Below are positions 1 to 48,432 of a DNA stretch of 48,432 nucleotides, one piece after another; the first letter of the stretch is position 1, and every line of letters starts with the position of its first letter. A program made the position numbers and the translations under genes. This DNA comes from a virus. The notes beneath the pieces are model-generated. The model saw only the letters and a program-made list of their open reading frames with translations, was not told the origin of the DNA and ran no database searches. The stretch covers positions 1-48,432 of the IMG/VR virus record IMGVR_UViG_3300031801_000949; one strand, given 5' to 3'.

Positions 1-429
1 TGCTGTAAACTGATCGTATCTATTTTCCTTAGAATACTTCTTTTGAAAAACATAAAAGTTTTTTGGATCATTTGCATCAATTTTATCAACTGTTATTGTA
101 TCATCTCTAGCTATGGTGGTTCTTTTAAATACAATTAGTGGTGTAATTAATTGATTTTTCTTATCTCTTAAAATACCCCTTTTCTGAATTGATGTCCATC
201 TTTCTGCGTTAGCATACATAATAGGAACTTTAACCATCTCACCATTTTCTTCTACCTCTGGTTTTATAACTTCAGTAAAATAATACATAATTGCTGAATC
301 AACATCCATCAATCCAACTTCTACATTTTTAATAGTATCCTTTTTTCTAGATAGTTGTTCACCTCTATTTATTTCAGCTCTACCAAAAGATTGCCTATGT
401 GATCTTGGTAATGGTTTAATTCTTGCCAT
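1..429 (-). CDS. Tail sheath stabiliser/terminator-like protein (gp15-like), C-terminus missing
   Basis: The N-terminal 143 codons are present and the frame runs off the left edge. The ATG at 429 overlaps the TAA of the next upstream gene by one base (TAATG). The protein begins MARIKPLPRSHRQS and has the segment MVKVPIMYANAERW followed by LITPLIVFKRTTI. A 'VPI.YA' segment followed by a 'P.I' stretch recalls T4 gp15, and its place after gp13-like and a gp14-position gene matches the T4 order 13-14-15. The gp15 assignment is inference from weak similarity and order; it is safer to call it a neck or tail structural protein. Confidence 0.45.
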   Translation of the reverse strand, partial: MARIKPLPRSHRQSFGRAEINRGEQLSRKKDTIKNVEVGLMDVDSAIMYYFTEVIKPEVEENGEMVKVPIMYANAERWTSIQKRGILRDKKNQLITPLIVFKRTTIARDDTITVDKIDANDPKNFYVFQKKYSKENRYDQFTA

Positions 430-914
430 TATATACTTCTCACCTCTTCAATATTTAAATTACTAACTCTTGCTAAAAAAGCACTACACACAATAGAATG
501 GCTATTGCTTGGTTGTCCTGCAACTAATTGATTTTCATTCAAACTACTTATTTCCCAATAACCTTCATTCCAATCAACTATATCTCCAATATCTACAACA
601 TAACTTAAATCTTTTAATGCTTGTTTTATAAAAGAAAAAGAAGTAGTTTGTCTTAAATCAGGTCCATACTCATCTTGAGTATATACCATATCATCAGCTG
701 ATATAAGGCAAGCTAATCTTACTCCTGGTTTATAAACCTTACCCTTACCAGCTTCTCCATACATATTAACTTCTGTATCATTAACTGCAATTTTATATAC
801 AACTACAATTTGGTTGCTATGACCATCTTGATTTGTTGTTAAATTACCAACTAACTCTTTATTATATTTATCAAAAGTATCTATGTCCTTTTGAGCTATA
901 AATCTATTTGGCAT
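429..914 (-). CDS. Small neck/tail-completion structural protein (gp14 position)
   Basis: 161 residues, starting at ATG 914, four bases after the stop of the gp13-like gene. It has no signal peptide or membrane span. A central segment GDIVDWNEGYWEISSL resembles the 'GD-hydrophobic-W/FEI' segment of T4-like gp14 neck proteins, but the protein is shorter than T4 gp14 (256 aa). Position between the gp13-like and gp15-like genes makes a head-tail connector role the best guess. This is inferred from context. Confidence 0.4.
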   Translation of the reverse strand: MPNRFIAQKDIDTFDKYNKELVGNLTTNQDGHSNQIVVVYKIAVNDTEVNMYGEAGKGKVYKPGVRLACLISADDMVYTQDEYGPDLRQTTSFSFIKQALKDLSYVVDIGDIVDWNEGYWEISSLNENQLVAGQPSNSHSIVCSAFLARVSNLNIEEVRSI

Positions 915-918
915 TTTA

Positions 919-2070
919 TTATCCTATGTAAATTGGATATGGAACTTTTTTTAATTTTTCCTGTAAAAATTCAGCTTCATCTTTATCTGCTTCAAGCATT
1001 GCTTTTCTACTTGTTTGATCCAGCATTTCACGAAGTTGTGTTACTAAAAACTCTTTTTCAGCTGAAGCTTCTGACCTAAGAGTATCACCATCCAACGCAA
1101 CTTCTGCGTTTGGTATTGGAATAGTACCATACTTACCCCTCACTACACCTAACATTTCCTTACTTAACGCTAATCCATACTTCCGTATCCATTGTCTACC
1201 AACGTGATTAATATACTGATATTCCATATTGTTATATGGGACATTTGAAAAATCCGATATAACATCAGAAGATCCGCTGTGTTCTGTTATAGTTGAACTA
1301 TCCCTATCAGATCTTTTAACATAATTAAAATTAAGTTTAAAATCTTTTGTTGGTCTAGGAAATATTCTTAACTTATTATTTCTTAATTGAAATGTATAAG
1401 CAGATTTTCGTATTTGATCATTAAATTCTATTGCTTGTATTCGTAACAAATCAGCGTAAGCTGGCATCATTAAAAATGATACTGCTGGTGAATAATTACC
1501 CCAACCAAATTGATCCATCAAATTTAATGAACCTTGACCTGCTGATGCGTAAGGATCAAAATATCTCTGAATAGCGGGTGTTGCATCATAAAAAACTTTT
1601 CTAAGTTCTATAGCATTACCACTTTCTGATACATCTGCAAACAATTTATTAACATCATAGTCTTGAGAACCACTTAAAATATCAATGGATCCACTCTTAA
1701 TATCTACTAACCCACCTACTCCAGCTTCAGTTCCATATGCTTCTGATAAGAATACACTTCTACCAAGATTTGGTGTAACTCTCTTTTGTGTTAAATTTGA
1801 ACCAGTTGATTGTCCAGTTAGTGTTAACAGGTTATCTCTAATATTAAATTGATTTACTTGCGCAGAATACTCTGTTACTGATTCTTCTAAACAAGTATAA
1901 AATTGTGTATCTTGTAATTCAACCGATGATATAGGATACCCCAATCTTTTAGCAGCCCAAATAGCAAACTTAGGAGCTTCTGATTGGTATATACTATCAT
2001 CATCATAAAATCCAAAAGGTGTTGTTCCACTTACTGCTGAACCACTTCCAGCCCAAATCGCTTCTGCCAT
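919..2070 (-). CDS. gp13-like neck protein
   Basis: 383 residues, ATG at 2070 with TTGGAG upstream. The N-terminal part has the neck-protein pattern of a hydrophobic helix, then RLGYPISSVELQDTQFY and a helix with EESVTEYSAQ. The C-terminal part (roughly residues 285-345) has a helix with WIRKYGLALSKEMLG, then GKYGTIPIPNAEVALDG and a Glu-rich helix, which is typical of T4-like gp13 proteins. It lies downstream of gp23 across a terminator, so it probably has its own late promoter or receives read-through; I found no exact TATAAATA in 2071-2121. Known gp13 forms the neck that seals the head after packaging. The family call is by eye. Confidence 0.6.
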   Translation of the reverse strand: MAEAIWAGSGSAVSGTTPFGFYDDDSIYQSEAPKFAIWAAKRLGYPISSVELQDTQFYTCLEESVTEYSAQVNQFNIRDNLLTLTGQSTGSNLTQKRVTPNLGRSVFLSEAYGTEAGVGGLVDIKSGSIDILSGSQDYDVNKLFADVSESGNAIELRKVFYDATPAIQRYFDPYASAGQGSLNLMDQFGWGNYSPAVSFLMMPAYADLLRIQAIEFNDQIRKSAYTFQLRNNKLRIFPRPTKDFKLNFNYVKRSDRDSSTITEHSGSSDVISDFSNVPYNNMEYQYINHVGRQWIRKYGLALSKEMLGVVRGKYGTIPIPNAEVALDGDTLRSEASAEKEFLVTQLREMLDQTSRKAMLEADKDEAEFLQEKLKKVPYPIYIG

Positions 2071-2121
2071 AACTTTTTCTCCAAAATTAATACATTAACT
2101 CATTAATAAATATAATGGTAC

Positions 2122-2153
2122 AAAAAAAGGGTGAGAAAACTCCCACCCTTTTT
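2122..2153 (-). terminator. Intrinsic terminator after the major capsid gene
   Basis: On the minus strand the RNA reads AAAAAGGGTG, a 10-base loop region, then CACCCTTTTT plus more T: a 10 bp stem closed by GGGTG/CACCC and followed by a T run. It lies 36 bases past the gp23 stop. The intergenic stretch 2071-2188 holds this terminator and the ribosome binding site of the next gene and nothing else I can see. Confidence 0.8.
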
Positions 2154-2188
2154 AAGTGTATATATGCTACAAATCAATAAATTATGTA

Positions 2189-3823
2189 CTAGACATAATT
2201 TACATCAGCAACAATCACTTTACCATAGAACTCTGGTCTTACGATTTTCTTCGCATAGCGAGTCATCACACCTTTACGCGGGGTAAAGTTTGTGGGATCG
2301 TAGACAAGAGGTGTCATGATAAGAGGTACATATGGTGCATACACTGCTCCAGTTTCTAAGAATGAAGAACCACGGAATCCACATAGAATTACATTTTCTA
2401 ACATGTACGGGTTCTTATAGACAGTATAGCGGTTGTTCAATTGACCAACCTTCTGTACGCCCATAGCAAACTTATTACTAGAAGCATCGCCATCAGATGT
2501 CGTTGCATATCCAGGGATACTCTCAAGAATCGTAGCTGTTTCAGGTGAAACAACTATGAAGTTAGCTCCGCCACGAAGTGTTTTCTGATGAATTGCATTA
2601 GAAACTGCTTGAATTTTCATTCCTAATGTCTGGAACCAAGTGCCTTTTGTATAAGCATTTGAAGAACCAGAAGATTCAACGAAAAGGTTAGCGGCTGAAC
2701 TATATTCATATCCAACTCTTGCAGACCATCTCTCTTGTTTTGCATTTGCATTAGCCATTAACATATCAAGGATTTCTAGATCGATTTCCATTGATACATA
2801 CTCACTCAACATAGAAGTAAGTTCTGCTTCTGCATCAACACTATGATAAGCGTTTAAATCCTGCGCTAATTCAGGAGTCCATACTGCCTTTAATTTACGG
2901 GTTTTCGCAACAATTGCGACCGACCGCATAGCAATATCAACTTCAGGAATTCCTGCGTTAGATTCTGCGCCTGTACCGCTTGGTGTAGCTTCAAAATCAC
3001 CACGTGTTGTATCTGTTGGTGCTTTATGATATTTAGTGACCAACTCAACCGACAGTGCATACAAAGAAGCTGCGCCTGTAGGATTAGCTGGTTTTACAAT
3101 CCACTCTATATTAGAGCCAGAAATTGCAGTATATGCTGGATAAACAGCAGTTAACTCTGAACCAGCACTACCACTAATTTCAAAGGCGCGAACGGCTTCA
3201 AAATCTGCTGCACTGTCCATAGCTGTTTTCGCAATCTTAATCTTTCTTAGCGCCGACAAGGAGCTAGAAAGGTCAGGTTCGAAATCAACATCTTTCCAGT
3301 TAACAGAATGTGTTGTGTAAGATCCAGTATTTTCTGTTGTAGTCTGATCATTAATGGAATATCCAAAACGACCAGCACCATAAAGACCCTGGCTCGCATC
3401 TACATTTGAGCCAGAAGTTACACCGTGGATATTGTCGCCAACATCAGCGAGTGCTTGATTTGTACCATATTTAAAGTCAAGATAAAAAATCAGTCCTGAC
3501 GGAAGGTTCATCGGCTGTACGGATACGAAATCCTGTGCAGCTAATTCGCCAAAAATTCGGCGAACCAAAGGAAGTGCAACACCAGACCATTGTTCTGTGT
3601 TGGCTCCTGTCCCCATCGAAGAGGCTTCATCAATAAGTTGACGAGCTTGGTTTTCAAGAAGAACTGACATAGCATGTACTTTATGTTCATCTTCAATACC
3701 CTCTAATAGACCTGTCGGTTCCCATTTCTGTACCAACTGTCTTGTCTGTTCGAGTATCTCTCTATGAGGATTATACCCATCCATCAAATTTGATATTGAA
3801 TCAAATGTTCCTTTTTTAGACAT
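2189..3823 (-). CDS. 23: Major capsid protein gp23
   Basis: 544 residues, ATG at 3823 with TTGGAG seven bases upstream. Diagnostic gp23 segments are WSGVALPLVRRIFGELAAQD, then VQPMNLPSGLIFYLDFKYG (about residues 79-119), a long central insertion domain, and the C-terminal IVRPEFYGKVIVADVNY. It forms the hexamers of the T4-type head. In T4 the N-terminal ~65 residues are removed by the gp21 protease; the segments LLEG and VLLENQ near residues 40-58 are possible cleavage neighbourhoods, but this is not decided here. It follows gp22 by 32 bases and ends at a strong terminator. The gap upstream holds TATAAAATA (3852-3844), one base off the late consensus. Its codon use looks less AT-biased than that of the surrounding genes. 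Confidence 0.95.
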   Translation of the reverse strand: MSKKGTFDSISNLMDGYNPHREILEQTRQLVQKWEPTGLLEGIEDEHKVHAMSVLLENQARQLIDEASSMGTGANTEQWSGVALPLVRRIFGELAAQDFVSVQPMNLPSGLIFYLDFKYGTNQALADVGDNIHGVTSGSNVDASQGLYGAGRFGYSINDQTTTENTGSYTTHSVNWKDVDFEPDLSSSLSALRKIKIAKTAMDSAADFEAVRAFEISGSAGSELTAVYPAYTAISGSNIEWIVKPANPTGAASLYALSVELVTKYHKAPTDTTRGDFEATPSGTGAESNAGIPEVDIAMRSVAIVAKTRKLKAVWTPELAQDLNAYHSVDAEAELTSMLSEYVSMEIDLEILDMLMANANAKQERWSARVGYEYSSAANLFVESSGSSNAYTKGTWFQTLGMKIQAVSNAIHQKTLRGGANFIVVSPETATILESIPGYATTSDGDASSNKFAMGVQKVGQLNNRYTVYKNPYMLENVILCGFRGSSFLETGAVYAPYVPLIMTPLVYDPTNFTPRKGVMTRYAKKIVRPEFYGKVIVADVNYV

Positions 3824-3855
3824 TTTATTTCTCCAAATTATGGTATTTTATACGA

Positions 3856-4944
3856 TTAAATAATATTAGCCAACTTCTTAAACCTAGTTTTCAACTCTGA
3901 ACCTTCAGTGATTACTTCTTTACTTTTAGGTTCGGTTGAAGCTACAGGTTTAGAAGAAGACCCTTTGCTTTCCTTAATTTTACCTTTACCACTTCCTCCA
4001 AAAGATTCTGCCAAGGTGGAAAATACCAACTTAACTTCTCTTAGATTCTTTGCTCTATCAAAAGTTTCAACAACTTTCATTTTTTGTTCATTGGTAAGGC
4101 CAAATGAACGGAACAATTTGTTTGTGAATAAAAGTTTAGCGTTAAGTAAGTTTACTTCATTCAACTTACCACGCAGATACTTAATTACATTGCGATGCTC
4201 TGCAATCTCAGTTTTGTACTTAGAGATTTCCTCAACTTCCTCTTCTTCATCCTCTTCCTCTTCAAGAGCTTTAATGACTTCTTTAAGATCGATTTCTTGT
4301 AAGTCATCGACTACTTCATCATCATCATTCTCTTTTCCGGCGGGAGGTGAATCAGCATCTGCTGGTTCTTCTGAGCCCTGACCTATATCAGATGAATCTG
4401 CGGAATCGGCGTCAACTTTGTTGTCTCCTGCTCCGATTTCAGAAGAATCTTCCAAATCTTCAGCTAAATCAGCTTCATCAGCTGGTTTACCTTTTTCATC
4501 GTGTCCATCTCCTGTGCTCATCTCATACTCTTCTTCCACTTCTTCATCCTCTTCATCTTCTTCTGCTTCTTCTTCGAGTTCACGAAGAATAGCTTCTAGA
4601 TCAAGTTCATCTTCTTCCTCTTCTTCTTCTTGCTCTTCCATATCAGCTGCTTCACCGTCAGCAGGTTCATCAGAATATTCTTCTTCTTCACCTTCTTCCA
4701 TTTCTGGTTCAGCCTCTTCTTCTTCATCATGTTCAGGTTCGTGAGCTTCAGCAGGTGCTTCTTCTTCTTCTTCTTCTTCTTCACCAGCTTCTTCTTCACC
4801 TTCCATTTCATTCTGAATCTTCTGTGAGAGCATAGATTTCAAACGAGGTGTGAAAGCTTCCTCAAGGGCTATTTTTGCATTTTCTAAAGCGGTTTCTCGA
4901 ACTGCTTTTGCATCTGCAATGGCTTCTTTTAAAAGATCATCCAT
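3856..4944 (-). CDS. 22: Prohead core scaffolding protein gp22
   Basis: 362 residues, ATG at 4944 after ATATGGAGAAAAG. The order is an N-terminal helix (DDLLKEAIADAK), a region of about 190 residues made almost only of Glu, Asp, Ala and Ser with long Glu runs, then a helical C-terminal domain (KYLRGKLNEVNLLNAKLLFTNKL, FRSFGLTNEQKMKVVETFDRA). The gp22 family shows this C-terminal pattern, and the gene sits directly before gp23 as in T4. It forms the scaffold core on which gp23 assembles and is degraded during maturation. The acidic tract is encoded by repeated GAA/GAG codons and produces long antisense poly-Ser frames that are not genes. Confidence 0.85.
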   Translation of the reverse strand: MDDLLKEAIADAKAVRETALENAKIALEEAFTPRLKSMLSQKIQNEMEGEEEAGEEEEEEEEAPAEAHEPEHDEEEEAEPEMEEGEEEEYSDEPADGEAADMEEQEEEEEEDELDLEAILRELEEEAEEDEEDEEVEEEYEMSTGDGHDEKGKPADEADLAEDLEDSSEIGAGDNKVDADSADSSDIGQGSEEPADADSPPAGKENDDDEVVDDLQEIDLKEVIKALEEEEDEEEEVEEISKYKTEIAEHRNVIKYLRGKLNEVNLLNAKLLFTNKLFRSFGLTNEQKMKVVETFDRAKNLREVKLVFSTLAESFGGSGKGKIKESKGSSSKPVASTEPKSKEVITEGSELKTRFKKLANII

Positions 4945-4987
4945 TACTTTTCTCCATATTTTATATTGGATTTAATATTGTTATTAG

Positions 4988-5049
4988 GAACAATAATTTG
5001 TTCGACCTATTCAGGTACATTCTATGTTGGCAAGAAATGCCGAGAATGT
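4988..5049 (-). promoter_or_regulatory. Two hairpins in the gp22 mRNA leader
   Basis: On the minus strand ACATTCT (5049-5043) pairs with AGAATGT (5023-5017), with an inner GGCA/TGCC stem (5041-5038 with 5032-5029). A second perfect stem GAACAA-ATTA-TTGTTC lies at 5003-4988. With the late box at 5060-5053, transcription should start near 5048, so the first hairpin would sit at or next to the 5' end of the capsid mRNA. Such a 5' hairpin could stabilise the transcript; that role is inference. The rest of 4945-5114 holds only the promoter and ribosome binding site. Confidence 0.55.
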
Positions 5050-5052
5050 ATT

Positions 5053-5060
5053 TATTTATA
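5053..5060 (-). promoter_or_regulatory. T4-type late promoter box TATAAATA
   Basis: The minus strand reads TATATATAAATAAATAC here, containing the exact T4 late consensus TATAAATA, 109 bases before the gp22 ATG and in an intergenic gap. Known T4 late promoters consist of only this box and are read by host RNA polymerase with gp55, gp33 and gp45. A gp55-like gene (38102-38824) and gp45 (34215-34934) are present in the window. Confidence 0.75.
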
Positions 5061-5114
5061 TATAAGTATAAAGTTTTATAGGAAAGCGGTGTATTTTAAA
5101 TAAAAAAAATAAAC

Positions 5115-5666
5115 TTAACTGTCATTCTCGTCTTTTTTCCACACTTGCTGCATCCTTTTTCTTAAACTATCTACATTTTTAGGTGTAACAAGTTGTTTTG
5201 CAGCATCTTTTAAAATAAAAAAACAACAATAACATAAAAGTCTTAAATTAACTAAATCATGATTTTTAGGATTGCCATCTAAAAAATCTAATAATAAAGG
5301 TGATTTCATATCTGAACGTCTGTATTCATCAAACCCGCAATTATTACATTCTTGAACTAAAAAACCATTTTTTAATAATCTATCTTGTAACTTATAATGA
5401 GGATAGCTTGGATGCTTTCCAGCAAAAATGTCCTGCAATCTTGCAGTGGAAAATCCTGTATCACCCTTTCTAGGTACTCCTACTCCTGCTTGATTTTTAT
5501 TTTCTTCAAACAAACCATATAACTTTGCATACTTCTTAAAAGTATTATATGAAACTCTTAACAATCTAGCAGCACTAGAAATTGAAAGAGTTTGAGAAAG
5601 TGCCCATTCAATTCTACCTTTCGGTATAACTCTTCCCTTAAATGGATTAACGCCTTGCTTTGACAT
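5115..5666 (-). CDS. HTH protein with a decayed HNH/zinc domain
   Basis: 183 residues, ATG at 5666. Residues about 15-50 look like a helix-turn-helix (ALSQTLSISSAARLLRVSYN). Residues 95-150 follow the HNH endonuclease layout: CNNC (107-110), then LLLDFLDGNPKNHDLVNLRLL and CYCC (145-148). In active HNH enzymes the motif is LDHIDGN...NLRLLCPNCH; here the first catalytic His is Phe (LDFLDG) and the last His is Phe (CYCCF), while the four zinc cysteines remain. It therefore probably binds DNA without cutting. It is the last gene before the late promoter of the capsid genes, so a regulatory role is possible but unproven. Confidence 0.6.
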   Translation of the reverse strand: MSKQGVNPFKGRVIPKGRIEWALSQTLSISSAARLLRVSYNTFKKYAKLYGLFEENKNQAGVGVPRKGDTGFSTARLQDIFAGKHPSYPHYKLQDRLLKNGFLVQECNNCGFDEYRRSDMKSPLLLDFLDGNPKNHDLVNLRLLCYCCFFILKDAAKQLVTPKNVDSLRKRMQQVWKKDENDS

Positions 5667-5868
5667 TCTTTCTTTTTCTTCTTGGATTTGGTTTCCTTTT
5701 AGTACTCAATTTAAGTACTTCGTCTTTCAACAATTTTCTTTGTACTCGCAAATCTTGTATTTCATTTTCCATAGAAGATATTCTATTAAATGATAATAGT
5801 GCCATAGACAATACTCCACTAGTACCCCCAACTAAAATACCAACTAAAATCCATAGTATTAATTCCAT
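5647..5868 (-). CDS. Small single-span membrane protein with coiled coil
   Basis: 73 residues from ATG 5868. A TTG lies one codon earlier, but GGAG spacing and the TGATG overlap with the upstream stop favour the ATG. It has an N-terminal membrane segment (LILWILVGILVGGTSGVLSMALL), a short amphipathic coiled coil and a very basic tail (KRKPNPRRKRKNVKARR). Overlap with the next gene is 20 bases. Function unknown. Confidence 0.6.
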   Translation of the reverse strand: MELILWILVGILVGGTSGVLSMALLSFNRISSMENEIQDLRVQRKLLKDEVLKLSTKRKPNPRRKRKNVKARR

Positions 5869-6113
5869 CAATTTTTCTCCTCGAGTTTTTTATACTTTAT
5901 TTTTAAATCTTTTATTCTTAACTTATCCCATTCATCTGTAAATGTATACTTCTTATCCAAAAACGGACTATTTTCATGAACTACGACAACACTCCCACTT
6001 TCTTCTGAAGAAGGTGGATTTTTTTCATAATCTATACGAACATTAGTAGCCTCTTCAAATATTTTTTTCTTTAATTCAGCGTACTCTTTATCTTTAGTTT
6101 TTTTATTCTTCAT
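5868..6113 (-). CDS. Small hypothetical protein
   Basis: 81 residues, Lys- and Glu-rich, without membrane segment or known motif. Its stop overlaps the next start (TGATG) and its start overlaps the stop of the gene at 6113-6346, so it is translationally coupled in a string of small genes. I do not recognise it. Confidence 0.55.
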   Translation of the reverse strand: MKNKKTKDKEYAELKKKIFEEATNVRIDYEKNPPSSEESGSVVVVHENSPFLDKKYTFTDEWDKLRIKDLKIKYKKLEEKN

Positions 6114-6346
6114 TAAAAATTATCTAATTCTGTAGATTCATCTTCCCACCATCTAATTCCTCTACCAATAGATGGCATACCTTTTGGTCGTTTATACTCT
6201 TCTACTACATATAACTTATCAAAATCTTTTTCTTTCAATTGTTTCATTCGAATATAATATGTCTTCGCCTCATTAAGCCCAAATATTTTACTATCTGTAA
6301 TCGTTACTATTTCACCTGTATTTTTCATAATAAGTTGGTATTTCAT
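6113..6346 (-). CDS. Small hypothetical protein
   Basis: 77 residues, ATG at 6346 preceded by GGAG within the stop of the 38-codon gene upstream. The protein starts MKYQLIMKNTGEIVTITDSKIF and has a C-terminal stretch GRGIRWWEDE. It has no signal or membrane segment. The compact beta-rich start followed by a helix suggests a small soluble fold; function unknown. Confidence 0.6.
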   Translation of the reverse strand: MKYQLIMKNTGEIVTITDSKIFGLNEAKTYYIRMKQLKEKDFDKLYVVEEYKRPKGMPSIGRGIRWWEDESTELDNF

Positions 6347-6356
6347 ATTACTTCTC

Positions 6357-6473
6357 CTAACCTAAAATAAATTTTAATATTTCCCAAAACATATCTAATC
6401 CCCAGCCCATACCTCTCAACAGGTCATAGATAATGGTTAGCAATATAAAGTATGATATATATACCCAAGTCAT
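6357..6473 (-). CDS. Very short membrane protein (38 aa)
   Basis: ATG at 6473 is preceded by TTAGGAGAAAAAAA, a good ribosome binding site, and the TAG stop is fused to the binding site of the next gene (TAGGAGAAG). The product starts MTWVYISYFILLTIIYDLL and continues with an amphipathic helix containing GMGWGLDMFWEILKF. Size and one hydrophobic span resemble small phage membrane proteins such as toxins or lysis modulators, but no function can be assigned. It fills what would otherwise be an empty gap. Confidence 0.55.
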   Translation of the reverse strand: MTWVYISYFILLTIIYDLLRGMGWGLDMFWEILKFILG

Positions 6474-6482
6474 TTTTTTCTC

Positions 6483-7040
6483 CTAATCTAATACAACTTC
6501 AAAACTTAATCTGTACTCTTCATAAAAAGAGTCAAACCAATAAATCCATACTTTTACAGTATCTCCTACCATACTTTTAACAGGAGCGAACATAGTATTT
6601 ATTTCACCATCGCTGTTACTATAACTTGCAGGATTTATAGTTGGTACTTCCATACCATCAAAATGATGAACATAAAGCGTATCATAATACACATAATCTC
6701 CAGTATAAGAAGAAAATTGTCTTTTTACTATATAACCTAATGTATCACCTATATACCAATAATGAGATGATTCCCAATTAACTTTAAATACATCTAATGG
6801 TTCACTATCAGCTAATACTTCTCCACTAAATCTGTGTAATGTTTGCCATTTATCAGTATCAAGAGTTAAATGATAATAACCGTTACCATCTTTAATTAAT
6901 CTTGGATCGATAGATATCTCTAATTCATCTATATTGTTGATACCAACATGCGGATCCCAACCATCCTCACAACCATTTAATAAAAAAGTTGTAACGAATA
7001 TAAATATAATACTCCTATGTATCTTTGTGTTGTTTAACAT
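6483..7040 (-). CDS. Secreted lipoprotein, function unknown
   Basis: 185 residues from the chosen ATG at 7040; an in-frame ATG at 7100 would add 20 residues rich in Lys and Asn. The shorter form gives a standard lipoprotein signal: MLNNTKIHRS, hydrophobic IIFIFVTTFLL, then lipobox LLNGC with the lipidated Cys at residue 23. The mature part is beta-rich with many Tyr and Trp (SSHYWYIGDTLGY, YYDTLYVHHFDG) and no known motif. A phage lipoprotein expressed early often alters the cell envelope, for example in superinfection exclusion; that is inference. A sigma70-like promoter lies upstream of the preceding small gene. Confidence 0.6.
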   Translation of the reverse strand: MLNNTKIHRSIIFIFVTTFLLNGCEDGWDPHVGINNIDELEISIDPRLIKDGNGYYHLTLDTDKWQTLHRFSGEVLADSEPLDVFKVNWESSHYWYIGDTLGYIVKRQFSSYTGDYVYYDTLYVHHFDGMEVPTINPASYSNSDGEINTMFAPVKSMVGDTVKVWIYWFDSFYEEYRLSFEVVLD

Positions 7041-7203
7041 AACCTGGCTTTCTTTTATTTTTCCACTTCTTTTTATGAAGTTTTTTTTGTTTTTGTTCAT
7101 TTACTTGTTTCCAAGCTTTTTTTATCTTAGATTTTGGTTTATTAATCTCCTTTGATGAAGATTCTTCAATATCTTCATAATATTCCCAATCAATCTTCGA
7201 CAT
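7015..7203 (-). CDS. Small basic protein
   Basis: 62 residues from ATG 7203. An adjacent ATG at 7206 and a further in-frame start at 7239 exist, but GGAG is placed best for 7203. The N-terminus is acidic (SKIDWEYYEDIEESSSKE) and the rest is Lys-rich (NEQKQKKLHKKKWKNKRK), suggesting nucleic acid or membrane contact. Function unknown. It overlaps the lipoprotein start by 26 bases. Confidence 0.45.
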   Translation of the reverse strand: MSKIDWEYYEDIEESSSKEINKPKSKIKKAWKQVNEQKQKKLHKKKWKNKRKPGYVKQHKDT

Positions 7204-7214
7204 CATGTACTCCA

Positions 7215-7244
7215 AATATACACATAAACGTCCATACAAGTCAA
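7215..7244 (-). promoter_or_regulatory. Possible sigma70-type promoter
   Basis: The minus strand has TTGACT (7244-7239), an 18-base spacer and TATATT (7220-7215), with TG two bases before the -10. It would give an almost leaderless transcript starting near 7208, so the first ATG (7203) would have little leader, while the lipoprotein behind it would be well served. The -35 overlaps the end of the gene at 7241. Confidence 0.45.
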
Positions 7245-7480
7245 GACTTTATTTTCCATTCTTCTAATTTATCCAAAAATTTTGTAATAGTATATGATTT
7301 TTTATGATTGTCTAGTATTCTAATAGATTCAAGCAACTCTGGCTTTTGATAAATAATCCTTTGTAACATATAAAATCCTACAGATGGATAGAAAACTTTA
7401 AAACTTTCTTCTCCTAAAATATTAGTATCATACATAGCATCTTTTTCTGTATCACCATCCAGCAATAAATAGTAAGTCAT
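7241..7480 (-). CDS. Small conserved-looking hypothetical protein
   Basis: 79 residues, ATG 7480, starting MTYYLLLDGDTEKDAMYDTN, with a helical C-terminus (FLDKLEEWKIKS). The start overlaps the stop of the sugar dehydrogenase by one base. It is the last gene of the glycan-island string. Soluble, no motif I can name. Confidence 0.6.
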   Translation of the reverse strand: MTYYLLLDGDTEKDAMYDTNILGEESFKVFYPSVGFYMLQRIIYQKPELLESIRILDNHKKSYTITKFLDKLEEWKIKS

Positions 7481-8265
7481 TATTTTTTAACCCTAATTCT
7501 TTTATTAGAATCTAAAACTCCTTTTAATAAAATTGCATCAATACCATTTTTTTCTGCTATTTTAACCAACGCTGAAGTATCTTTAGGTAAACATTTACCC
7601 CCAAATCCCCTATCATCTCTAAATACAGCTGTATGCATATCACTTATTCTTGGGTCTAATAACCATAATTCTCTAACTTCATTCCAATCCACATCAGTTG
7701 TTTTACAAATATCATATGCCTCATTACAAAAAGCTATCTTAGTAGCATAAAAAGAATTTTCTAAATACTTTGCCATCTCCGCAGTAGTACTATCAGTTAT
7801 ACTATATTTTTTACACGGCCCTACTACTGGCAAAAATAAATCAACCACTTTACTACAAACCTTTTTATCTCCACCAAATATATAAAAAGGAGTCTCCTTC
7901 ATATCCCTATGAAAAGAATATGGAGTCCAATAAGTAGATTCTCCTATATATTCAGGAGAAAATATAATACTTTTATTATATTTACTATTTAACATTTCAG
8001 TAGTTCCAACTTCTACTGTTGATTTTATAACAATAATCTCTGTATCTAACCATTCTAATGTATCCTCAACCATTGAAATATCACACGAACCATCTTCATC
8101 TTTAGGTGTTGGTACACAAACAAAAGAAACTTCACAACTATTTATATCTTCTTTAGTTGTTGTATAACCTGCTGGTGGGTCATACAAAACCAATTCATAA
8201 TGATCTTTAAAAAACTGTTCCATAGCTTTTCCAACATATCCATGTCCTATAATTCCTATTTTCAT
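7480..8265 (-). CDS. UDP-glucose/GDP-mannose dehydrogenase family protein
   Basis: 261 residues from ATG 8265, chosen because MKIGIIGHGYVG is the usual start and the ATGA overlap with the upstream stop is typical here. The Rossmann motif GHGYVG is at residues 7-12, VPTP follows in the first domain, STVEVGTTE marks the family, and the catalytic Cys lies in GFGGKCLPKDTSAL. The family oxidises the C6 alcohol of nucleotide sugars to the acid. The protein is much shorter than UGDH (about 390-450 aa): the C-terminal NDP-sugar-binding domain is absent, so substrate or activity may differ. It probably supplies an uronic-acid-type sugar to the glycan. Confidence 0.8.
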   Translation of the reverse strand: MKIGIIGHGYVGKAMEQFFKDHYELVLYDPPAGYTTTKEDINSCEVSFVCVPTPKDEDGSCDISMVEDTLEWLDTEIIVIKSTVEVGTTEMLNSKYNKSIIFSPEYIGESTYWTPYSFHRDMKETPFYIFGGDKKVCSKVVDLFLPVVGPCKKYSITDSTTAEMAKYLENSFYATKIAFCNEAYDICKTTDVDWNEVRELWLLDPRISDMHTAVFRDDRGFGGKCLPKDTSALVKIAEKNGIDAILLKGVLDSNKRIRVKK

Positions 8266-9170
8266 TCTATTCCTATCTCCTTTTTCCATTTAGGTATCCA
8301 ATTTTCTAATTTCATTGTAGGTTGCCAATCAAAACATTCCATAATTTGCCTAATATCTGCTAATGTTTCTCTTGGTTCTATAACAGATTCAACATTAATT
8401 CTATCTCCACCAATCATATCAGCTACTTGATTTACTGAATAATTAGTACCACTTCCTACATTTAATACTGCACCTCTAAGTTTCCCTTCATAAAAAGCCA
8501 TCTGTATATTAGCATCAACTACATCACCAACATAAGTAAAATCTCTTCTTTGTTCACCATCACCTCTAATAGTCATTGGTTTACCTTCCAATCTTTGTCT
8601 AGCAAATATACCCATCACTAAACAATATGCACCTTTAGTTGGCTGTCTTTCACCATACACATTAAAATATCTTAAAGAAACAGTTTCTAAACCATATAAC
8701 TCACTATATAAAGTACAATATTGTTCACCAATAGATTTATGTAATGCATAAGGACTCATTGGATTCAATGGAGACTCTTCTAAGATTGGTAAATGTTTTG
8801 AATCTCCATAAACCGATGAAGAAGAACTAAATACAAATCTCTTAACACCACACTCCGTACATAAATTTAATACATTCAACATTCCATTTACATTAGTATT
8901 ATGATACTCAATTGGATTTTCTATTGATTCCTGAACTCTAGCTAACGCTGCTAAATGAAATACCGTATCTACTCCTTTGAACCATTTTTTATACTTATTG
9001 AAATAAGATTTACTAATATCTACTTCTATAAATCTAGCTTTTGGATTCAAATTTTTATTCTCTCCAGTAGACAAGTCATCAAATATAATAACTTCATGCC
9101 CCTCATCTATTAATTTATCAACTAAGTTACTACCAATAAAGCCAGCACCACCTGTTACAATATACTTCAT
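8262..9170 (-). CDS. NAD-dependent sugar epimerase (GalE/WbpP-like SDR)
   Basis: 302 residues from ATG 9170; a TTG one codon upstream is less likely because the ATG overlaps the preceding TGA (TGATG) and has GGTGAG at good spacing. It begins KYIVTGGAGFIGSNLVDKL (NAD-binding GxxGxxG), then FHLAALA, SSSSVYGD and the catalytic pair in SPYALHKS (Tyr-x-x-x-Lys). RYFNVYGERQ and the C-terminal NVGSG segment are usual for extended SDRs. It acts on UDP-hexoses or N-acetylhexosamines, probably as a C4 epimerase. Exact substrate unknown. Confidence 0.85.
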   Translation of the reverse strand: MKYIVTGGAGFIGSNLVDKLIDEGHEVIIFDDLSTGENKNLNPKARFIEVDISKSYFNKYKKWFKGVDTVFHLAALARVQESIENPIEYHNTNVNGMLNVLNLCTECGVKRFVFSSSSSVYGDSKHLPILEESPLNPMSPYALHKSIGEQYCTLYSELYGLETVSLRYFNVYGERQPTKGAYCLVMGIFARQRLEGKPMTIRGDGEQRRDFTYVGDVVDANIQMAFYEGKLRGAVLNVGSGTNYSVNQVADMIGGDRINVESVIEPRETLADIRQIMECFDWQPTMKLENWIPKWKKEIGIE

Positions 9171-9865
9171 CAAATCTCACCCATTTGGAAATCAGATAAA
9201 TCGTTGTTCGCTTTATCAAATTTTTCAACTTCTTCTACATTCTTTGTTCTATTGTTATCATGCATTCTATATCTATAAAGTGGCATCTTAAAATTATAAA
9301 TTTTATATTTTTCTAAGAATCTTTTATGTAACTCATGCCCTTCTCTCATTTTATAATCCTCATTATAAAATCCTAAATTTGATAACGATTCATAAGTATA
9401 CATTATACCACAAGCAATAAACTCTTCTTCCGAATTATGTCTACTCATTACACCAGCAGTACCATCCACTTTAAAATAATCACACGCTATTGCTTGATAG
9501 TTACAATCAGTATTCATAACCCTTGAACCTGTACTTGCTTCTAAAAATCTAGATAGTATATATAAAAAATGACTTGATACATAATCATCACAATCAACTC
9601 TTACAAAGTATCTTGTTATAGATGTTTTTAATATTTTATTTAATGATGTGGGTAATCCCAAATTATCATCATTATTGATTAAACGAATATTCATATGTGG
9701 ATCAAACACATTTATAATATCCTCTAACCTATCATTTGGATCATCATTCACAACTACAACTTCATATTTACTCTTTTCTAACGTTTGTGTTGATAAACTT
9801 CTTAAACATCTATGTAACCAATGTTTTTGTTTATAACAACAAACTGCTACAACTACTTCATACAT
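9170..9865 (-). CDS. Glycosyltransferase family 2
   Basis: 231 residues, GT-A fold. It starts YEVVVAVCCYKQKHWLHRCL, has VVVNDDPND, and the metal-binding DxD motif in FVRVDCDDYVS (about residue 93). The C-terminal half holds the acceptor-side loop (EGHELHKRFLE). It overlaps its neighbours at both ends (1 and 13 bases). Donor and acceptor are unknown. Confidence 0.85.
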   Translation of the reverse strand: MYEVVVAVCCYKQKHWLHRCLRSLSTQTLEKSKYEVVVVNDDPNDRLEDIINVFDPHMNIRLINNDDNLGLPTSLNKILKTSITRYFVRVDCDDYVSSHFLYILSRFLEASTGSRVMNTDCNYQAIACDYFKVDGTAGVMSRHNSEEEFIACGIMYTYESLSNLGFYNEDYKMREGHELHKRFLEKYKIYNFKMPLYRYRMHDNNRTKNVEEVEKFDKANNDLSDFQMGEI

Positions 9866-10725
9866 AATTTTAGTATTGCCTCCAATGCTTTGGTTTGACT
9901 ATCTACTGTAACTCCAGCAATATGTGGTGTAATAACCACTTTATCAGACCTATACAGTCTTGATTTCTTTAACTCTTCTATATTTTGTTCATTTTGTAAA
10001 ACATCACAAGCATAATTTATTTTACCTTCTTCTACTAAATCAGCTATATAATTTTCATCAACTACTTCTCCGCGTGATGTATTAACTACCATTAACCCAT
10101 CCTTAAAATATTCAAATACATCATAAGTTATCATATTTTCTGTTTCTTCTGTTAAATAACAATTAATAGATATAATATCACTATCGCTCAAATCTTGTAA
10201 AGAATCTACCTTACCTTCTCCATTTACATATGGATCATAAAACTTAACCTGCATTTCAAATGCTTCTGCATATCTTTTTATTTTTTTTCCTATTCTACCA
10301 AAACCAATAATACCTAATTTTCTGCCAGATAGCTCTCTACTTCTTAAATTATCTTCGTTTTCAATACTTCTCCAATAAGGTACATAAGATAAAGAATATG
10401 AAAACTTTCTAACCAAATTCATTATATGCAACCAAGTAAATTCTGCTGAAGCAGTAATACTATCCAAAGATTTTCTATCATCTAATAAACTATAAAATTT
10501 TATTTCTTTCTTCTTTAAATATTCACAGTCCATATGATTAACTCCTGTAGATGGTGTTCCAACAACTTTTAAATTCTTAAATTGTTCAAAATATTCCTTA
10601 CCATAGAAAGTATCCACCCCAGGATTTAAAATTATACATTCTGGATTTTTATTGTCCACAGAAAATACTCTAGATATTTCAGATTCTATAAAGGTTATAG
10701 GACATTCAAATTTAACTCTCATCAT
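9853..10725 (-). CDS. D-isomer-specific 2-hydroxyacid dehydrogenase
   Basis: 290 residues, ATG 10725 followed directly by a second ATG. The Rossmann motif GFGRIGKKIK is near residues 140-150. Catalytic features are Arg in NTSRGEVVDE, an acidic residue near DVLQNEQN, and His in TPHIAGVT. The family includes phosphoglycerate and related dehydrogenases. In bacterial surface-glycan loci such enzymes accompany NeuB/NeuA or KdsB-type genes; here it sits between NeuA and a glycosyltransferase, so it probably modifies a sugar-acid precursor. Substrate unknown. Confidence 0.8.
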   Translation of the reverse strand: MMRVKFECPITFIESEISRVFSVDNKNPECIILNPGVDTFYGKEYFEQFKNLKVVGTPSTGVNHMDCEYLKKKEIKFYSLLDDRKSLDSITASAEFTWLHIMNLVRKFSYSLSYVPYWRSIENEDNLRSRELSGRKLGIIGFGRIGKKIKRYAEAFEMQVKFYDPYVNGEGKVDSLQDLSDSDIISINCYLTEETENMITYDVFEYFKDGLMVVNTSRGEVVDENYIADLVEEGKINYACDVLQNEQNIEELKKSRLYRSDKVVITPHIAGVTVDSQTKALEAILKLCMK

Positions 10726-11428
10726 TTAGTAACGCCTCTGCTAATTTAAAATCTATTTCACTATCTATATTAACTGAAGAAAATTCATCCATAATATATG
10801 GTCTAGAATCTTTTCCATGTCTTGTATGTTTTTTAATTAATAAATCTCTTTTCATTGAATAAATTCCACCATTCCTAATATAACAAGGTTCTAAATCCTG
10901 CCTTCTTCCCGCATCACCTTCTGGATATTCACTACAAAAATCTTCTATTTGATCATTTACAATTCTCTTCATTCTTACTGGATGCTTATCTTGCATTTGA
11001 GTAACCGATATTACACTATCAGCTCCTGTTTTTATAAGTTTAAAAACTGCTTCTCTAATATGATAATCTTTTCTCAATGGGCTTACACACGGTAATTCTA
11101 CAACATAATCGTATTTACGTTTAAATAACTCTTCACACTCAAGAGTTGCCCAACGTAAAGATTCATAGGATAAGGTTTCATCTTTTGCTAACCTCTTTGG
11201 TCTCTTTAAAGGATATGCTGTACTAGATTCTGCTATCCTTAAAATTCCTTCATCATCAGAACTCACTACAACGTGATCAAATATATCTGAACGGAACGCT
11301 TCCATTACAGTATAAACAAGTAAAGGTATACCATTAATTTTTTTAATATTTTTTCCTGGAATTCCCTTAGAACCACCTCTTGCTTGTATTACTGCTAAAA
11401 TATTATTTTTACCTACCCACTTAACCAT
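10712..11428 (-). CDS. neuA: CMP-sialic acid synthetase-like cytidylyltransferase (NeuA)
   Basis: 238 residues from ATG 11428, selected for GGGAGA upstream and an 8-base overlap with NeuB; a longer form from 11488 would overlap NeuB by 68 bases. The N-terminus has the nucleotide-binding signature AVIQARGGSKGIPGKNIKKI. Further family features are LPCVSPLR (substrate loop) and the C-terminal FSSVNIDSEIDF with metal-binding Asp. It transfers CMP from CTP to a nonulosonic acid such as Neu5Ac, legionaminic or pseudaminic acid. The adjacent neuB supports this. The exact sugar cannot be told. Confidence 0.85.
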   Translation of the reverse strand: MVKWVGKNNILAVIQARGGSKGIPGKNIKKINGIPLLVYTVMEAFRSDIFDHVVVSSDDEGILRIAESSTAYPLKRPKRLAKDETLSYESLRWATLECEELFKRKYDYVVELPCVSPLRKDYHIREAVFKLIKTGADSVISVTQMQDKHPVRMKRIVNDQIEDFCSEYPEGDAGRRQDLEPCYIRNGGIYSMKRDLLIKKHTRHGKDSRPYIMDEFSSVNIDSEIDFKLAEALLNDES

Positions 11429-12221
11429 TCCATCTCCCTGAATATACTTCTCTTGTTTCTTCTTCACTCTTCTGATAATCTGGACCATGATTTAAATTTA
11501 CCATTGAAAATATATCAACATACTTCTTTAATCTTCTTAACTGATTAGGTAATATAGCAAACTTATTATCCCTACCTGGCAAATCATTATCTACAGTAAA
11601 ATGTTTTTCTATATAATCTATATTATATCCTAAAGATAAAATAGAAGTTTCAACACCTAAAGTATGATCACTAAAACCAACTGATAAGGATAACCTTTGT
11701 AAATCTCTTATTCTCGGTAAATTAATCATATCAAAATCGCAAGGATAAGATGAAACACAATGTAATAATACTAGTTTAGTATCTCTAATCTTTGCAGTAT
11801 TAACTTTTATTTCATTCCAGGTTGATGTTCCCGTAGATACTATTAGTTTATCAAAACTATTGTTGCAAAAATCAATCAACACTTTATTTCTAGATTCCAT
11901 ACTAGGTATCTTAACTATATCCGTTTCTACTTGCTCAAGTAGTTTGGCATCATCAATGGAAAATACCGAAGACATAAATTGTACTTCTATATCTCTACAA
12001 TAATCTCTTAACTCAATATGTTGTTCTAAACTTAACTGGGCTTTTTCATATATTTCTCTCCTACCATCTGTATCCCACGGACCTGCTTTTAATTTACTTA
12101 CATTAAAAGTTTGTGTTTTTACTATATCTGCTCCACTATCCTTTGCCTCATAAGCCATTCTTTTAGCTAACTCCATATCCCCCATATGATTCCAACCAAT
12201 TTCTGCAATTATTTTAACCAT
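11421..12221 (-). CDS. neuB: N-acetylneuraminate synthase-like protein without SAF domain
   Basis: 266 residues from ATG 12221, behind GAGGAG. The TIM-barrel catalytic domain is complete by eye: IAEIGWNHMGDMELAKRM, GADIVKTQTF, VSTGTSTWNEI, LLHCVSSYP, VGFSDHTLG and IEKHFTVDNDLPGRD. NeuB proteins usually have about 340-350 residues with a C-terminal antifreeze-like SAF domain; this one ends just after the barrel. In known NeuB the SAF domain of the partner subunit helps close the active site, so either activity is changed or the domain is dispensable here. Reaction in the family: PEP plus an N-acylated hexosamine gives a nonulosonic acid. Confidence 0.8.
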   Translation of the reverse strand: MVKIIAEIGWNHMGDMELAKRMAYEAKDSGADIVKTQTFNVSKLKAGPWDTDGRREIYEKAQLSLEQHIELRDYCRDIEVQFMSSVFSIDDAKLLEQVETDIVKIPSMESRNKVLIDFCNNSFDKLIVSTGTSTWNEIKVNTAKIRDTKLVLLHCVSSYPCDFDMINLPRIRDLQRLSLSVGFSDHTLGVETSILSLGYNIDYIEKHFTVDNDLPGRDNKFAILPNQLRRLKKYVDIFSMVNLNHGPDYQKSEEETREVYSGRWNG

Positions 12222-13110
12222 TATAATACTCCTCAAACGGAAACTTTCTATCCCAAAATCCAATCATCATTCTTTTTAAATTAAAATTATCATCACTTCC
12301 ATCTACAACACCATCAATAGCAGAAGGACAAATAGTAACCCCATTATTTTTTAATATAGATATTACTTCTTTATTATAATGTTCTTCTTGCCCTTCTGGA
12401 TAAGAAAAAGAATCAACCGTTCTTTGTAACTGATTAGATAATGTTTCTAAACAATGTTTAACCTCATAATTTAACTCATCACTACTCAAGTATGATAATA
12501 CTTCATGGTTTTCAGAGTGACCACCAACTTCATACTTTGGTGTATCATCTAAATTCCTAACATCACCCCAAGATAATGTTTCATAATTTTCAGCTAACTT
12601 TTCTTCATTCCAACCAGTTTGCTGTTTCATATCATTTATTATTCTATCTCTAATTTTAGGTTTTGCTTTCTTTAAAAATGCTTTAATAGAATTCATAGAA
12701 TTTAATTTACCCACTTTTGTTAGTACTGGAAAAAATGTTTTTGTTTGTAAATCTAATTCTAAAATTGTACTTTTAGAATAATTAATCATATGTTCTACCA
12801 TATCAACCCAAAATATTTTATCAGTTCCTACAAATCCTGTAGTAATAAAAAATGTAGCAGGTAAATCATACTTTTTAAGAATAGGTAATGCCACGTCATA
12901 CACATTTTTAAAAGCATCATCAAAAGTTATAGCAACAGAGTCAGGAGTATTATTTATTTCCTTTAAAGTTACAACATTTTTATTTTCACTTAACCATTTC
13001 ATTTGTTTATCAAACTCCATAGCTTCCATATGTTTACCAGAAATGTTTTCTATACCTTCAGAATTAAACTTAGTAACTCCATGATATAAAAGTATATGAG
13101 ATTTATCCAT
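12214..13110 (-). CDS. Polysaccharide deacetylase (NodB homology)
   Basis: 298 residues. The start has HILLYHGVTKF, then the metal-binding AITFDDAFKN (NodB motif 1), ATFFITTGFVG, and a late GGHSENHEVLS (His-rich motif 2). The family removes N-acetyl groups from sugars in CE4 fashion. No signal peptide, so it should act in the cytoplasm on a precursor or lipid-linked sugar. It overlaps neuB by 8 bases and the formyltransferase by 8, consistent with one operon and with making a free amine that can be re-acylated. Confidence 0.8.
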   Translation of the reverse strand: MDKSHILLYHGVTKFNSEGIENISGKHMEAMEFDKQMKWLSENKNVVTLKEINNTPDSVAITFDDAFKNVYDVALPILKKYDLPATFFITTGFVGTDKIFWVDMVEHMINYSKSTILELDLQTKTFFPVLTKVGKLNSMNSIKAFLKKAKPKIRDRIINDMKQQTGWNEEKLAENYETLSWGDVRNLDDTPKYEVGGHSENHEVLSYLSSDELNYEVKHCLETLSNQLQRTVDSFSYPEGQEEHYNKEVISILKNNGVTICPSAIDGVVDGSDDNFNLKRMMIGFWDRKFPFEEYYNG

Positions 13111-13819
13111 TGTACCTACGACCCTTCACTATATCAAAATTGTTTTGAGCTTCCCATTTTTTATCTGTTGGCATAGCAGAGTAGTATTTTCCCAACTTCT
13201 TTTGTTTCATTCCTTTTAACTTGCCTTCGCTTTGAAATTTACTTAAAAGTTTTAATATCATTTTTGTTGCTAAACAAGTTGTATAATACTTTATCTCATA
13301 TAGCTCTTGAATTTTATCCAACGGACAATTTTGTTCATCCAATACATCTCCAGTATCTAGATTCTCATCTATATAATGTACAGTAACATTTAACTTATCA
13401 AATTTCTTATCATATAATGCCCATAGATCTGAATCCAATCCTCTATAATCTTTAATTGCTCCTCTGTGAACATTAACAGTTCCATACTTTGGAATATTAT
13501 ATATATAAGGTTTAATTATACCCGTACCAAAGGATATACCTAAATCTGGTTTTAAAGATTCTATGTATTTAATTAAATGCTTACTATTTACAGAATGTAC
13601 TTCTACCATTTTTTTATTAACCTTCAATTCCCTATCAACCTCTTCAAAAAACTTCTCTTCAAATTCATTCTCTTCTTTTTCCCAAAAAGGTCCCGTAAGA
13701 TAAGGTTTAACTAACTTTTTTCTTTCATAAATTACAGAACAAATATCAAAATATTCTGCTATCTTATTTATAAAGTAAGTATGATGTTTAGTATCAGTAC
13801 TAAAGATTATTATTTTCAT
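13103..13819 (-). CDS. Sugar N-formyltransferase-like protein
   Basis: 238 residues. The formyltransferase catalytic region is visible: NVHRGAIKDYRGLDSDLWAL (Asn-x-His) and the Asp in IDENLDTGDVL. This is the core of methionyl-tRNA/sugar formyltransferases that use 10-formyltetrahydrofolate. Neither the length nor the context suggests tRNA. It lies in one operon with Gmd and a DegT aminotransferase, the set used for GDP-N-formylperosamine in some O-antigens, so an amino-sugar nucleotide is the likely substrate. Confidence 0.75.
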   Translation of the reverse strand: MKIIIFSTDTKHHTYFINKIAEYFDICSVIYERKKLVKPYLTGPFWEKEENEFEEKFFEEVDRELKVNKKMVEVHSVNSKHLIKYIESLKPDLGISFGTGIIKPYIYNIPKYGTVNVHRGAIKDYRGLDSDLWALYDKKFDKLNVTVHYIDENLDTGDVLDEQNCPLDKIQELYEIKYYTTCLATKMILKLLSKFQSEGKLKGMKQKKLGKYYSAMPTDKKWEAQNNFDIVKGRRYNG

Positions 13820-15042
13820 TTACTACCTTTTTTCATTGAGTGTACTCCACCTATCAACTCTTTTTCATAAGTTTCTAATGATTTTATTTTTAATTTAAAA
13901 ATATCAAACTCCATATCTCCAACTTCAGCACTTTCATTTAAAATGAATCCTAATTTAGTTATGAATTCAATTTTATCTTGATTCAAATACTTACAATCGA
14001 ACTCTACAATTACATCATTATCAATCTTTTGATTTTCAGAAATAAGCTTAACCTTTTCCTTTAAATCATCTACTGTTTTATCCTGTTCTGCAGTAACATA
14101 CGGATACACCAATCCCTTATAATCAACATAAATAACTGAGCACCAAGGTTCTAACTCATGCAAATGTGCATAATTACAATTCTTAACAACAAATGCAATA
14201 TCATATTTAGGTGCAATTATAGGCAACATATATTCATCATGTAATACAATACTCCCCCACTTTCTATAAAACTCTCTAGTTGAAGCATCCATCATATCAC
14301 TCCACTCTTTAGATTTCAAGCTGTTATCTTTTGTTAACTTTCCATGTTGAAACTGTCCAGCCCGAGCAGTTAAGTGATATACAAAACTTTCCCAAGATTG
14401 TATAAGGTCATACTCTGCTAATACACATCTATTAAAAACATCTGAATCTTCTCTACAAGAATGAAATCTAGTATCGTGACCACCAATTTTTAAAAAATCT
14501 TTTTTGTACATCATCCAAGGAGCGAAACAACCGGTAGTAGTTTTATCTTTGTATTTTATTTTACTATCCTCTACAAATTTATCAAACTCTTTTTCTTTCC
14601 AACCATCTTCTATATCTTCTTCAGGCCACATACCAAAATTTTCAATAATCTTTTCAGGACCTTCTGGATGTAGTGGTGGTTCTATTCGTGTTGAACATAC
14701 TACCTTACCCTTTTCAAGATATTTAAACGCTTCTAAATCTGCATTTTTTCCTAGCATCATATCTGCATGAAATATCATAAAAATATCTGTTTTAGATTTT
14801 GTTATACAATGATCATATGCTTTTCCTATCCCATATAAATAACCACTATCATTAACAGTATAATTTATATTATACTTTTCTCTTACAGATTCTAACCACT
14901 CTTCAGTACCATCGTTGTCAGCATCTACAAAAACTATTATATCATGGTCATCTCTAAAACTATTTCTTCTAATAGATGGTATACAAGCTTCTAAATATCT
15001 ACGATTATTTTTGCTTGGTATACAGAATGTAACCTTATCCAT
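13816..15042 (-). CDS. Glycosyltransferase family 2 with C-terminal extension
   Basis: 408 residues. The GT-A domain covers about residues 1-270: TFCIPSKNNRRYLEACIPSI, DIIVFVDADNDGTEEWL, and DxD in MIFHADMML; FHSCREDSDVFNRC is the acceptor-side acidic motif. The final ~120 residues form a separate small domain (AFVVKNCNYAHLHELEPW) of unknown role. Overlaps of 4 and 8 bases with its neighbours. Confidence 0.8.
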   Translation of the reverse strand: MDKVTFCIPSKNNRRYLEACIPSIRRNSFRDDHDIIVFVDADNDGTEEWLESVREKYNINYTVNDSGYLYGIGKAYDHCITKSKTDIFMIFHADMMLGKNADLEAFKYLEKGKVVCSTRIEPPLHPEGPEKIIENFGMWPEEDIEDGWKEKEFDKFVEDSKIKYKDKTTTGCFAPWMMYKKDFLKIGGHDTRFHSCREDSDVFNRCVLAEYDLIQSWESFVYHLTARAGQFQHGKLTKDNSLKSKEWSDMMDASTREFYRKWGSIVLHDEYMLPIIAPKYDIAFVVKNCNYAHLHELEPWCSVIYVDYKGLVYPYVTAEQDKTVDDLKEKVKLISENQKIDNDVIVEFDCKYLNQDKIEFITKLGFILNESAEVGDMEFDIFKLKIKSLETYEKELIGGVHSMKKGSK

Positions 15043-16231
15043 GAACTGCTTTCCTCATAACTTTAACAGTTCTTTCAATATCTTCTTCTGTTAAATTTAA
15101 ATGTAATGGTAAAGTAATCAACTCATTACTATACCAATCTGCACTTGGACACTTTCCTTCCCAATTATTATACATAGGATAAGTTGTATTATCAATATAA
15201 TGTACCCCTGGATATATATTATTTCTATACAACTCATTAATAACCTTATCTCTTTTTTCAGAAGGATATTTTAATAACCTTTTTGGTGCTCTTATTAATC
15301 CTTGATATAAATGTTTAGCAGATTTATCTGTATGGGTTGATGTTTTAATTTTTTGAAACCATTGTTTATCTTTTAATAACTTATCATAAATTCTAGCTAT
15401 CTCATTTCTCTTATCATTATCTTCATCTAAATATTTCAATTGAACTAATCCTATAGCAGCCATTATAGAATTTCCATGGTACTTAAAACCAACATTAGGT
15501 ACATCATACTTCCACTTATATGTTCCATCATCATCAGTTCTAGAATAAGTATCTTTATCTATTCCTAACCAACTTAGTTGTCTAACTAACTTATCATATT
15601 CTTCTTCCTTAAAACAAATCATACCTGAATCTGCTGTTGGTAAATTCTTAACTGCTTGAAAACTAAATACTGAAACATCGGCTTCCCAACCAACGTGATT
15701 AGTTGTATATCCTGCACCATCAAATACATTTTTAGTTATAGTTCCCGCCATATGAGCAGCATCTAATATCAACTTTATTCCTTCCGCTTCACAAATTCTT
15801 TTAATTTCATCTAATCTACCAGCATTCCCACCCATCCCAACAAACATAACTGCTTTTGTTTTATTAGTTATTCTCTCTTCTATAGATTTTGGATCTAAAC
15901 ATAGATATTCATCTACATCTGCAAATACAGGTTTTAAATTTTCATACATAATAGCATGGTTAGTTGAAACAAAAGTTAATGGCGTAGTAATTATCTCATC
16001 ACCATCTTTCCAACCTTCCATTTTTTTAAATATATGTAAAGCTAAATGTAACCCAACTGTATTTGATTGTAAAAAATGAGCATGTGGAAGTTTAGTATAT
16101 TTCTTCCATGCTTCTTCAAACTCTACAGTTTTAAATCCCATACCCGTCCACCCTTTATCAAGACAAACTTTTATTTCATCTAAAACTTCTTTAGTTCTAA
16201 ATTTAGGTTTTAAAACATTTATTGGTTTCAT
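15035..16231 (-). CDS. DegT/DnrJ/EryC1/StrS-family aminotransferase
   Basis: 398 residues, PLP-dependent. Family segments: LQSNTVGLHLALHI (cofactor phosphate loop), DEIITTPLTFVSTNHAI, LILDAAHMAG, and the Schiff-base Lys in FSFQAVKNLPTADSG (about residue 196). The C-terminal GVHYIDNTTYPMY and LPLHLNLTEED are typical. It adds an amino group to a keto-sugar nucleotide. With Gmd nearby, GDP-4-keto-6-deoxymannose is a plausible substrate (perosamine-type route), but a UDP-sugar cannot be excluded. Confidence 0.85.
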   Translation of the reverse strand: MKPINVLKPKFRTKEVLDEIKVCLDKGWTGMGFKTVEFEEAWKKYTKLPHAHFLQSNTVGLHLALHIFKKMEGWKDGDEIITTPLTFVSTNHAIMYENLKPVFADVDEYLCLDPKSIEERITNKTKAVMFVGMGGNAGRLDEIKRICEAEGIKLILDAAHMAGTITKNVFDGAGYTTNHVGWEADVSVFSFQAVKNLPTADSGMICFKEEEYDKLVRQLSWLGIDKDTYSRTDDDGTYKWKYDVPNVGFKYHGNSIMAAIGLVQLKYLDEDNDKRNEIARIYDKLLKDKQWFQKIKTSTHTDKSAKHLYQGLIRAPKRLLKYPSEKRDKVINELYRNNIYPGVHYIDNTTYPMYNNWEGKCPSADWYSNELITLPLHLNLTEEDIERTVKVMRKAVHG

Positions 16232-17028
16232 CCTATAACAACTCCTTTTGGTAAATTTTCATCTGGTGGTTCTTCATAACTCAATCTTATATTTCCAGCA
16301 CCACACTCAGTCATATACTTTGAAAACCTATATTGGTTTGATAAGTATTTCATTCCCTCATATCCAAACACTTTAGTAAACTTATATCCATTTAAATACT
16401 CTGAAGTATTTCCATGAGGATCTCTAGAATCATTTCCATCTGGCATTGTGATTAGTGGTTTATTAACGTAATCAAAACTACCTACCTCTTTAATGTACTC
16501 TGGCTTTGAAGTTAAAAAACTTCCCCTCATAGACCAACATAGTAATTTCTCTTCATAGATATTCTGATTCTCTGGTCTTGCATAATCAACCCATCTATCT
16601 TTAGTTTCTAACCAATATGATAATCTTGCTTCTTCTAATGGATCTATTTCCCACGGATAATTCCATCCATTTCCAATAACTTTAGCCTTGGAATTATTTT
16701 TAAAATGATTTATACACACATTAATAAAAGACCAATCATGCACCACCATATCATCTTGAATATAAAAAATAAATGTATCATCCTTTAGATTTAGATCTTT
16801 AAAAGCTTTATGATACGCACCCCACTCCAAACCAATATTTTCATATTCTTGGTACTCAAAATTCTCTGTAATAATCTTTGGTGGCTTTTTATGACAAGTC
16901 CAAAAAATATCAATATTATCATTTTCACTATTTAAGTATTGTAAAGATTCTATAAAATCAGTTTGACCAGTTTTTTTATCAAACTCATCATACCACCAAC
17001 CACAAACTATAAATTGTATCTTATCCAT
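16228..17028 (-). CDS. Putative GT-A glycosyltransferase
   Basis: 266 residues. A DxD-like motif lies in FIFYIQDDMVVHDWSF (about residue 97), after a Rossmann-like start (IQFIVCGWWYDEF) and GLEWGAYHKAF, which resembles the 'N.G' donor loop of GT-A enzymes. The C-terminus carries TMPDGNDSRDPHGNTSEYL, possibly the acceptor-side loop. I cannot place it in a defined family. It overlaps the aminotransferase by 4 bases. Confidence 0.6.
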   Translation of the reverse strand: MDKIQFIVCGWWYDEFDKKTGQTDFIESLQYLNSENDNIDIFWTCHKKPPKIITENFEYQEYENIGLEWGAYHKAFKDLNLKDDTFIFYIQDDMVVHDWSFINVCINHFKNNSKAKVIGNGWNYPWEIDPLEEARLSYWLETKDRWVDYARPENQNIYEEKLLCWSMRGSFLTSKPEYIKEVGSFDYVNKPLITMPDGNDSRDPHGNTSEYLNGYKFTKVFGYEGMKYLSNQYRFSKYMTECGAGNIRLSYEEPPDENLPKGVVIG

Positions 17029-17029
17029 T

Positions 17030-18001
17030 CTAATTATCCTCTAATAAACTAACATCTTTCTCAATCATTCTACCAACTAACTGATGAAATTTTGTTTTTG
17101 GTTTCCATCCCAAAAGTTCTCTTGCCTTTGAGTAGTCTCCACAAAGAACTTCTACCTCAGCAGGCCTCATATATCGAGAATCCTGTTTAACGTACTTATC
17201 CCATTTAACTATTCCAATATATTGAAATGCTACATCTAAAAAATCTCTAATACTATGAGATTCCCCTGTCGCAATAACAAAATCTTCTGCTTTCTCTTGT
17301 TGTAACATCTTCCACATAGATTCCACATAGTCAGGAGCATATCCCCAATCTCTTTTCGCATCCAAATTTCCTAATAATATTTTATCTTGTAATCCTAAAT
17401 GTATTTTAGCGACACCATCTGTAATTTTCCTTGTAACAAATTCCAGTCCCCTTCTCTCTGATTCATGATTAAATAGAATGCCACTAACATTAAACATATC
17501 ATAAGATTCTCTATAGTTTACTGTAATCCAATGTCCGTATAGCTTTGAAACACCATAAGGTGAGCGTGGATAAAATGCTGTAGTTTCTTTTGCTGGGCTC
17601 TCTACCATTCTACCAAACATTTCTGAGGAAGATGCCTGATAAAATTTAATATCTTTACCGTATTCTCTTATCGCTTCTAACATTCTTAATACACCTAGAC
17701 CTGTAACATCACTTGTCTGTTCTGGAGTATTCCAACTCTCTCCTACAAATGATTGTGATGCTATATTATAAACCTCATCTGGATTAGATTCCTTCAAACA
17801 TCTTAACAATGAATTTTGATCTGTCAAATCTCCATTTATAAAATGAAAATTTTTCTTACTCTCTAAATGTAAAGTATTTACTCTATTTTTAAAAGATGAA
17901 CGCCTTTCCATACCATAAACTATATATCTCTTTGTAAGTAAAAAATCTGCCAAGTGACTTCCGTCCATTCCATTTACTCCCGTTATCAATGCTGTTTTCA
18001 T
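17030..18001 (-). CDS. gmd: GDP-mannose 4,6-dehydratase
   Basis: 323 residues, full length. It starts TALITGVNGMDGSHLADFL (NADP site), has SSSEMFG (catalytic Ser/Thr and Glu region), YPRSPYGVSKLYG (catalytic Tyr and Lys), NHESERRG, and LGNLDAKRDWGYAPDYVE followed by RPAEVEVLCGD, which are specific to Gmd. It converts GDP-mannose to GDP-4-keto-6-deoxymannose, precursor of fucose, rhamnose, perosamine and others. No GDP-fucose synthase is seen in the window, which favours an aminated product made by the DegT enzyme. Confidence 0.93.
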   Translation of the reverse strand: MKTALITGVNGMDGSHLADFLLTKRYIVYGMERRSSFKNRVNTLHLESKKNFHFINGDLTDQNSLLRCLKESNPDEVYNIASQSFVGESWNTPEQTSDVTGLGVLRMLEAIREYGKDIKFYQASSSEMFGRMVESPAKETTAFYPRSPYGVSKLYGHWITVNYRESYDMFNVSGILFNHESERRGLEFVTRKITDGVAKIHLGLQDKILLGNLDAKRDWGYAPDYVESMWKMLQQEKAEDFVIATGESHSIRDFLDVAFQYIGIVKWDKYVKQDSRYMRPAEVEVLCGDYSKARELLGWKPKTKFHQLVGRMIEKDVSLLEDN

Positions 18002-18010
18002 ATACTACTC

Positions 18011-18931
18011 CTATACTCTAAAAAGGAATTCATCATCCTTATTTTTTTTTAATATTCTATTTGAGGATCCATCAATAATAGGTAATGATTTTACCATATC
18101 ATTCTCATCATTTTCAGGTATTCTACCATACTTTTTTACAAACTCTTCCCCACTTTTTCTTTCCACATCAGCTAAATGTTGTGGTCTCTTAGTTAAATCA
18201 TCATCTGGAAATCTACTGCTTCTTGATGCAAAATGCCACATCAAAGATTTAGAAGTTAAAGAAAAATCAAATCCTTCATTCATCATTCTAATATATAAAT
18301 CTTTATCTTCCCAATAAGCAGGTGCAAACCTATCATCATTTCCACCAATATAATCCCAATCCTCTTTTCTTATAAATCCACTAACACCTTCTGCTTTCCT
18401 AACTTCAAAATCATTCATTTCTCTAAATTGATCACACCAATCCAGAAAATATTTCTCTTTAAAATCATGATGATAAACACCAAACTCTTCCAAAGAAACA
18501 AAAGTAGTTCCTACTCTCGGTTCATCATTGAAAATATCTGGTTGAATTCTATAACTAAAAGTATGCCATCTTTTATTTGGTTCTCTTTTTTTATTCTTTT
18601 CATAACATCTTAGTAATTCAATATCCCAATCTCTAGCTACATAAGTATCTGCTTGCAAAAAGTTAATATATTTAGTTTTAACTTTATCTGCACAGAAATT
18701 CATACCACCACCAATACCACTTCTTACAATATTATCTGATTCAATATAAACCTCTAAATTATATTTTTCTTTATTAGATTCTAACCATTCATTAGTCCCA
18801 TCTGTACAGTTTTCTGCGTATACAATAAAAGGTGAATCTTTAAAATAAGAATTCTCTCTTACTGATTTTACTGCTAATGGTAAATAATTAACATTGTTAT
18901 AAACTGAAACACAAAATGTCATTTCACTCAT
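18011..18931 (-). CDS. Glycosyltransferase family 2
   Basis: 306 residues, GT-A. It starts MTFCVSVYNNVNYLPLAVKSV, has FIVYAENCTDGTNEWL and the DxD equivalent in INFLQADTYVARDWD; the acceptor-side motif is in PAYWEDKDLYIRMMNEGFDF. Its N-terminal half resembles the transferase at 13816-15042 (same NEWLES/EEWLES segment), suggesting two related transferases in one pathway. Confidence 0.85.
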   Translation of the reverse strand: MSEMTFCVSVYNNVNYLPLAVKSVRENSYFKDSPFIVYAENCTDGTNEWLESNKEKYNLEVYIESDNIVRSGIGGGMNFCADKVKTKYINFLQADTYVARDWDIELLRCYEKNKKREPNKRWHTFSYRIQPDIFNDEPRVGTTFVSLEEFGVYHHDFKEKYFLDWCDQFREMNDFEVRKAEGVSGFIRKEDWDYIGGNDDRFAPAYWEDKDLYIRMMNEGFDFSLTSKSLMWHFASRSSRFPDDDLTKRPQHLADVERKSGEEFVKKYGRIPENDENDMVKSLPIIDGSSNRILKKNKDDEFLFRV

Positions 18932-19710
18932 AACTCTATTCTCTCTATACTTTTATCTGCTGGATTTCTATCTGAGCATATCTTCAAATCAATTCCTTTT
19001 GTTCCTAACCACTTTTTAACAAATGGTACTGTGTTTATAACCATTCCCACTTCCTCATATAACATTGGTGTTTTTGCATACTGAATTTTATCGCTTCCTT
19101 CATAAAAATGATCTTGCCACTGTTCTTCTCTATTTTCTTTACCACTAAACTTACTCAAGTCTCCTATGTCCCAACCAACTGTAACTATTTCTTTTACTCC
19201 TAAGTGTATAGCTATAGGTAATGCCATCTCATACATCAATCCAGGACCCCAAGCTCTATTTAATGTTTTATCTAATATAAAATCATCAAAATCTAACTTA
19301 GCTGCTTGAGTATTTTCAAAACCTCCGTGATTCCTAACAACTGGCAACATTAAATCAACCTTAAAATTATTTTCTAATATCATCTGTGGATGGTACTCTT
19401 CAAAAACTTCCCACGCTACAATTGTTTTATCATTATCCCCATAATCATATGGTTGAAAGTTTGTAAAATTTACTATATGAAAATCACAAACTTCCTCTAA
19501 TATAAAATATGATTGTTTTATCGTAAATACCAAATTATTTTTTAATCTTTCCCTCAACCATTCTTTTTCAAAATTTTTAAGTGAAGGGCCAGCTGTAACT
19601 ATATAACAAGTTTCATCCTTATACCAATCTTTCATAAGATTTACTCTATCTGATATCTCTTCTAATTCCCACATTTGTTTTTTTAACGAAATAGTTTTTT
19701 CTTCAATCAT
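18928..19710 (-). CDS. GT42/DUF115-like protein, possible sialyltransferase
   Basis: 260 residues. Near residue 39 is YIVTAGPSLKNFEKEWLRER; 'GPSL' with a preceding hydrophobic strand is the nucleotide-binding signature shared by DUF115 (MptE-like) proteins and CMP-sialic-acid-using GT42 enzymes. A second family-like segment is WGPGLMYEMALPIAIHLGVK followed by EIVTVGWDIGD. With NeuB and NeuA in the same operon, use of a CMP-sugar donor is reasonable but is inference; DUF115-type function is the alternative. Confidence 0.5.
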   Translation of the reverse strand: MIEEKTISLKKQMWELEEISDRVNLMKDWYKDETCYIVTAGPSLKNFEKEWLRERLKNNLVFTIKQSYFILEEVCDFHIVNFTNFQPYDYGDNDKTIVAWEVFEEYHPQMILENNFKVDLMLPVVRNHGGFENTQAAKLDFDDFILDKTLNRAWGPGLMYEMALPIAIHLGVKEIVTVGWDIGDLSKFSGKENREEQWQDHFYEGSDKIQYAKTPMLYEEVGMVINTVPFVKKWLGTKGIDLKICSDRNPADKSIERIEL

Positions 19711-20429
19711 TATACTTTTCTTCCACTAGCTGGAGTTTCAAATTGGTAATCAAAAACTTCTATATCTTTCCTAAACAAAGCCCCAACAAAATCTCTTAAA
19801 TCATCATCATAATAATCTGAATAGTGAATATGACCAGAATAATTTTTTCTTGGCAATTGTGGTATCGGATGTATTTTTAAATACTTTAACATTCTATTCC
19901 AGTCCTCAGACAAAGTTTCAAATCTTAATATTTTATCAACCAAAAAGTTATCATCCAAATCTGTAATAATATCCAACTGATTAATAAAATCAATATGCTC
20001 CCTTAAAAATCCTTCTGTTCTCTTAGTTTTAGTGGGCTTCTTCCCTTCTGCTAAATCAAACAATACTTTATTATTTTTAACAGCTTTAATTTCAGAATTC
20101 AGAATCCATTTTTTAAATCCCCAAATAGTTCCATCTGGTCCAAAAACCTTCCCAGCAGACATATTATGCATAAACAAATCATTTTCTTTTTTTCTAAAAT
20201 GATACAAAGAAACCATTCTATCCCAAGGATTTCTTACAACTGTAAATTTATAATAAGTCTTAAAAATTCCAGGGTCAGTATATTTTTTTATATCAATTCC
20301 AAGATTTGTTGTTCTAGAAAAATTAAAGGGATGCATCTTAGTATCTATCTCTAAAATTCTCCTTATACTTACTCCTGCATTTTTAGGAATATGAAAGAAT
20401 ATTAACGGATATAATGTACTCTCATTCAT
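19710..20429 (-). CDS. Sulfotransferase family protein
   Basis: 239 residues. The PAPS 5'-phosphosulfate loop is LIFFHIPKNAGVSIRR (residues 9-24), and the 3'-phosphate motif is FTVVRNPWDRMVSLYHF (about residues 62-78), the layout of Golgi-type carbohydrate sulfotransferases. It should transfer sulfate from host-made PAPS to a glycan or another island product. No PAPS synthase is in the window. It overlaps the next island genes at both ends. Confidence 0.8.
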   Translation of the reverse strand: MNESTLYPLIFFHIPKNAGVSIRRILEIDTKMHPFNFSRTTNLGIDIKKYTDPGIFKTYYKFTVVRNPWDRMVSLYHFRKKENDLFMHNMSAGKVFGPDGTIWGFKKWILNSEIKAVKNNKVLFDLAEGKKPTKTKRTEGFLREHIDFINQLDIITDLDDNFLVDKILRFETLSEDWNRMLKYLKIHPIPQLPRKNYSGHIHYSDYYDDDLRDFVGALFRKDIEVFDYQFETPASGRKV

Positions 20430-22113
20430 TCAAGATACCTTCTACTGTTTTAACATCTTCTGGAATATCTACTGCATGTATATTACCATAAACTTCAACC
20501 ATTTTTACTGAGTAACCCATCTCCAAAAATCTTAATATTTCTATATCCTCTTCCCACTCTAATTTAGATTTTCCATTTTTAAAACCATACTCTAAATAAT
20601 CTTCTAATTCTTTTTTATTAAAAGCATAAATACAAACTTGCCTATATCCTTTATTAGAATTTGCATATTTTGTTCCTGGAATTGCGCTTCGAGACATATA
20701 CATTAAATTATTATCATCACCATATACTACTTTTGGTATATTTCTATCTTCTATATATTGAAATGAATCCAATCTAGACATACAATTTATAATAAAATCT
20801 GGATACATTTTCTTCTTTTCAATTACTTCCAAAATATCTTTAGGATTCAATAAAGGTTCATCTCCTTGAACATTAATAATAATATCACTGTCTATCTCCA
20901 TAGCTGCTTCTGCTACTCTATCTGTTCCTGTCAAACAAGAATCAGAAGTTAAAATTACTTTGTAATCATAAGCATCCACAACCTTTGCTATTCTATCATC
21001 TTCAGTAGCAATATAAACGTTTTCTTTTCCTACTGCACCTTTAGCAATATCTGCAACTCTAATCACCATTGGAATACCATCTATTTCAACTATAGGTTTT
21101 CCAGGAAACCGACTAGATTTATACCTAGCAGGAATAACTACCGAAACCTTTTTCTTATCTTTTCCTTTTATCTCTGACATATCAAAAGAATCCTTTTTAG
21201 TAATACCTTTTAATATATCTTGTATTTGTAAATCAGTTAAGTTCTTAGATTCTAAAATTTGACAATAAGTTGGATGTATTTCCTTCAAACCCGTAAGCAT
21301 ATAATTATGATTCCATCCCCAACCATAATCAATTTTCATTTTAGCAAATTTTCTATCTATTAGATCAATTAATTTATTATAATTAGTTCCAAAACACATA
21401 AGTAATTGTTCCAATCTAACATTACCAGCTCCTCTACCCATACCTGTTATAGTACCATCAATGTAATCTAAACCCATATCTATAGCCATAATAGAATTAG
21501 GAAATGCCAGACCCATATTATTATGAGAATGAAATCCAAACTGCTTTTCTGAACAATCCTTATAAACTTTAATATAATTATATAATTTATCTGCTGTCAA
21601 AGATCCAAAAGAATCAGCTAAGTATAAAACATCAGCTTTACTCTCATTCATCCTTTTCACACACTCTTTTAGAGTTTCTAAATCTAATAAACTAGCTCTC
21701 ATTAAATTTATAGTAGTAATATAACCATTTGAATTTAAAAACTTAACCATTTTAATAGCATCATCTAATGTACTAATTGTACAAGCAACCCTACACATAT
21801 CAAAGATAGATTCATTTGATGGTTTTATTACATCCTTTATTATTTTATAATTTAAACTACCATTAAAAATAAAATCTTTTACATCGACCATAAATGCTAG
21901 TTTAGCTTTTGGTTTAAATCCTAAAACATTTTGAATAAAATGATCATTACACTTTCTATACTTACCACCTTTTAGTGGTGATTTATATCCTATTTCAATA
22001 ACATCTATACTTGCTTCTTCCAAAGCATGTACTATCTCTCTAACTAACTTATCATCATATTCCCAATTAGTATAATAACCACCATCTCTTAATGTACAAT
22101 CTAATATTTTCAT
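20422..22113 (-). CDS. Fusion: HMGL-like (DRE-TIM) aldolase + CMP-KDO synthetase domain
   Basis: 563 residues in two domains. Residues 1 to about 315 are a DRE-TIM metallolyase of the 4-hydroxy-2-oxovalerate aldolase type: ILDCTLRDGGYYTNW (metal Asp at 5, RD at 9-10), VIEIGY, and the metal histidines in GFHSHNN (195, 197), plus GMGRGAGN. A Lys-rich linker (about 316-322) leads to a KdsB domain: VSVVIPARYKSSRFPGKPIV, TEDDRIAKVV, INVQGDEPLL, MYMSRSAIPG and the C-terminal EDIEILRFLEMG. The first half could condense a pyruvate-type donor with an aldehyde, the second would activate the ulosonic acid with CTP. Product unknown; the channelled pathway is inference. Confidence 0.85.
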   Translation of the reverse strand: MKILDCTLRDGGYYTNWEYDDKLVREIVHALEEASIDVIEIGYKSPLKGGKYRKCNDHFIQNVLGFKPKAKLAFMVDVKDFIFNGSLNYKIIKDVIKPSNESIFDMCRVACTISTLDDAIKMVKFLNSNGYITTINLMRASLLDLETLKECVKRMNESKADVLYLADSFGSLTADKLYNYIKVYKDCSEKQFGFHSHNNMGLAFPNSIMAIDMGLDYIDGTITGMGRGAGNVRLEQLLMCFGTNYNKLIDLIDRKFAKMKIDYGWGWNHNYMLTGLKEIHPTYCQILESKNLTDLQIQDILKGITKKDSFDMSEIKGKDKKKVSVVIPARYKSSRFPGKPIVEIDGIPMVIRVADIAKGAVGKENVYIATEDDRIAKVVDAYDYKVILTSDSCLTGTDRVAEAAMEIDSDIIINVQGDEPLLNPKDILEVIEKKKMYPDFIINCMSRLDSFQYIEDRNIPKVVYGDDNNLMYMSRSAIPGTKYANSNKGYRQVCIYAFNKKELEDYLEYGFKNGKSKLEWEEDIEILRFLEMGYSVKMVEVYGNIHAVDIPEDVKTVEGILNE

Positions 22114-22122
22114 ATTTTTATT

Positions 22123-22791
22123 TTAAAACACCTTTGTAAATTCTTCTGCACTAACTAAATGTAACAATTCTTCTCTATTCTTTTCTAAGTATTTATATTC
22201 TATACACTCTTCTACTGGGTCTTTATCCCAAATTTTTTGTTCACCTCTATGTATCACCCCGCACCCATCATTTTCATCAACCACATACATTTTTAAATCT
22301 TCACGTGCGCATCTTAATTTAACCCACGACTTCCATACAGTACCATTCCAAGCAGGAAACGATCCATCAACTTCATAATTTTCTCTCTGTCTAAATTCAT
22401 TTGGTGGACTACAATCATGCATAACTATAAATCCCCAATCAACCAAATGTTCTAAAGAATTTTCTACATCCTTATCAACCTGCTCTGTTAAATGTAAGCC
22501 ATCAATAAAAATTATATCAAATTTAACTTCCTTATCATCTTTTATCATATCAAAAAATTCATCTGAAGTACAAGGAAAGGTAACTTCTTTTCCTAAAGGT
22601 TCTGGATCTACTCCATTCTTATATCTACATCTTACTTTATTAAAAGTTGCATCTGGATCTCTAACTCCTATCTCTAAATAATTCCTCAATTGATATTTTT
22701 CTACTAAATAATTAATAACATCTCTTCTAAGAACTTTAGTTCCATCTTTTCCACCAGTAGGTATGATTTTGTATCCTGTAAAATCTCTCAT
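22123..22791 (-). CDS. Class I SAM-dependent methyltransferase (Methyltransf_24-like)
   Basis: 222 residues. NYLEIGVRDPDATFNKV is motif I (Glu-Ile-Gly), GVDPEP motif II, and FDIIFIDGLHLTEQVDKDVE plus GFIVMHDCSPP the catalytic-side motifs common to this group. Surface-glycan loci often carry such enzymes for O-methylation of sugars. It overlaps the next upstream gene by 4 bases. Substrate unknown. Confidence 0.75.
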   Translation of the reverse strand: MRDFTGYKIIPTGGKDGTKVLRRDVINYLVEKYQLRNYLEIGVRDPDATFNKVRCRYKNGVDPEPLGKEVTFPCTSDEFFDMIKDDKEVKFDIIFIDGLHLTEQVDKDVENSLEHLVDWGFIVMHDCSPPNEFRQRENYEVDGSFPAWNGTVWKSWVKLRCAREDLKMYVVDENDGCGVIHRGEQKIWDKDPVEECIEYKYLEKNREELLHLVSAEEFTKVF

Positions 22792-23699
22792 AATCTATGT
22801 ACCAATTTTTGAAATTCAGAATTATAATGTTTAGCAGCATTATCTCTATACTTTTGTTTGAAAGCATCACTATTTGTTAAATCTGAAATATATTTTACAT
22901 AAGGATTTAAATCTCTATACCTTCTATTCTCACATACCAACATATTGTCTAATATGTATTGGTTAATATCATACCCTTTCCTCTTCATCACTCTCGCACC
23001 TTCAAAAACAAAGGTATCATCTAAACCATAAGAGCTAAGTAAGTCTGGAATATCTATTAACTTTAACAAATTTGCACTAAACAAATTAAACCAACCACCG
23101 CCAAATTTAAAATCATCTAATTTTCTAACTTTAACCTTATCCAAATATTGATATACTTCAGAATCTAATTTAAATGGATCATACTTCAACCAAATTTTAG
23201 AATCATATCCCATCGGAATATATCTTTCATTTGAAATAATATTCCAACCTTCATCCCACAACCTAAGAATTTGAGAATTTAAAATATAATACTCTTCTTT
23301 AATTTGGTCTAAAGCTCTAAACATATAAGCTAAATTAAATTGTGAAAAGAATACATCTGTATCTAAGTACATAAAATTATCCGTTTCATTTTCTCGAATA
23401 CTATTTCTTCGTTTATCATTTATTCCCAAGCATCTATTATCCTCATTTATCTCAAATATATTTTTATATGTCCAGTCACATTTCTTCTCTAATATTCTAT
23501 ATTTATCTGCGAAAAAATCTTTTGGTAATTTACTTGTAGACCAGTCTGTTAATACTTCTGATAAATTTAATGTAAAATCCAATATAACTTTATCTTCATT
23601 TTCAATAAAATGACTAGAGCGTTTCAAATGATTTACTATTCTTTCTAAATCATCTATTTCTCTAGGCAAACAATGTAATATTATATGTATTTGACTCAT
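22788..23699 (-). CDS. Putative GT-A glycosyltransferase
   Basis: 303 residues. FMYLDTDVFFSQFNLAYM (about residue 109) carries a clear DxD motif, preceded by a GINDKRRNSI segment like the nucleotide-binding helix of GT-A enzymes. SSYGLDDTFVFEGARVMKRK is a probable acceptor-side acidic motif. The N-terminus IHIILHCLPREIDDLERIV is Rossmann-like. Family not identified. Confidence 0.65.
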   Translation of the reverse strand: MSQIHIILHCLPREIDDLERIVNHLKRSSHFIENEDKVILDFTLNLSEVLTDWSTSKLPKDFFADKYRILEKKCDWTYKNIFEINEDNRCLGINDKRRNSIRENETDNFMYLDTDVFFSQFNLAYMFRALDQIKEEYYILNSQILRLWDEGWNIISNERYIPMGYDSKIWLKYDPFKLDSEVYQYLDKVKVRKLDDFKFGGGWFNLFSANLLKLIDIPDLLSSYGLDDTFVFEGARVMKRKGYDINQYILDNMLVCENRRYRDLNPYVKYISDLTNSDAFKQKYRDNAAKHYNSEFQKLVHRL

Positions 23700-24313
23700 A
23701 CTAAATCAATAACTTTACCATCTTCTTTATAATAACTAATAATTCTTTTTTCTATGTCAATATTATGATCTTTTCTAGGCTTATGCCATCTTTCTGTTAA
23801 TCTACTCTTATCTCCCCTATCATAATAATGAATATATTTATACCTTCTACTCTTTCCATCAAAACCATAAATAAATATCTTACCAAAATTCAAAAGTAAA
23901 AAATTTATTGATATCAAACCCGTTGTTGGCCAGTATGGACTAAACTTTTCAACTTTATTTAATTCATCTTCGTGCTCTATTGGAACTAACTGTATGGTTT
24001 CGCTTAGAACATCCTTACAATCATTTGATTCACCAGACATAAATTTAAATTTAGGAGCTACGATATAAACATATTCAAAAGTATTTAAAGTTACAGACCC
24101 TTCTACTTCTTCTGTTGGTTTCCTCAACCATTGTACCCCAGTATCTGCTAAAAACCAACCATCTACTTTTGTACCAACATATTTCTCATAACCCTCTGTT
24201 TTAAATCTATTAATTCTAAAAACATAATCAAATTCTTTATCTATCTTGTCTCCTAATTCAACATCTAAAACAGAAGATCCATTACCCATCAATAAAACTT
24301 TACTATTATTCAT
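23696..24313 (-). CDS. GT29-like sialyltransferase
   Basis: 205 residues. The N-terminus follows the GT29 large sialylmotif: VLLMGNGSSVLDVELGDKI followed by FDYVFRINRF and a Val-Gly-Thr segment (residues 7-49). A small sialylmotif equivalent is PTTGLISINFLLLNFGKIFI then YGFDG (about 141-166). IHYYD follows, and His-Asn-Ile-Asp-Ile-Glu (HNIDIEKRI) near the C-terminus matches the very-small motif H-x4-E. GT29 enzymes transfer sialic acid from CMP-sialate. NeuB and NeuA in the island make a CMP-nonulosonic donor likely. GT29 is best known from animals and plants, so a phage copy is unusual. Confidence 0.65.
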   Translation of the reverse strand: MNNSKVLLMGNGSSVLDVELGDKIDKEFDYVFRINRFKTEGYEKYVGTKVDGWFLADTGVQWLRKPTEEVEGSVTLNTFEYVYIVAPKFKFMSGESNDCKDVLSETIQLVPIEHEDELNKVEKFSPYWPTTGLISINFLLLNFGKIFIYGFDGKSRRYKYIHYYDRGDKSRLTERWHKPRKDHNIDIEKRIISYYKEDGKVIDLV

Positions 24314-25046
24314 CCTTTACAAAACACCACCTTTCAAAGCTATCTAAAGAATCATAGTTCTCAAAATGACCAACTTTATCTACAAAAAATTCATCTACTG
24401 CATCTCTAGCTCCAGGATACTTTAATGAAAAGTATTCATCAAAAATTATGCATCCACCTTCTACAACATTTTCATAGAGGTTATTCAAACAATCTAAATA
24501 ACTCTGATACAAATCACAATCAATATGTAAAATCTCTATACCTTTCATGAAAGGTGGCAATGATTTAGCAAATATTCCCCTTACTAATTTTACATTTTCA
24601 AATTCTGATACTATTGAAAAAATATCTTTAACCTCAGAAAAATACCCTTTTTCTAAATGTCTAACTCCAACAAAATTATTAGTTCTATTTCTAGCTCTTT
24701 CATAATGTTCAGTAGTGATTAAACCATTTTTATATTGATGTTCAAAATGAATAGGATTATCTTTAAGATTGCTTTCTATGACGGGAAACCCCTCAAAAGT
24801 ATCAAAACCATAAAACCGAATATTTAAATTATTTTCTTTTGAATAGACTAATGAAGGTAATAGTGTTTTTCCTTCAAATACCCCACATTGAACAAAACAA
24901 CCTTTTCCTTTATAATTTCTAAGTTTTTCTAAAATTAAAAGATTATTATTTTCAACACCTAATCCATAACTTAAACATTTTTTATGTAAGTTATTAAATA
25001 ATTCAATAACCTCTTTACTGATTTGAAATTGTTGTGTATAACGCAT
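24306..25046 (-). CDS. TylF/macrocin O-methyltransferase-like protein
   Basis: 246 residues from ATG 25046; an ORF start at 25130 would overlap the upstream glycosyltransferase by 116 bases and adds a Lys-rich segment outside the family, so 25046 is preferred though its ribosome site is weak. Family features: GCFVQCGVFEGKTLLPSL (SAM motif I), YGFDTFEGFPV, GYFSEVKDI, LVRGIFAKSLP, and ILHIDCDLYQSYLDCLNNLY with EGGCIIFDEY, the metal-binding end. It should O-methylate a sugar hydroxyl. Confidence 0.8.
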   Translation of the reverse strand: MRYTQQFQISKEVIELFNNLHKKCLSYGLGVENNNLLILEKLRNYKGKGCFVQCGVFEGKTLLPSLVYSKENNLNIRFYGFDTFEGFPVIESNLKDNPIHFEHQYKNGLITTEHYERARNRTNNFVGVRHLEKGYFSEVKDIFSIVSEFENVKLVRGIFAKSLPPFMKGIEILHIDCDLYQSYLDCLNNLYENVVEGGCIIFDEYFSLKYPGARDAVDEFFVDKVGHFENYDSLDSFERWCFVKDE

Positions 25047-25650
25047 TTTGTTTTTCTTGTTTTTCAATTGTTTTTGGATGATATAAACCCAACTCCTCAA
25101 CTGGAGGAAGATGTGAATATTTCTTAGCACCTTCTATAATCTCATGCACATGTCTAACCCATCTAATTTCAGGACTATTTCTAAAAATTCGTGCTTGATA
25201 ATCTGGATAATTTATCCAACCTTTATCAGTAACTCTCCAACCCCATTTAACACAATGTTCATCTGTAAGTCCTTCAACTGTATTTACTCGTGGGACCCAG
25301 ATTAAATCTACTTCATTCATTTCTAATACTTGTCTTATCTGAGATAATAATGTATCATGTGGATACTCATCAGCATCTAAATGAAATATATAATCACCTT
25401 CCGATGCTTTTATAACTGAATTCTTTTGAGCTGCGAAATCATTCTCAAATTTTCTTTTATAATATTTTATGACTTTTAAATCACCGTATTGTTGATTCCA
25501 ACTTGTAATAACGTCTTGTGTTTCCTGGTTCGAATAATCATCACAGATAACAATCTCATCTTCTGATTCGGTTTGATGTATTAATATCTCTAATAACCTA
25601 TTTAGTTCATCAGCCTCATTATGGACTGTGATACCATAACTAATCTTCAT
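25015..25650 (-). CDS. Glycosyltransferase family 2 (WaaE/KdtX-like)
   Basis: 211 residues from ATG 25650 (TTG one codon before is less likely; AAGGAAA is spaced for the ATG). It starts ISYGITVHNEADELNRLLEI, has IVICDDYSNQET and DxD in YIFHLDADEYPHDTLL, then WGWRVTDKGWINYPDYQARIF, common in WaaE-like glucosyltransferases. It overlaps its neighbours by 11 and 32 bases. Confidence 0.82.
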   Translation of the reverse strand: MKISYGITVHNEADELNRLLEILIHQTESEDEIVICDDYSNQETQDVITSWNQQYGDLKVIKYYKRKFENDFAAQKNSVIKASEGDYIFHLDADEYPHDTLLSQIRQVLEMNEVDLIWVPRVNTVEGLTDEHCVKWGWRVTDKGWINYPDYQARIFRNSPEIRWVRHVHEIIEGAKKYSHLPPVEELGLYHPKTIEKQEKQNALYTTISNQ

Positions 25651-26125
25651 CAATTTCCTTTATTATTTCACTTTCTTCTTTTGGTAAGACTTCTGGACCA
25701 AAATCATATTCTGCTGCTCTTACTTGTGTAATTCCTTCTAATTTATAAGTTCTATAAGCATCAACCATTTTTCCAAATCTCCGTACTTTTTGCATATAAA
25801 ATTGTCTTGCTAGTCTTGGACTTGGTGGAATACTAACTCTTCTAAAAAACATATCTTCAGCTTTTACAGTACTCGGCTGTCTTAAAAATGATAGAAATCT
25901 TTTTAAATCAGGAAAAGTTATCTCTGCTAAATCTAAAGCATGTAAATATCTACCTTTCTTTCCTCCACCTACTGGCCATATATTCAAAGCTAAGGCTATT
26001 TTTAAACTAGTTTCCCCCTTTTTAGATTTATATCTAAAAAATAAAATATCACCATTTTCAACCTGAAGTACACTTACTACAGTAGTTTTTTTTATTTTTC
26101 TTCTATGGGTGCTATAATAACTCAT
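25640..26125 (-). CDS. Hypothetical protein
   Basis: 161 residues. Basic N-terminus (THRRKIKKTTVVSVLQV), then ILFFRYKSKKG, LNIWPVGGGKKGRYLHALDL and a helix with SPRLARQFYMQKVRRFG; acidic C-terminus. It lacks membrane segments. The pattern of short beta strands with conserved-looking Gly, Trp and Arg looks like a small nucleic-acid or virion-associated domain, but I do not recognise it. It lies among glycan genes without obvious enzymatic motifs. Confidence 0.55.
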   Translation of the reverse strand: MSYYSTHRRKIKKTTVVSVLQVENGDILFFRYKSKKGETSLKIALALNIWPVGGGKKGRYLHALDLAEITFPDLKRFLSFLRQPSTVKAEDMFFRRVSIPPSPRLARQFYMQKVRRFGKMVDAYRTYKLEGITQVRAAEYDFGPEVLPKEESEIIKEIDED

Positions 26126-26127
26126 AA

Positions 26128-26622
26128 CTAATTCTTAATTGCAGGGATATAAGATTTCACTACCTGTTCTGATTGAAATTTTTCTGAAATATCTTCTGTT
26201 ATGCCCATATCTTTACATGCTTTTAAAAATCCATACTGACCATAAACTTTTGCATTTTCTACATCCAACCTCTTATCATAACCGTTATACTTCTTTCTCA
26301 TAGATTTTGGTATATCTATAACTTCTGCATATCTCCACTTCCAATTTTTAACATCACCTTCAGGATAAATTATACCTTTAGGTCCCATATTTACAACCGA
26401 AGGAAACCACACTATATTTCTCTCTTCATCTTTATATTGTAAATCTTGAACCAACTGAGGTGCTTTTAAAATATATTCCTCAAATTCTTTTCTATCTAAT
26501 GTATATCTAGAATCACTCATAAACCCACAATGAAAACACATATAGCTTTTAAAATTTTCCTGAATATCTTCGAAACATTGGTGATCATCAAAACATACAG
26601 GACAATCTATTATTCGTTCCAT
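26128..26622 (-). CDS. Zinc-ribbon hypothetical protein
   Basis: 164 residues. The N-terminus holds a zinc ribbon: CPVC (8-11) and CFHC (29-32). The rest (VWFPSVVNMGPKGIIYPEGD, KNWKWRYAEVIDIP) has no motif I can name. It is separated by one base from the upstream glycosyltransferase. Function unknown; it may not belong to the glycan pathway. Confidence 0.6.
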   Translation of the reverse strand: MERIIDCPVCFDDHQCFEDIQENFKSYMCFHCGFMSDSRYTLDRKEFEEYILKAPQLVQDLQYKDEERNIVWFPSVVNMGPKGIIYPEGDVKNWKWRYAEVIDIPKSMRKKYNGYDKRLDVENAKVYGQYGFLKACKDMGITEDISEKFQSEQVVKSYIPAIKN

Positions 26623-26623
26623 A

Positions 26624-27940
26624 TTAATCCTTAGTTAATTTTGGTAATTTTATACCACTTTCTTGTGTTTTATTTGATCCTGGCAAATTTAATTTTACTT
26701 CCTCACTAAATTCTGGAAGATATTTATCTAATATATTTTCAAACTTTTTAGTCATAGCTTCCAATGAAAATTTACCCCGATTAACTATAGCTTGTTTTTT
26801 AGCATTTAATCTATAATCTTTATAATTATTTCTTACATCTTTTAGAACTTTAGAAGAGTACTGATAGTTAACTGTACTCCATTGCGATCCCTCAACATAT
26901 ATATCCTCTGGAAATGCAGCTGATTTAACATCTGTAAGATCTGCTGGCAACAAAACAGATAATTTATCACTCAAAAAATCTAATGGGCCACTCCAAGAAG
27001 TTGTGATAACTGGTTTCTGTGATATTGATGCTTCCAACAATGGTCTTCCAAATCCCTCACCATGTGTAAAAGAAATGTGTGCTTTTACTTTTCCATGATT
27101 ATATAATTCATTCATTTGGTTATCAGTTAAATCTCCATGTAATAAATATACATTTGGTAAATCTCCTTTAACTGTACTTTTCATATGATTAATTTTATTA
27201 AAAAGTTCTTCTCTATCTAAAATACAAGGAGTTGCAGAACTTGTTTTCATAATCAATGCTGGTTTATTTTTTTGATTTTTAAAAGTTTCAAAAAATGTTT
27301 TAACTAGCATATAACAATCTTTTCTATCCTCTCCTATATTTCCCTGTAACCAATGTCCTACAAATAGAAAACAAAAATCTTCTTTAATCTCTTTAAATTC
27401 TTCTTTTATATCTATATCTGAAGTTTTTACTTTCTTAAAAATATTAGTATCCGCTCCTTCAAACAATACTTCTATAGGTTTTGTTGATTTTACTTCACCT
27501 ACCCTTTTTTTAGTTCTATCATCTATTTGATCATACACTACTTCCTCTAAAACTTCTTTTGAAAAAGTAGAAGGTACTATATTTAAATCCATTCTATTCA
27601 ATCCCTCGATCCAAGAATGAGGACATGCACTTGTTTCTATTCCAGCAGTTATCCCTATATTATATTTACCCATAGCTGCAAACTCATTTGGAACTACAAT
27701 GTGAATGTGAACATCGGGTTGTCTCTCAAGGTTTGGAGTCTTTAATAACCTTTCTAAGATGGGTTTATCATTTTCATCATTTTCATTCAACGCATTCCAC
27801 GGTGTACTCCCCCATCTTACAGGATAAATTCTAACATCAAATCTATCCATAGCAATTAATGAACGAACTATATCTCTTGCATGCGCACCATACCCAGAAC
27901 GTGTTACTACTGGTGCTGTTACTAATACTATTGGTTTCAT
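26624..27940 (-). CDS. GT-B glycosyltransferase (group 1/GT4-like)
   Basis: 438 residues. N-terminal Rossmann domain: VLVTAPVVTRSGYGAHARDI (donor-side Gly loop). C-terminal domain: FLFVGHWLQGNIGEDRKDCY, VYLLHGDLTDNQMNELYNHG and the E-x7-E type motif ISFTHGEGFGRPLLEASISQ, which binds the nucleotide sugar. It forms a pair with the similar gene at 27953. Acceptor unknown. Confidence 0.88.
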   Translation of the reverse strand: MKPIVLVTAPVVTRSGYGAHARDIVRSLIAMDRFDVRIYPVRWGSTPWNALNENDENDKPILERLLKTPNLERQPDVHIHIVVPNEFAAMGKYNIGITAGIETSACPHSWIEGLNRMDLNIVPSTFSKEVLEEVVYDQIDDRTKKRVGEVKSTKPIEVLFEGADTNIFKKVKTSDIDIKEEFKEIKEDFCFLFVGHWLQGNIGEDRKDCYMLVKTFFETFKNQKNKPALIMKTSSATPCILDREELFNKINHMKSTVKGDLPNVYLLHGDLTDNQMNELYNHGKVKAHISFTHGEGFGRPLLEASISQKPVITTSWSGPLDFLSDKLSVLLPADLTDVKSAAFPEDIYVEGSQWSTVNYQYSSKVLKDVRNNYKDYRLNAKKQAIVNRGKFSLEAMTKKFENILDKYLPEFSEEVKLNLPGSNKTQESGIKLPKLTKD

Positions 27941-27952
27941 ATATATACCCTT

Positions 27953-29392
27953 CTATACTTTATAGATACTAAATTGTTTTCTTGGTTGCCACTTATCAAA
28001 CATTGTATTCATATGATCAGTAAAGTTTTGACCCATCATTTTAGCAGTCATCATAGCATCTTTACCTTTTACAAAATCTGTTCCTAACTCTCCACACCTT
28101 CTTCTTTCATCATCTCCCACATCATACCATTCTTTTATTTTATAAGCAACTTCTTCCCATCTACATCTATCATCAAAAATATAAGGTGTAGGTGGTGAAC
28201 CAACTAAAGCACGGGTTCTAGGCCAGACTGGTTTTACCCACTCACCATAAGTTAAATCTTTATTATCTTCCCATTTTTCATAATCATGTAAACTATGTAT
28301 CCAACTATAATCTTTAGCAGTTACATGCTTTCCCTTATATTTAAATCCACACTGATCTTGTAATCCACCTGTAACGTTCACAATAATTGGTGTTCCTGCC
28401 ATAAGTGATTCACAAGTACCTAAACCAAATCCCTCATTAGATGCAATATTAATTGTTACATCTGCAATATTATTTAAATGATTCATTTTTTGATTATCTA
28501 ACTTATCAACTGAAAAATGGTAATTATATTCTGAAGCTAAAGCGCTTACTACTGCAGGCAAATCTGTTCCATTTTCATCAACTGGTTGTGTATGCAATAA
28601 AAATGCACATTTTTCTGCTTCTTCTTTCGGAAGCATATCACAAAAAGTTTTAAATGCTAATATAAGATCTCCTGGCATTTTTCTACGAATGTTTCTATTA
28701 TTATAAAATAAAATAAAATCATAATCACTACCCTCAAGAACGTGTTTTTTAAAATTTAACATATCATTGTATTCTGTATGCAGTTCATCTATAGGATAAA
28801 AATGTTCCTCATTAATACCATGGGGAACATATGTATTATCCCATTCTGTTCTGGGTTTCTTCTGTGCTACATTATTTACAATATTAACAGTTTGTTTAGA
28901 TATATTCATAATCAAATCAGATGACTCGTAAAAAAATTGATTATACATTGGATAAGGTAAGTCATCCCAAATATTATAATAGAAGATAGGAATTTTAGTT
29001 CTAATCTCATGTTCCATTTGATATAACCATACCCAAAATCTTGGATCTGTATAATGTAAAATAGCATCAGGGTTTTCCATATCCATTATTTCACGTAATA
29101 ACTCTTGATTACCATAACCATTAGTAGGATAAATTTTCAAACTAGCATCAGTTACTCCAGTTTCCTCTCTAACAGAATCATTCATATCAACTATTTTTCC
29201 ATGTTCTGGATGTGTTATTGCGCCCGCAAGCTGTACCCAATCGAAGTTTTCTAAAGTTCCAAGAACTATTTCTCTAGACATAGTTCCGACACCAGAAGAC
29301 ATTCGTAAATCATCTGATAATAGTAATATCTTTTTCTTTTCTCTTTTAGGTGTAGTTTTTTTTAATTTCGGTAATTTAATTTCACTAGCCAT
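27953..29392 (-). CDS. GT-B glycosyltransferase (group 1/GT4-like)
   Basis: 479 residues. Start: KKILLLSDDLRMSSGVGTMS (Gly loop); then HYTDPRFWVWLYQME and TYVPHGINEEHFYP. The C-terminal domain has FYNNRNIRRKMPGDLILAF, FLLHTQPVDENGTDL and the E-x7-E region ASNEGFGLGTCESLMAGTPI. It is the first gene of the glycan island in transcription order, 16 bases after a small gene. Confidence 0.88.
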   Translation of the reverse strand: MASEIKLPKLKKTTPKREKKKILLLSDDLRMSSGVGTMSREIVLGTLENFDWVQLAGAITHPEHGKIVDMNDSVREETGVTDASLKIYPTNGYGNQELLREIMDMENPDAILHYTDPRFWVWLYQMEHEIRTKIPIFYYNIWDDLPYPMYNQFFYESSDLIMNISKQTVNIVNNVAQKKPRTEWDNTYVPHGINEEHFYPIDELHTEYNDMLNFKKHVLEGSDYDFILFYNNRNIRRKMPGDLILAFKTFCDMLPKEEAEKCAFLLHTQPVDENGTDLPAVVSALASEYNYHFSVDKLDNQKMNHLNNIADVTINIASNEGFGLGTCESLMAGTPIIVNVTGGLQDQCGFKYKGKHVTAKDYSWIHSLHDYEKWEDNKDLTYGEWVKPVWPRTRALVGSPPTPYIFDDRCRWEEVAYKIKEWYDVGDDERRRCGELGTDFVKGKDAMMTAKMMGQNFTDHMNTMFDKWQPRKQFSIYKV

Positions 29393-29408
29393 ATAACCTC
29401 TTTAGTAT

Positions 29409-29579
29409 TTAATCTTGTAATAACTGTTTACTGGTATCCTTATACCACTTATTATCCTTATATACTTGCTCATTTTTAATGCTATCTTCTATAATCTCTA
29501 ATCTTTGATCCATTTTAACCAAAGTATCATAAATTTTATCAAGTATTCTCTCACTTACTTTACTTCCTATTTCACTCAT
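29409..29579 (-). CDS. Small helical protein (56 aa)
   Basis: Starts MSEIGSKVSERILDKIYDTL at ATG 29579, immediately after the TAG of the gene at 29580. It contains one long amphipathic helix (heptad-like KMDQRLEIIEDSI) and ends KQLLQD. Tight coupling to both neighbours supports a real gene. Probably an oligomerising small protein; function unknown. Confidence 0.55.
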   Translation of the reverse strand: MSEIGSKVSERILDKIYDTLVKMDQRLEIIEDSIKNEQVYKDNKWYKDTSKQLLQD

Positions 29580-29771
29580 CTATAAATTACTCCCACTCGG
29601 TTTTAAATCCCTATGTTCCTCAATTAACTTTTTAAATTTTTTATCAGAAACATAAAGATCCATTGATCTATTTACTAGTTTTTGTAAAGTAAACTCTTTT
29701 TCAAAGCTAATAGTTTTGAATTCCTTATACAATTCTTCTAATAATTTTACTGTTGTTAATTTTAAAGCCAT
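29580..29771 (-). CDS. Small ribbon-helix-helix-like protein
   Basis: 63 residues. A short strand (LKLTTVKL) is followed by two helices (LEELYKEFKTIS and FTLQKLVNRSMDLYVSD), the layout of Arc/CopG ribbon-helix-helix DNA-binding domains. It may be a repressor or a co-expressed regulator of the downstream glycan island. The fold call is by pattern only. Confidence 0.5.
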   Translation of the reverse strand: MALKLTTVKLLEELYKEFKTISFEKEFTLQKLVNRSMDLYVSDKKFKKLIEEHRDLKPSGSNL

Positions 29772-29798
29772 AATAATTCTCTATACATATATATCAAT

Positions 29799-30203
29799 TC
29801 AGTTGATAATAACAATTTTTTTATTCAATCTCTCAGCTTGTACTAAAGTATTTATAGTTCCACTAGATTCAATATCTTCTGGTATAAAAGCTATAATACA
29901 ATCACTATATTCTGCTATTTGTTTGTTTCTTTTAAAATAGTTTGAAACATTATATTTCTTACCATAATTAAATCTTTCTGAAATACAGTGTTGGTTATAA
30001 GGATAATGTTCAGGTGGAAATTCTACATACTTCATATCAAACTCCAAAGCAAACTTTTTAGCATATCCATCGGCTCCATACTTCTGCCCCCCACTAATTA
30101 TTTCAACTTCATCTCCAAATCTCTCTTTCAATTTAAATACAAAATTCTTTATTTTAGTTTTATTTTCATATTTTCTACTTCCAACTATAGCTATTTTATT
30201 CAT
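29799..30203 (-). CDS. SLOG/YspA-like (DUF2493) nucleotide-binding protein
   Basis: 134 residues from ATG 30203; the in-frame ATG at 30215 has GAGGA directly abutting it and is less likely. Rossmann-like: KIAIVGSRKYENKTKIKNFV, IISGGQKYGADGYAKKFAL, YFKRNKQIAEYSDCIIAF and SSGTINTLVQAERLNK. The GSR, GG..GAD and SGT motifs are those of the SLOG superfamily, which binds nucleotides or nucleotide-derived signals. Role in phages is unsettled. Confidence 0.7.
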   Translation of the reverse strand: MNKIAIVGSRKYENKTKIKNFVFKLKERFGDEVEIISGGQKYGADGYAKKFALEFDMKYVEFPPEHYPYNQHCISERFNYGKKYNVSNYFKRNKQIAEYSDCIIAFIPEDIESSGTINTLVQAERLNKKIVIIN

Positions 30204-30636
30204 CCTCGTAGTCATTCCTCTTTTGCCTTTTTGGTTTAGGTTTTAAACAAAAAAACAAAATTTCCTCAAAATATTCTAATCCTTCTAAAATTTGTTCACT
30301 TCTATTATAAATATATCTAAATCTATAATTAGATTTTAATTTATCATTATCCATATCCTCAAACGATACTATATCAAACCAAGCAAATTCACCCAAATGC
30401 ACACTTTCAAGAGGTTTTATAATTGTTTTATTTGGTAATACACCCAACTTTTCTTTTACAAATTCTTTTAATTTTTCATCACTTATTATTTCATCATTAT
30501 CAAACCAAAGATATACTTTAAAAGGATAGTTTATTTTTTTATAAGTGTCATTAATCTTATCAATTATTTTACCTTCCAATTCTGTACCAATAAAACTATT
30601 TAATTTTATTCTTAAATTTACTCTTAAAAAATTCAT
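30196..30636 (-). CDS. Hypothetical protein
   Basis: 146 residues. It begins NFLRVNLRIKLNSFIGTELE, has a predicted alpha-beta mix with KVYLWFDNDEIISDEKLKEF and FAWFDIVSFEDMDNDKL, and ends with a basic tail KPKPKRQKRNDYEDE. Start and stop overlap neighbours. No family recognised. Confidence 0.55.
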   Translation of the reverse strand: MNFLRVNLRIKLNSFIGTELEGKIIDKINDTYKKINYPFKVYLWFDNDEIISDEKLKEFVKEKLGVLPNKTIIKPLESVHLGEFAWFDIVSFEDMDNDKLKSNYRFRYIYNRSEQILEGLEYFEEILFFCLKPKPKRQKRNDYEDE

Positions 30637-31508
30637 TAGTTTTTCCTATCACACAAATCTGGTTTATCTCTAAATTCACACCACTTACAATTTTTTGTAG
30701 TAGCTATCTTCTTATAATTATATAATTTATTGTGTTGACCATCTATAAAACATTCATCTATAAAACTTTTCAATTCAGAAGTAACTTTATTAATACTTGG
30801 TGTACCATTTGCTGGTATAAATGTTTGAACTCTCCTTTGTGGAAAGTCTACCTTTTCATATAACTTTCTTTTAACAATAAAATACTCAACATCAATTTTA
30901 TCTAATGGTATATCATTTTGTTTACCATAAAATTGTTTATATAATAGTAATTGATTAGTTTTATTTTTGTCAGCTTTTTGCCACTTATTCCATCCCATAG
31001 TAGAAGTTTTAATATCTATGATTTTATATCTATCTCTAACTAAATCTTTTATTAATACATCAATATATCCAATAAACTTAATTTTATTTGGCAATTCATA
31101 TTCAATCGGAACTTCAATACCAACTAACTCATAACCATTTTTACTAAAATACATCCCTCTTTTTTTCTTAAACCATTCTAATATAATCAACCCATGTTGA
31201 TAAAACTCATTCATCTCTTCTTTTGTACAAAATTCTACTCCACCATTTCCTTTAATAATTTTCAAAAAATTACTTTTCATTATATCTAATAACATATTAT
31301 CCAACGATAACGCATCAGCTGTTTTTATTGTATCAGTATACATTGTTGTAAGATATGTTTGTAAAACTTCATGCATAGAAGTTCCAAATAAAGTATGAAT
31401 ATTATCAGTAAATTGACGATATCCATCTATATAATTTAATTTCCAACGAAATGGACATTGTGCCCACATTGAAAATTGACTATAACTTATTGTTTTTGCT
31501 TTTTCCAT
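30636..31508 (-). CDS. Cas4/RecB-like PD-(D/E)XK nuclease with Fe-S cysteines
   Basis: 290 residues. Nuclease motifs: LFGTSMHEVLQTYL (His of motif I), FIGYIDVLIKD (Asp), YKIIDIKTSTMGW (Asp-x-Lys core) and NQLLLYKQFY (motif QxxxY). Four cysteines are arranged as in Cas4 and AddB iron-sulfur nucleases: C18 near the N-terminus, then C274, C277 and C286 at the C-terminus. It is likely a DNA end-processing exonuclease in recombination or replication. Confidence 0.8.
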   Translation of the reverse strand: MEKAKTISYSQFSMWAQCPFRWKLNYIDGYRQFTDNIHTLFGTSMHEVLQTYLTTMYTDTIKTADALSLDNMLLDIMKSNFLKIIKGNGGVEFCTKEEMNEFYQHGLIILEWFKKKRGMYFSKNGYELVGIEVPIEYELPNKIKFIGYIDVLIKDLVRDRYKIIDIKTSTMGWNKWQKADKNKTNQLLLYKQFYGKQNDIPLDKIDVEYFIVKRKLYEKVDFPQRRVQTFIPANGTPSINKVTSELKSFIDECFIDGQHNKLYNYKKIATTKNCKWCEFRDKPDLCDRKN

Positions 31509-31671
31509 GAATTTTATAATTCGGTATATCTTCAGAATACTCTTTAGATTTATTTTTTATTTTTAAAAGCTTTTCTCTATAATAATTCTGAGTCCACCCA
31601 TCATTATGTGCACTCTCTGCTTCTATTTTCCATTTTGTTATGTTCCAAGATAGATTATCAAAATCTTTCAT
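31480..31671 (-). CDS. Small hypothetical protein
   Basis: 63 residues, ATG 31671 with AGGAG upstream. It starts MKDFDNLSWNITKWKIEAES and is Lys/Asn rich at the end. It overlaps the nuclease start by 29 bases, so the two are coupled. No motif recognised. Confidence 0.5.
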   Translation of the reverse strand: MKDFDNLSWNITKWKIEAESAHNDGWTQNYYREKLLKIKNKSKEYSEDIPNYKIHGKSKNNKL

Positions 31672-31680
31672 AACATTCTC

Positions 31681-32160
31681 CTATACTAAGTTTAACTTTT
31701 CAACTTCTACAGAATCTGCACCATACTTCAGTAATATTTCTCTTAATTCAATTTTGCCACCTTCTGACATCAAATAAGTGTCAACATATGATTTTGCTTC
31801 TAAAAGACTTACTTGGTAATCTTTACTTACTATTTCTAAAACCCATCGTGGATACTCCATTTGCTTTCTCCTTTTAATATATTTTAACCAAACTTTGCTT
31901 TTCGGTATAACATTAATATAAAGTTTGTATAAATCTTTTGATTGTAAATTATATTTTTGTAATTCATTTACTAATTCTATCCATTCCATTTTCATAGATA
32001 AAAATCTATGTGTCATATAATTAGACCAAGACTTCTTATCTTCGTCTGATATCTCTTCCCAATAATTAGGATTCTGAACCGCTGTAACCTGACTTATATG
32101 ATTGAACAGGCTCTTTCTTTTTACGGAAGATTGCTTCCCACTTCTTGCCCCACTCCTCAT
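31681..32160 (-). CDS. 62: Clamp loader small subunit gp62
   Basis: 159 residues. NPNYWEEISDEDKKSWSNYM, then THRFLSMKMEW, VIPKSKVWLKYIKR and VSKDYQVSLLEAKSYVDTYL match the pattern of T4 gp62 (T4 has VPRGKRYGKWAK and LAKRYQVNTNDAINY at the same places). It follows gp44 with two small genes between. gp62 joins gp44 in a 4:1 complex that loads the gp45 clamp. The only start before the conserved part is ATG 32160, which makes a 95-base overlap with the upstream small gene. Confidence 0.75.
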   Translation of the reverse strand: MRSGARSGKQSSVKRKSLFNHISQVTAVQNPNYWEEISDEDKKSWSNYMTHRFLSMKMEWIELVNELQKYNLQSKDLYKLYINVIPKSKVWLKYIKRRKQMEYPRWVLEIVSKDYQVSLLEAKSYVDTYLMSEGGKIELREILLKYGADSVEVEKLNLV

Positions 32161-32257
32161 AACTTATACCAACTCGTGGTTTATCACCTTTACCTGCATC
32201 AGTTCTTTTATGAAAAACTGGTTTTTCTTTCTTTTGTTTATCTTTTTTTTCACTCAT
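32066..32257 (-). CDS. Small basic protein with DAGKGDKPR motif
   Basis: 63 residues, ATG 32257 overlapping the upstream stop. The centre TDAGKGDKPRVGISYEEWGK is a motif I know from short conserved phage proteins of unknown role. Lys-rich N-terminus. The last third of the gene is read in a second frame as the start of gp62. Confidence 0.65.
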   Translation of the reverse strand: MSEKKDKQKKEKPVFHKRTDAGKGDKPRVGISYEEWGKKWEAIFRKKKEPVQSYKSGYSGSES

Positions 32258-32538
32258 AAATCCGATCTAAATAATGAATCTTCTTTTGGTTTTTCTTCTT
32301 CTATACCACTACCTTCTAAAAATCCCTCTGCAACAGCACCACAATTACCACAACTATATACCTGAACTGGAATCATAGCTTCTTGTCCTGTAGGTGAAAG
32401 TATGGCGGATAATCTTTTTAATACGAATGATGTAATAAATAAATAATTACTACACTTACTACATTTAATAGTTTCTGCTTCTTTTAAATCAACCGTACCT
32501 TGTGCTTTTGGTAACGGTTTACGTGCCTTCATATTCAT
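32254..32538 (-). CDS. Zinc-ribbon protein in the clamp-loader operon
   Basis: 94 residues. CSKC (26-29) and CGNC (63-66) form a zinc ribbon, followed by an acidic tail (GIEEEKPKEDSLF). It lies between gp44 and gp62 and overlaps gp44 by 4 bases. It could be a nucleic-acid-binding or replisome accessory factor; function unknown. Confidence 0.65.
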   Translation of the reverse strand: MNMKARKPLPKAQGTVDLKEAETIKCSKCSNYLFITSFVLKRLSAILSPTGQEAMIPVQVYSCGNCGAVAEGFLEGSGIEEEKPKEDSLFRSDL

Positions 32539-33449
32539 TTTATAACTCCTAATAATTCTATTATCATTGCCATAGCATTTATTTCTTTATCTATAACTTG
32601 ACCATCTGAAAGTTCATATTTTGCAATAATCAAAATACATTCTGCTATATGACCTTTACCATAAGTATCAACTTCATCATAAAGTAATCTAAATAAATCT
32701 GCAAAATCCCTCACCTGATTGTCAGCTAGAAGTTGCCTAATGTTTTTAAATGCATTCTTTTTATCTTCTATTTTTAATATTTCCAATAACTTCAGTTTAT
32801 AATCATTTTGAATGATACTAATCGTATCTAATTTTAACTGTAAATTAACTACATTTCTTTGAGCTGAATTAATTGTTCTACGAATATCAGGATAATTAGA
32901 ATCTATCAATATTTTCAAATCTCGTAATTCATAACTAATTTCTTCCTCTTCCAAAATCTCATTTAATCTTTGAGCTACCTCTGTTTTAGATGGTGGTATT
33001 ATTTCGAATAACTGACACCTACTTTGAATTGGATCAATAATTCTCTCAACAAAATTACAAGTTAAAATAAACCTACAATGTCTACTAAAGGTTTCCATTA
33101 GATTCCGCAATGCCGCTTGTGCATTAGGAGTTATATAATCACATTCATCGAGAATAATTATTTTAAAATCTTTAAAACCAATAGTTGAAGCGAAGTTCTT
33201 AACTTTAGTTCTAACTGTATCTACATTATTTTCATCTGATGCGTTAATATATAAATGATCACATTCTATATTATTAATAAGTAATTTAGCGAGAGTGGTC
33301 TTACCTGTACCAGCCTTACCGTACAGTAAAAGATGTGGTAAGTCGCCACTCTCTAGGTAAACCCTGACCTTACTTTTGAGATGATCATTCCCAATATAAG
33401 TATCAAGTGTGGTAGGCCGATACTTTTCTACCCATAAACTATTATTCAT
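32535..33449 (-). CDS. 44: Clamp loader ATPase gp44
   Basis: 304 residues from ATG 33449 (AGGGA upstream, 8-base overlap); MNNSLWVEKYRPTTLDTYIG is the usual beginning of this family. Walker A GKAGTGKTT near residue 44, Walker B IIILDECDYIT, sensor 1 ILTCN and the SRC motif PIQSRCQLFEI. It forms the AAA+ part of the T4 clamp loader that opens gp45 at primer ends. Confidence 0.95.
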   Translation of the reverse strand: MNNSLWVEKYRPTTLDTYIGNDHLKSKVRVYLESGDLPHLLLYGKAGTGKTTLAKLLINNIECDHLYINASDENNVDTVRTKVKNFASTIGFKDFKIIILDECDYITPNAQAALRNLMETFSRHCRFILTCNFVERIIDPIQSRCQLFEIIPPSKTEVAQRLNEILEEEEISYELRDLKILIDSNYPDIRRTINSAQRNVVNLQLKLDTISIIQNDYKLKLLEILKIEDKKNAFKNIRQLLADNQVRDFADLFRLLYDEVDTYGKGHIAECILIIAKYELSDGQVIDKEINAMAMIIELLGVIK

Positions 33450-34215
33450 CAAAAATCCCTTTTGTAACTTCAACCTTTGTAATTTCTGCTTTATAATTTG
33501 TATCCTTTGGATACGGAAATAATTTATGCTTTATGTTACTCATAAATAGTTTCTTTTCTTTCTTACTTCCAAGAAAATATATATACCTATGTTTTTCTGC
33601 TTCTTTCTTTAACCAAAAAGTATGACCTATCTTCTTTTTAAGATGTTCAACATTACTACTTCCCCATCTACCATAAACATTTCTAGAGTGCATCCACTCA
33701 TCTTCTTCATTTAATTTTAAAGAAAAGGTTGGCGCCATTTGAAATGCACCACTTCCTTGATATAACCAATTAGTAGCTTGATATACAAATCCAGAATGAT
33801 TTTGATCTGGATCTGCATAAGAAACTAATACTCTTATTTTAGGTGCGTGTTTCTTTAACCATTTAAACGATTGAGATATAACATACGATTCAATATTTTT
33901 TCCATATCCTTCTTTTATACACAATCTAGTCAACTCTAAAATATTTTTATTTCCTATGATATCATCTTTAAAAATAGATCCTACTACTCTTCTACCTTTT
34001 GGAAAACCATAAGTTATTGTACCTATCAATTCTTCTTCAGTGTCATCAAAAAATTTGTGCTCTCTATCTGTTTTATAAAAAACACCCAAAGAATATCTAC
34101 AAGCAGATAATTTACCACTATAATGATATTTCTTTACTAATCTACTAGCTAATAGCTTTGGAATTTTTTCTATCCAAACACGAGAAGCGTCAACATACTT
34201 CTCTTCTTTTTCCAT
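33442..34215 (-). CDS. Mom-like GNAT protein, copy 1
   Basis: 257 residues. Motifs: VKKYHYSG (His31-Tyr32), ILELTRLCI (Arg97), and VSYADPDQNHSGFVYQATNW (Asp135, Tyr145). From memory, phage Mu Mom needs a His-Tyr pair, an Arg, and Asp139/Tyr149; the Asp-Tyr distance of ten residues is the same here. Mom makes N6-carbamoylmethyl-type adenine in Mu DNA. The gene is inserted between gp45 and gp44 with overlaps of 1 and 8 bases. It has a longer C-terminus than the other two copies. Activity is inferred. Confidence 0.7.
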   Translation of the reverse strand: MEKEEKYVDASRVWIEKIPKLLASRLVKKYHYSGKLSACRYSLGVFYKTDREHKFFDDTEEELIGTITYGFPKGRRVVGSIFKDDIIGNKNILELTRLCIKEGYGKNIESYVISQSFKWLKKHAPKIRVLVSYADPDQNHSGFVYQATNWLYQGSGAFQMAPTFSLKLNEEDEWMHSRNVYGRWGSSNVEHLKKKIGHTFWLKKEAEKHRYIYFLGSKKEKKLFMSNIKHKLFPYPKDTNYKAEITKVEVTKGIFDE

Positions 34216-34934
34216 TAGTCTGCTTTTGAATCTGATACTAAGTAATAAGTAACATTATAATCATCCACCTGAAAATTAATCCTACCTAAACCTTGAGAAC
34301 TAACTTCTAATGTTGCTGATTCACATTCCTTATTTGCTACTAGTACATCTTTAAAAAGGTTAGCGTTAAAAGATATATTATCCATATTCTCATATGTTTC
34401 AGTTTCCACAGGAATTGTAACACGATTAGTATTAATTGTAGCATAACCTATAACAATTTTAACACTATCGTTATCAGTAATAACTGTAAATGTATCCGTT
34501 TCCACCAATGCACTTTTTCCCGCAATAAACTTTTTAATAAAAGTTGAATCAACTTTCAACTTCAATTCAAATTTAGGAACATTTTTTAATTGTGGTGGTT
34601 TATTGATAACTGATAAATCAGACAGCATATAATTTACTGACGCATCAGCATCACTGATTTTTAAAGCTACTGCTTTATCTCCACTAGATACTAACTCCAA
34701 CATAATATCATCACTTAATACACCAAGTAACTTAACCAACTGTTCTGTATCATAAACTCCTATCTCAGAATCTTTGAAACTCCAATTTTTCATTACCAAT
34801 TCTCCAAGAAGAGACTTATCCCCAGACATAAATCTAGTACTCAAAGTATTTTCTTTGGTTGCTAATGCAACTGAATTTACATTTCCGCTAAGGTGATACT
34901 TTTCAACAAAACGATTTAACTTAACTTTATTCAT
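34215..34934 (-). CDS. 45: Sliding clamp gp45
   Basis: 239 residues, ATG 34934 behind AGGAG. The C-terminal part SFNANLFKDVLVANKECESA and RINFQVDDYNVTYYLVSDS is diagnostic of T4-like gp45, and the length is close to T4 (228 aa). It is the trimeric processivity clamp of gp43 and, in T4, also the activator of late transcription with gp33 and gp55. The 34-base gap before it shows no promoter. Confidence 0.9.
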   Translation of the reverse strand: MNKVKLNRFVEKYHLSGNVNSVALATKENTLSTRFMSGDKSLLGELVMKNWSFKDSEIGVYDTEQLVKLLGVLSDDIMLELVSSGDKAVALKISDADASVNYMLSDLSVINKPPQLKNVPKFELKLKVDSTFIKKFIAGKSALVETDTFTVITDNDSVKIVIGYATINTNRVTIPVETETYENMDNISFNANLFKDVLVANKECESATLEVSSQGLGRINFQVDDYNVTYYLVSDSKAD

Positions 34935-34968
34935 TATAACTTTCTCCTATAACTATAACCATTAATAA

Positions 34969-35601
34969 CTATTGTTTAATTGACTCAAAATCAAAACTTT
35001 TTTTAGCTTTCCTATTCAAAAAATAAACATAAATATATTTCTGTTTAGTATGTTTCCAATATATATTTGGATCTTTAGCATCATACCTTTTCCTAATTTC
35101 CCTACTATATGGTTTGATTGGTTGATTTAAAGATCTTGCATGATATTCTACCCCATCAACAATTAATGTCCTTCCAGGGGCTGTTTTACCACAATATTCA
35201 AAGTTAGTTGCTTTATAAATTACTCCCGTATGTCCATATTCTCCATCAGCAAAAGAAACAACTACTTTATATTCTGTTAACTTCTTCAATAATTTAAATG
35301 TTTGCCCTATAAAATAACTTTCTGTATTTGATGGTGTATCATCTATACAAACCAACCTTCTTAACTCTATACATTTAGATGGATCTGGTGGAAAATATTT
35401 CTTAGCTGTATTTGGCATTGAAGGTATTGCGTACATCATAGCACCTATCATTTTAGGTAATCCAAAACTACCTTCTTTAAATAATCCAAAACAAATAAGA
35501 TGTTGGATTCCATTTACATTATGAGAATAATGATGTTTCTCAATAAAGTTCTTAACTGATTTTCTCGGAACTTCTTCCACTGTAAAATCCTTTACACTCA
35601 A
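34969..35601 (-). CDS. Mom-like GNAT protein, copy 2
   Basis: 210 residues starting with TTG 35601, which overlaps the gp43 stop (TTGA) and lies behind GGAGAAG; alignment with copy 3 (SVKDFTVEEVPRKSVKNFIE against KVTDFQIEQINYKTVKPFIE) confirms the start. Motifs: EKHHYSHNV (His24-Tyr25), IELRRLVCIDDTP, VVSFADGEYGHTGVIYKATN (Asp119, Tyr129). It is placed between gp43 and gp45. Same predicted family as copy 1. Confidence 0.72.
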   Translation of the reverse strand: MSVKDFTVEEVPRKSVKNFIEKHHYSHNVNGIQHLICFGLFKEGSFGLPKMIGAMMYAIPSMPNTAKKYFPPDPSKCIELRRLVCIDDTPSNTESYFIGQTFKLLKKLTEYKVVVSFADGEYGHTGVIYKATNFEYCGKTAPGRTLIVDGVEYHARSLNQPIKPYSREIRKRYDAKDPNIYWKHTKQKYIYVYFLNRKAKKSFDFESIKQ

Positions 35602-38102
35602 AAGAACTTCTCCATAGATTTTTCTTTATCTACAATATCATCCCAATTCAATGCTCCATAAAACATATCAAGTTTCTTTTTCAAGGCAGTGTTAAATATT
35701 TTATTATAATTTATATGCTGTTTTATAAAATCTATAATTTCTGGAGGATCTTCGTGTCCCCTATAAGCAACTACATCTAGTCCAAGAGGATTCTGTTTTA
35801 GATATACCCACTTAATTTTATCTCCCGCTGAAATAAATTGATACTTTTTTTGTTTCTTAAAGTACCTAATTAAATCATTATAAAAAATAGCAGCCTTAAC
35901 ATGAACAGGAGTTCCCTTATTATATTGTGTTAAGATGGAAGTATAGTCTCCTTTTTTAATAAACTTCTTAATATTCTTTACTCCCGTTGGCATTGATATT
36001 TGATTATAATCAGCGACTTTCATTCTATTTTTAAATGCAATAATCTTTTCATCAATTTTTTCTTTTGGTACTTCCATTAAAATATCATCTAATACCACTC
36101 CTAAAAACTTCCTCATAGCAATCGGAAAATTAGATCTAACTGTATCTATTCCTTTCACTAACATCTTATTAACTTTAACACCATTATCATTAATAATTTT
36201 CATACCATATCTTTTTTTAGTAATAAACAATCCTGATTTAGCAATCACTTCTTGCTTAATCTCAAAACAATGATTGCCTATATTACAAAACTTTTTAGCA
36301 AAATAATTATAAGATCCATTTAAATAATTCTGAACTTCTGATGCTATTTCTAAAATTCTCTGAGTCATCATTACATCGCTTAATTTTTCATTTGGAAATC
36401 TTTTCTTAACTATTGGTATAGCAGAGTAAAAAACCGAATCAGTATCAATATAAATACAATAATCTTTTTCATCTTCTAATTGTTTATTGTAAAAGTTATT
36501 TACTATAGTTCTGGTAAATTTAATTAATGATTGACCAGTCAAAGTAGTAGCCTCAGCGTTATCTACATCATAAAATCTAAATACTGGCAACCCTAATACT
36601 CCATACATAGAATTTAATAGAATTTTTTGTAGATGTTGTCTACGATTAAAATAACCATACTTATCATCATCTCCATCTTCAGCAAATTTCTTAGCTAACT
36701 TTCTATATTCTACCCTCTCATCAAACCATTTTGTCAATAAAGAAGGTATCAAACCTACTTTATCCGTTCTATATAATACTCCATTAGATGATATAGAAGA
36801 ATTTGCTTTATTCAAAAAATCTTTTAATTCCGTTTCAGTAAACTTACCAATTTCTTTTCCTTCACTCTCTACAGTGTAAGTTTTTTTATTTCCTTTAATA
36901 AATTCTTTTGCATTCCAACCAATAACCTTTCCAACCTTAGTTTCTGGAGATATATTTAAAGAACGAATAACAGATGGATACATAGAAGTAATATCTAAAT
37001 CATAAACCCAATTATGTCTACCCTTTTGTGGTTCTTGAACATAAGCTCCTGCGAACTTATCATCCTTACCAAATAACTTTCTACCTTTAGGATTTTTATT
37101 AGGTGCTACTATACCAAGTTTTCTCAGATAAGTAAGAATAGCACCTTCTAAATATCTTGAAGGCATGAATACATCTCCATATGGACAATGACCCATATGA
37201 CATATACCTCGAGCAATATCAATATGATCTAACTTTTTATCTAATCTATCTATTAACTTAACATCCTGTAAGTTATATTCTACAAATTTATTGATATCAT
37301 TATCATATAAATCATTCAATGTTCCTTCGTAACTAATTTTCTTTTCACCTACTTCATACTCAGCAATATCATCCAATCTATAAGAAGACCGTTGACTAAA
37401 AGTAAAGGTTTTATACAAATGAAGATAATCTAAAACAGACACACCTGCAATTTCATATCCCCTCTTAAAATTACTCCATCTAACAACTTGAATTGGTGAT
37501 AATAACTCTGCTATATTTTTTCCAATTGTATTAACCGTTCTATTAAACAAGTACGGAATATCAAAATTATCAATATTCCATCCACTTAATATTGTTGGTT
37601 TTATTTCAATATACTTTACAAAAAAACGATTTAATAAATCGTACTCTGAATTAAAAACTTCTATAGTTTCATTACCGTTTGTAGAATTAGTAATTCTATT
37701 TCTCTCATCTAATACAAAACAATAATACTCATCCATAATTTGATCATAAAATGCTATCGAAGTTATTTTATTTTCAGCCTTTTCAATAGAAGGAAACCCA
37801 TCTGTAACTTCAACTTCTATATCAAAATATAATCTTTTATGACCCTCAGATACTTCATCCGAATCTGAATACATGTCTACTAATGTTCTAATTTCAGGAT
37901 TTACATCACTTTCAAACAAACCAGGATGTTCAGCATCCCATCTATATATTTTTTTTAATTTATCTCCATATAAAGAAACAAATTGGCCATAAGAATCTTT
38001 AACATAAGCATATTTCTTATATGGAAATTTTCTATAACCTACCTTATCATCCCATAAATGTACTTTTTTTCCAAATGGATCCCAAAATATATTTTGGTAC
38101 AT
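35598..38102 (-). CDS. 43: Family B DNA polymerase gp43
   Basis: 834 residues, one intact chain. Exonuclease motifs: LYFDIEVEV (Asp94, Glu96), GWNIDNFDIPYLFNR and YNLQDVKLIDRLD. Polymerase motifs: A DLDITSMYPSVIRSLNISPE, B KILLNSMYGVLG, C CIYIDTDSVFY with both metal Asp. The C-terminus ends in a clamp-binding-like MEKFF. It replicates the phage genome with gp44/62/45. Slightly shorter than T4 gp43 (898 aa). It overlaps the gp55 gene by one base. Confidence 0.97.
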   Translation of the reverse strand: MYQNIFWDPFGKKVHLWDDKVGYRKFPYKKYAYVKDSYGQFVSLYGDKLKKIYRWDAEHPGLFESDVNPEIRTLVDMYSDSDEVSEGHKRLYFDIEVEVTDGFPSIEKAENKITSIAFYDQIMDEYYCFVLDERNRITNSTNGNETIEVFNSEYDLLNRFFVKYIEIKPTILSGWNIDNFDIPYLFNRTVNTIGKNIAELLSPIQVVRWSNFKRGYEIAGVSVLDYLHLYKTFTFSQRSSYRLDDIAEYEVGEKKISYEGTLNDLYDNDINKFVEYNLQDVKLIDRLDKKLDHIDIARGICHMGHCPYGDVFMPSRYLEGAILTYLRKLGIVAPNKNPKGRKLFGKDDKFAGAYVQEPQKGRHNWVYDLDITSMYPSVIRSLNISPETKVGKVIGWNAKEFIKGNKKTYTVESEGKEIGKFTETELKDFLNKANSSISSNGVLYRTDKVGLIPSLLTKWFDERVEYRKLAKKFAEDGDDDKYGYFNRRQHLQKILLNSMYGVLGLPVFRFYDVDNAEATTLTGQSLIKFTRTIVNNFYNKQLEDEKDYCIYIDTDSVFYSAIPIVKKRFPNEKLSDVMMTQRILEIASEVQNYLNGSYNYFAKKFCNIGNHCFEIKQEVIAKSGLFITKKRYGMKIINDNGVKVNKMLVKGIDTVRSNFPIAMRKFLGVVLDDILMEVPKEKIDEKIIAFKNRMKVADYNQISMPTGVKNIKKFIKKGDYTSILTQYNKGTPVHVKAAIFYNDLIRYFKKQKKYQFISAGDKIKWVYLKQNPLGLDVVAYRGHEDPPEIIDFIKQHINYNKIFNTALKKKLDMFYGALNWDDIVDKEKSMEKFF

Positions 38103-38824
38103 TAAAAAATAGAACCTGTATTAGCCGTATCTATTTGTCCTGTAGAATAAAATTCATGATACATCCTACCATGATATTTTTTCATCACATTAACTATTCT
38201 AGTAATATGTTGAGTATTAGAATCTGTCATTTCACGAATAAGAATATACAAAGCTTTCTTATTAAAATTTTCTATATTCTTCCTTCTACGAAAAATTTCC
38301 AATACTGCATCAGCTACGTGAATATCCTTTTGCCTTCTAAATATATTTGTAAGATTGTTTTCCCAATACTCTAACATTTGTTCTATAAACTCTTCTTCAA
38401 AAAGTGGATCAGGATTAACAGATTTTTTAGGTTTTTTATGCTCTAACACATCAATATTATCCTGTGATTTCATTTTCTTATAGTTATTATTATTATGTAG
38501 AATTAAATAATTCTTTGCTACAATACTAAAATAAGAAAACGCTTTTCCCTTTCCAGGAACAAACTTATGCATATTCATAACAAGAAATGAAACTACTTCA
38601 TGTTTTACATCTACACTTGATACATCAAAGTAATAAAATTTAAATGTATGAATTATATTTTCTGCTAACTTATCAAATGGATATGCAATATAATCATTAT
38701 AGATTGTATTCCTAAGTAAAGGATCCGAACAATTATTATATCTAATAATAGCTCTTTCTGTAGTATTAGTAAAATAATTTCTACTTTTCTTTTTTCTTTT
38801 TCTCTTTGCTATTTTAGCTGGCAT
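38102..38824 (-). CDS. 55: Late sigma factor gp55-like
   Basis: 240 residues. Basic N-terminus (KIAKRKRKKKSRNYF), then sigma-2-like helices: YIAYPFDKLAENIIHTFKFY, VKHEVVSFLVMNMHKFVPGK and KAFSYFSIVAKNYLILHNNN, the gp55 signature of 'F.Y....A.N'. T4 gp55 directs RNA polymerase to TATAAATA boxes, one of which is present at 5053-5060. The C-terminal half is longer than in T4 gp55 (185 aa). Confidence 0.8.
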   Translation of the reverse strand: MPAKIAKRKRKKKSRNYFTNTTERAIIRYNNCSDPLLRNTIYNDYIAYPFDKLAENIIHTFKFYYFDVSSVDVKHEVVSFLVMNMHKFVPGKGKAFSYFSIVAKNYLILHNNNNYKKMKSQDNIDVLEHKKPKKSVNPDPLFEEEFIEQMLEYWENNLTNIFRRQKDIHVADAVLEIFRRRKNIENFNKKALYILIREMTDSNTQHITRIVNVMKKYHGRMYHEFYSTGQIDTANTGSIF

Positions 38825-39083
38825 CTACTTCTTCTCCTTTTAACTCTTCTAATTCATTTATTATATTTTTTATTTGTTCAAATATAGTTCCTATTTCATC
38901 ATCTGCTTCAAAATGACCTGTAGAATCTACTTCTTTTAAATCGGATTGAACTCTTTCTATTCGTTGAGTAAAAGTTTCTACCCAATCTTCTAACATTTCT
39001 GTTTTTTTCATTAAGTTCCAAATTACATAACAGCCAACTACATCTGCTATAATAAAAATTACTAATAATATTTCTGATAACAT
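38814..39083 (-). CDS. Small membrane-anchored coiled-coil protein
   Basis: 89 residues. N-terminal membrane span (SEILLVIFIIADVVGCYVIW) then a coiled coil (MLEDWVETFTQRIERVQSDL) and an acidic tail. It overlaps gp55 by 11 bases and the HD gene by one. Function unknown. Confidence 0.65.
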   Translation of the reverse strand: MLSEILLVIFIIADVVGCYVIWNLMKKTEMLEDWVETFTQRIERVQSDLKEVDSTGHFEADDEIGTIFEQIKNIINELEELKGEEVDAS

Positions 39084-39874
39084 TATCCTTCTCCAAATAA
39101 TTCATCAAATAAATCTTTATGTTTTTTATTTAAAACATCATCTTCTTTATTATCTTCTACATCAACAGCTTTTTTAATATTTTTAACTCTTTCCTTAACT
39201 TCTACTTTCTCTACATTTTCACCACGCTTCCACTCATCATATTCAATGTGAGTCGCCATGCTATCAGCTTGGTGTAAGATATAAGCTATATTAGATTTTA
39301 ATCCCCAATCAGGATTCCAACTTATATAATAAGATTTATTAGCTTCTTCATATAAACCATCAGTCAATCTTAAACCAATGTATTCATTCTCACTCATCTT
39401 AATACCAAACTGGTTAAGTAAAAATATTGCTCTATCCGTAACTGTCATATATGATAGTTCCCCATTATGTGTGAAAATTTCACCACGGTTTTTTCTATGC
39501 CATTCTGAATCTTGTGGAACATAGTAATCTTTATCCATATCACCAACTTTACCTAAGTCATGGTGCATAGCTGCAAAAATTAGCTCTTCATCAGTAAAGT
39601 TAATTGTAGCTTCATTATCTACCCATACCTTTTTCAATTGCACTGCGCAATCTATTACATGAAGAACGTGTTCTACATAACCACCTACGTGTGCATTGTG
39701 ATAATGTTCTTTACCACTTGCTGGTGCCATACACATTCTATCCTCAAAATAATGATACATATTAAGAAGTTTTTCCCTTCTATTATCAGGATAATCTTCT
39801 GGAAATGTATCTTTGATTAAATTTATAAGTTTAACCCAATTCTCATGGATCTGTTCTGGTGTTAATAGTTTCAT
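39083..39874 (-). CDS. HD-domain phosphohydrolase
   Basis: 263 residues. Metal ligands by pattern: HNAHVGGYVEHVLHV, AAMHHDLGKVGDMD (the His-Asp pair) and a later Asp in LHQADSMATHIEY. HD enzymes hydrolyse nucleotides, cyclic dinucleotides or related phosphates; the substrate cannot be told. C-terminal charged tail. It sits in the replication block, so nucleotide handling is plausible. Confidence 0.75.
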   Translation of the reverse strand: MKLLTPEQIHENWVKLINLIKDTFPEDYPDNRREKLLNMYHYFEDRMCMAPASGKEHYHNAHVGGYVEHVLHVIDCAVQLKKVWVDNEATINFTDEELIFAAMHHDLGKVGDMDKDYYVPQDSEWHRKNRGEIFTHNGELSYMTVTDRAIFLLNQFGIKMSENEYIGLRLTDGLYEEANKSYYISWNPDWGLKSNIAYILHQADSMATHIEYDEWKRGENVEKVEVKERVKNIKKAVDVEDNKEDDVLNKKHKDLFDELFGEG

Positions 39875-41214
39875 TTTATAACCTCATATCTACTTTTTGT
39901 TAATTTAATTGTAGGTTCTGTACGCAACCTATTTCTGTAAGCACTAAAAGATATTCTAACTCCCCAACCCATATATTCTAATATATCTTTCTTACTTACT
40001 GATTTCTTTTTATGAATAAAATCTACTATTTTATTATATGATTGGCTCTTATCACCTATCATTTTAAATTTATTTGGTTCTAAAAAGTTCCATGTATCAA
40101 ACCAAGATGGAATTCTTTTTTCCCACTTAAAATCACTAATTTCTTTCTTCAAATATATAACTGCCACATCTCTAACAAAACCACTACTTAATACTTGCTC
40201 TATTTTTTTTAAAAAATCATTACTGTCTTTATATAACAATGAATAATCTTCACCTACCATTTCGGGATAACATAATTTATTCGGTAAAACATACGGAACA
40301 CCCATACTTAAAGAATCAGTTGTTGATATTGACCAAGCTGAATATTTCTGAAAACAACCTACACCTACTTTCATAGATTTTAAAAACTTTAAATATTCAT
40401 CTCTACTACTTATCTTTACTCTTTTAGCGTAAGGTCTATCTATATCTGCTAAAGTGGTATAAACTGTAAAGTCTTGTCTTTTATCCCATAACCTATCCAT
40501 TTGTTTAATAAACCATTTAAAACCTGTATACTCATTATCTCTATGATTAAAAATAATATTATTGCCAGTTGGTATGGATTTCATATCAACTTTATCTATG
40601 CCAAGATAATGTGGTTGAATTATTTTATCTAACCTATCAACTATACTCTGTTTATAAGTATCACTACATTTTTGTAAAACCAATTTTTTTAACCACTTAC
40701 TATTTACTCCACACTCTTCCATCTCTAACATACCAGCAATATTATGCATTAACATTGTTTTACTATAAGCAGTATTTTCTGGAACTTCAAACCAATGACA
40801 ATATCCAACTATTTTTGGTGAGATGTTAGTTTCATTATTAAACAAATTAGATAACTGTAGTGTATGTTCTGGCAAATGAGAATACAATATATCATAATCT
40901 GTTTCTTTCCACCTCAATACTTTTTTAATTTCTTCAAAATTAAAGTGTGCTCTCATAGCATTTGGATAAGATGGTAGATTAATAGGAATTTGTGTTGTAT
41001 TTTCAAATGTCAAACTCTGAATATCAGTTGGTGATAAAATAGTCCAATGAATATCATCTCTTATCTTATTTAATTCTTTAATTACATTATGTAAAACAAC
41101 TACATAAGAATCCTTTTCCAAGTCTCGCATATATGTTATATTTGGATATACAAGAATTTTGTAATTATATTCTTTATCTTTATCTTTTTCTTGAGTAAAA
41201 TTGTAGATATTCAT
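39871..41214 (-). CDS. GT-B glycosyltransferase with C-terminal HTH-like domain
   Basis: 447 residues. GT-B signs: YKILVYPNITYMRDLEKDSY, YCHWFEVPENTAYS, QPHYLGIDKVD, NIIFNHRDNEYTGFKWFIKQ and the donor motif TTDSLSMGVPYVLPNKLCYP then EMVGEDY. The last ~60 residues (VDFIHKKKSVSKKDILEYMG, ISFSAYRNRLRTEPTIK) look like a winged-helix or HTH unit. It is far from the glycan island, between the HD gene and an endonuclease VII-like gene. The tail and place suggest DNA as the acceptor, as in T4 base glucosylation; this is inference. Confidence 0.65.
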   Translation of the reverse strand: MNIYNFTQEKDKDKEYNYKILVYPNITYMRDLEKDSYVVVLHNVIKELNKIRDDIHWTILSPTDIQSLTFENTTQIPINLPSYPNAMRAHFNFEEIKKVLRWKETDYDILYSHLPEHTLQLSNLFNNETNISPKIVGYCHWFEVPENTAYSKTMLMHNIAGMLEMEECGVNSKWLKKLVLQKCSDTYKQSIVDRLDKIIQPHYLGIDKVDMKSIPTGNNIIFNHRDNEYTGFKWFIKQMDRLWDKRQDFTVYTTLADIDRPYAKRVKISSRDEYLKFLKSMKVGVGCFQKYSAWSISTTDSLSMGVPYVLPNKLCYPEMVGEDYSLLYKDSNDFLKKIEQVLSSGFVRDVAVIYLKKEISDFKWEKRIPSWFDTWNFLEPNKFKMIGDKSQSYNKIVDFIHKKKSVSKKDILEYMGWGVRISFSAYRNRLRTEPTIKLTKSRYEVIK

Positions 41215-41790
41215 TTATATTAATTTCGATAATTCTTTTTTTACTTTTTTTATTATTTTCTCATCATCTGAAGTATCTATCAAATATTTAAAACATCTTA
41301 CTAACCCCATCATATCATCACCCAATTTTCCCAATCCAGTATTGTGTTGTGTGCATATATAACCTCTATATGTTTTAGATTTGTGATTATGATCACAATG
41401 TAAATCAGTATTTTCACAACCTTCTATAGCACAAAAAGTGCCCTTTGGTGGCGGCGGATTTAATTTTTTTATTTCATTTAAAATTTTAGCTTCTTTAGCA
41501 CCACACTCTTTACAAGTTCTAGAATTCAAAGTTTTCTTTCCTGTTCTACTATTGCCTTTAAGTACCCAATTATAGTGTGACCAATCTTTCAATTCATTAC
41601 AATGATTACATTCTATAAGTTTTTTTTCATCTTTTTTTCCAGTATATACATCACATAAATACTCTTCTGGTATACCTTCAGTTGGATTATCACCAACACT
41701 AACATCAAAAAACTTAAAAGAATTTGGGTATATCCTATCCACATATTCTACTAATCCACCATTATCTCCCATTTTTGATTTTTTACTCAT
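41215..41790 (-). CDS. Endonuclease VII-like protein (gp49-like)
   Basis: 191 residues. CNHC then CKEC form an N-terminal zinc site; the nuclease core is LHCDHNHKSKTYRGYICTQH followed by NTGLGKLGDDMMGLVRCF, with the catalytic DHxH and Asn of endonuclease VII. Usual enzymes have Cys-x-x-Cys before the Asn (C..CN); here it is C..HN. T4 endonuclease VII resolves branched DNA before packaging. It may be that or a free-standing homing-type relative. N-terminal ~60 residues are not recognised. Confidence 0.75.
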   Translation of the reverse strand: MSKKSKMGDNGGLVEYVDRIYPNSFKFFDVSVGDNPTEGIPEEYLCDVYTGKKDEKKLIECNHCNELKDWSHYNWVLKGNSRTGKKTLNSRTCKECGAKEAKILNEIKKLNPPPPKGTFCAIEGCENTDLHCDHNHKSKTYRGYICTQHNTGLGKLGDDMMGLVRCFKYLIDTSDDEKIIKKVKKELSKLI

Positions 41791-42405
41791 TTAATTATAC
41801 TTTTTTTTTAATTTTCTATCTAAATAATAAACAAAAATATGCTTTGGTGGTAACTCCTCAGTCCAAATATCCTTATCATTACTTTTAATTCTTCTTCTAA
41901 TTTCATCACCTTTAGGACACTTTTTAGTTAACATTCTTTGATGAAATCTTTCACCATCAACCATCAACGCTTTTGCTCCACTCGTCATACCTTTATAATT
42001 AAAATTAGTAGCTTTATATATTGTTCCTTCATGTCCTTGAGCAGTATCTGCAAATGAAATTATAACTCTATATTTAGTATGTTCTTTTAACCATCTAAGT
42101 GTTTTACCAATAAAATAACTTTCCGTATTTTTAGGTGTATCATCAATACAACACAACCTATTTAATTCTAAAACAATATCAGGATTATCTTCACAGTACT
42201 TTTTACTCACATCTGGCATAGCAGGCTTTCCATATATCATAGCGCCTATCATCCTGGGTAACCCAAAAGAGCCGTCAGGTGAAGTTAAATTAAAACAATG
42301 TTCAATATGTAACCCCCTTACACTACTTGAATAGTGCCATTTTTCTATAAATGGTTTAACGGTTTTGTAGTTAATTTGTTCAATTTGGAAATCGGTTACT
42401 TTCAC
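41791..42405 (-). CDS. Mom-like GNAT protein, copy 3
   Basis: 204 residues starting with GTG 42405 that overlaps the upstream TGA (GTGA). Motifs: EKWHYSSSV (His24-Tyr25), LELNRLCCIDDTPKNTESYF (Arg83), IISFADTAQGHEGTIYKATN (Asp120, Tyr130). It is clearly paralogous to copy 2 (same DDTP-NTESYFIG block). It lies beside the DUF4338-like gene and the endonuclease VII-like gene. Confidence 0.72.
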   Translation of the reverse strand: MKVTDFQIEQINYKTVKPFIEKWHYSSSVRGLHIEHCFNLTSPDGSFGLPRMIGAMIYGKPAMPDVSKKYCEDNPDIVLELNRLCCIDDTPKNTESYFIGKTLRWLKEHTKYRVIISFADTAQGHEGTIYKATNFNYKGMTSGAKALMVDGERFHQRMLTKKCPKGDEIRRRIKSNDKDIWTEELPPKHIFVYYLDRKLKKKYN

Positions 42406-43595
42406 CTACCAACTTCTCCAAGATATTTTTCTTTAGTTTCTTCCCACGAAGCATTTAAAACATCTGCATAAAATAACTTCTCAGGCTTTATTCTATTTTG
42501 ATCTAATAACTTTGTATATCTTCTGATAGCTTTTGGTTTCCACCATTTATTAATATAATCAACATCTTCTATATACTTCTTTTTCATAACCAAATCTTCT
42601 TCACCAATTTCTTTTCGTAAAAATTCCTTACCATTTTCATAAATGTTAGCAAAGTAAATTCCTCTTTGAAATCCATGCTCATAATTTTTAAGTTTAATAC
42701 CAAATTCATCATAAATCATCTTTATAATTTTTTGTTTTATTCCTGTAACAGGACCAGATATACCTTCTTTTTGAGTAGTTTCTCTCACATATCTCTCTGC
42801 CCTATTTTCTTTAATCCAATCATGCCAAGTATCATAAGTAGCATCATCTGGTTTCAAACTAATTCTACCCTTTGATTCACCAAGAGTTTTCCAATGTGGA
42901 ATTCCATTATACATTGAATGAATTCCATAAAGAGAAGTAGTTGATATCCCAACTAATGTTTGATCATAAAGTTCTTTCCATAAATCTCTAACTACTGAAG
43001 AAGTAACCATAGTAGCAACCAACTTACCACCCAAAAAATTATAACCTAACGGTTGTACACAACATATAGTAGTTCCTATAGAAGTATAATTTAATTTACC
43101 ATCTTTAAATTTATTATCTTTAGTCCAACCAATAAACTTATCTCTAGCTCCCAATGAAGTAACATCTGAACCTAAACAAATTAATCCTAAAACTTTATTT
43201 GTATTTTTATCTTTAACATAAAACTTTAAATTTCTACCAGGATTAGCACTAAATTCCATAGTATGAATTAATCTTCTCAATAAAGTCCATCTTTCAACTT
43301 CTTTAGTATTTCCTTGTTCTACAAATTCTACAACTGGATTTAATAACTCTATTTCAGAAATTGTTTGTTCTTTATTATAAATGTTTTTTGGCACCCAAAG
43401 TACCTTCTCCAATACATCAAACTTAGATCCTTTTTTCATCATAGAATAAAAATCTTTATTAAACTCTTCCCATTTTTTATAAAGAGTAATCTCCTGTACG
43501 GACATTCCTTTTAAAAAATTAAGATTGTCTATAAACTTCTTTTTCTCTTTTTCGTAATCGAATTTTAATTCATCGAAAAAATCTTCGAAAGACAT
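42402..43595 (-). CDS. DUF4338 (DruA)-like protein
   Basis: 397 residues. The middle, GRNLKFYVKDKNTNKVLGLI, then SLGARDKFIGWTKDNK, TTICCVQPLGYNFLGGKLVA and a Ser/Thr-Thr-Ser-Leu-Tyr-Gly segment, follows the layout of DUF4338, the domain of the Druantia protein DruA ('lG.i..S......RD.yIGW'). N-terminal coiled coil and basic C-terminal region. It overlaps copy 3 of the Mom-like genes by 4 bases. In a phage it may take part in DNA modification or nuclease action. The family call is moderate. Confidence 0.5.
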   Translation of the reverse strand: MSFEDFFDELKFDYEKEKKKFIDNLNFLKGMSVQEITLYKKWEEFNKDFYSMMKKGSKFDVLEKVLWVPKNIYNKEQTISEIELLNPVVEFVEQGNTKEVERWTLLRRLIHTMEFSANPGRNLKFYVKDKNTNKVLGLICLGSDVTSLGARDKFIGWTKDNKFKDGKLNYTSIGTTICCVQPLGYNFLGGKLVATMVTSSVVRDLWKELYDQTLVGISTTSLYGIHSMYNGIPHWKTLGESKGRISLKPDDATYDTWHDWIKENRAERYVRETTQKEGISGPVTGIKQKIIKMIYDEFGIKLKNYEHGFQRGIYFANIYENGKEFLRKEIGEEDLVMKKKYIEDVDYINKWWKPKAIRRYTKLLDQNRIKPEKLFYADVLNASWEETKEKYLGEVGR

Positions 43596-43607
43596 ATAAC
43601 CTCTAGT

Positions 43608-44123
43608 TTAATTACTTACGTTTGAAACCCAAGACATTTTATATATTTGTGCATCTACATATTTATATGGTTTAACATCCGTTGATTCAAGAATATCTAC
43701 CATGTTGACCCATTTAGGATTCATTGTATCTCTAACTTGATATACACCATCCTTATGATCTGTTCCTCTAAGTAAAATAAAATCTCCATAGTTAAATGGT
43801 CCACCCCACCGATTTAAAAGGTTACGAGATAAAGCAACAAACTTATATTCAGATGCTCTGCTAATTTTAATATGAGTTCCGTCTGCTGTAATATTTGGAG
43901 TATTATCCGTTTGTAGATGTATAGGTTGATACATTGTTACATCCACTTCTATACCATATTTATGGAATTCATTTAACTCTGTTTGTATAACCTCATTTTT
44001 TTCCAACAATTTATTCATTTCACCAACATAAAATTCTTTATTGTTTTGAAATATATTAACGCTATAAAAAGCATTTATTAAAACTACTACAAATATAGAT
44101 GCTATTGCTGTTTCAGATTTCAT
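43608..44123 (-). CDS. Membrane-anchored 3D-domain protein
   Basis: 171 residues. N-terminal signal anchor (AIASIFVVVLINAFYSVNIF), a short coiled coil, then a 3D domain: VDVTMYQPI, NITADGTHIKISRASEYKFV, ALSRNLLNRWGG, FILLRGTDHKDGVYQVRDTM and NMVDIL, with the Asp residues of the MltA/YuiC/Rpf-type fold. Relatives cut peptidoglycan. Anchored with the domain outside the membrane, it could weaken the cell wall. It follows a good sigma70 promoter and so may be expressed early. Confidence 0.65.
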   Translation of the reverse strand: MKSETAIASIFVVVLINAFYSVNIFQNNKEFYVGEMNKLLEKNEVIQTELNEFHKYGIEVDVTMYQPIHLQTDNTPNITADGTHIKISRASEYKFVALSRNLLNRWGGPFNYGDFILLRGTDHKDGVYQVRDTMNPKWVNMVDILESTDVKPYKYVDAQIYKMSWVSNVSN

Positions 44124-44149
44124 TTTTATTTCTCCATTTGTTAACTATA

Positions 44150-44178
44150 AATATACAACTTTTAATTACCTTTGTCAA
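44150..44178 (-). promoter_or_regulatory. Sigma70-type promoter
   Basis: TTGACA (44178-44173), a spacer of exactly 17 bases and TATATT (44155-44150) on the minus strand, in the gap between the tmRNA and the 3D-domain gene. Transcription would start near 44143, about 20 bases before the ATG at 44123, with TGGAGAAATAAAA as ribosome site. Consensus quality marks it as an early, host-polymerase promoter. Confidence 0.8.
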
Positions 44179-44190
44179 GTACTTTTTTTG

Positions 44191-44610
44191 TGGAGCTGGT
44201 GGGAATCGAACCCACGTCCAGTCTGCTTTTAATAATTAGTCATTCACAACTTAGTTTGGTTTCCAAATCGGTAGTCCACCAACAAACCCACCATACCCAT
44301 TTTACTCAGAATGGTTTAACTGAAAGATTTGTTTGAATTCTAATCTATGAACGAATGATCAGTCTAACTTATTTTATGCTCAGGTGTTAGACAACCCAAG
44401 AACTTATGCGTAAGCGTAAGTTGGTTGATAATCTGAAACAGGTTCAACGAATCCGTCGGACACCATTTCTGATGCGGCTAAATGCCAATCAATTACCAAC
44501 CCTTGTAGCGATTTATCGCTATTTGAGTTTGTGAGTTTTTTATAGCGAGATCTACTCAATCTCCGTTGCACTAACTTATCAAATAACATCTGTCGAAACC
44601 GATCAGCCCC
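44191..44610 (-). ncRNA. ssrA: tmRNA (ssrA), one-piece, with non-canonical tag
   Basis: The 5' end reads GGGGCTGATCGGTTTCGACA (44610 down) and the 3' end GTGGGTTCGATTCCCAC then CAGCTCC and discriminator A (44191). GGGGCTG pairs with CAGCTCC with G3-U, the alanyl-tRNA synthetase identity pair. The CCA is not fully encoded. A helix ATAAGTTAGT/ACTAATTAT joins the two ends. The tag frame ends VSDYQPTYAYA-TAA (stop 44406-44404) inside a helix CAACC..AACTTA / TAAGTT..GGGTTG. A resume codon GCA at 44475 follows TAGCC, like TAGTC-GCA in E. coli, giving a tag of about 23 residues. The tag ends in YAYA, not LAA. Confidence 0.9.
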
Positions 44611-44614
44611 ATAT

Positions 44615-44770
44615 TTAATATTCATCAATATCCACATCCTTCTCATATTCATTGAAAGGATTATCCAATTCTGTTCTTAATACTTCTAACACTTGTTCTA
44701 CAATTTTCCAATCTTCTTCTTCAATCGCATCTCTTAATAAGCTTACTATATTATCCAAATCTATCTTCAT
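44615..44770 (-). CDS. Small acidic protein (51 aa)
   Basis: ATG 44770 behind ATGGAG; starts MKIDLDNIVSLLRDAIEEED and ends with an acidic stretch EYEKDVDIDEY. Mostly one or two amphipathic helices. Its stop lies four bases before the 5' end of the tmRNA, so the tmRNA is probably cut from the same transcript. Function unknown. Confidence 0.6.
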   Translation of the reverse strand: MKIDLDNIVSLLRDAIEEEDWKIVEQVLEVLRTELDNPFNEYEKDVDIDEY

Positions 44771-44814
44771 TTAATAACTCCATCTTTTTCATAAGTATCA
44801 TAACTAAAAAAAAA

Positions 44815-46023
44815 CTAAGCCATTAAATGTGGTAATGCTTCTACTTGACCTGCTCTTGTAACTTCTATTAATTCTACTTTAGAATGAAACTCAGATAAGT
44901 TGTTAGCACCAACATAACTAAAAGCACTACGAATTCCCTCTTGTATATCTTTAAGGATTCTCTTGACTTTCCCTTTATATGGAATGGCTTTGTGATTTCC
45001 TTCAACATTTTTATTATTACCTCTAGATTTTTTAGAATCTAATGAAGCAGAACCTCTGTATTTTTTAAATAACTTTTCGTTAGGCCACTCACCTATCTTT
45101 TCAATTTCCCCTGGACTTTCTTTAGTACCTGATAAAAGGGAGCCCAACATAACCGAGTCAGCCCCACAAGCAAGTCCTTTACACACATCACCAATATTGC
45201 GAATACCACCATCAGCAATAACGGGAGTGTTATAAGTATCAGCAACGGCGACACAATCAATGATAGCAGACACCGTAGGGATTCCGACACCCGTTCTAAT
45301 TCTCGTTTCACATAAGCTTCCATTTCCGATTCCAACTCTAAGTCCATCTGCTCCTTTTTCACATAAGTATTTAGTCGCTTCTCCTGTTGCAACTGAGCCA
45401 GCAATAACTTCGATTTGTTCCAATCTGGTTTTGATTTTTTCAATTGCTTCTCCTACAAGTTTATGATGTCCATGTGCTACATCTATAAGTAAAACATTAC
45501 ATCCGTTCATTACTAATTCTTGTGCTCTTTCTAAATAATCTCCAGTAACTCCTACAGCTGCACATCTTGGTCTTTTTTTCCACACCTCATCATCTGATAA
45601 TATATGTTCTCGCCATCCTAATCTTTCATGTAAGTCTTCAAAATCAGATTTTTCTGGTGGGTGTGTCCAATGTTTTATACTATCCCACCATTCATCCCAT
45701 ACTTTATCTAAAGTTTTTTCTTCTTCGTTATCATTACCACTCAATGGTGTAAAATAACTATCCCATTCATAATGTAATGATTTCATCATACGAGCTTGTT
45801 TTTCAATACTCTGAAATCTATGTATGACACCAACACCACCCCAATCCATCATTTCCTTTGCCATATCTAATTCAGTTACAGTATCCATTGGTGATGAAAC
45901 TATTGGAATAGTGAGTTCTGTATTCTTTGTAAATCGCGTATTAAGTTTTACATTCTCACGAGATTCCAATTCTGAATATTTTGGAACTACATTTACATCA
46001 TCATAAGTTAATGCTCTTCTCAT
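44815..46023 (-). CDS. guaB: IMP dehydrogenase/GMP reductase family protein lacking CBS domains
   Basis: 402 residues. TIM-barrel features: [18 protein letters not shown] at the start, [50 protein letters not shown], the Cys loop [20 protein letters not shown] (Cys near 235), VIADGGIRN and [17 protein letters not shown], then a flap with [10 protein letters not shown]. Where IMPDH has two CBS domains there is instead a segment of about 70 residues rich in Trp and acidic residues (residues ~83-150). It should act in guanine nucleotide supply; IMPDH versus GMP reductase is not settled by eye. Confidence 0.85.
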
Positions 46024-46665
46024 CTACTTTATAATAAGCTTTCCCAAAAATGTTTCCTTTGCTGTATCTATAGTACTAGATAACTTCTCTAAGTCTTTGT
46101 ATAACACATCAACTCTATCATACATTTCACCAAGTTGTTTTTTAATCTCTTTTTCAGTCTTAATAACTTTATTGTTTACAAAAGATTTTGTACTATCTTC
46201 TAGATCAAATAATTGTTGTTCAATATGCACATGAACATCCATTAATTCGGTTGATAACAATAAAAGTCTTTCATTGACATCTTCAATTTTTTTACTAAAA
46301 TTATTACTAATATCTTCTCGTACTGAATCACTAGTATTCTTTAATCTTATACTCAATTCTTCCTTTGTAGCAAAACCCTTCACTTGTCTTAATACAGTTT
46401 GCGCAGTAAAGGTAATTCCTTTAACTTCTTTAATAAGTGGATCAAATAATTTATTAGTTGTATACCAACTACCACCACCTACTCCTATAACACCAACTAG
46501 TACACATAATAAAGTTGTACCTAATGCTCTTATAAATGTCATTTCTTCTTTCTCCTCTTCAAGTTGATTATCTTTTGCACTTGCCCACATACCCAAAATC
46601 CACATATATATGAGTAATGGTATGGACCAAAATACTACACCTATCCATAGTGGATACTCAAACAT
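46024..46665 (-). CDS. Two-span membrane protein with long coiled coil
   Basis: 213 residues. Two hydrophobic segments (LWIGVVFWSIPLLIYMWILG and TTLLCVLVGVIGVGGGSWYT) separated by an acidic loop, then about 130 residues of helical coiled coil (RLKNTSDSVREDISNNFSKK, VNNKVIKTEKEIKKQLGEMY). This is an envelope protein of unknown role; the size and tail could fit a lysis or inner-membrane remodelling factor. Confidence 0.6.
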   Translation of the reverse strand: MFEYPLWIGVVFWSIPLLIYMWILGMWASAKDNQLEEEKEEMTFIRALGTTLLCVLVGVIGVGGGSWYTTNKLFDPLIKEVKGITFTAQTVLRQVKGFATKEELSIRLKNTSDSVREDISNNFSKKIEDVNERLLLLSTELMDVHVHIEQQLFDLEDSTKSFVNNKVIKTEKEIKKQLGEMYDRVDVLYKDLEKLSSTIDTAKETFLGKLIIK

Positions 46666-46884
46666 CTAATACTCTTCTCCTTTTTCGTGAAAGTACTTAC
46701 CATCAGTACCTAGTTTGGCATATCCACCACCAACTTTCTTGGCGTAAAGTAATGCATCTGCATCATCTTTTGCAAAAAACCTGATACCTCTATGTTTTTC
46801 TTCGTGAATCGAATCCTCAGGCAATCTGTATTCTTTTAGATTATGAGCTATATGAAATGGAATCTTTTTTCTTTTAGCAGCCAT
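46666..46884 (-). CDS. Small basic hypothetical protein
   Basis: 72 residues: AAKRKKIPFHIAHNLKEYRL, a short GIRFFAKDDADALLYAKKVG helix and a Gly/Lys end. No hydrophobic span. It overlaps the upstream gene by 11 bases. I do not recognise it. Confidence 0.6.
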   Translation of the reverse strand: MAAKRKKIPFHIAHNLKEYRLPEDSIHEEKHRGIRFFAKDDADALLYAKKVGGGYAKLGTDGKYFHEKGEEY

Positions 46885-47059
46885 CTATCTGTATATCCTC
46901 TAATTTTATATTTAACTGCTTTTCTAAAGTATCAAGTACATAATTCAAATCATTTTTAGCACCACTTAAATCAGAATCATTTTCTACAAACCCACTTGAT
47001 GTTGAATCTAGTTGATAACTAATTGATTCTAATTCTTTAAGAATTTCTGATATTGTCAT
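46874..47059 (-). CDS. Small acidic helical protein
   Basis: 61 residues, MTISEILKELESISYQLDST, with two amphipathic helices and an acidic surface; ends in Cys. No known motif. Thirteen bases after the cold-shock gene. Confidence 0.55.
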   Translation of the reverse strand: MTISEILKELESISYQLDSTSSGFVENDSDLSGAKNDLNYVLDTLEKQLNIKLEDIQIDGC

Positions 47060-47072
47060 TCACTATCCTTTA

Positions 47073-47282
47073 TTAATTTATTACTTTAACATTCTTTGCA
47101 ACTTCGCCTTTTTGGCCTTCTCCGATTTCAAATGTAACTTTTTGACCTTCTTCTAAAGTCTTATAGCCTTCTGTTTGAATCTCGGAAAAATGTACAAAGT
47201 AATCTTTACCAGCTGATACTAAATCTGCTACAAATCCGTAACCTTTTTTAGTATCAAACCATTTTACTTTACCTTCGTTCAT
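47073..47282 (-). CDS. Cold-shock domain protein (CspA-like)
   Basis: 69 residues, full-length single cold-shock domain. RNP1 is KGYGFVAD and RNP2 DYFVHFSEI; it starts [15 protein letters not shown] and ends GEVAKNVKV. It binds single-stranded RNA or DNA and melts RNA structure. In this region of translation-related genes it could help translation or antitermination during infection. Confidence 0.93.
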
Positions 47283-47284
47283 TG

Positions 47285-47710
47285 TTATTTTCCTTTTTTT
47301 ATATTATGGTTTAAAAAATCTTTTTGTTTCTGTACAGCTTCTTTAAGTGCTGCCTTTTTCTTATTGTGTCTATCAACTAACATCTGTTCCTTAGTACGAC
47401 GTTTAGCTTTCTTTCGAGGCTTAACCTTTGTAGGTTTTAATGTACCTTTAAGTTTAGGTTGTTCTTTACCTCTATGAAATACATTACCATCTGTATCAAC
47501 ATACTCAGACATAAAATGCCATCCTGCTGGACGACCTGTAGGTTTATAACCCCTTGGTTCTTCTGGAAACCCAACTATCATTTGCACACATCTACTACAT
47601 TTTAATCCTAAAGCCGAATCACCTACTTTTTCATATTCACCACAATTCATACACGCCATATAACGTATACGACCCTCATAATAACTATGACATTCTATTT
47701 TATTTTTCAT
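47285..47710 (-). CDS. Zinc-ribbon protein with basic tail
   Basis: 141 residues from ATG 47710 (GGGA upstream); the ATG at 47731 would overlap the deformylase by 19 bases and has a poorer site. CMNC and CSRC form a zinc ribbon in the N-terminal 45 residues, then [20 protein letters not shown] and a Lys/Arg-rich tail ([14 protein letters not shown]). Probably binds RNA or a polymerase or ribosome surface; not identified. Confidence 0.65.
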
Positions 47711-47712
47711 TT

Positions 47713-48309
47713 TTATTTTCCCATATGACATTTTTTATATTTCTTTCCACTACCGCAATGGCATGGTTCATTTCTACCTATTTTAGGTCCAACTTTAAGT
47801 GGTTCTTTTTTATACTCTCTATCTATACAAGTAATCCCATTTAAATGATCTATTTCATGTTGAACACATACAGATTCAAGTATTCTTAATTCTTGCTCTT
47901 CTTTATTATACTGATCTTTTTCCCAACTACCTTTGCCATCTGATGGATTTTCTGCGCCACTAAGATACCAATCACTTTCTTCTTGCTCTGTATGTATAAT
48001 TATATTCTTATACCTTTTTGTATGTACACCTTTTTTCGGAAAAGATAAACATCCTTCATAATAATCTATCTCATCCCATTGTTCTTTAATAACAGGATTA
48101 ATTAATATAAGTGGCTCCCTAACATTAACCACAGCAACAGCAGCATCGTAACCAACTTGATTAGCCGCAAGACCAATGCCATCTTTTCTCTTGGATAATA
48201 TGTTAAGAAGTTCTTCTGCAATTTTGAGTCCTTCATCTACTGAAACCTTTCTCAATTTTTTATTGATAACTGGGTTATCTTCTTTTAAACAATTTATAAC
48301 TTTACGCAA
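47713..48309 (-). CDS. def: Peptide deformylase fused to a SEC-C zinc motif
   Basis: 198 residues starting with TTG 48309, which overlaps the stop of the lipoprotein gene. Deformylase motifs: [10 protein letters not shown] (44-53), EGCLSFP with metal Cys87, and QHEIDH with His151, Glu152, His155. About 20 extra residues ([20 protein letters not shown]) are inserted between motifs II and III. The C-terminus [20 protein letters not shown] is a SEC-C motif (Cys183, Cys185, Cys194, His195), as at the end of SecA, in place of the ribosome-binding helix of bacterial deformylase. It removes formyl from nascent chains; targeting by SEC-C is inference. Confidence 0.92.
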
Positions 48310-48412
48310 AATTTTTCATCTCTATTTCATCCATATAATCAGATGGTGGTGGTGGTGGACAAGAACATCCAGTTAATTGTAAACCTATAATTATAATTAA
48401 TAAAAATAACAT
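48302..48412 (-). CDS. Short proline-rich lipoprotein, possibly o-spanin-like
   Basis: 36 residues from ATG 48412: a hydrophobic signal ([11 protein letters not shown]), lipobox LTGC with Cys16, then [20 protein letters not shown]. The frame stays open to the right edge, so a start outside the window is possible. A signal-lipobox-proline layout of this size resembles Rz1-type outer-membrane spanins, but no Rz partner is recognised in the window, so this remains a suggestion. Confidence 0.5.
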
Positions 48413-48432
48413 AACACCTAAAACCTTACAAC

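Follow-up and report, generated by a model that had tools for sequence, protein, structure and literature searches.

The commonest tmRNA tag length is 10 aa according to a survey of 97,179 sequences, where 2-aa tags form an extremely short class (PMC11915505). In Escherichia coli tmRNA the spacer between pseudoknot PK1 and the resume codon is 11 nt, A86 at position −4 is essential, and pairing around the resume codon was proposed as the block in the A86C mutant (PMC2481249). The E. coli tag is bound in one part by SspB and at its C-terminus by ClpX (PMC8138137), whereas the extended tags of Mollicutes, whose cells have no ClpXP, are read by Lon (PMC3985003; PMC8138137). The locus compared here with these systems lies in a viral record of 48,432 nt (48.4 kb), IMGVR_UViG_3300031801_000949, the whole of which is called the window.

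44188–44610, minus strand: one-piece tmRNA gene (ssrA), 423 nt, from Rfam RF00023, ARAGORN and the acceptor read from the sequence.

A one-piece tmRNA was called on the minus strand by ARAGORN and by the RF00023 covariance model (bounds 44188/44190–44610), the latter scoring 87.7 bits (gathering score 47; E 8e-33). The original prediction, of a complete one-piece tmRNA with a G3-U pair, was thus borne out by both programs and by the acceptor sequence, and the covariance model that it had named as the check on the tRNA-like ends matched well above its cut-off. The acceptor stem has 7 bp (GGGGCUG/CAGCUCC) with the G3-U pair, which is kept in relatives whose acceptor is GGGCCCG/CGGGUCC. The 3′ end reads CACAA; CCA is not encoded, nor do the checked tRNAs of related phages encode it. 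The Rfam model finds a full mRNA domain, so the gene is not of the decoy type that consists of the tRNA-like domain (TLD) only. Against 50,697 phage records, distant blastn with the window tmRNA gave no match, and tblastn with a consensus-like tag gave chance matches only.

Viral contigs were searched by neighbour genes and patterns, giving 27 distinct YAYA-ending tmRNAs, 23 with long tags (36–42 aa) and four with short ones. A second scan, with the proximal motif as query, found at least 119 stretches, which brought the number of distinct long tags to at least 81; omission of one tag with a lost stop codon gave the 80-tag set, counted among the matches listed. At least 80 distinct related viral tags, 34–43 aa long, have the proximal motif SLxGL(V/E/D)IDW(H/Q)LA in common. 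Codons 7–13 are partly fixed in the 80-tag set because it was fetched partly with GGGTTGGNNATNGAYTGGCA; the 23-tag set was fetched without the proximal motif. In L150/L197 the stop codon after YAYA reads CAA and the frame of the long tag continues to NTRT (49 aa), perhaps as a stop-loss variant or an error. The short tags are GTQANLTYAYA (L053/L056), GTQFNYAYA (L064) and, twice, GNTANYAYA (L065/L071). All of them start at GGC after UUAAUU and end in YAYA, and they have PK1, spacer and resume GGC as in their long-tag kin, without the tag domain of about 27 codons.

44532–44563, minus strand: pseudoknot PK1 (S1 GAGAU/AUCUC, S2 UGAGU/ACUCA), from covariation in 17 distinct sequences.
44521–44531, minus strand: PK1-to-resume spacer, CAAACUCAAAU, 11 nt with A at −4, from relatives, the Rfam consensus and E. 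coli.
44518–44520, minus strand: resume codon AGC (GGC in most relatives), from PK1 spacing, A at −4 and the open frame.

In the 17 distinct sequences 100% of PK1 cells were paired, 5 of 10 pairs were changed on both sides and the covariation score was reached by 0 of 500 shuffles; across relatives a series in S2 leads from UGAGU/ACUCA via UGAGC/GUUCA to UGAAC/GUUCA. An earlier PK1 candidate (UCGCUAU/AUAGCGA) was rejected: it ran into the resume codon and failed to hold across relatives. The next in-frame G/AGC codon lies 11 nt past PK1 in the window and 10–12 nt past it in relatives, and the spacer of the RF00023 consensus is 11 nt too. A was present at −4 in 76 of 80 relatives, and in 80 of 80 when four tags were read from one codon earlier (among the matches listed). 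Placed by this comparison, the resume codon is AGC 44518–44520, 11 nt past PK1, and the tag has about 38 residues, close to four times the common length of 10. By its anatomy (TLD, G3-U, model score, PK1 spacing, A at −4 and constrained tag frame) the window gene is a standard-form tmRNA.

44407–44520, minus strand: tag frame of 38 codons, SDKSLQGLVIDWHLAASEMVSDGFVEPVSDYQPTYAYA, stop TAA at 44404–44406, from translation and from conservation and third-position bias in relatives.

The tag ends ...YQPTYAYA before the TAA at 44404–44406, as originally predicted. The length of about 23 residues given first in that prediction, with GCA 44475 as start, equals the ARAGORN call and did not stand; the alternative then offered, about 37 residues, was nearly exact, comparative evidence giving 38. 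Among codons 1–15 of the 23-tag set, changes at codon positions 1/2/3 numbered 27/19/63 (p 0.003), and I-D-W was invariant in 23 of 23. For codons 10–15 the numbers were 20/4/83 (p 0.003; 80 tags, among the matches listed). No in-frame stop occurred in the first 15 codons of any of the 80 tags listed, against 78/80 and 74/80 with stops in the other two frames. Long tags differ in length by whole codons only.

It is improbable that the tag begins at GCA 44475 and that the conserved upstream stretch is RNA structure positioning this codon. ARAGORN calls the tag from there (23 aa, ASEMVSDG...YAYA), the UUUAGCC just before it resembles the E. coli UAGUC motif, and A stands at −4 of this codon, codon 16 of the longer frame, in 60 of the 80 tags (among the matches listed); but the same position is C or T in 6 and G in 14 of those 80, against A in 80/80 at the upstream site. 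Moreover, GCA 44475 sits about 56 nt past PK1 rather than 11, codons 10–15 in front of it change mainly at third positions and never to stops (among the matches listed), and the ARAGORN start varies among the codons of homologous tags, once falling in another frame. Long phage tags are probably under-reported because ARAGORN misplaces their starts so inconsistently. A related huge phage of 484 kb (LR756508, 92434–92880, plus strand) likewise encodes a long tag of 36 aa, GVNNADYESAGFTAEDFAQMDGESLYHGSERKPAAV, which begins 11 nt past a PK1 (GGCGC/GCGCC, CAUAU/AUAUG); ARAGORN gives GRRKPLSW, in another frame.

That the frame merely belongs to an ordinary small ORF overlapping the tmRNA by chance is very improbable, even though an 82-aa ATG ORF (44404–44652) is listed here and similar ORFs span nine relatives (family F8). 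Seven relatives keep the frame although an in-frame stop precedes it by 7–13 codons and no start codon intervenes; in these the tag frame is therefore readable only by resumption, and an ordinary ORF is ruled out.

44507–44520, minus strand: hairpin AGCGA-UAAA-UCGCU starting on the resume codon, from 80 tags against synonymous recodings and from compensatory variants.
44493–44501, minus strand: 5′ strand of the tag-domain helix, GGUUGGUAA, codons 7–10, which pairs with 44423–44431 and is also in the minimum-free-energy fold.
44423–44431, minus strand: 3′ strand of the tag-domain helix, UUAUCAACC, covering the Y-Q-P codons plus one base in front, from covariation and the minimum-free-energy fold.

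The tag-coding RNA is folded. Among the matches listed, the 5-bp hairpin at the resume codon was formed by 78 of 80 tags, where synonymous recodings averaged 28 (maximum 39), and compensatory variants were found (GGTGA/TCACT, TCTAA-TTCG-TTAGA, GTTAA-TTCG-TTAGC and GCGAG/CTCGC). The codon for Ser4 is TCG in 76 of 80 tags (among the matches listed), against 3.8% of the Ser codons in the phage. Compensatory changes were likewise seen in the helix that joins codons 7–10 to the YQP region, position 8 of which was paired in 73 of 80 (shuffle maximum 56; among the matches listed). The tag-coding RNA of the window had a stability of −35.5 kcal/mol, compared with −23.3 ± 3.2 kcal/mol for synonymous recodings, and the family mean was z = −4.5 (among the matches listed). 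At the resume codon and just past it the RNA is thus paired, not unpaired as in the RF00023 consensus. Since an unpaired resume region is usual in the tmRNA family and not defining, the hairpin marks a variant and membership stands. Pairing of the resume codon in a hairpin might impede resumption, which counts against the explanation preferred below.

The conserved proximal part may serve the RNA instead of making a degron contact, with hairpin and helix timing the opening of the resume codon or stabilizing the molecule and the peptide a passenger. The covariation of both elements and the far better folding of the tag mRNA than of its recodings speak for this reading, which is nevertheless doubtful in view of the residues I-D-W-(H/Q)-L-A: these survive synonymous change and their conservation is unaccounted for by any pair tested. 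The conservation of G-L and Q-P is partly explained by pairing of their codons in the RNA, and because conservation is in part at the RNA level only the residues that pairing leaves unexplained (I-D-W-H-L-A) argue for a role of the peptide. Comparison of relatives, by which the tmRNA anatomy, PK1, resume codon and tag length were established, shows a double constraint on this frame, as peptide and as RNA.

The original prediction had taken YAYA as a departure from the ...AA tails of ClpXP-type tags. Its main argument is weakened, since a missing final Ala proved to be ordinary variation within the family: among the matches listed, about 80 long tags end in YAYA (32), YAYAA (30), YANA (5), HVYA (3), SYAA (3), YAYTA (3) or AFAA (2), with YAFA once, VYAS once and single others. 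An AA end was found in 35 of 81 relatives listed (30 YAYAA, 3 SYAA and 2 AFAA). Almost all long tags listed have a final Ala after an aromatic/Ala run, and the last residues drift within the family while the proximal 15 are fixed. Given this variation among relatives, YAYA counts as one Ala-ended tail among several, with no sharp switch from ...AA.

A tag of this kind might still spare or redirect its products, if ClpXP saw YAYA poorly and rescue occurred without destruction, or if Lon took over as in Mycoplasma. This is possible though unlikely. The tail of the window tag has no final AA, the sole well-studied long tags with a Y-A-F-A type end are those of Mycoplasma and Mesoplasma, which are degraded by Lon where ClpXP is absent (PMC3985003; PMC8138137), and one relative listed ends in YAFA. 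The AFA ending that is a feature of the Mycoplasma Lon type is absent from the window tag (YAYA) and is seen, among the 81 relatives listed, in that one YAFA. As 35 of the 81 relatives listed end in AA behind the same proximal motif, the tail is not consistently ClpXP-proof.

The explanation that we prefer, with slightly better than even confidence in it as a whole, is that this T4-like marine phage encodes a functional tmRNA of standard form. From general tmRNA biology we infer that it would be charged with alanine through G3-U and would enter stalled ribosomes with SmpB of the host; resumption at AGC 44518–44520 would then extend the stalled protein by Ala and 38 residues. The tag would probably be an extended degron, its degradation being expected on the same grounds, with the Ala/aromatic tail at the C-terminus (YAYA in the window tag, YAYAA in many related ones) engaged by a host AAA+ protease. 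The proximal motif SLxGL(V/E/D)IDW(H/Q)LA might, speculatively, make a second contact, with the protease or an adaptor, so that the tag would be recognized in two parts. The tag mRNA forms a compact domain, the resume-codon hairpin being followed by a helix that closes off mid-frame, and the ribosome would have to unwind it. No SmpB was found in the 30 phage records searched, which are mostly fragments, and ClpP-like matches, taken as possible head proteases, occurred in only three related phages, all without the long YAYA-type tag. More tentatively, and rather against the odds, the phage lineage may have added to its tmRNA a dual-coded module, some 27 codons long, in which SLxGLxIDWHLA recruits a specific host or phage factor to rescued proteins and the hairpin and helix control resumption, amounting to a regulated, phage-specific trans-translation.

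The window phage has a T4-type major capsid protein and a family-B DNA polymerase, the latter nearest to that of Microcystis phage Mel-JY01; its gp23 is nearest to that of uncultured huge phage LR756508, then Mel-JY01, then Flavobacterium phage immuto. A tmRNA above cut-off was found in LR756508 and none in Mel-JY01 or immuto. A Bacteroidota host, suggested by the gp23 neighbours, was not adopted because an SD-like motif stands at 18 of 41 genes against a background of 15%. Scanning of 84,980 species genomes for a host YAYA tag, which the original prediction had named as a refuting case (TAC-GCN-TAY-GCN-stop, this spacing only, other spacing or codons being possible) gave one match, in a Cloacimonadota genome; this was a chance downstream match within a tmRNA whose real tag is ANNEYQLAA, and sampled Cloacimonadota tags mostly end in ALAA.

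44615–44770, minus strand: small ORF for an acidic protein of 51 aa, which stops 4 nt short of the tmRNA 5′ end, from relatives; no Pfam family.

Relatives of this ORF, which matched no Pfam family, lie just upstream of the tmRNA at 11 of 27 loci. Also upstream is an IMP dehydrogenase/GMP reductase-like enzyme (44815–46023, minus), with relatives in 9 of 27 tmRNA neighbourhoods. Two Mom-family proteins (DNA modification; 33442–34215 and 41791–42405, minus) have strong Pfam matches, and a DruA-like protein of the Druantia defence family (42402–43595, minus; Pfam 9.7e-26) adjoins a Mom gene and lies two genes downstream of the tmRNA. HMGL-like and cytidylyltransferase domains are fused in a single protein (20422–22113, minus), two glycosyltransferase genes lie at 26624–29392, and a related tmRNA-bearing phage contig has a tRNA-SeC-type gene (L058, 281–374).

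Compared with the standard one-piece tmRNA (RF00023; E. coli ssrA), the window gene likewise has tRNA-like ends, G3-U, PK1, an 11-nt spacer, A at −4 and an Ala-ended tag. It differs in its tag of 38 rather than 10 aa, in a folded tag mRNA with a hairpin where the Rfam consensus is unpaired, and in a conserved proximal motif without known counterpart. No report of this long-tag family was found in the literature, most subscription papers being outside reach. Where usual tags have about 10 residues and an unpaired resume stretch, a large marine phage family here has structured tags of 34–43 residues with a fixed proximal motif, which lets two questions be put to the test: how a phage benefits from having a tmRNA of its own, and whether there is room in a tag for a further recognition element. 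The Lon-read tags of Mycoplasma and Mesoplasma are likewise extended, with an aromatic-Ala end and probably more than one contact; they are unrelated in sequence, shorter, and end in ...FA as opposed to YAYA, YAYAA or YANA. Those organisms are Mollicutes without ClpXP, and Lon-type membership is not claimed for the phage tag. The TLD-only decoy tmRNA of phage DS6A has no mRNA domain, whereas the window tmRNA has a full one. Two tmRNA-model matches above cut-off, of 112 nt (LR756508, 414804–414915, plus) and 137 nt (LR756511, 2250–2386, plus), have 7-bp acceptors with G3-U and occur in phages with a full tmRNA besides; they look like mini-tmRNAs of the DS6A kind, consisting of the tRNA-like domain only, and may be decoys. 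As in the mycobacteriophage Bxz1 group, Bacillus phage G and marine phage Melnitz, the window tmRNA is phage-carried; the Melnitz type is two-piece and of SAR11-type origin (PMC9004378), whereas that of the window is one-piece with a long structured tag.
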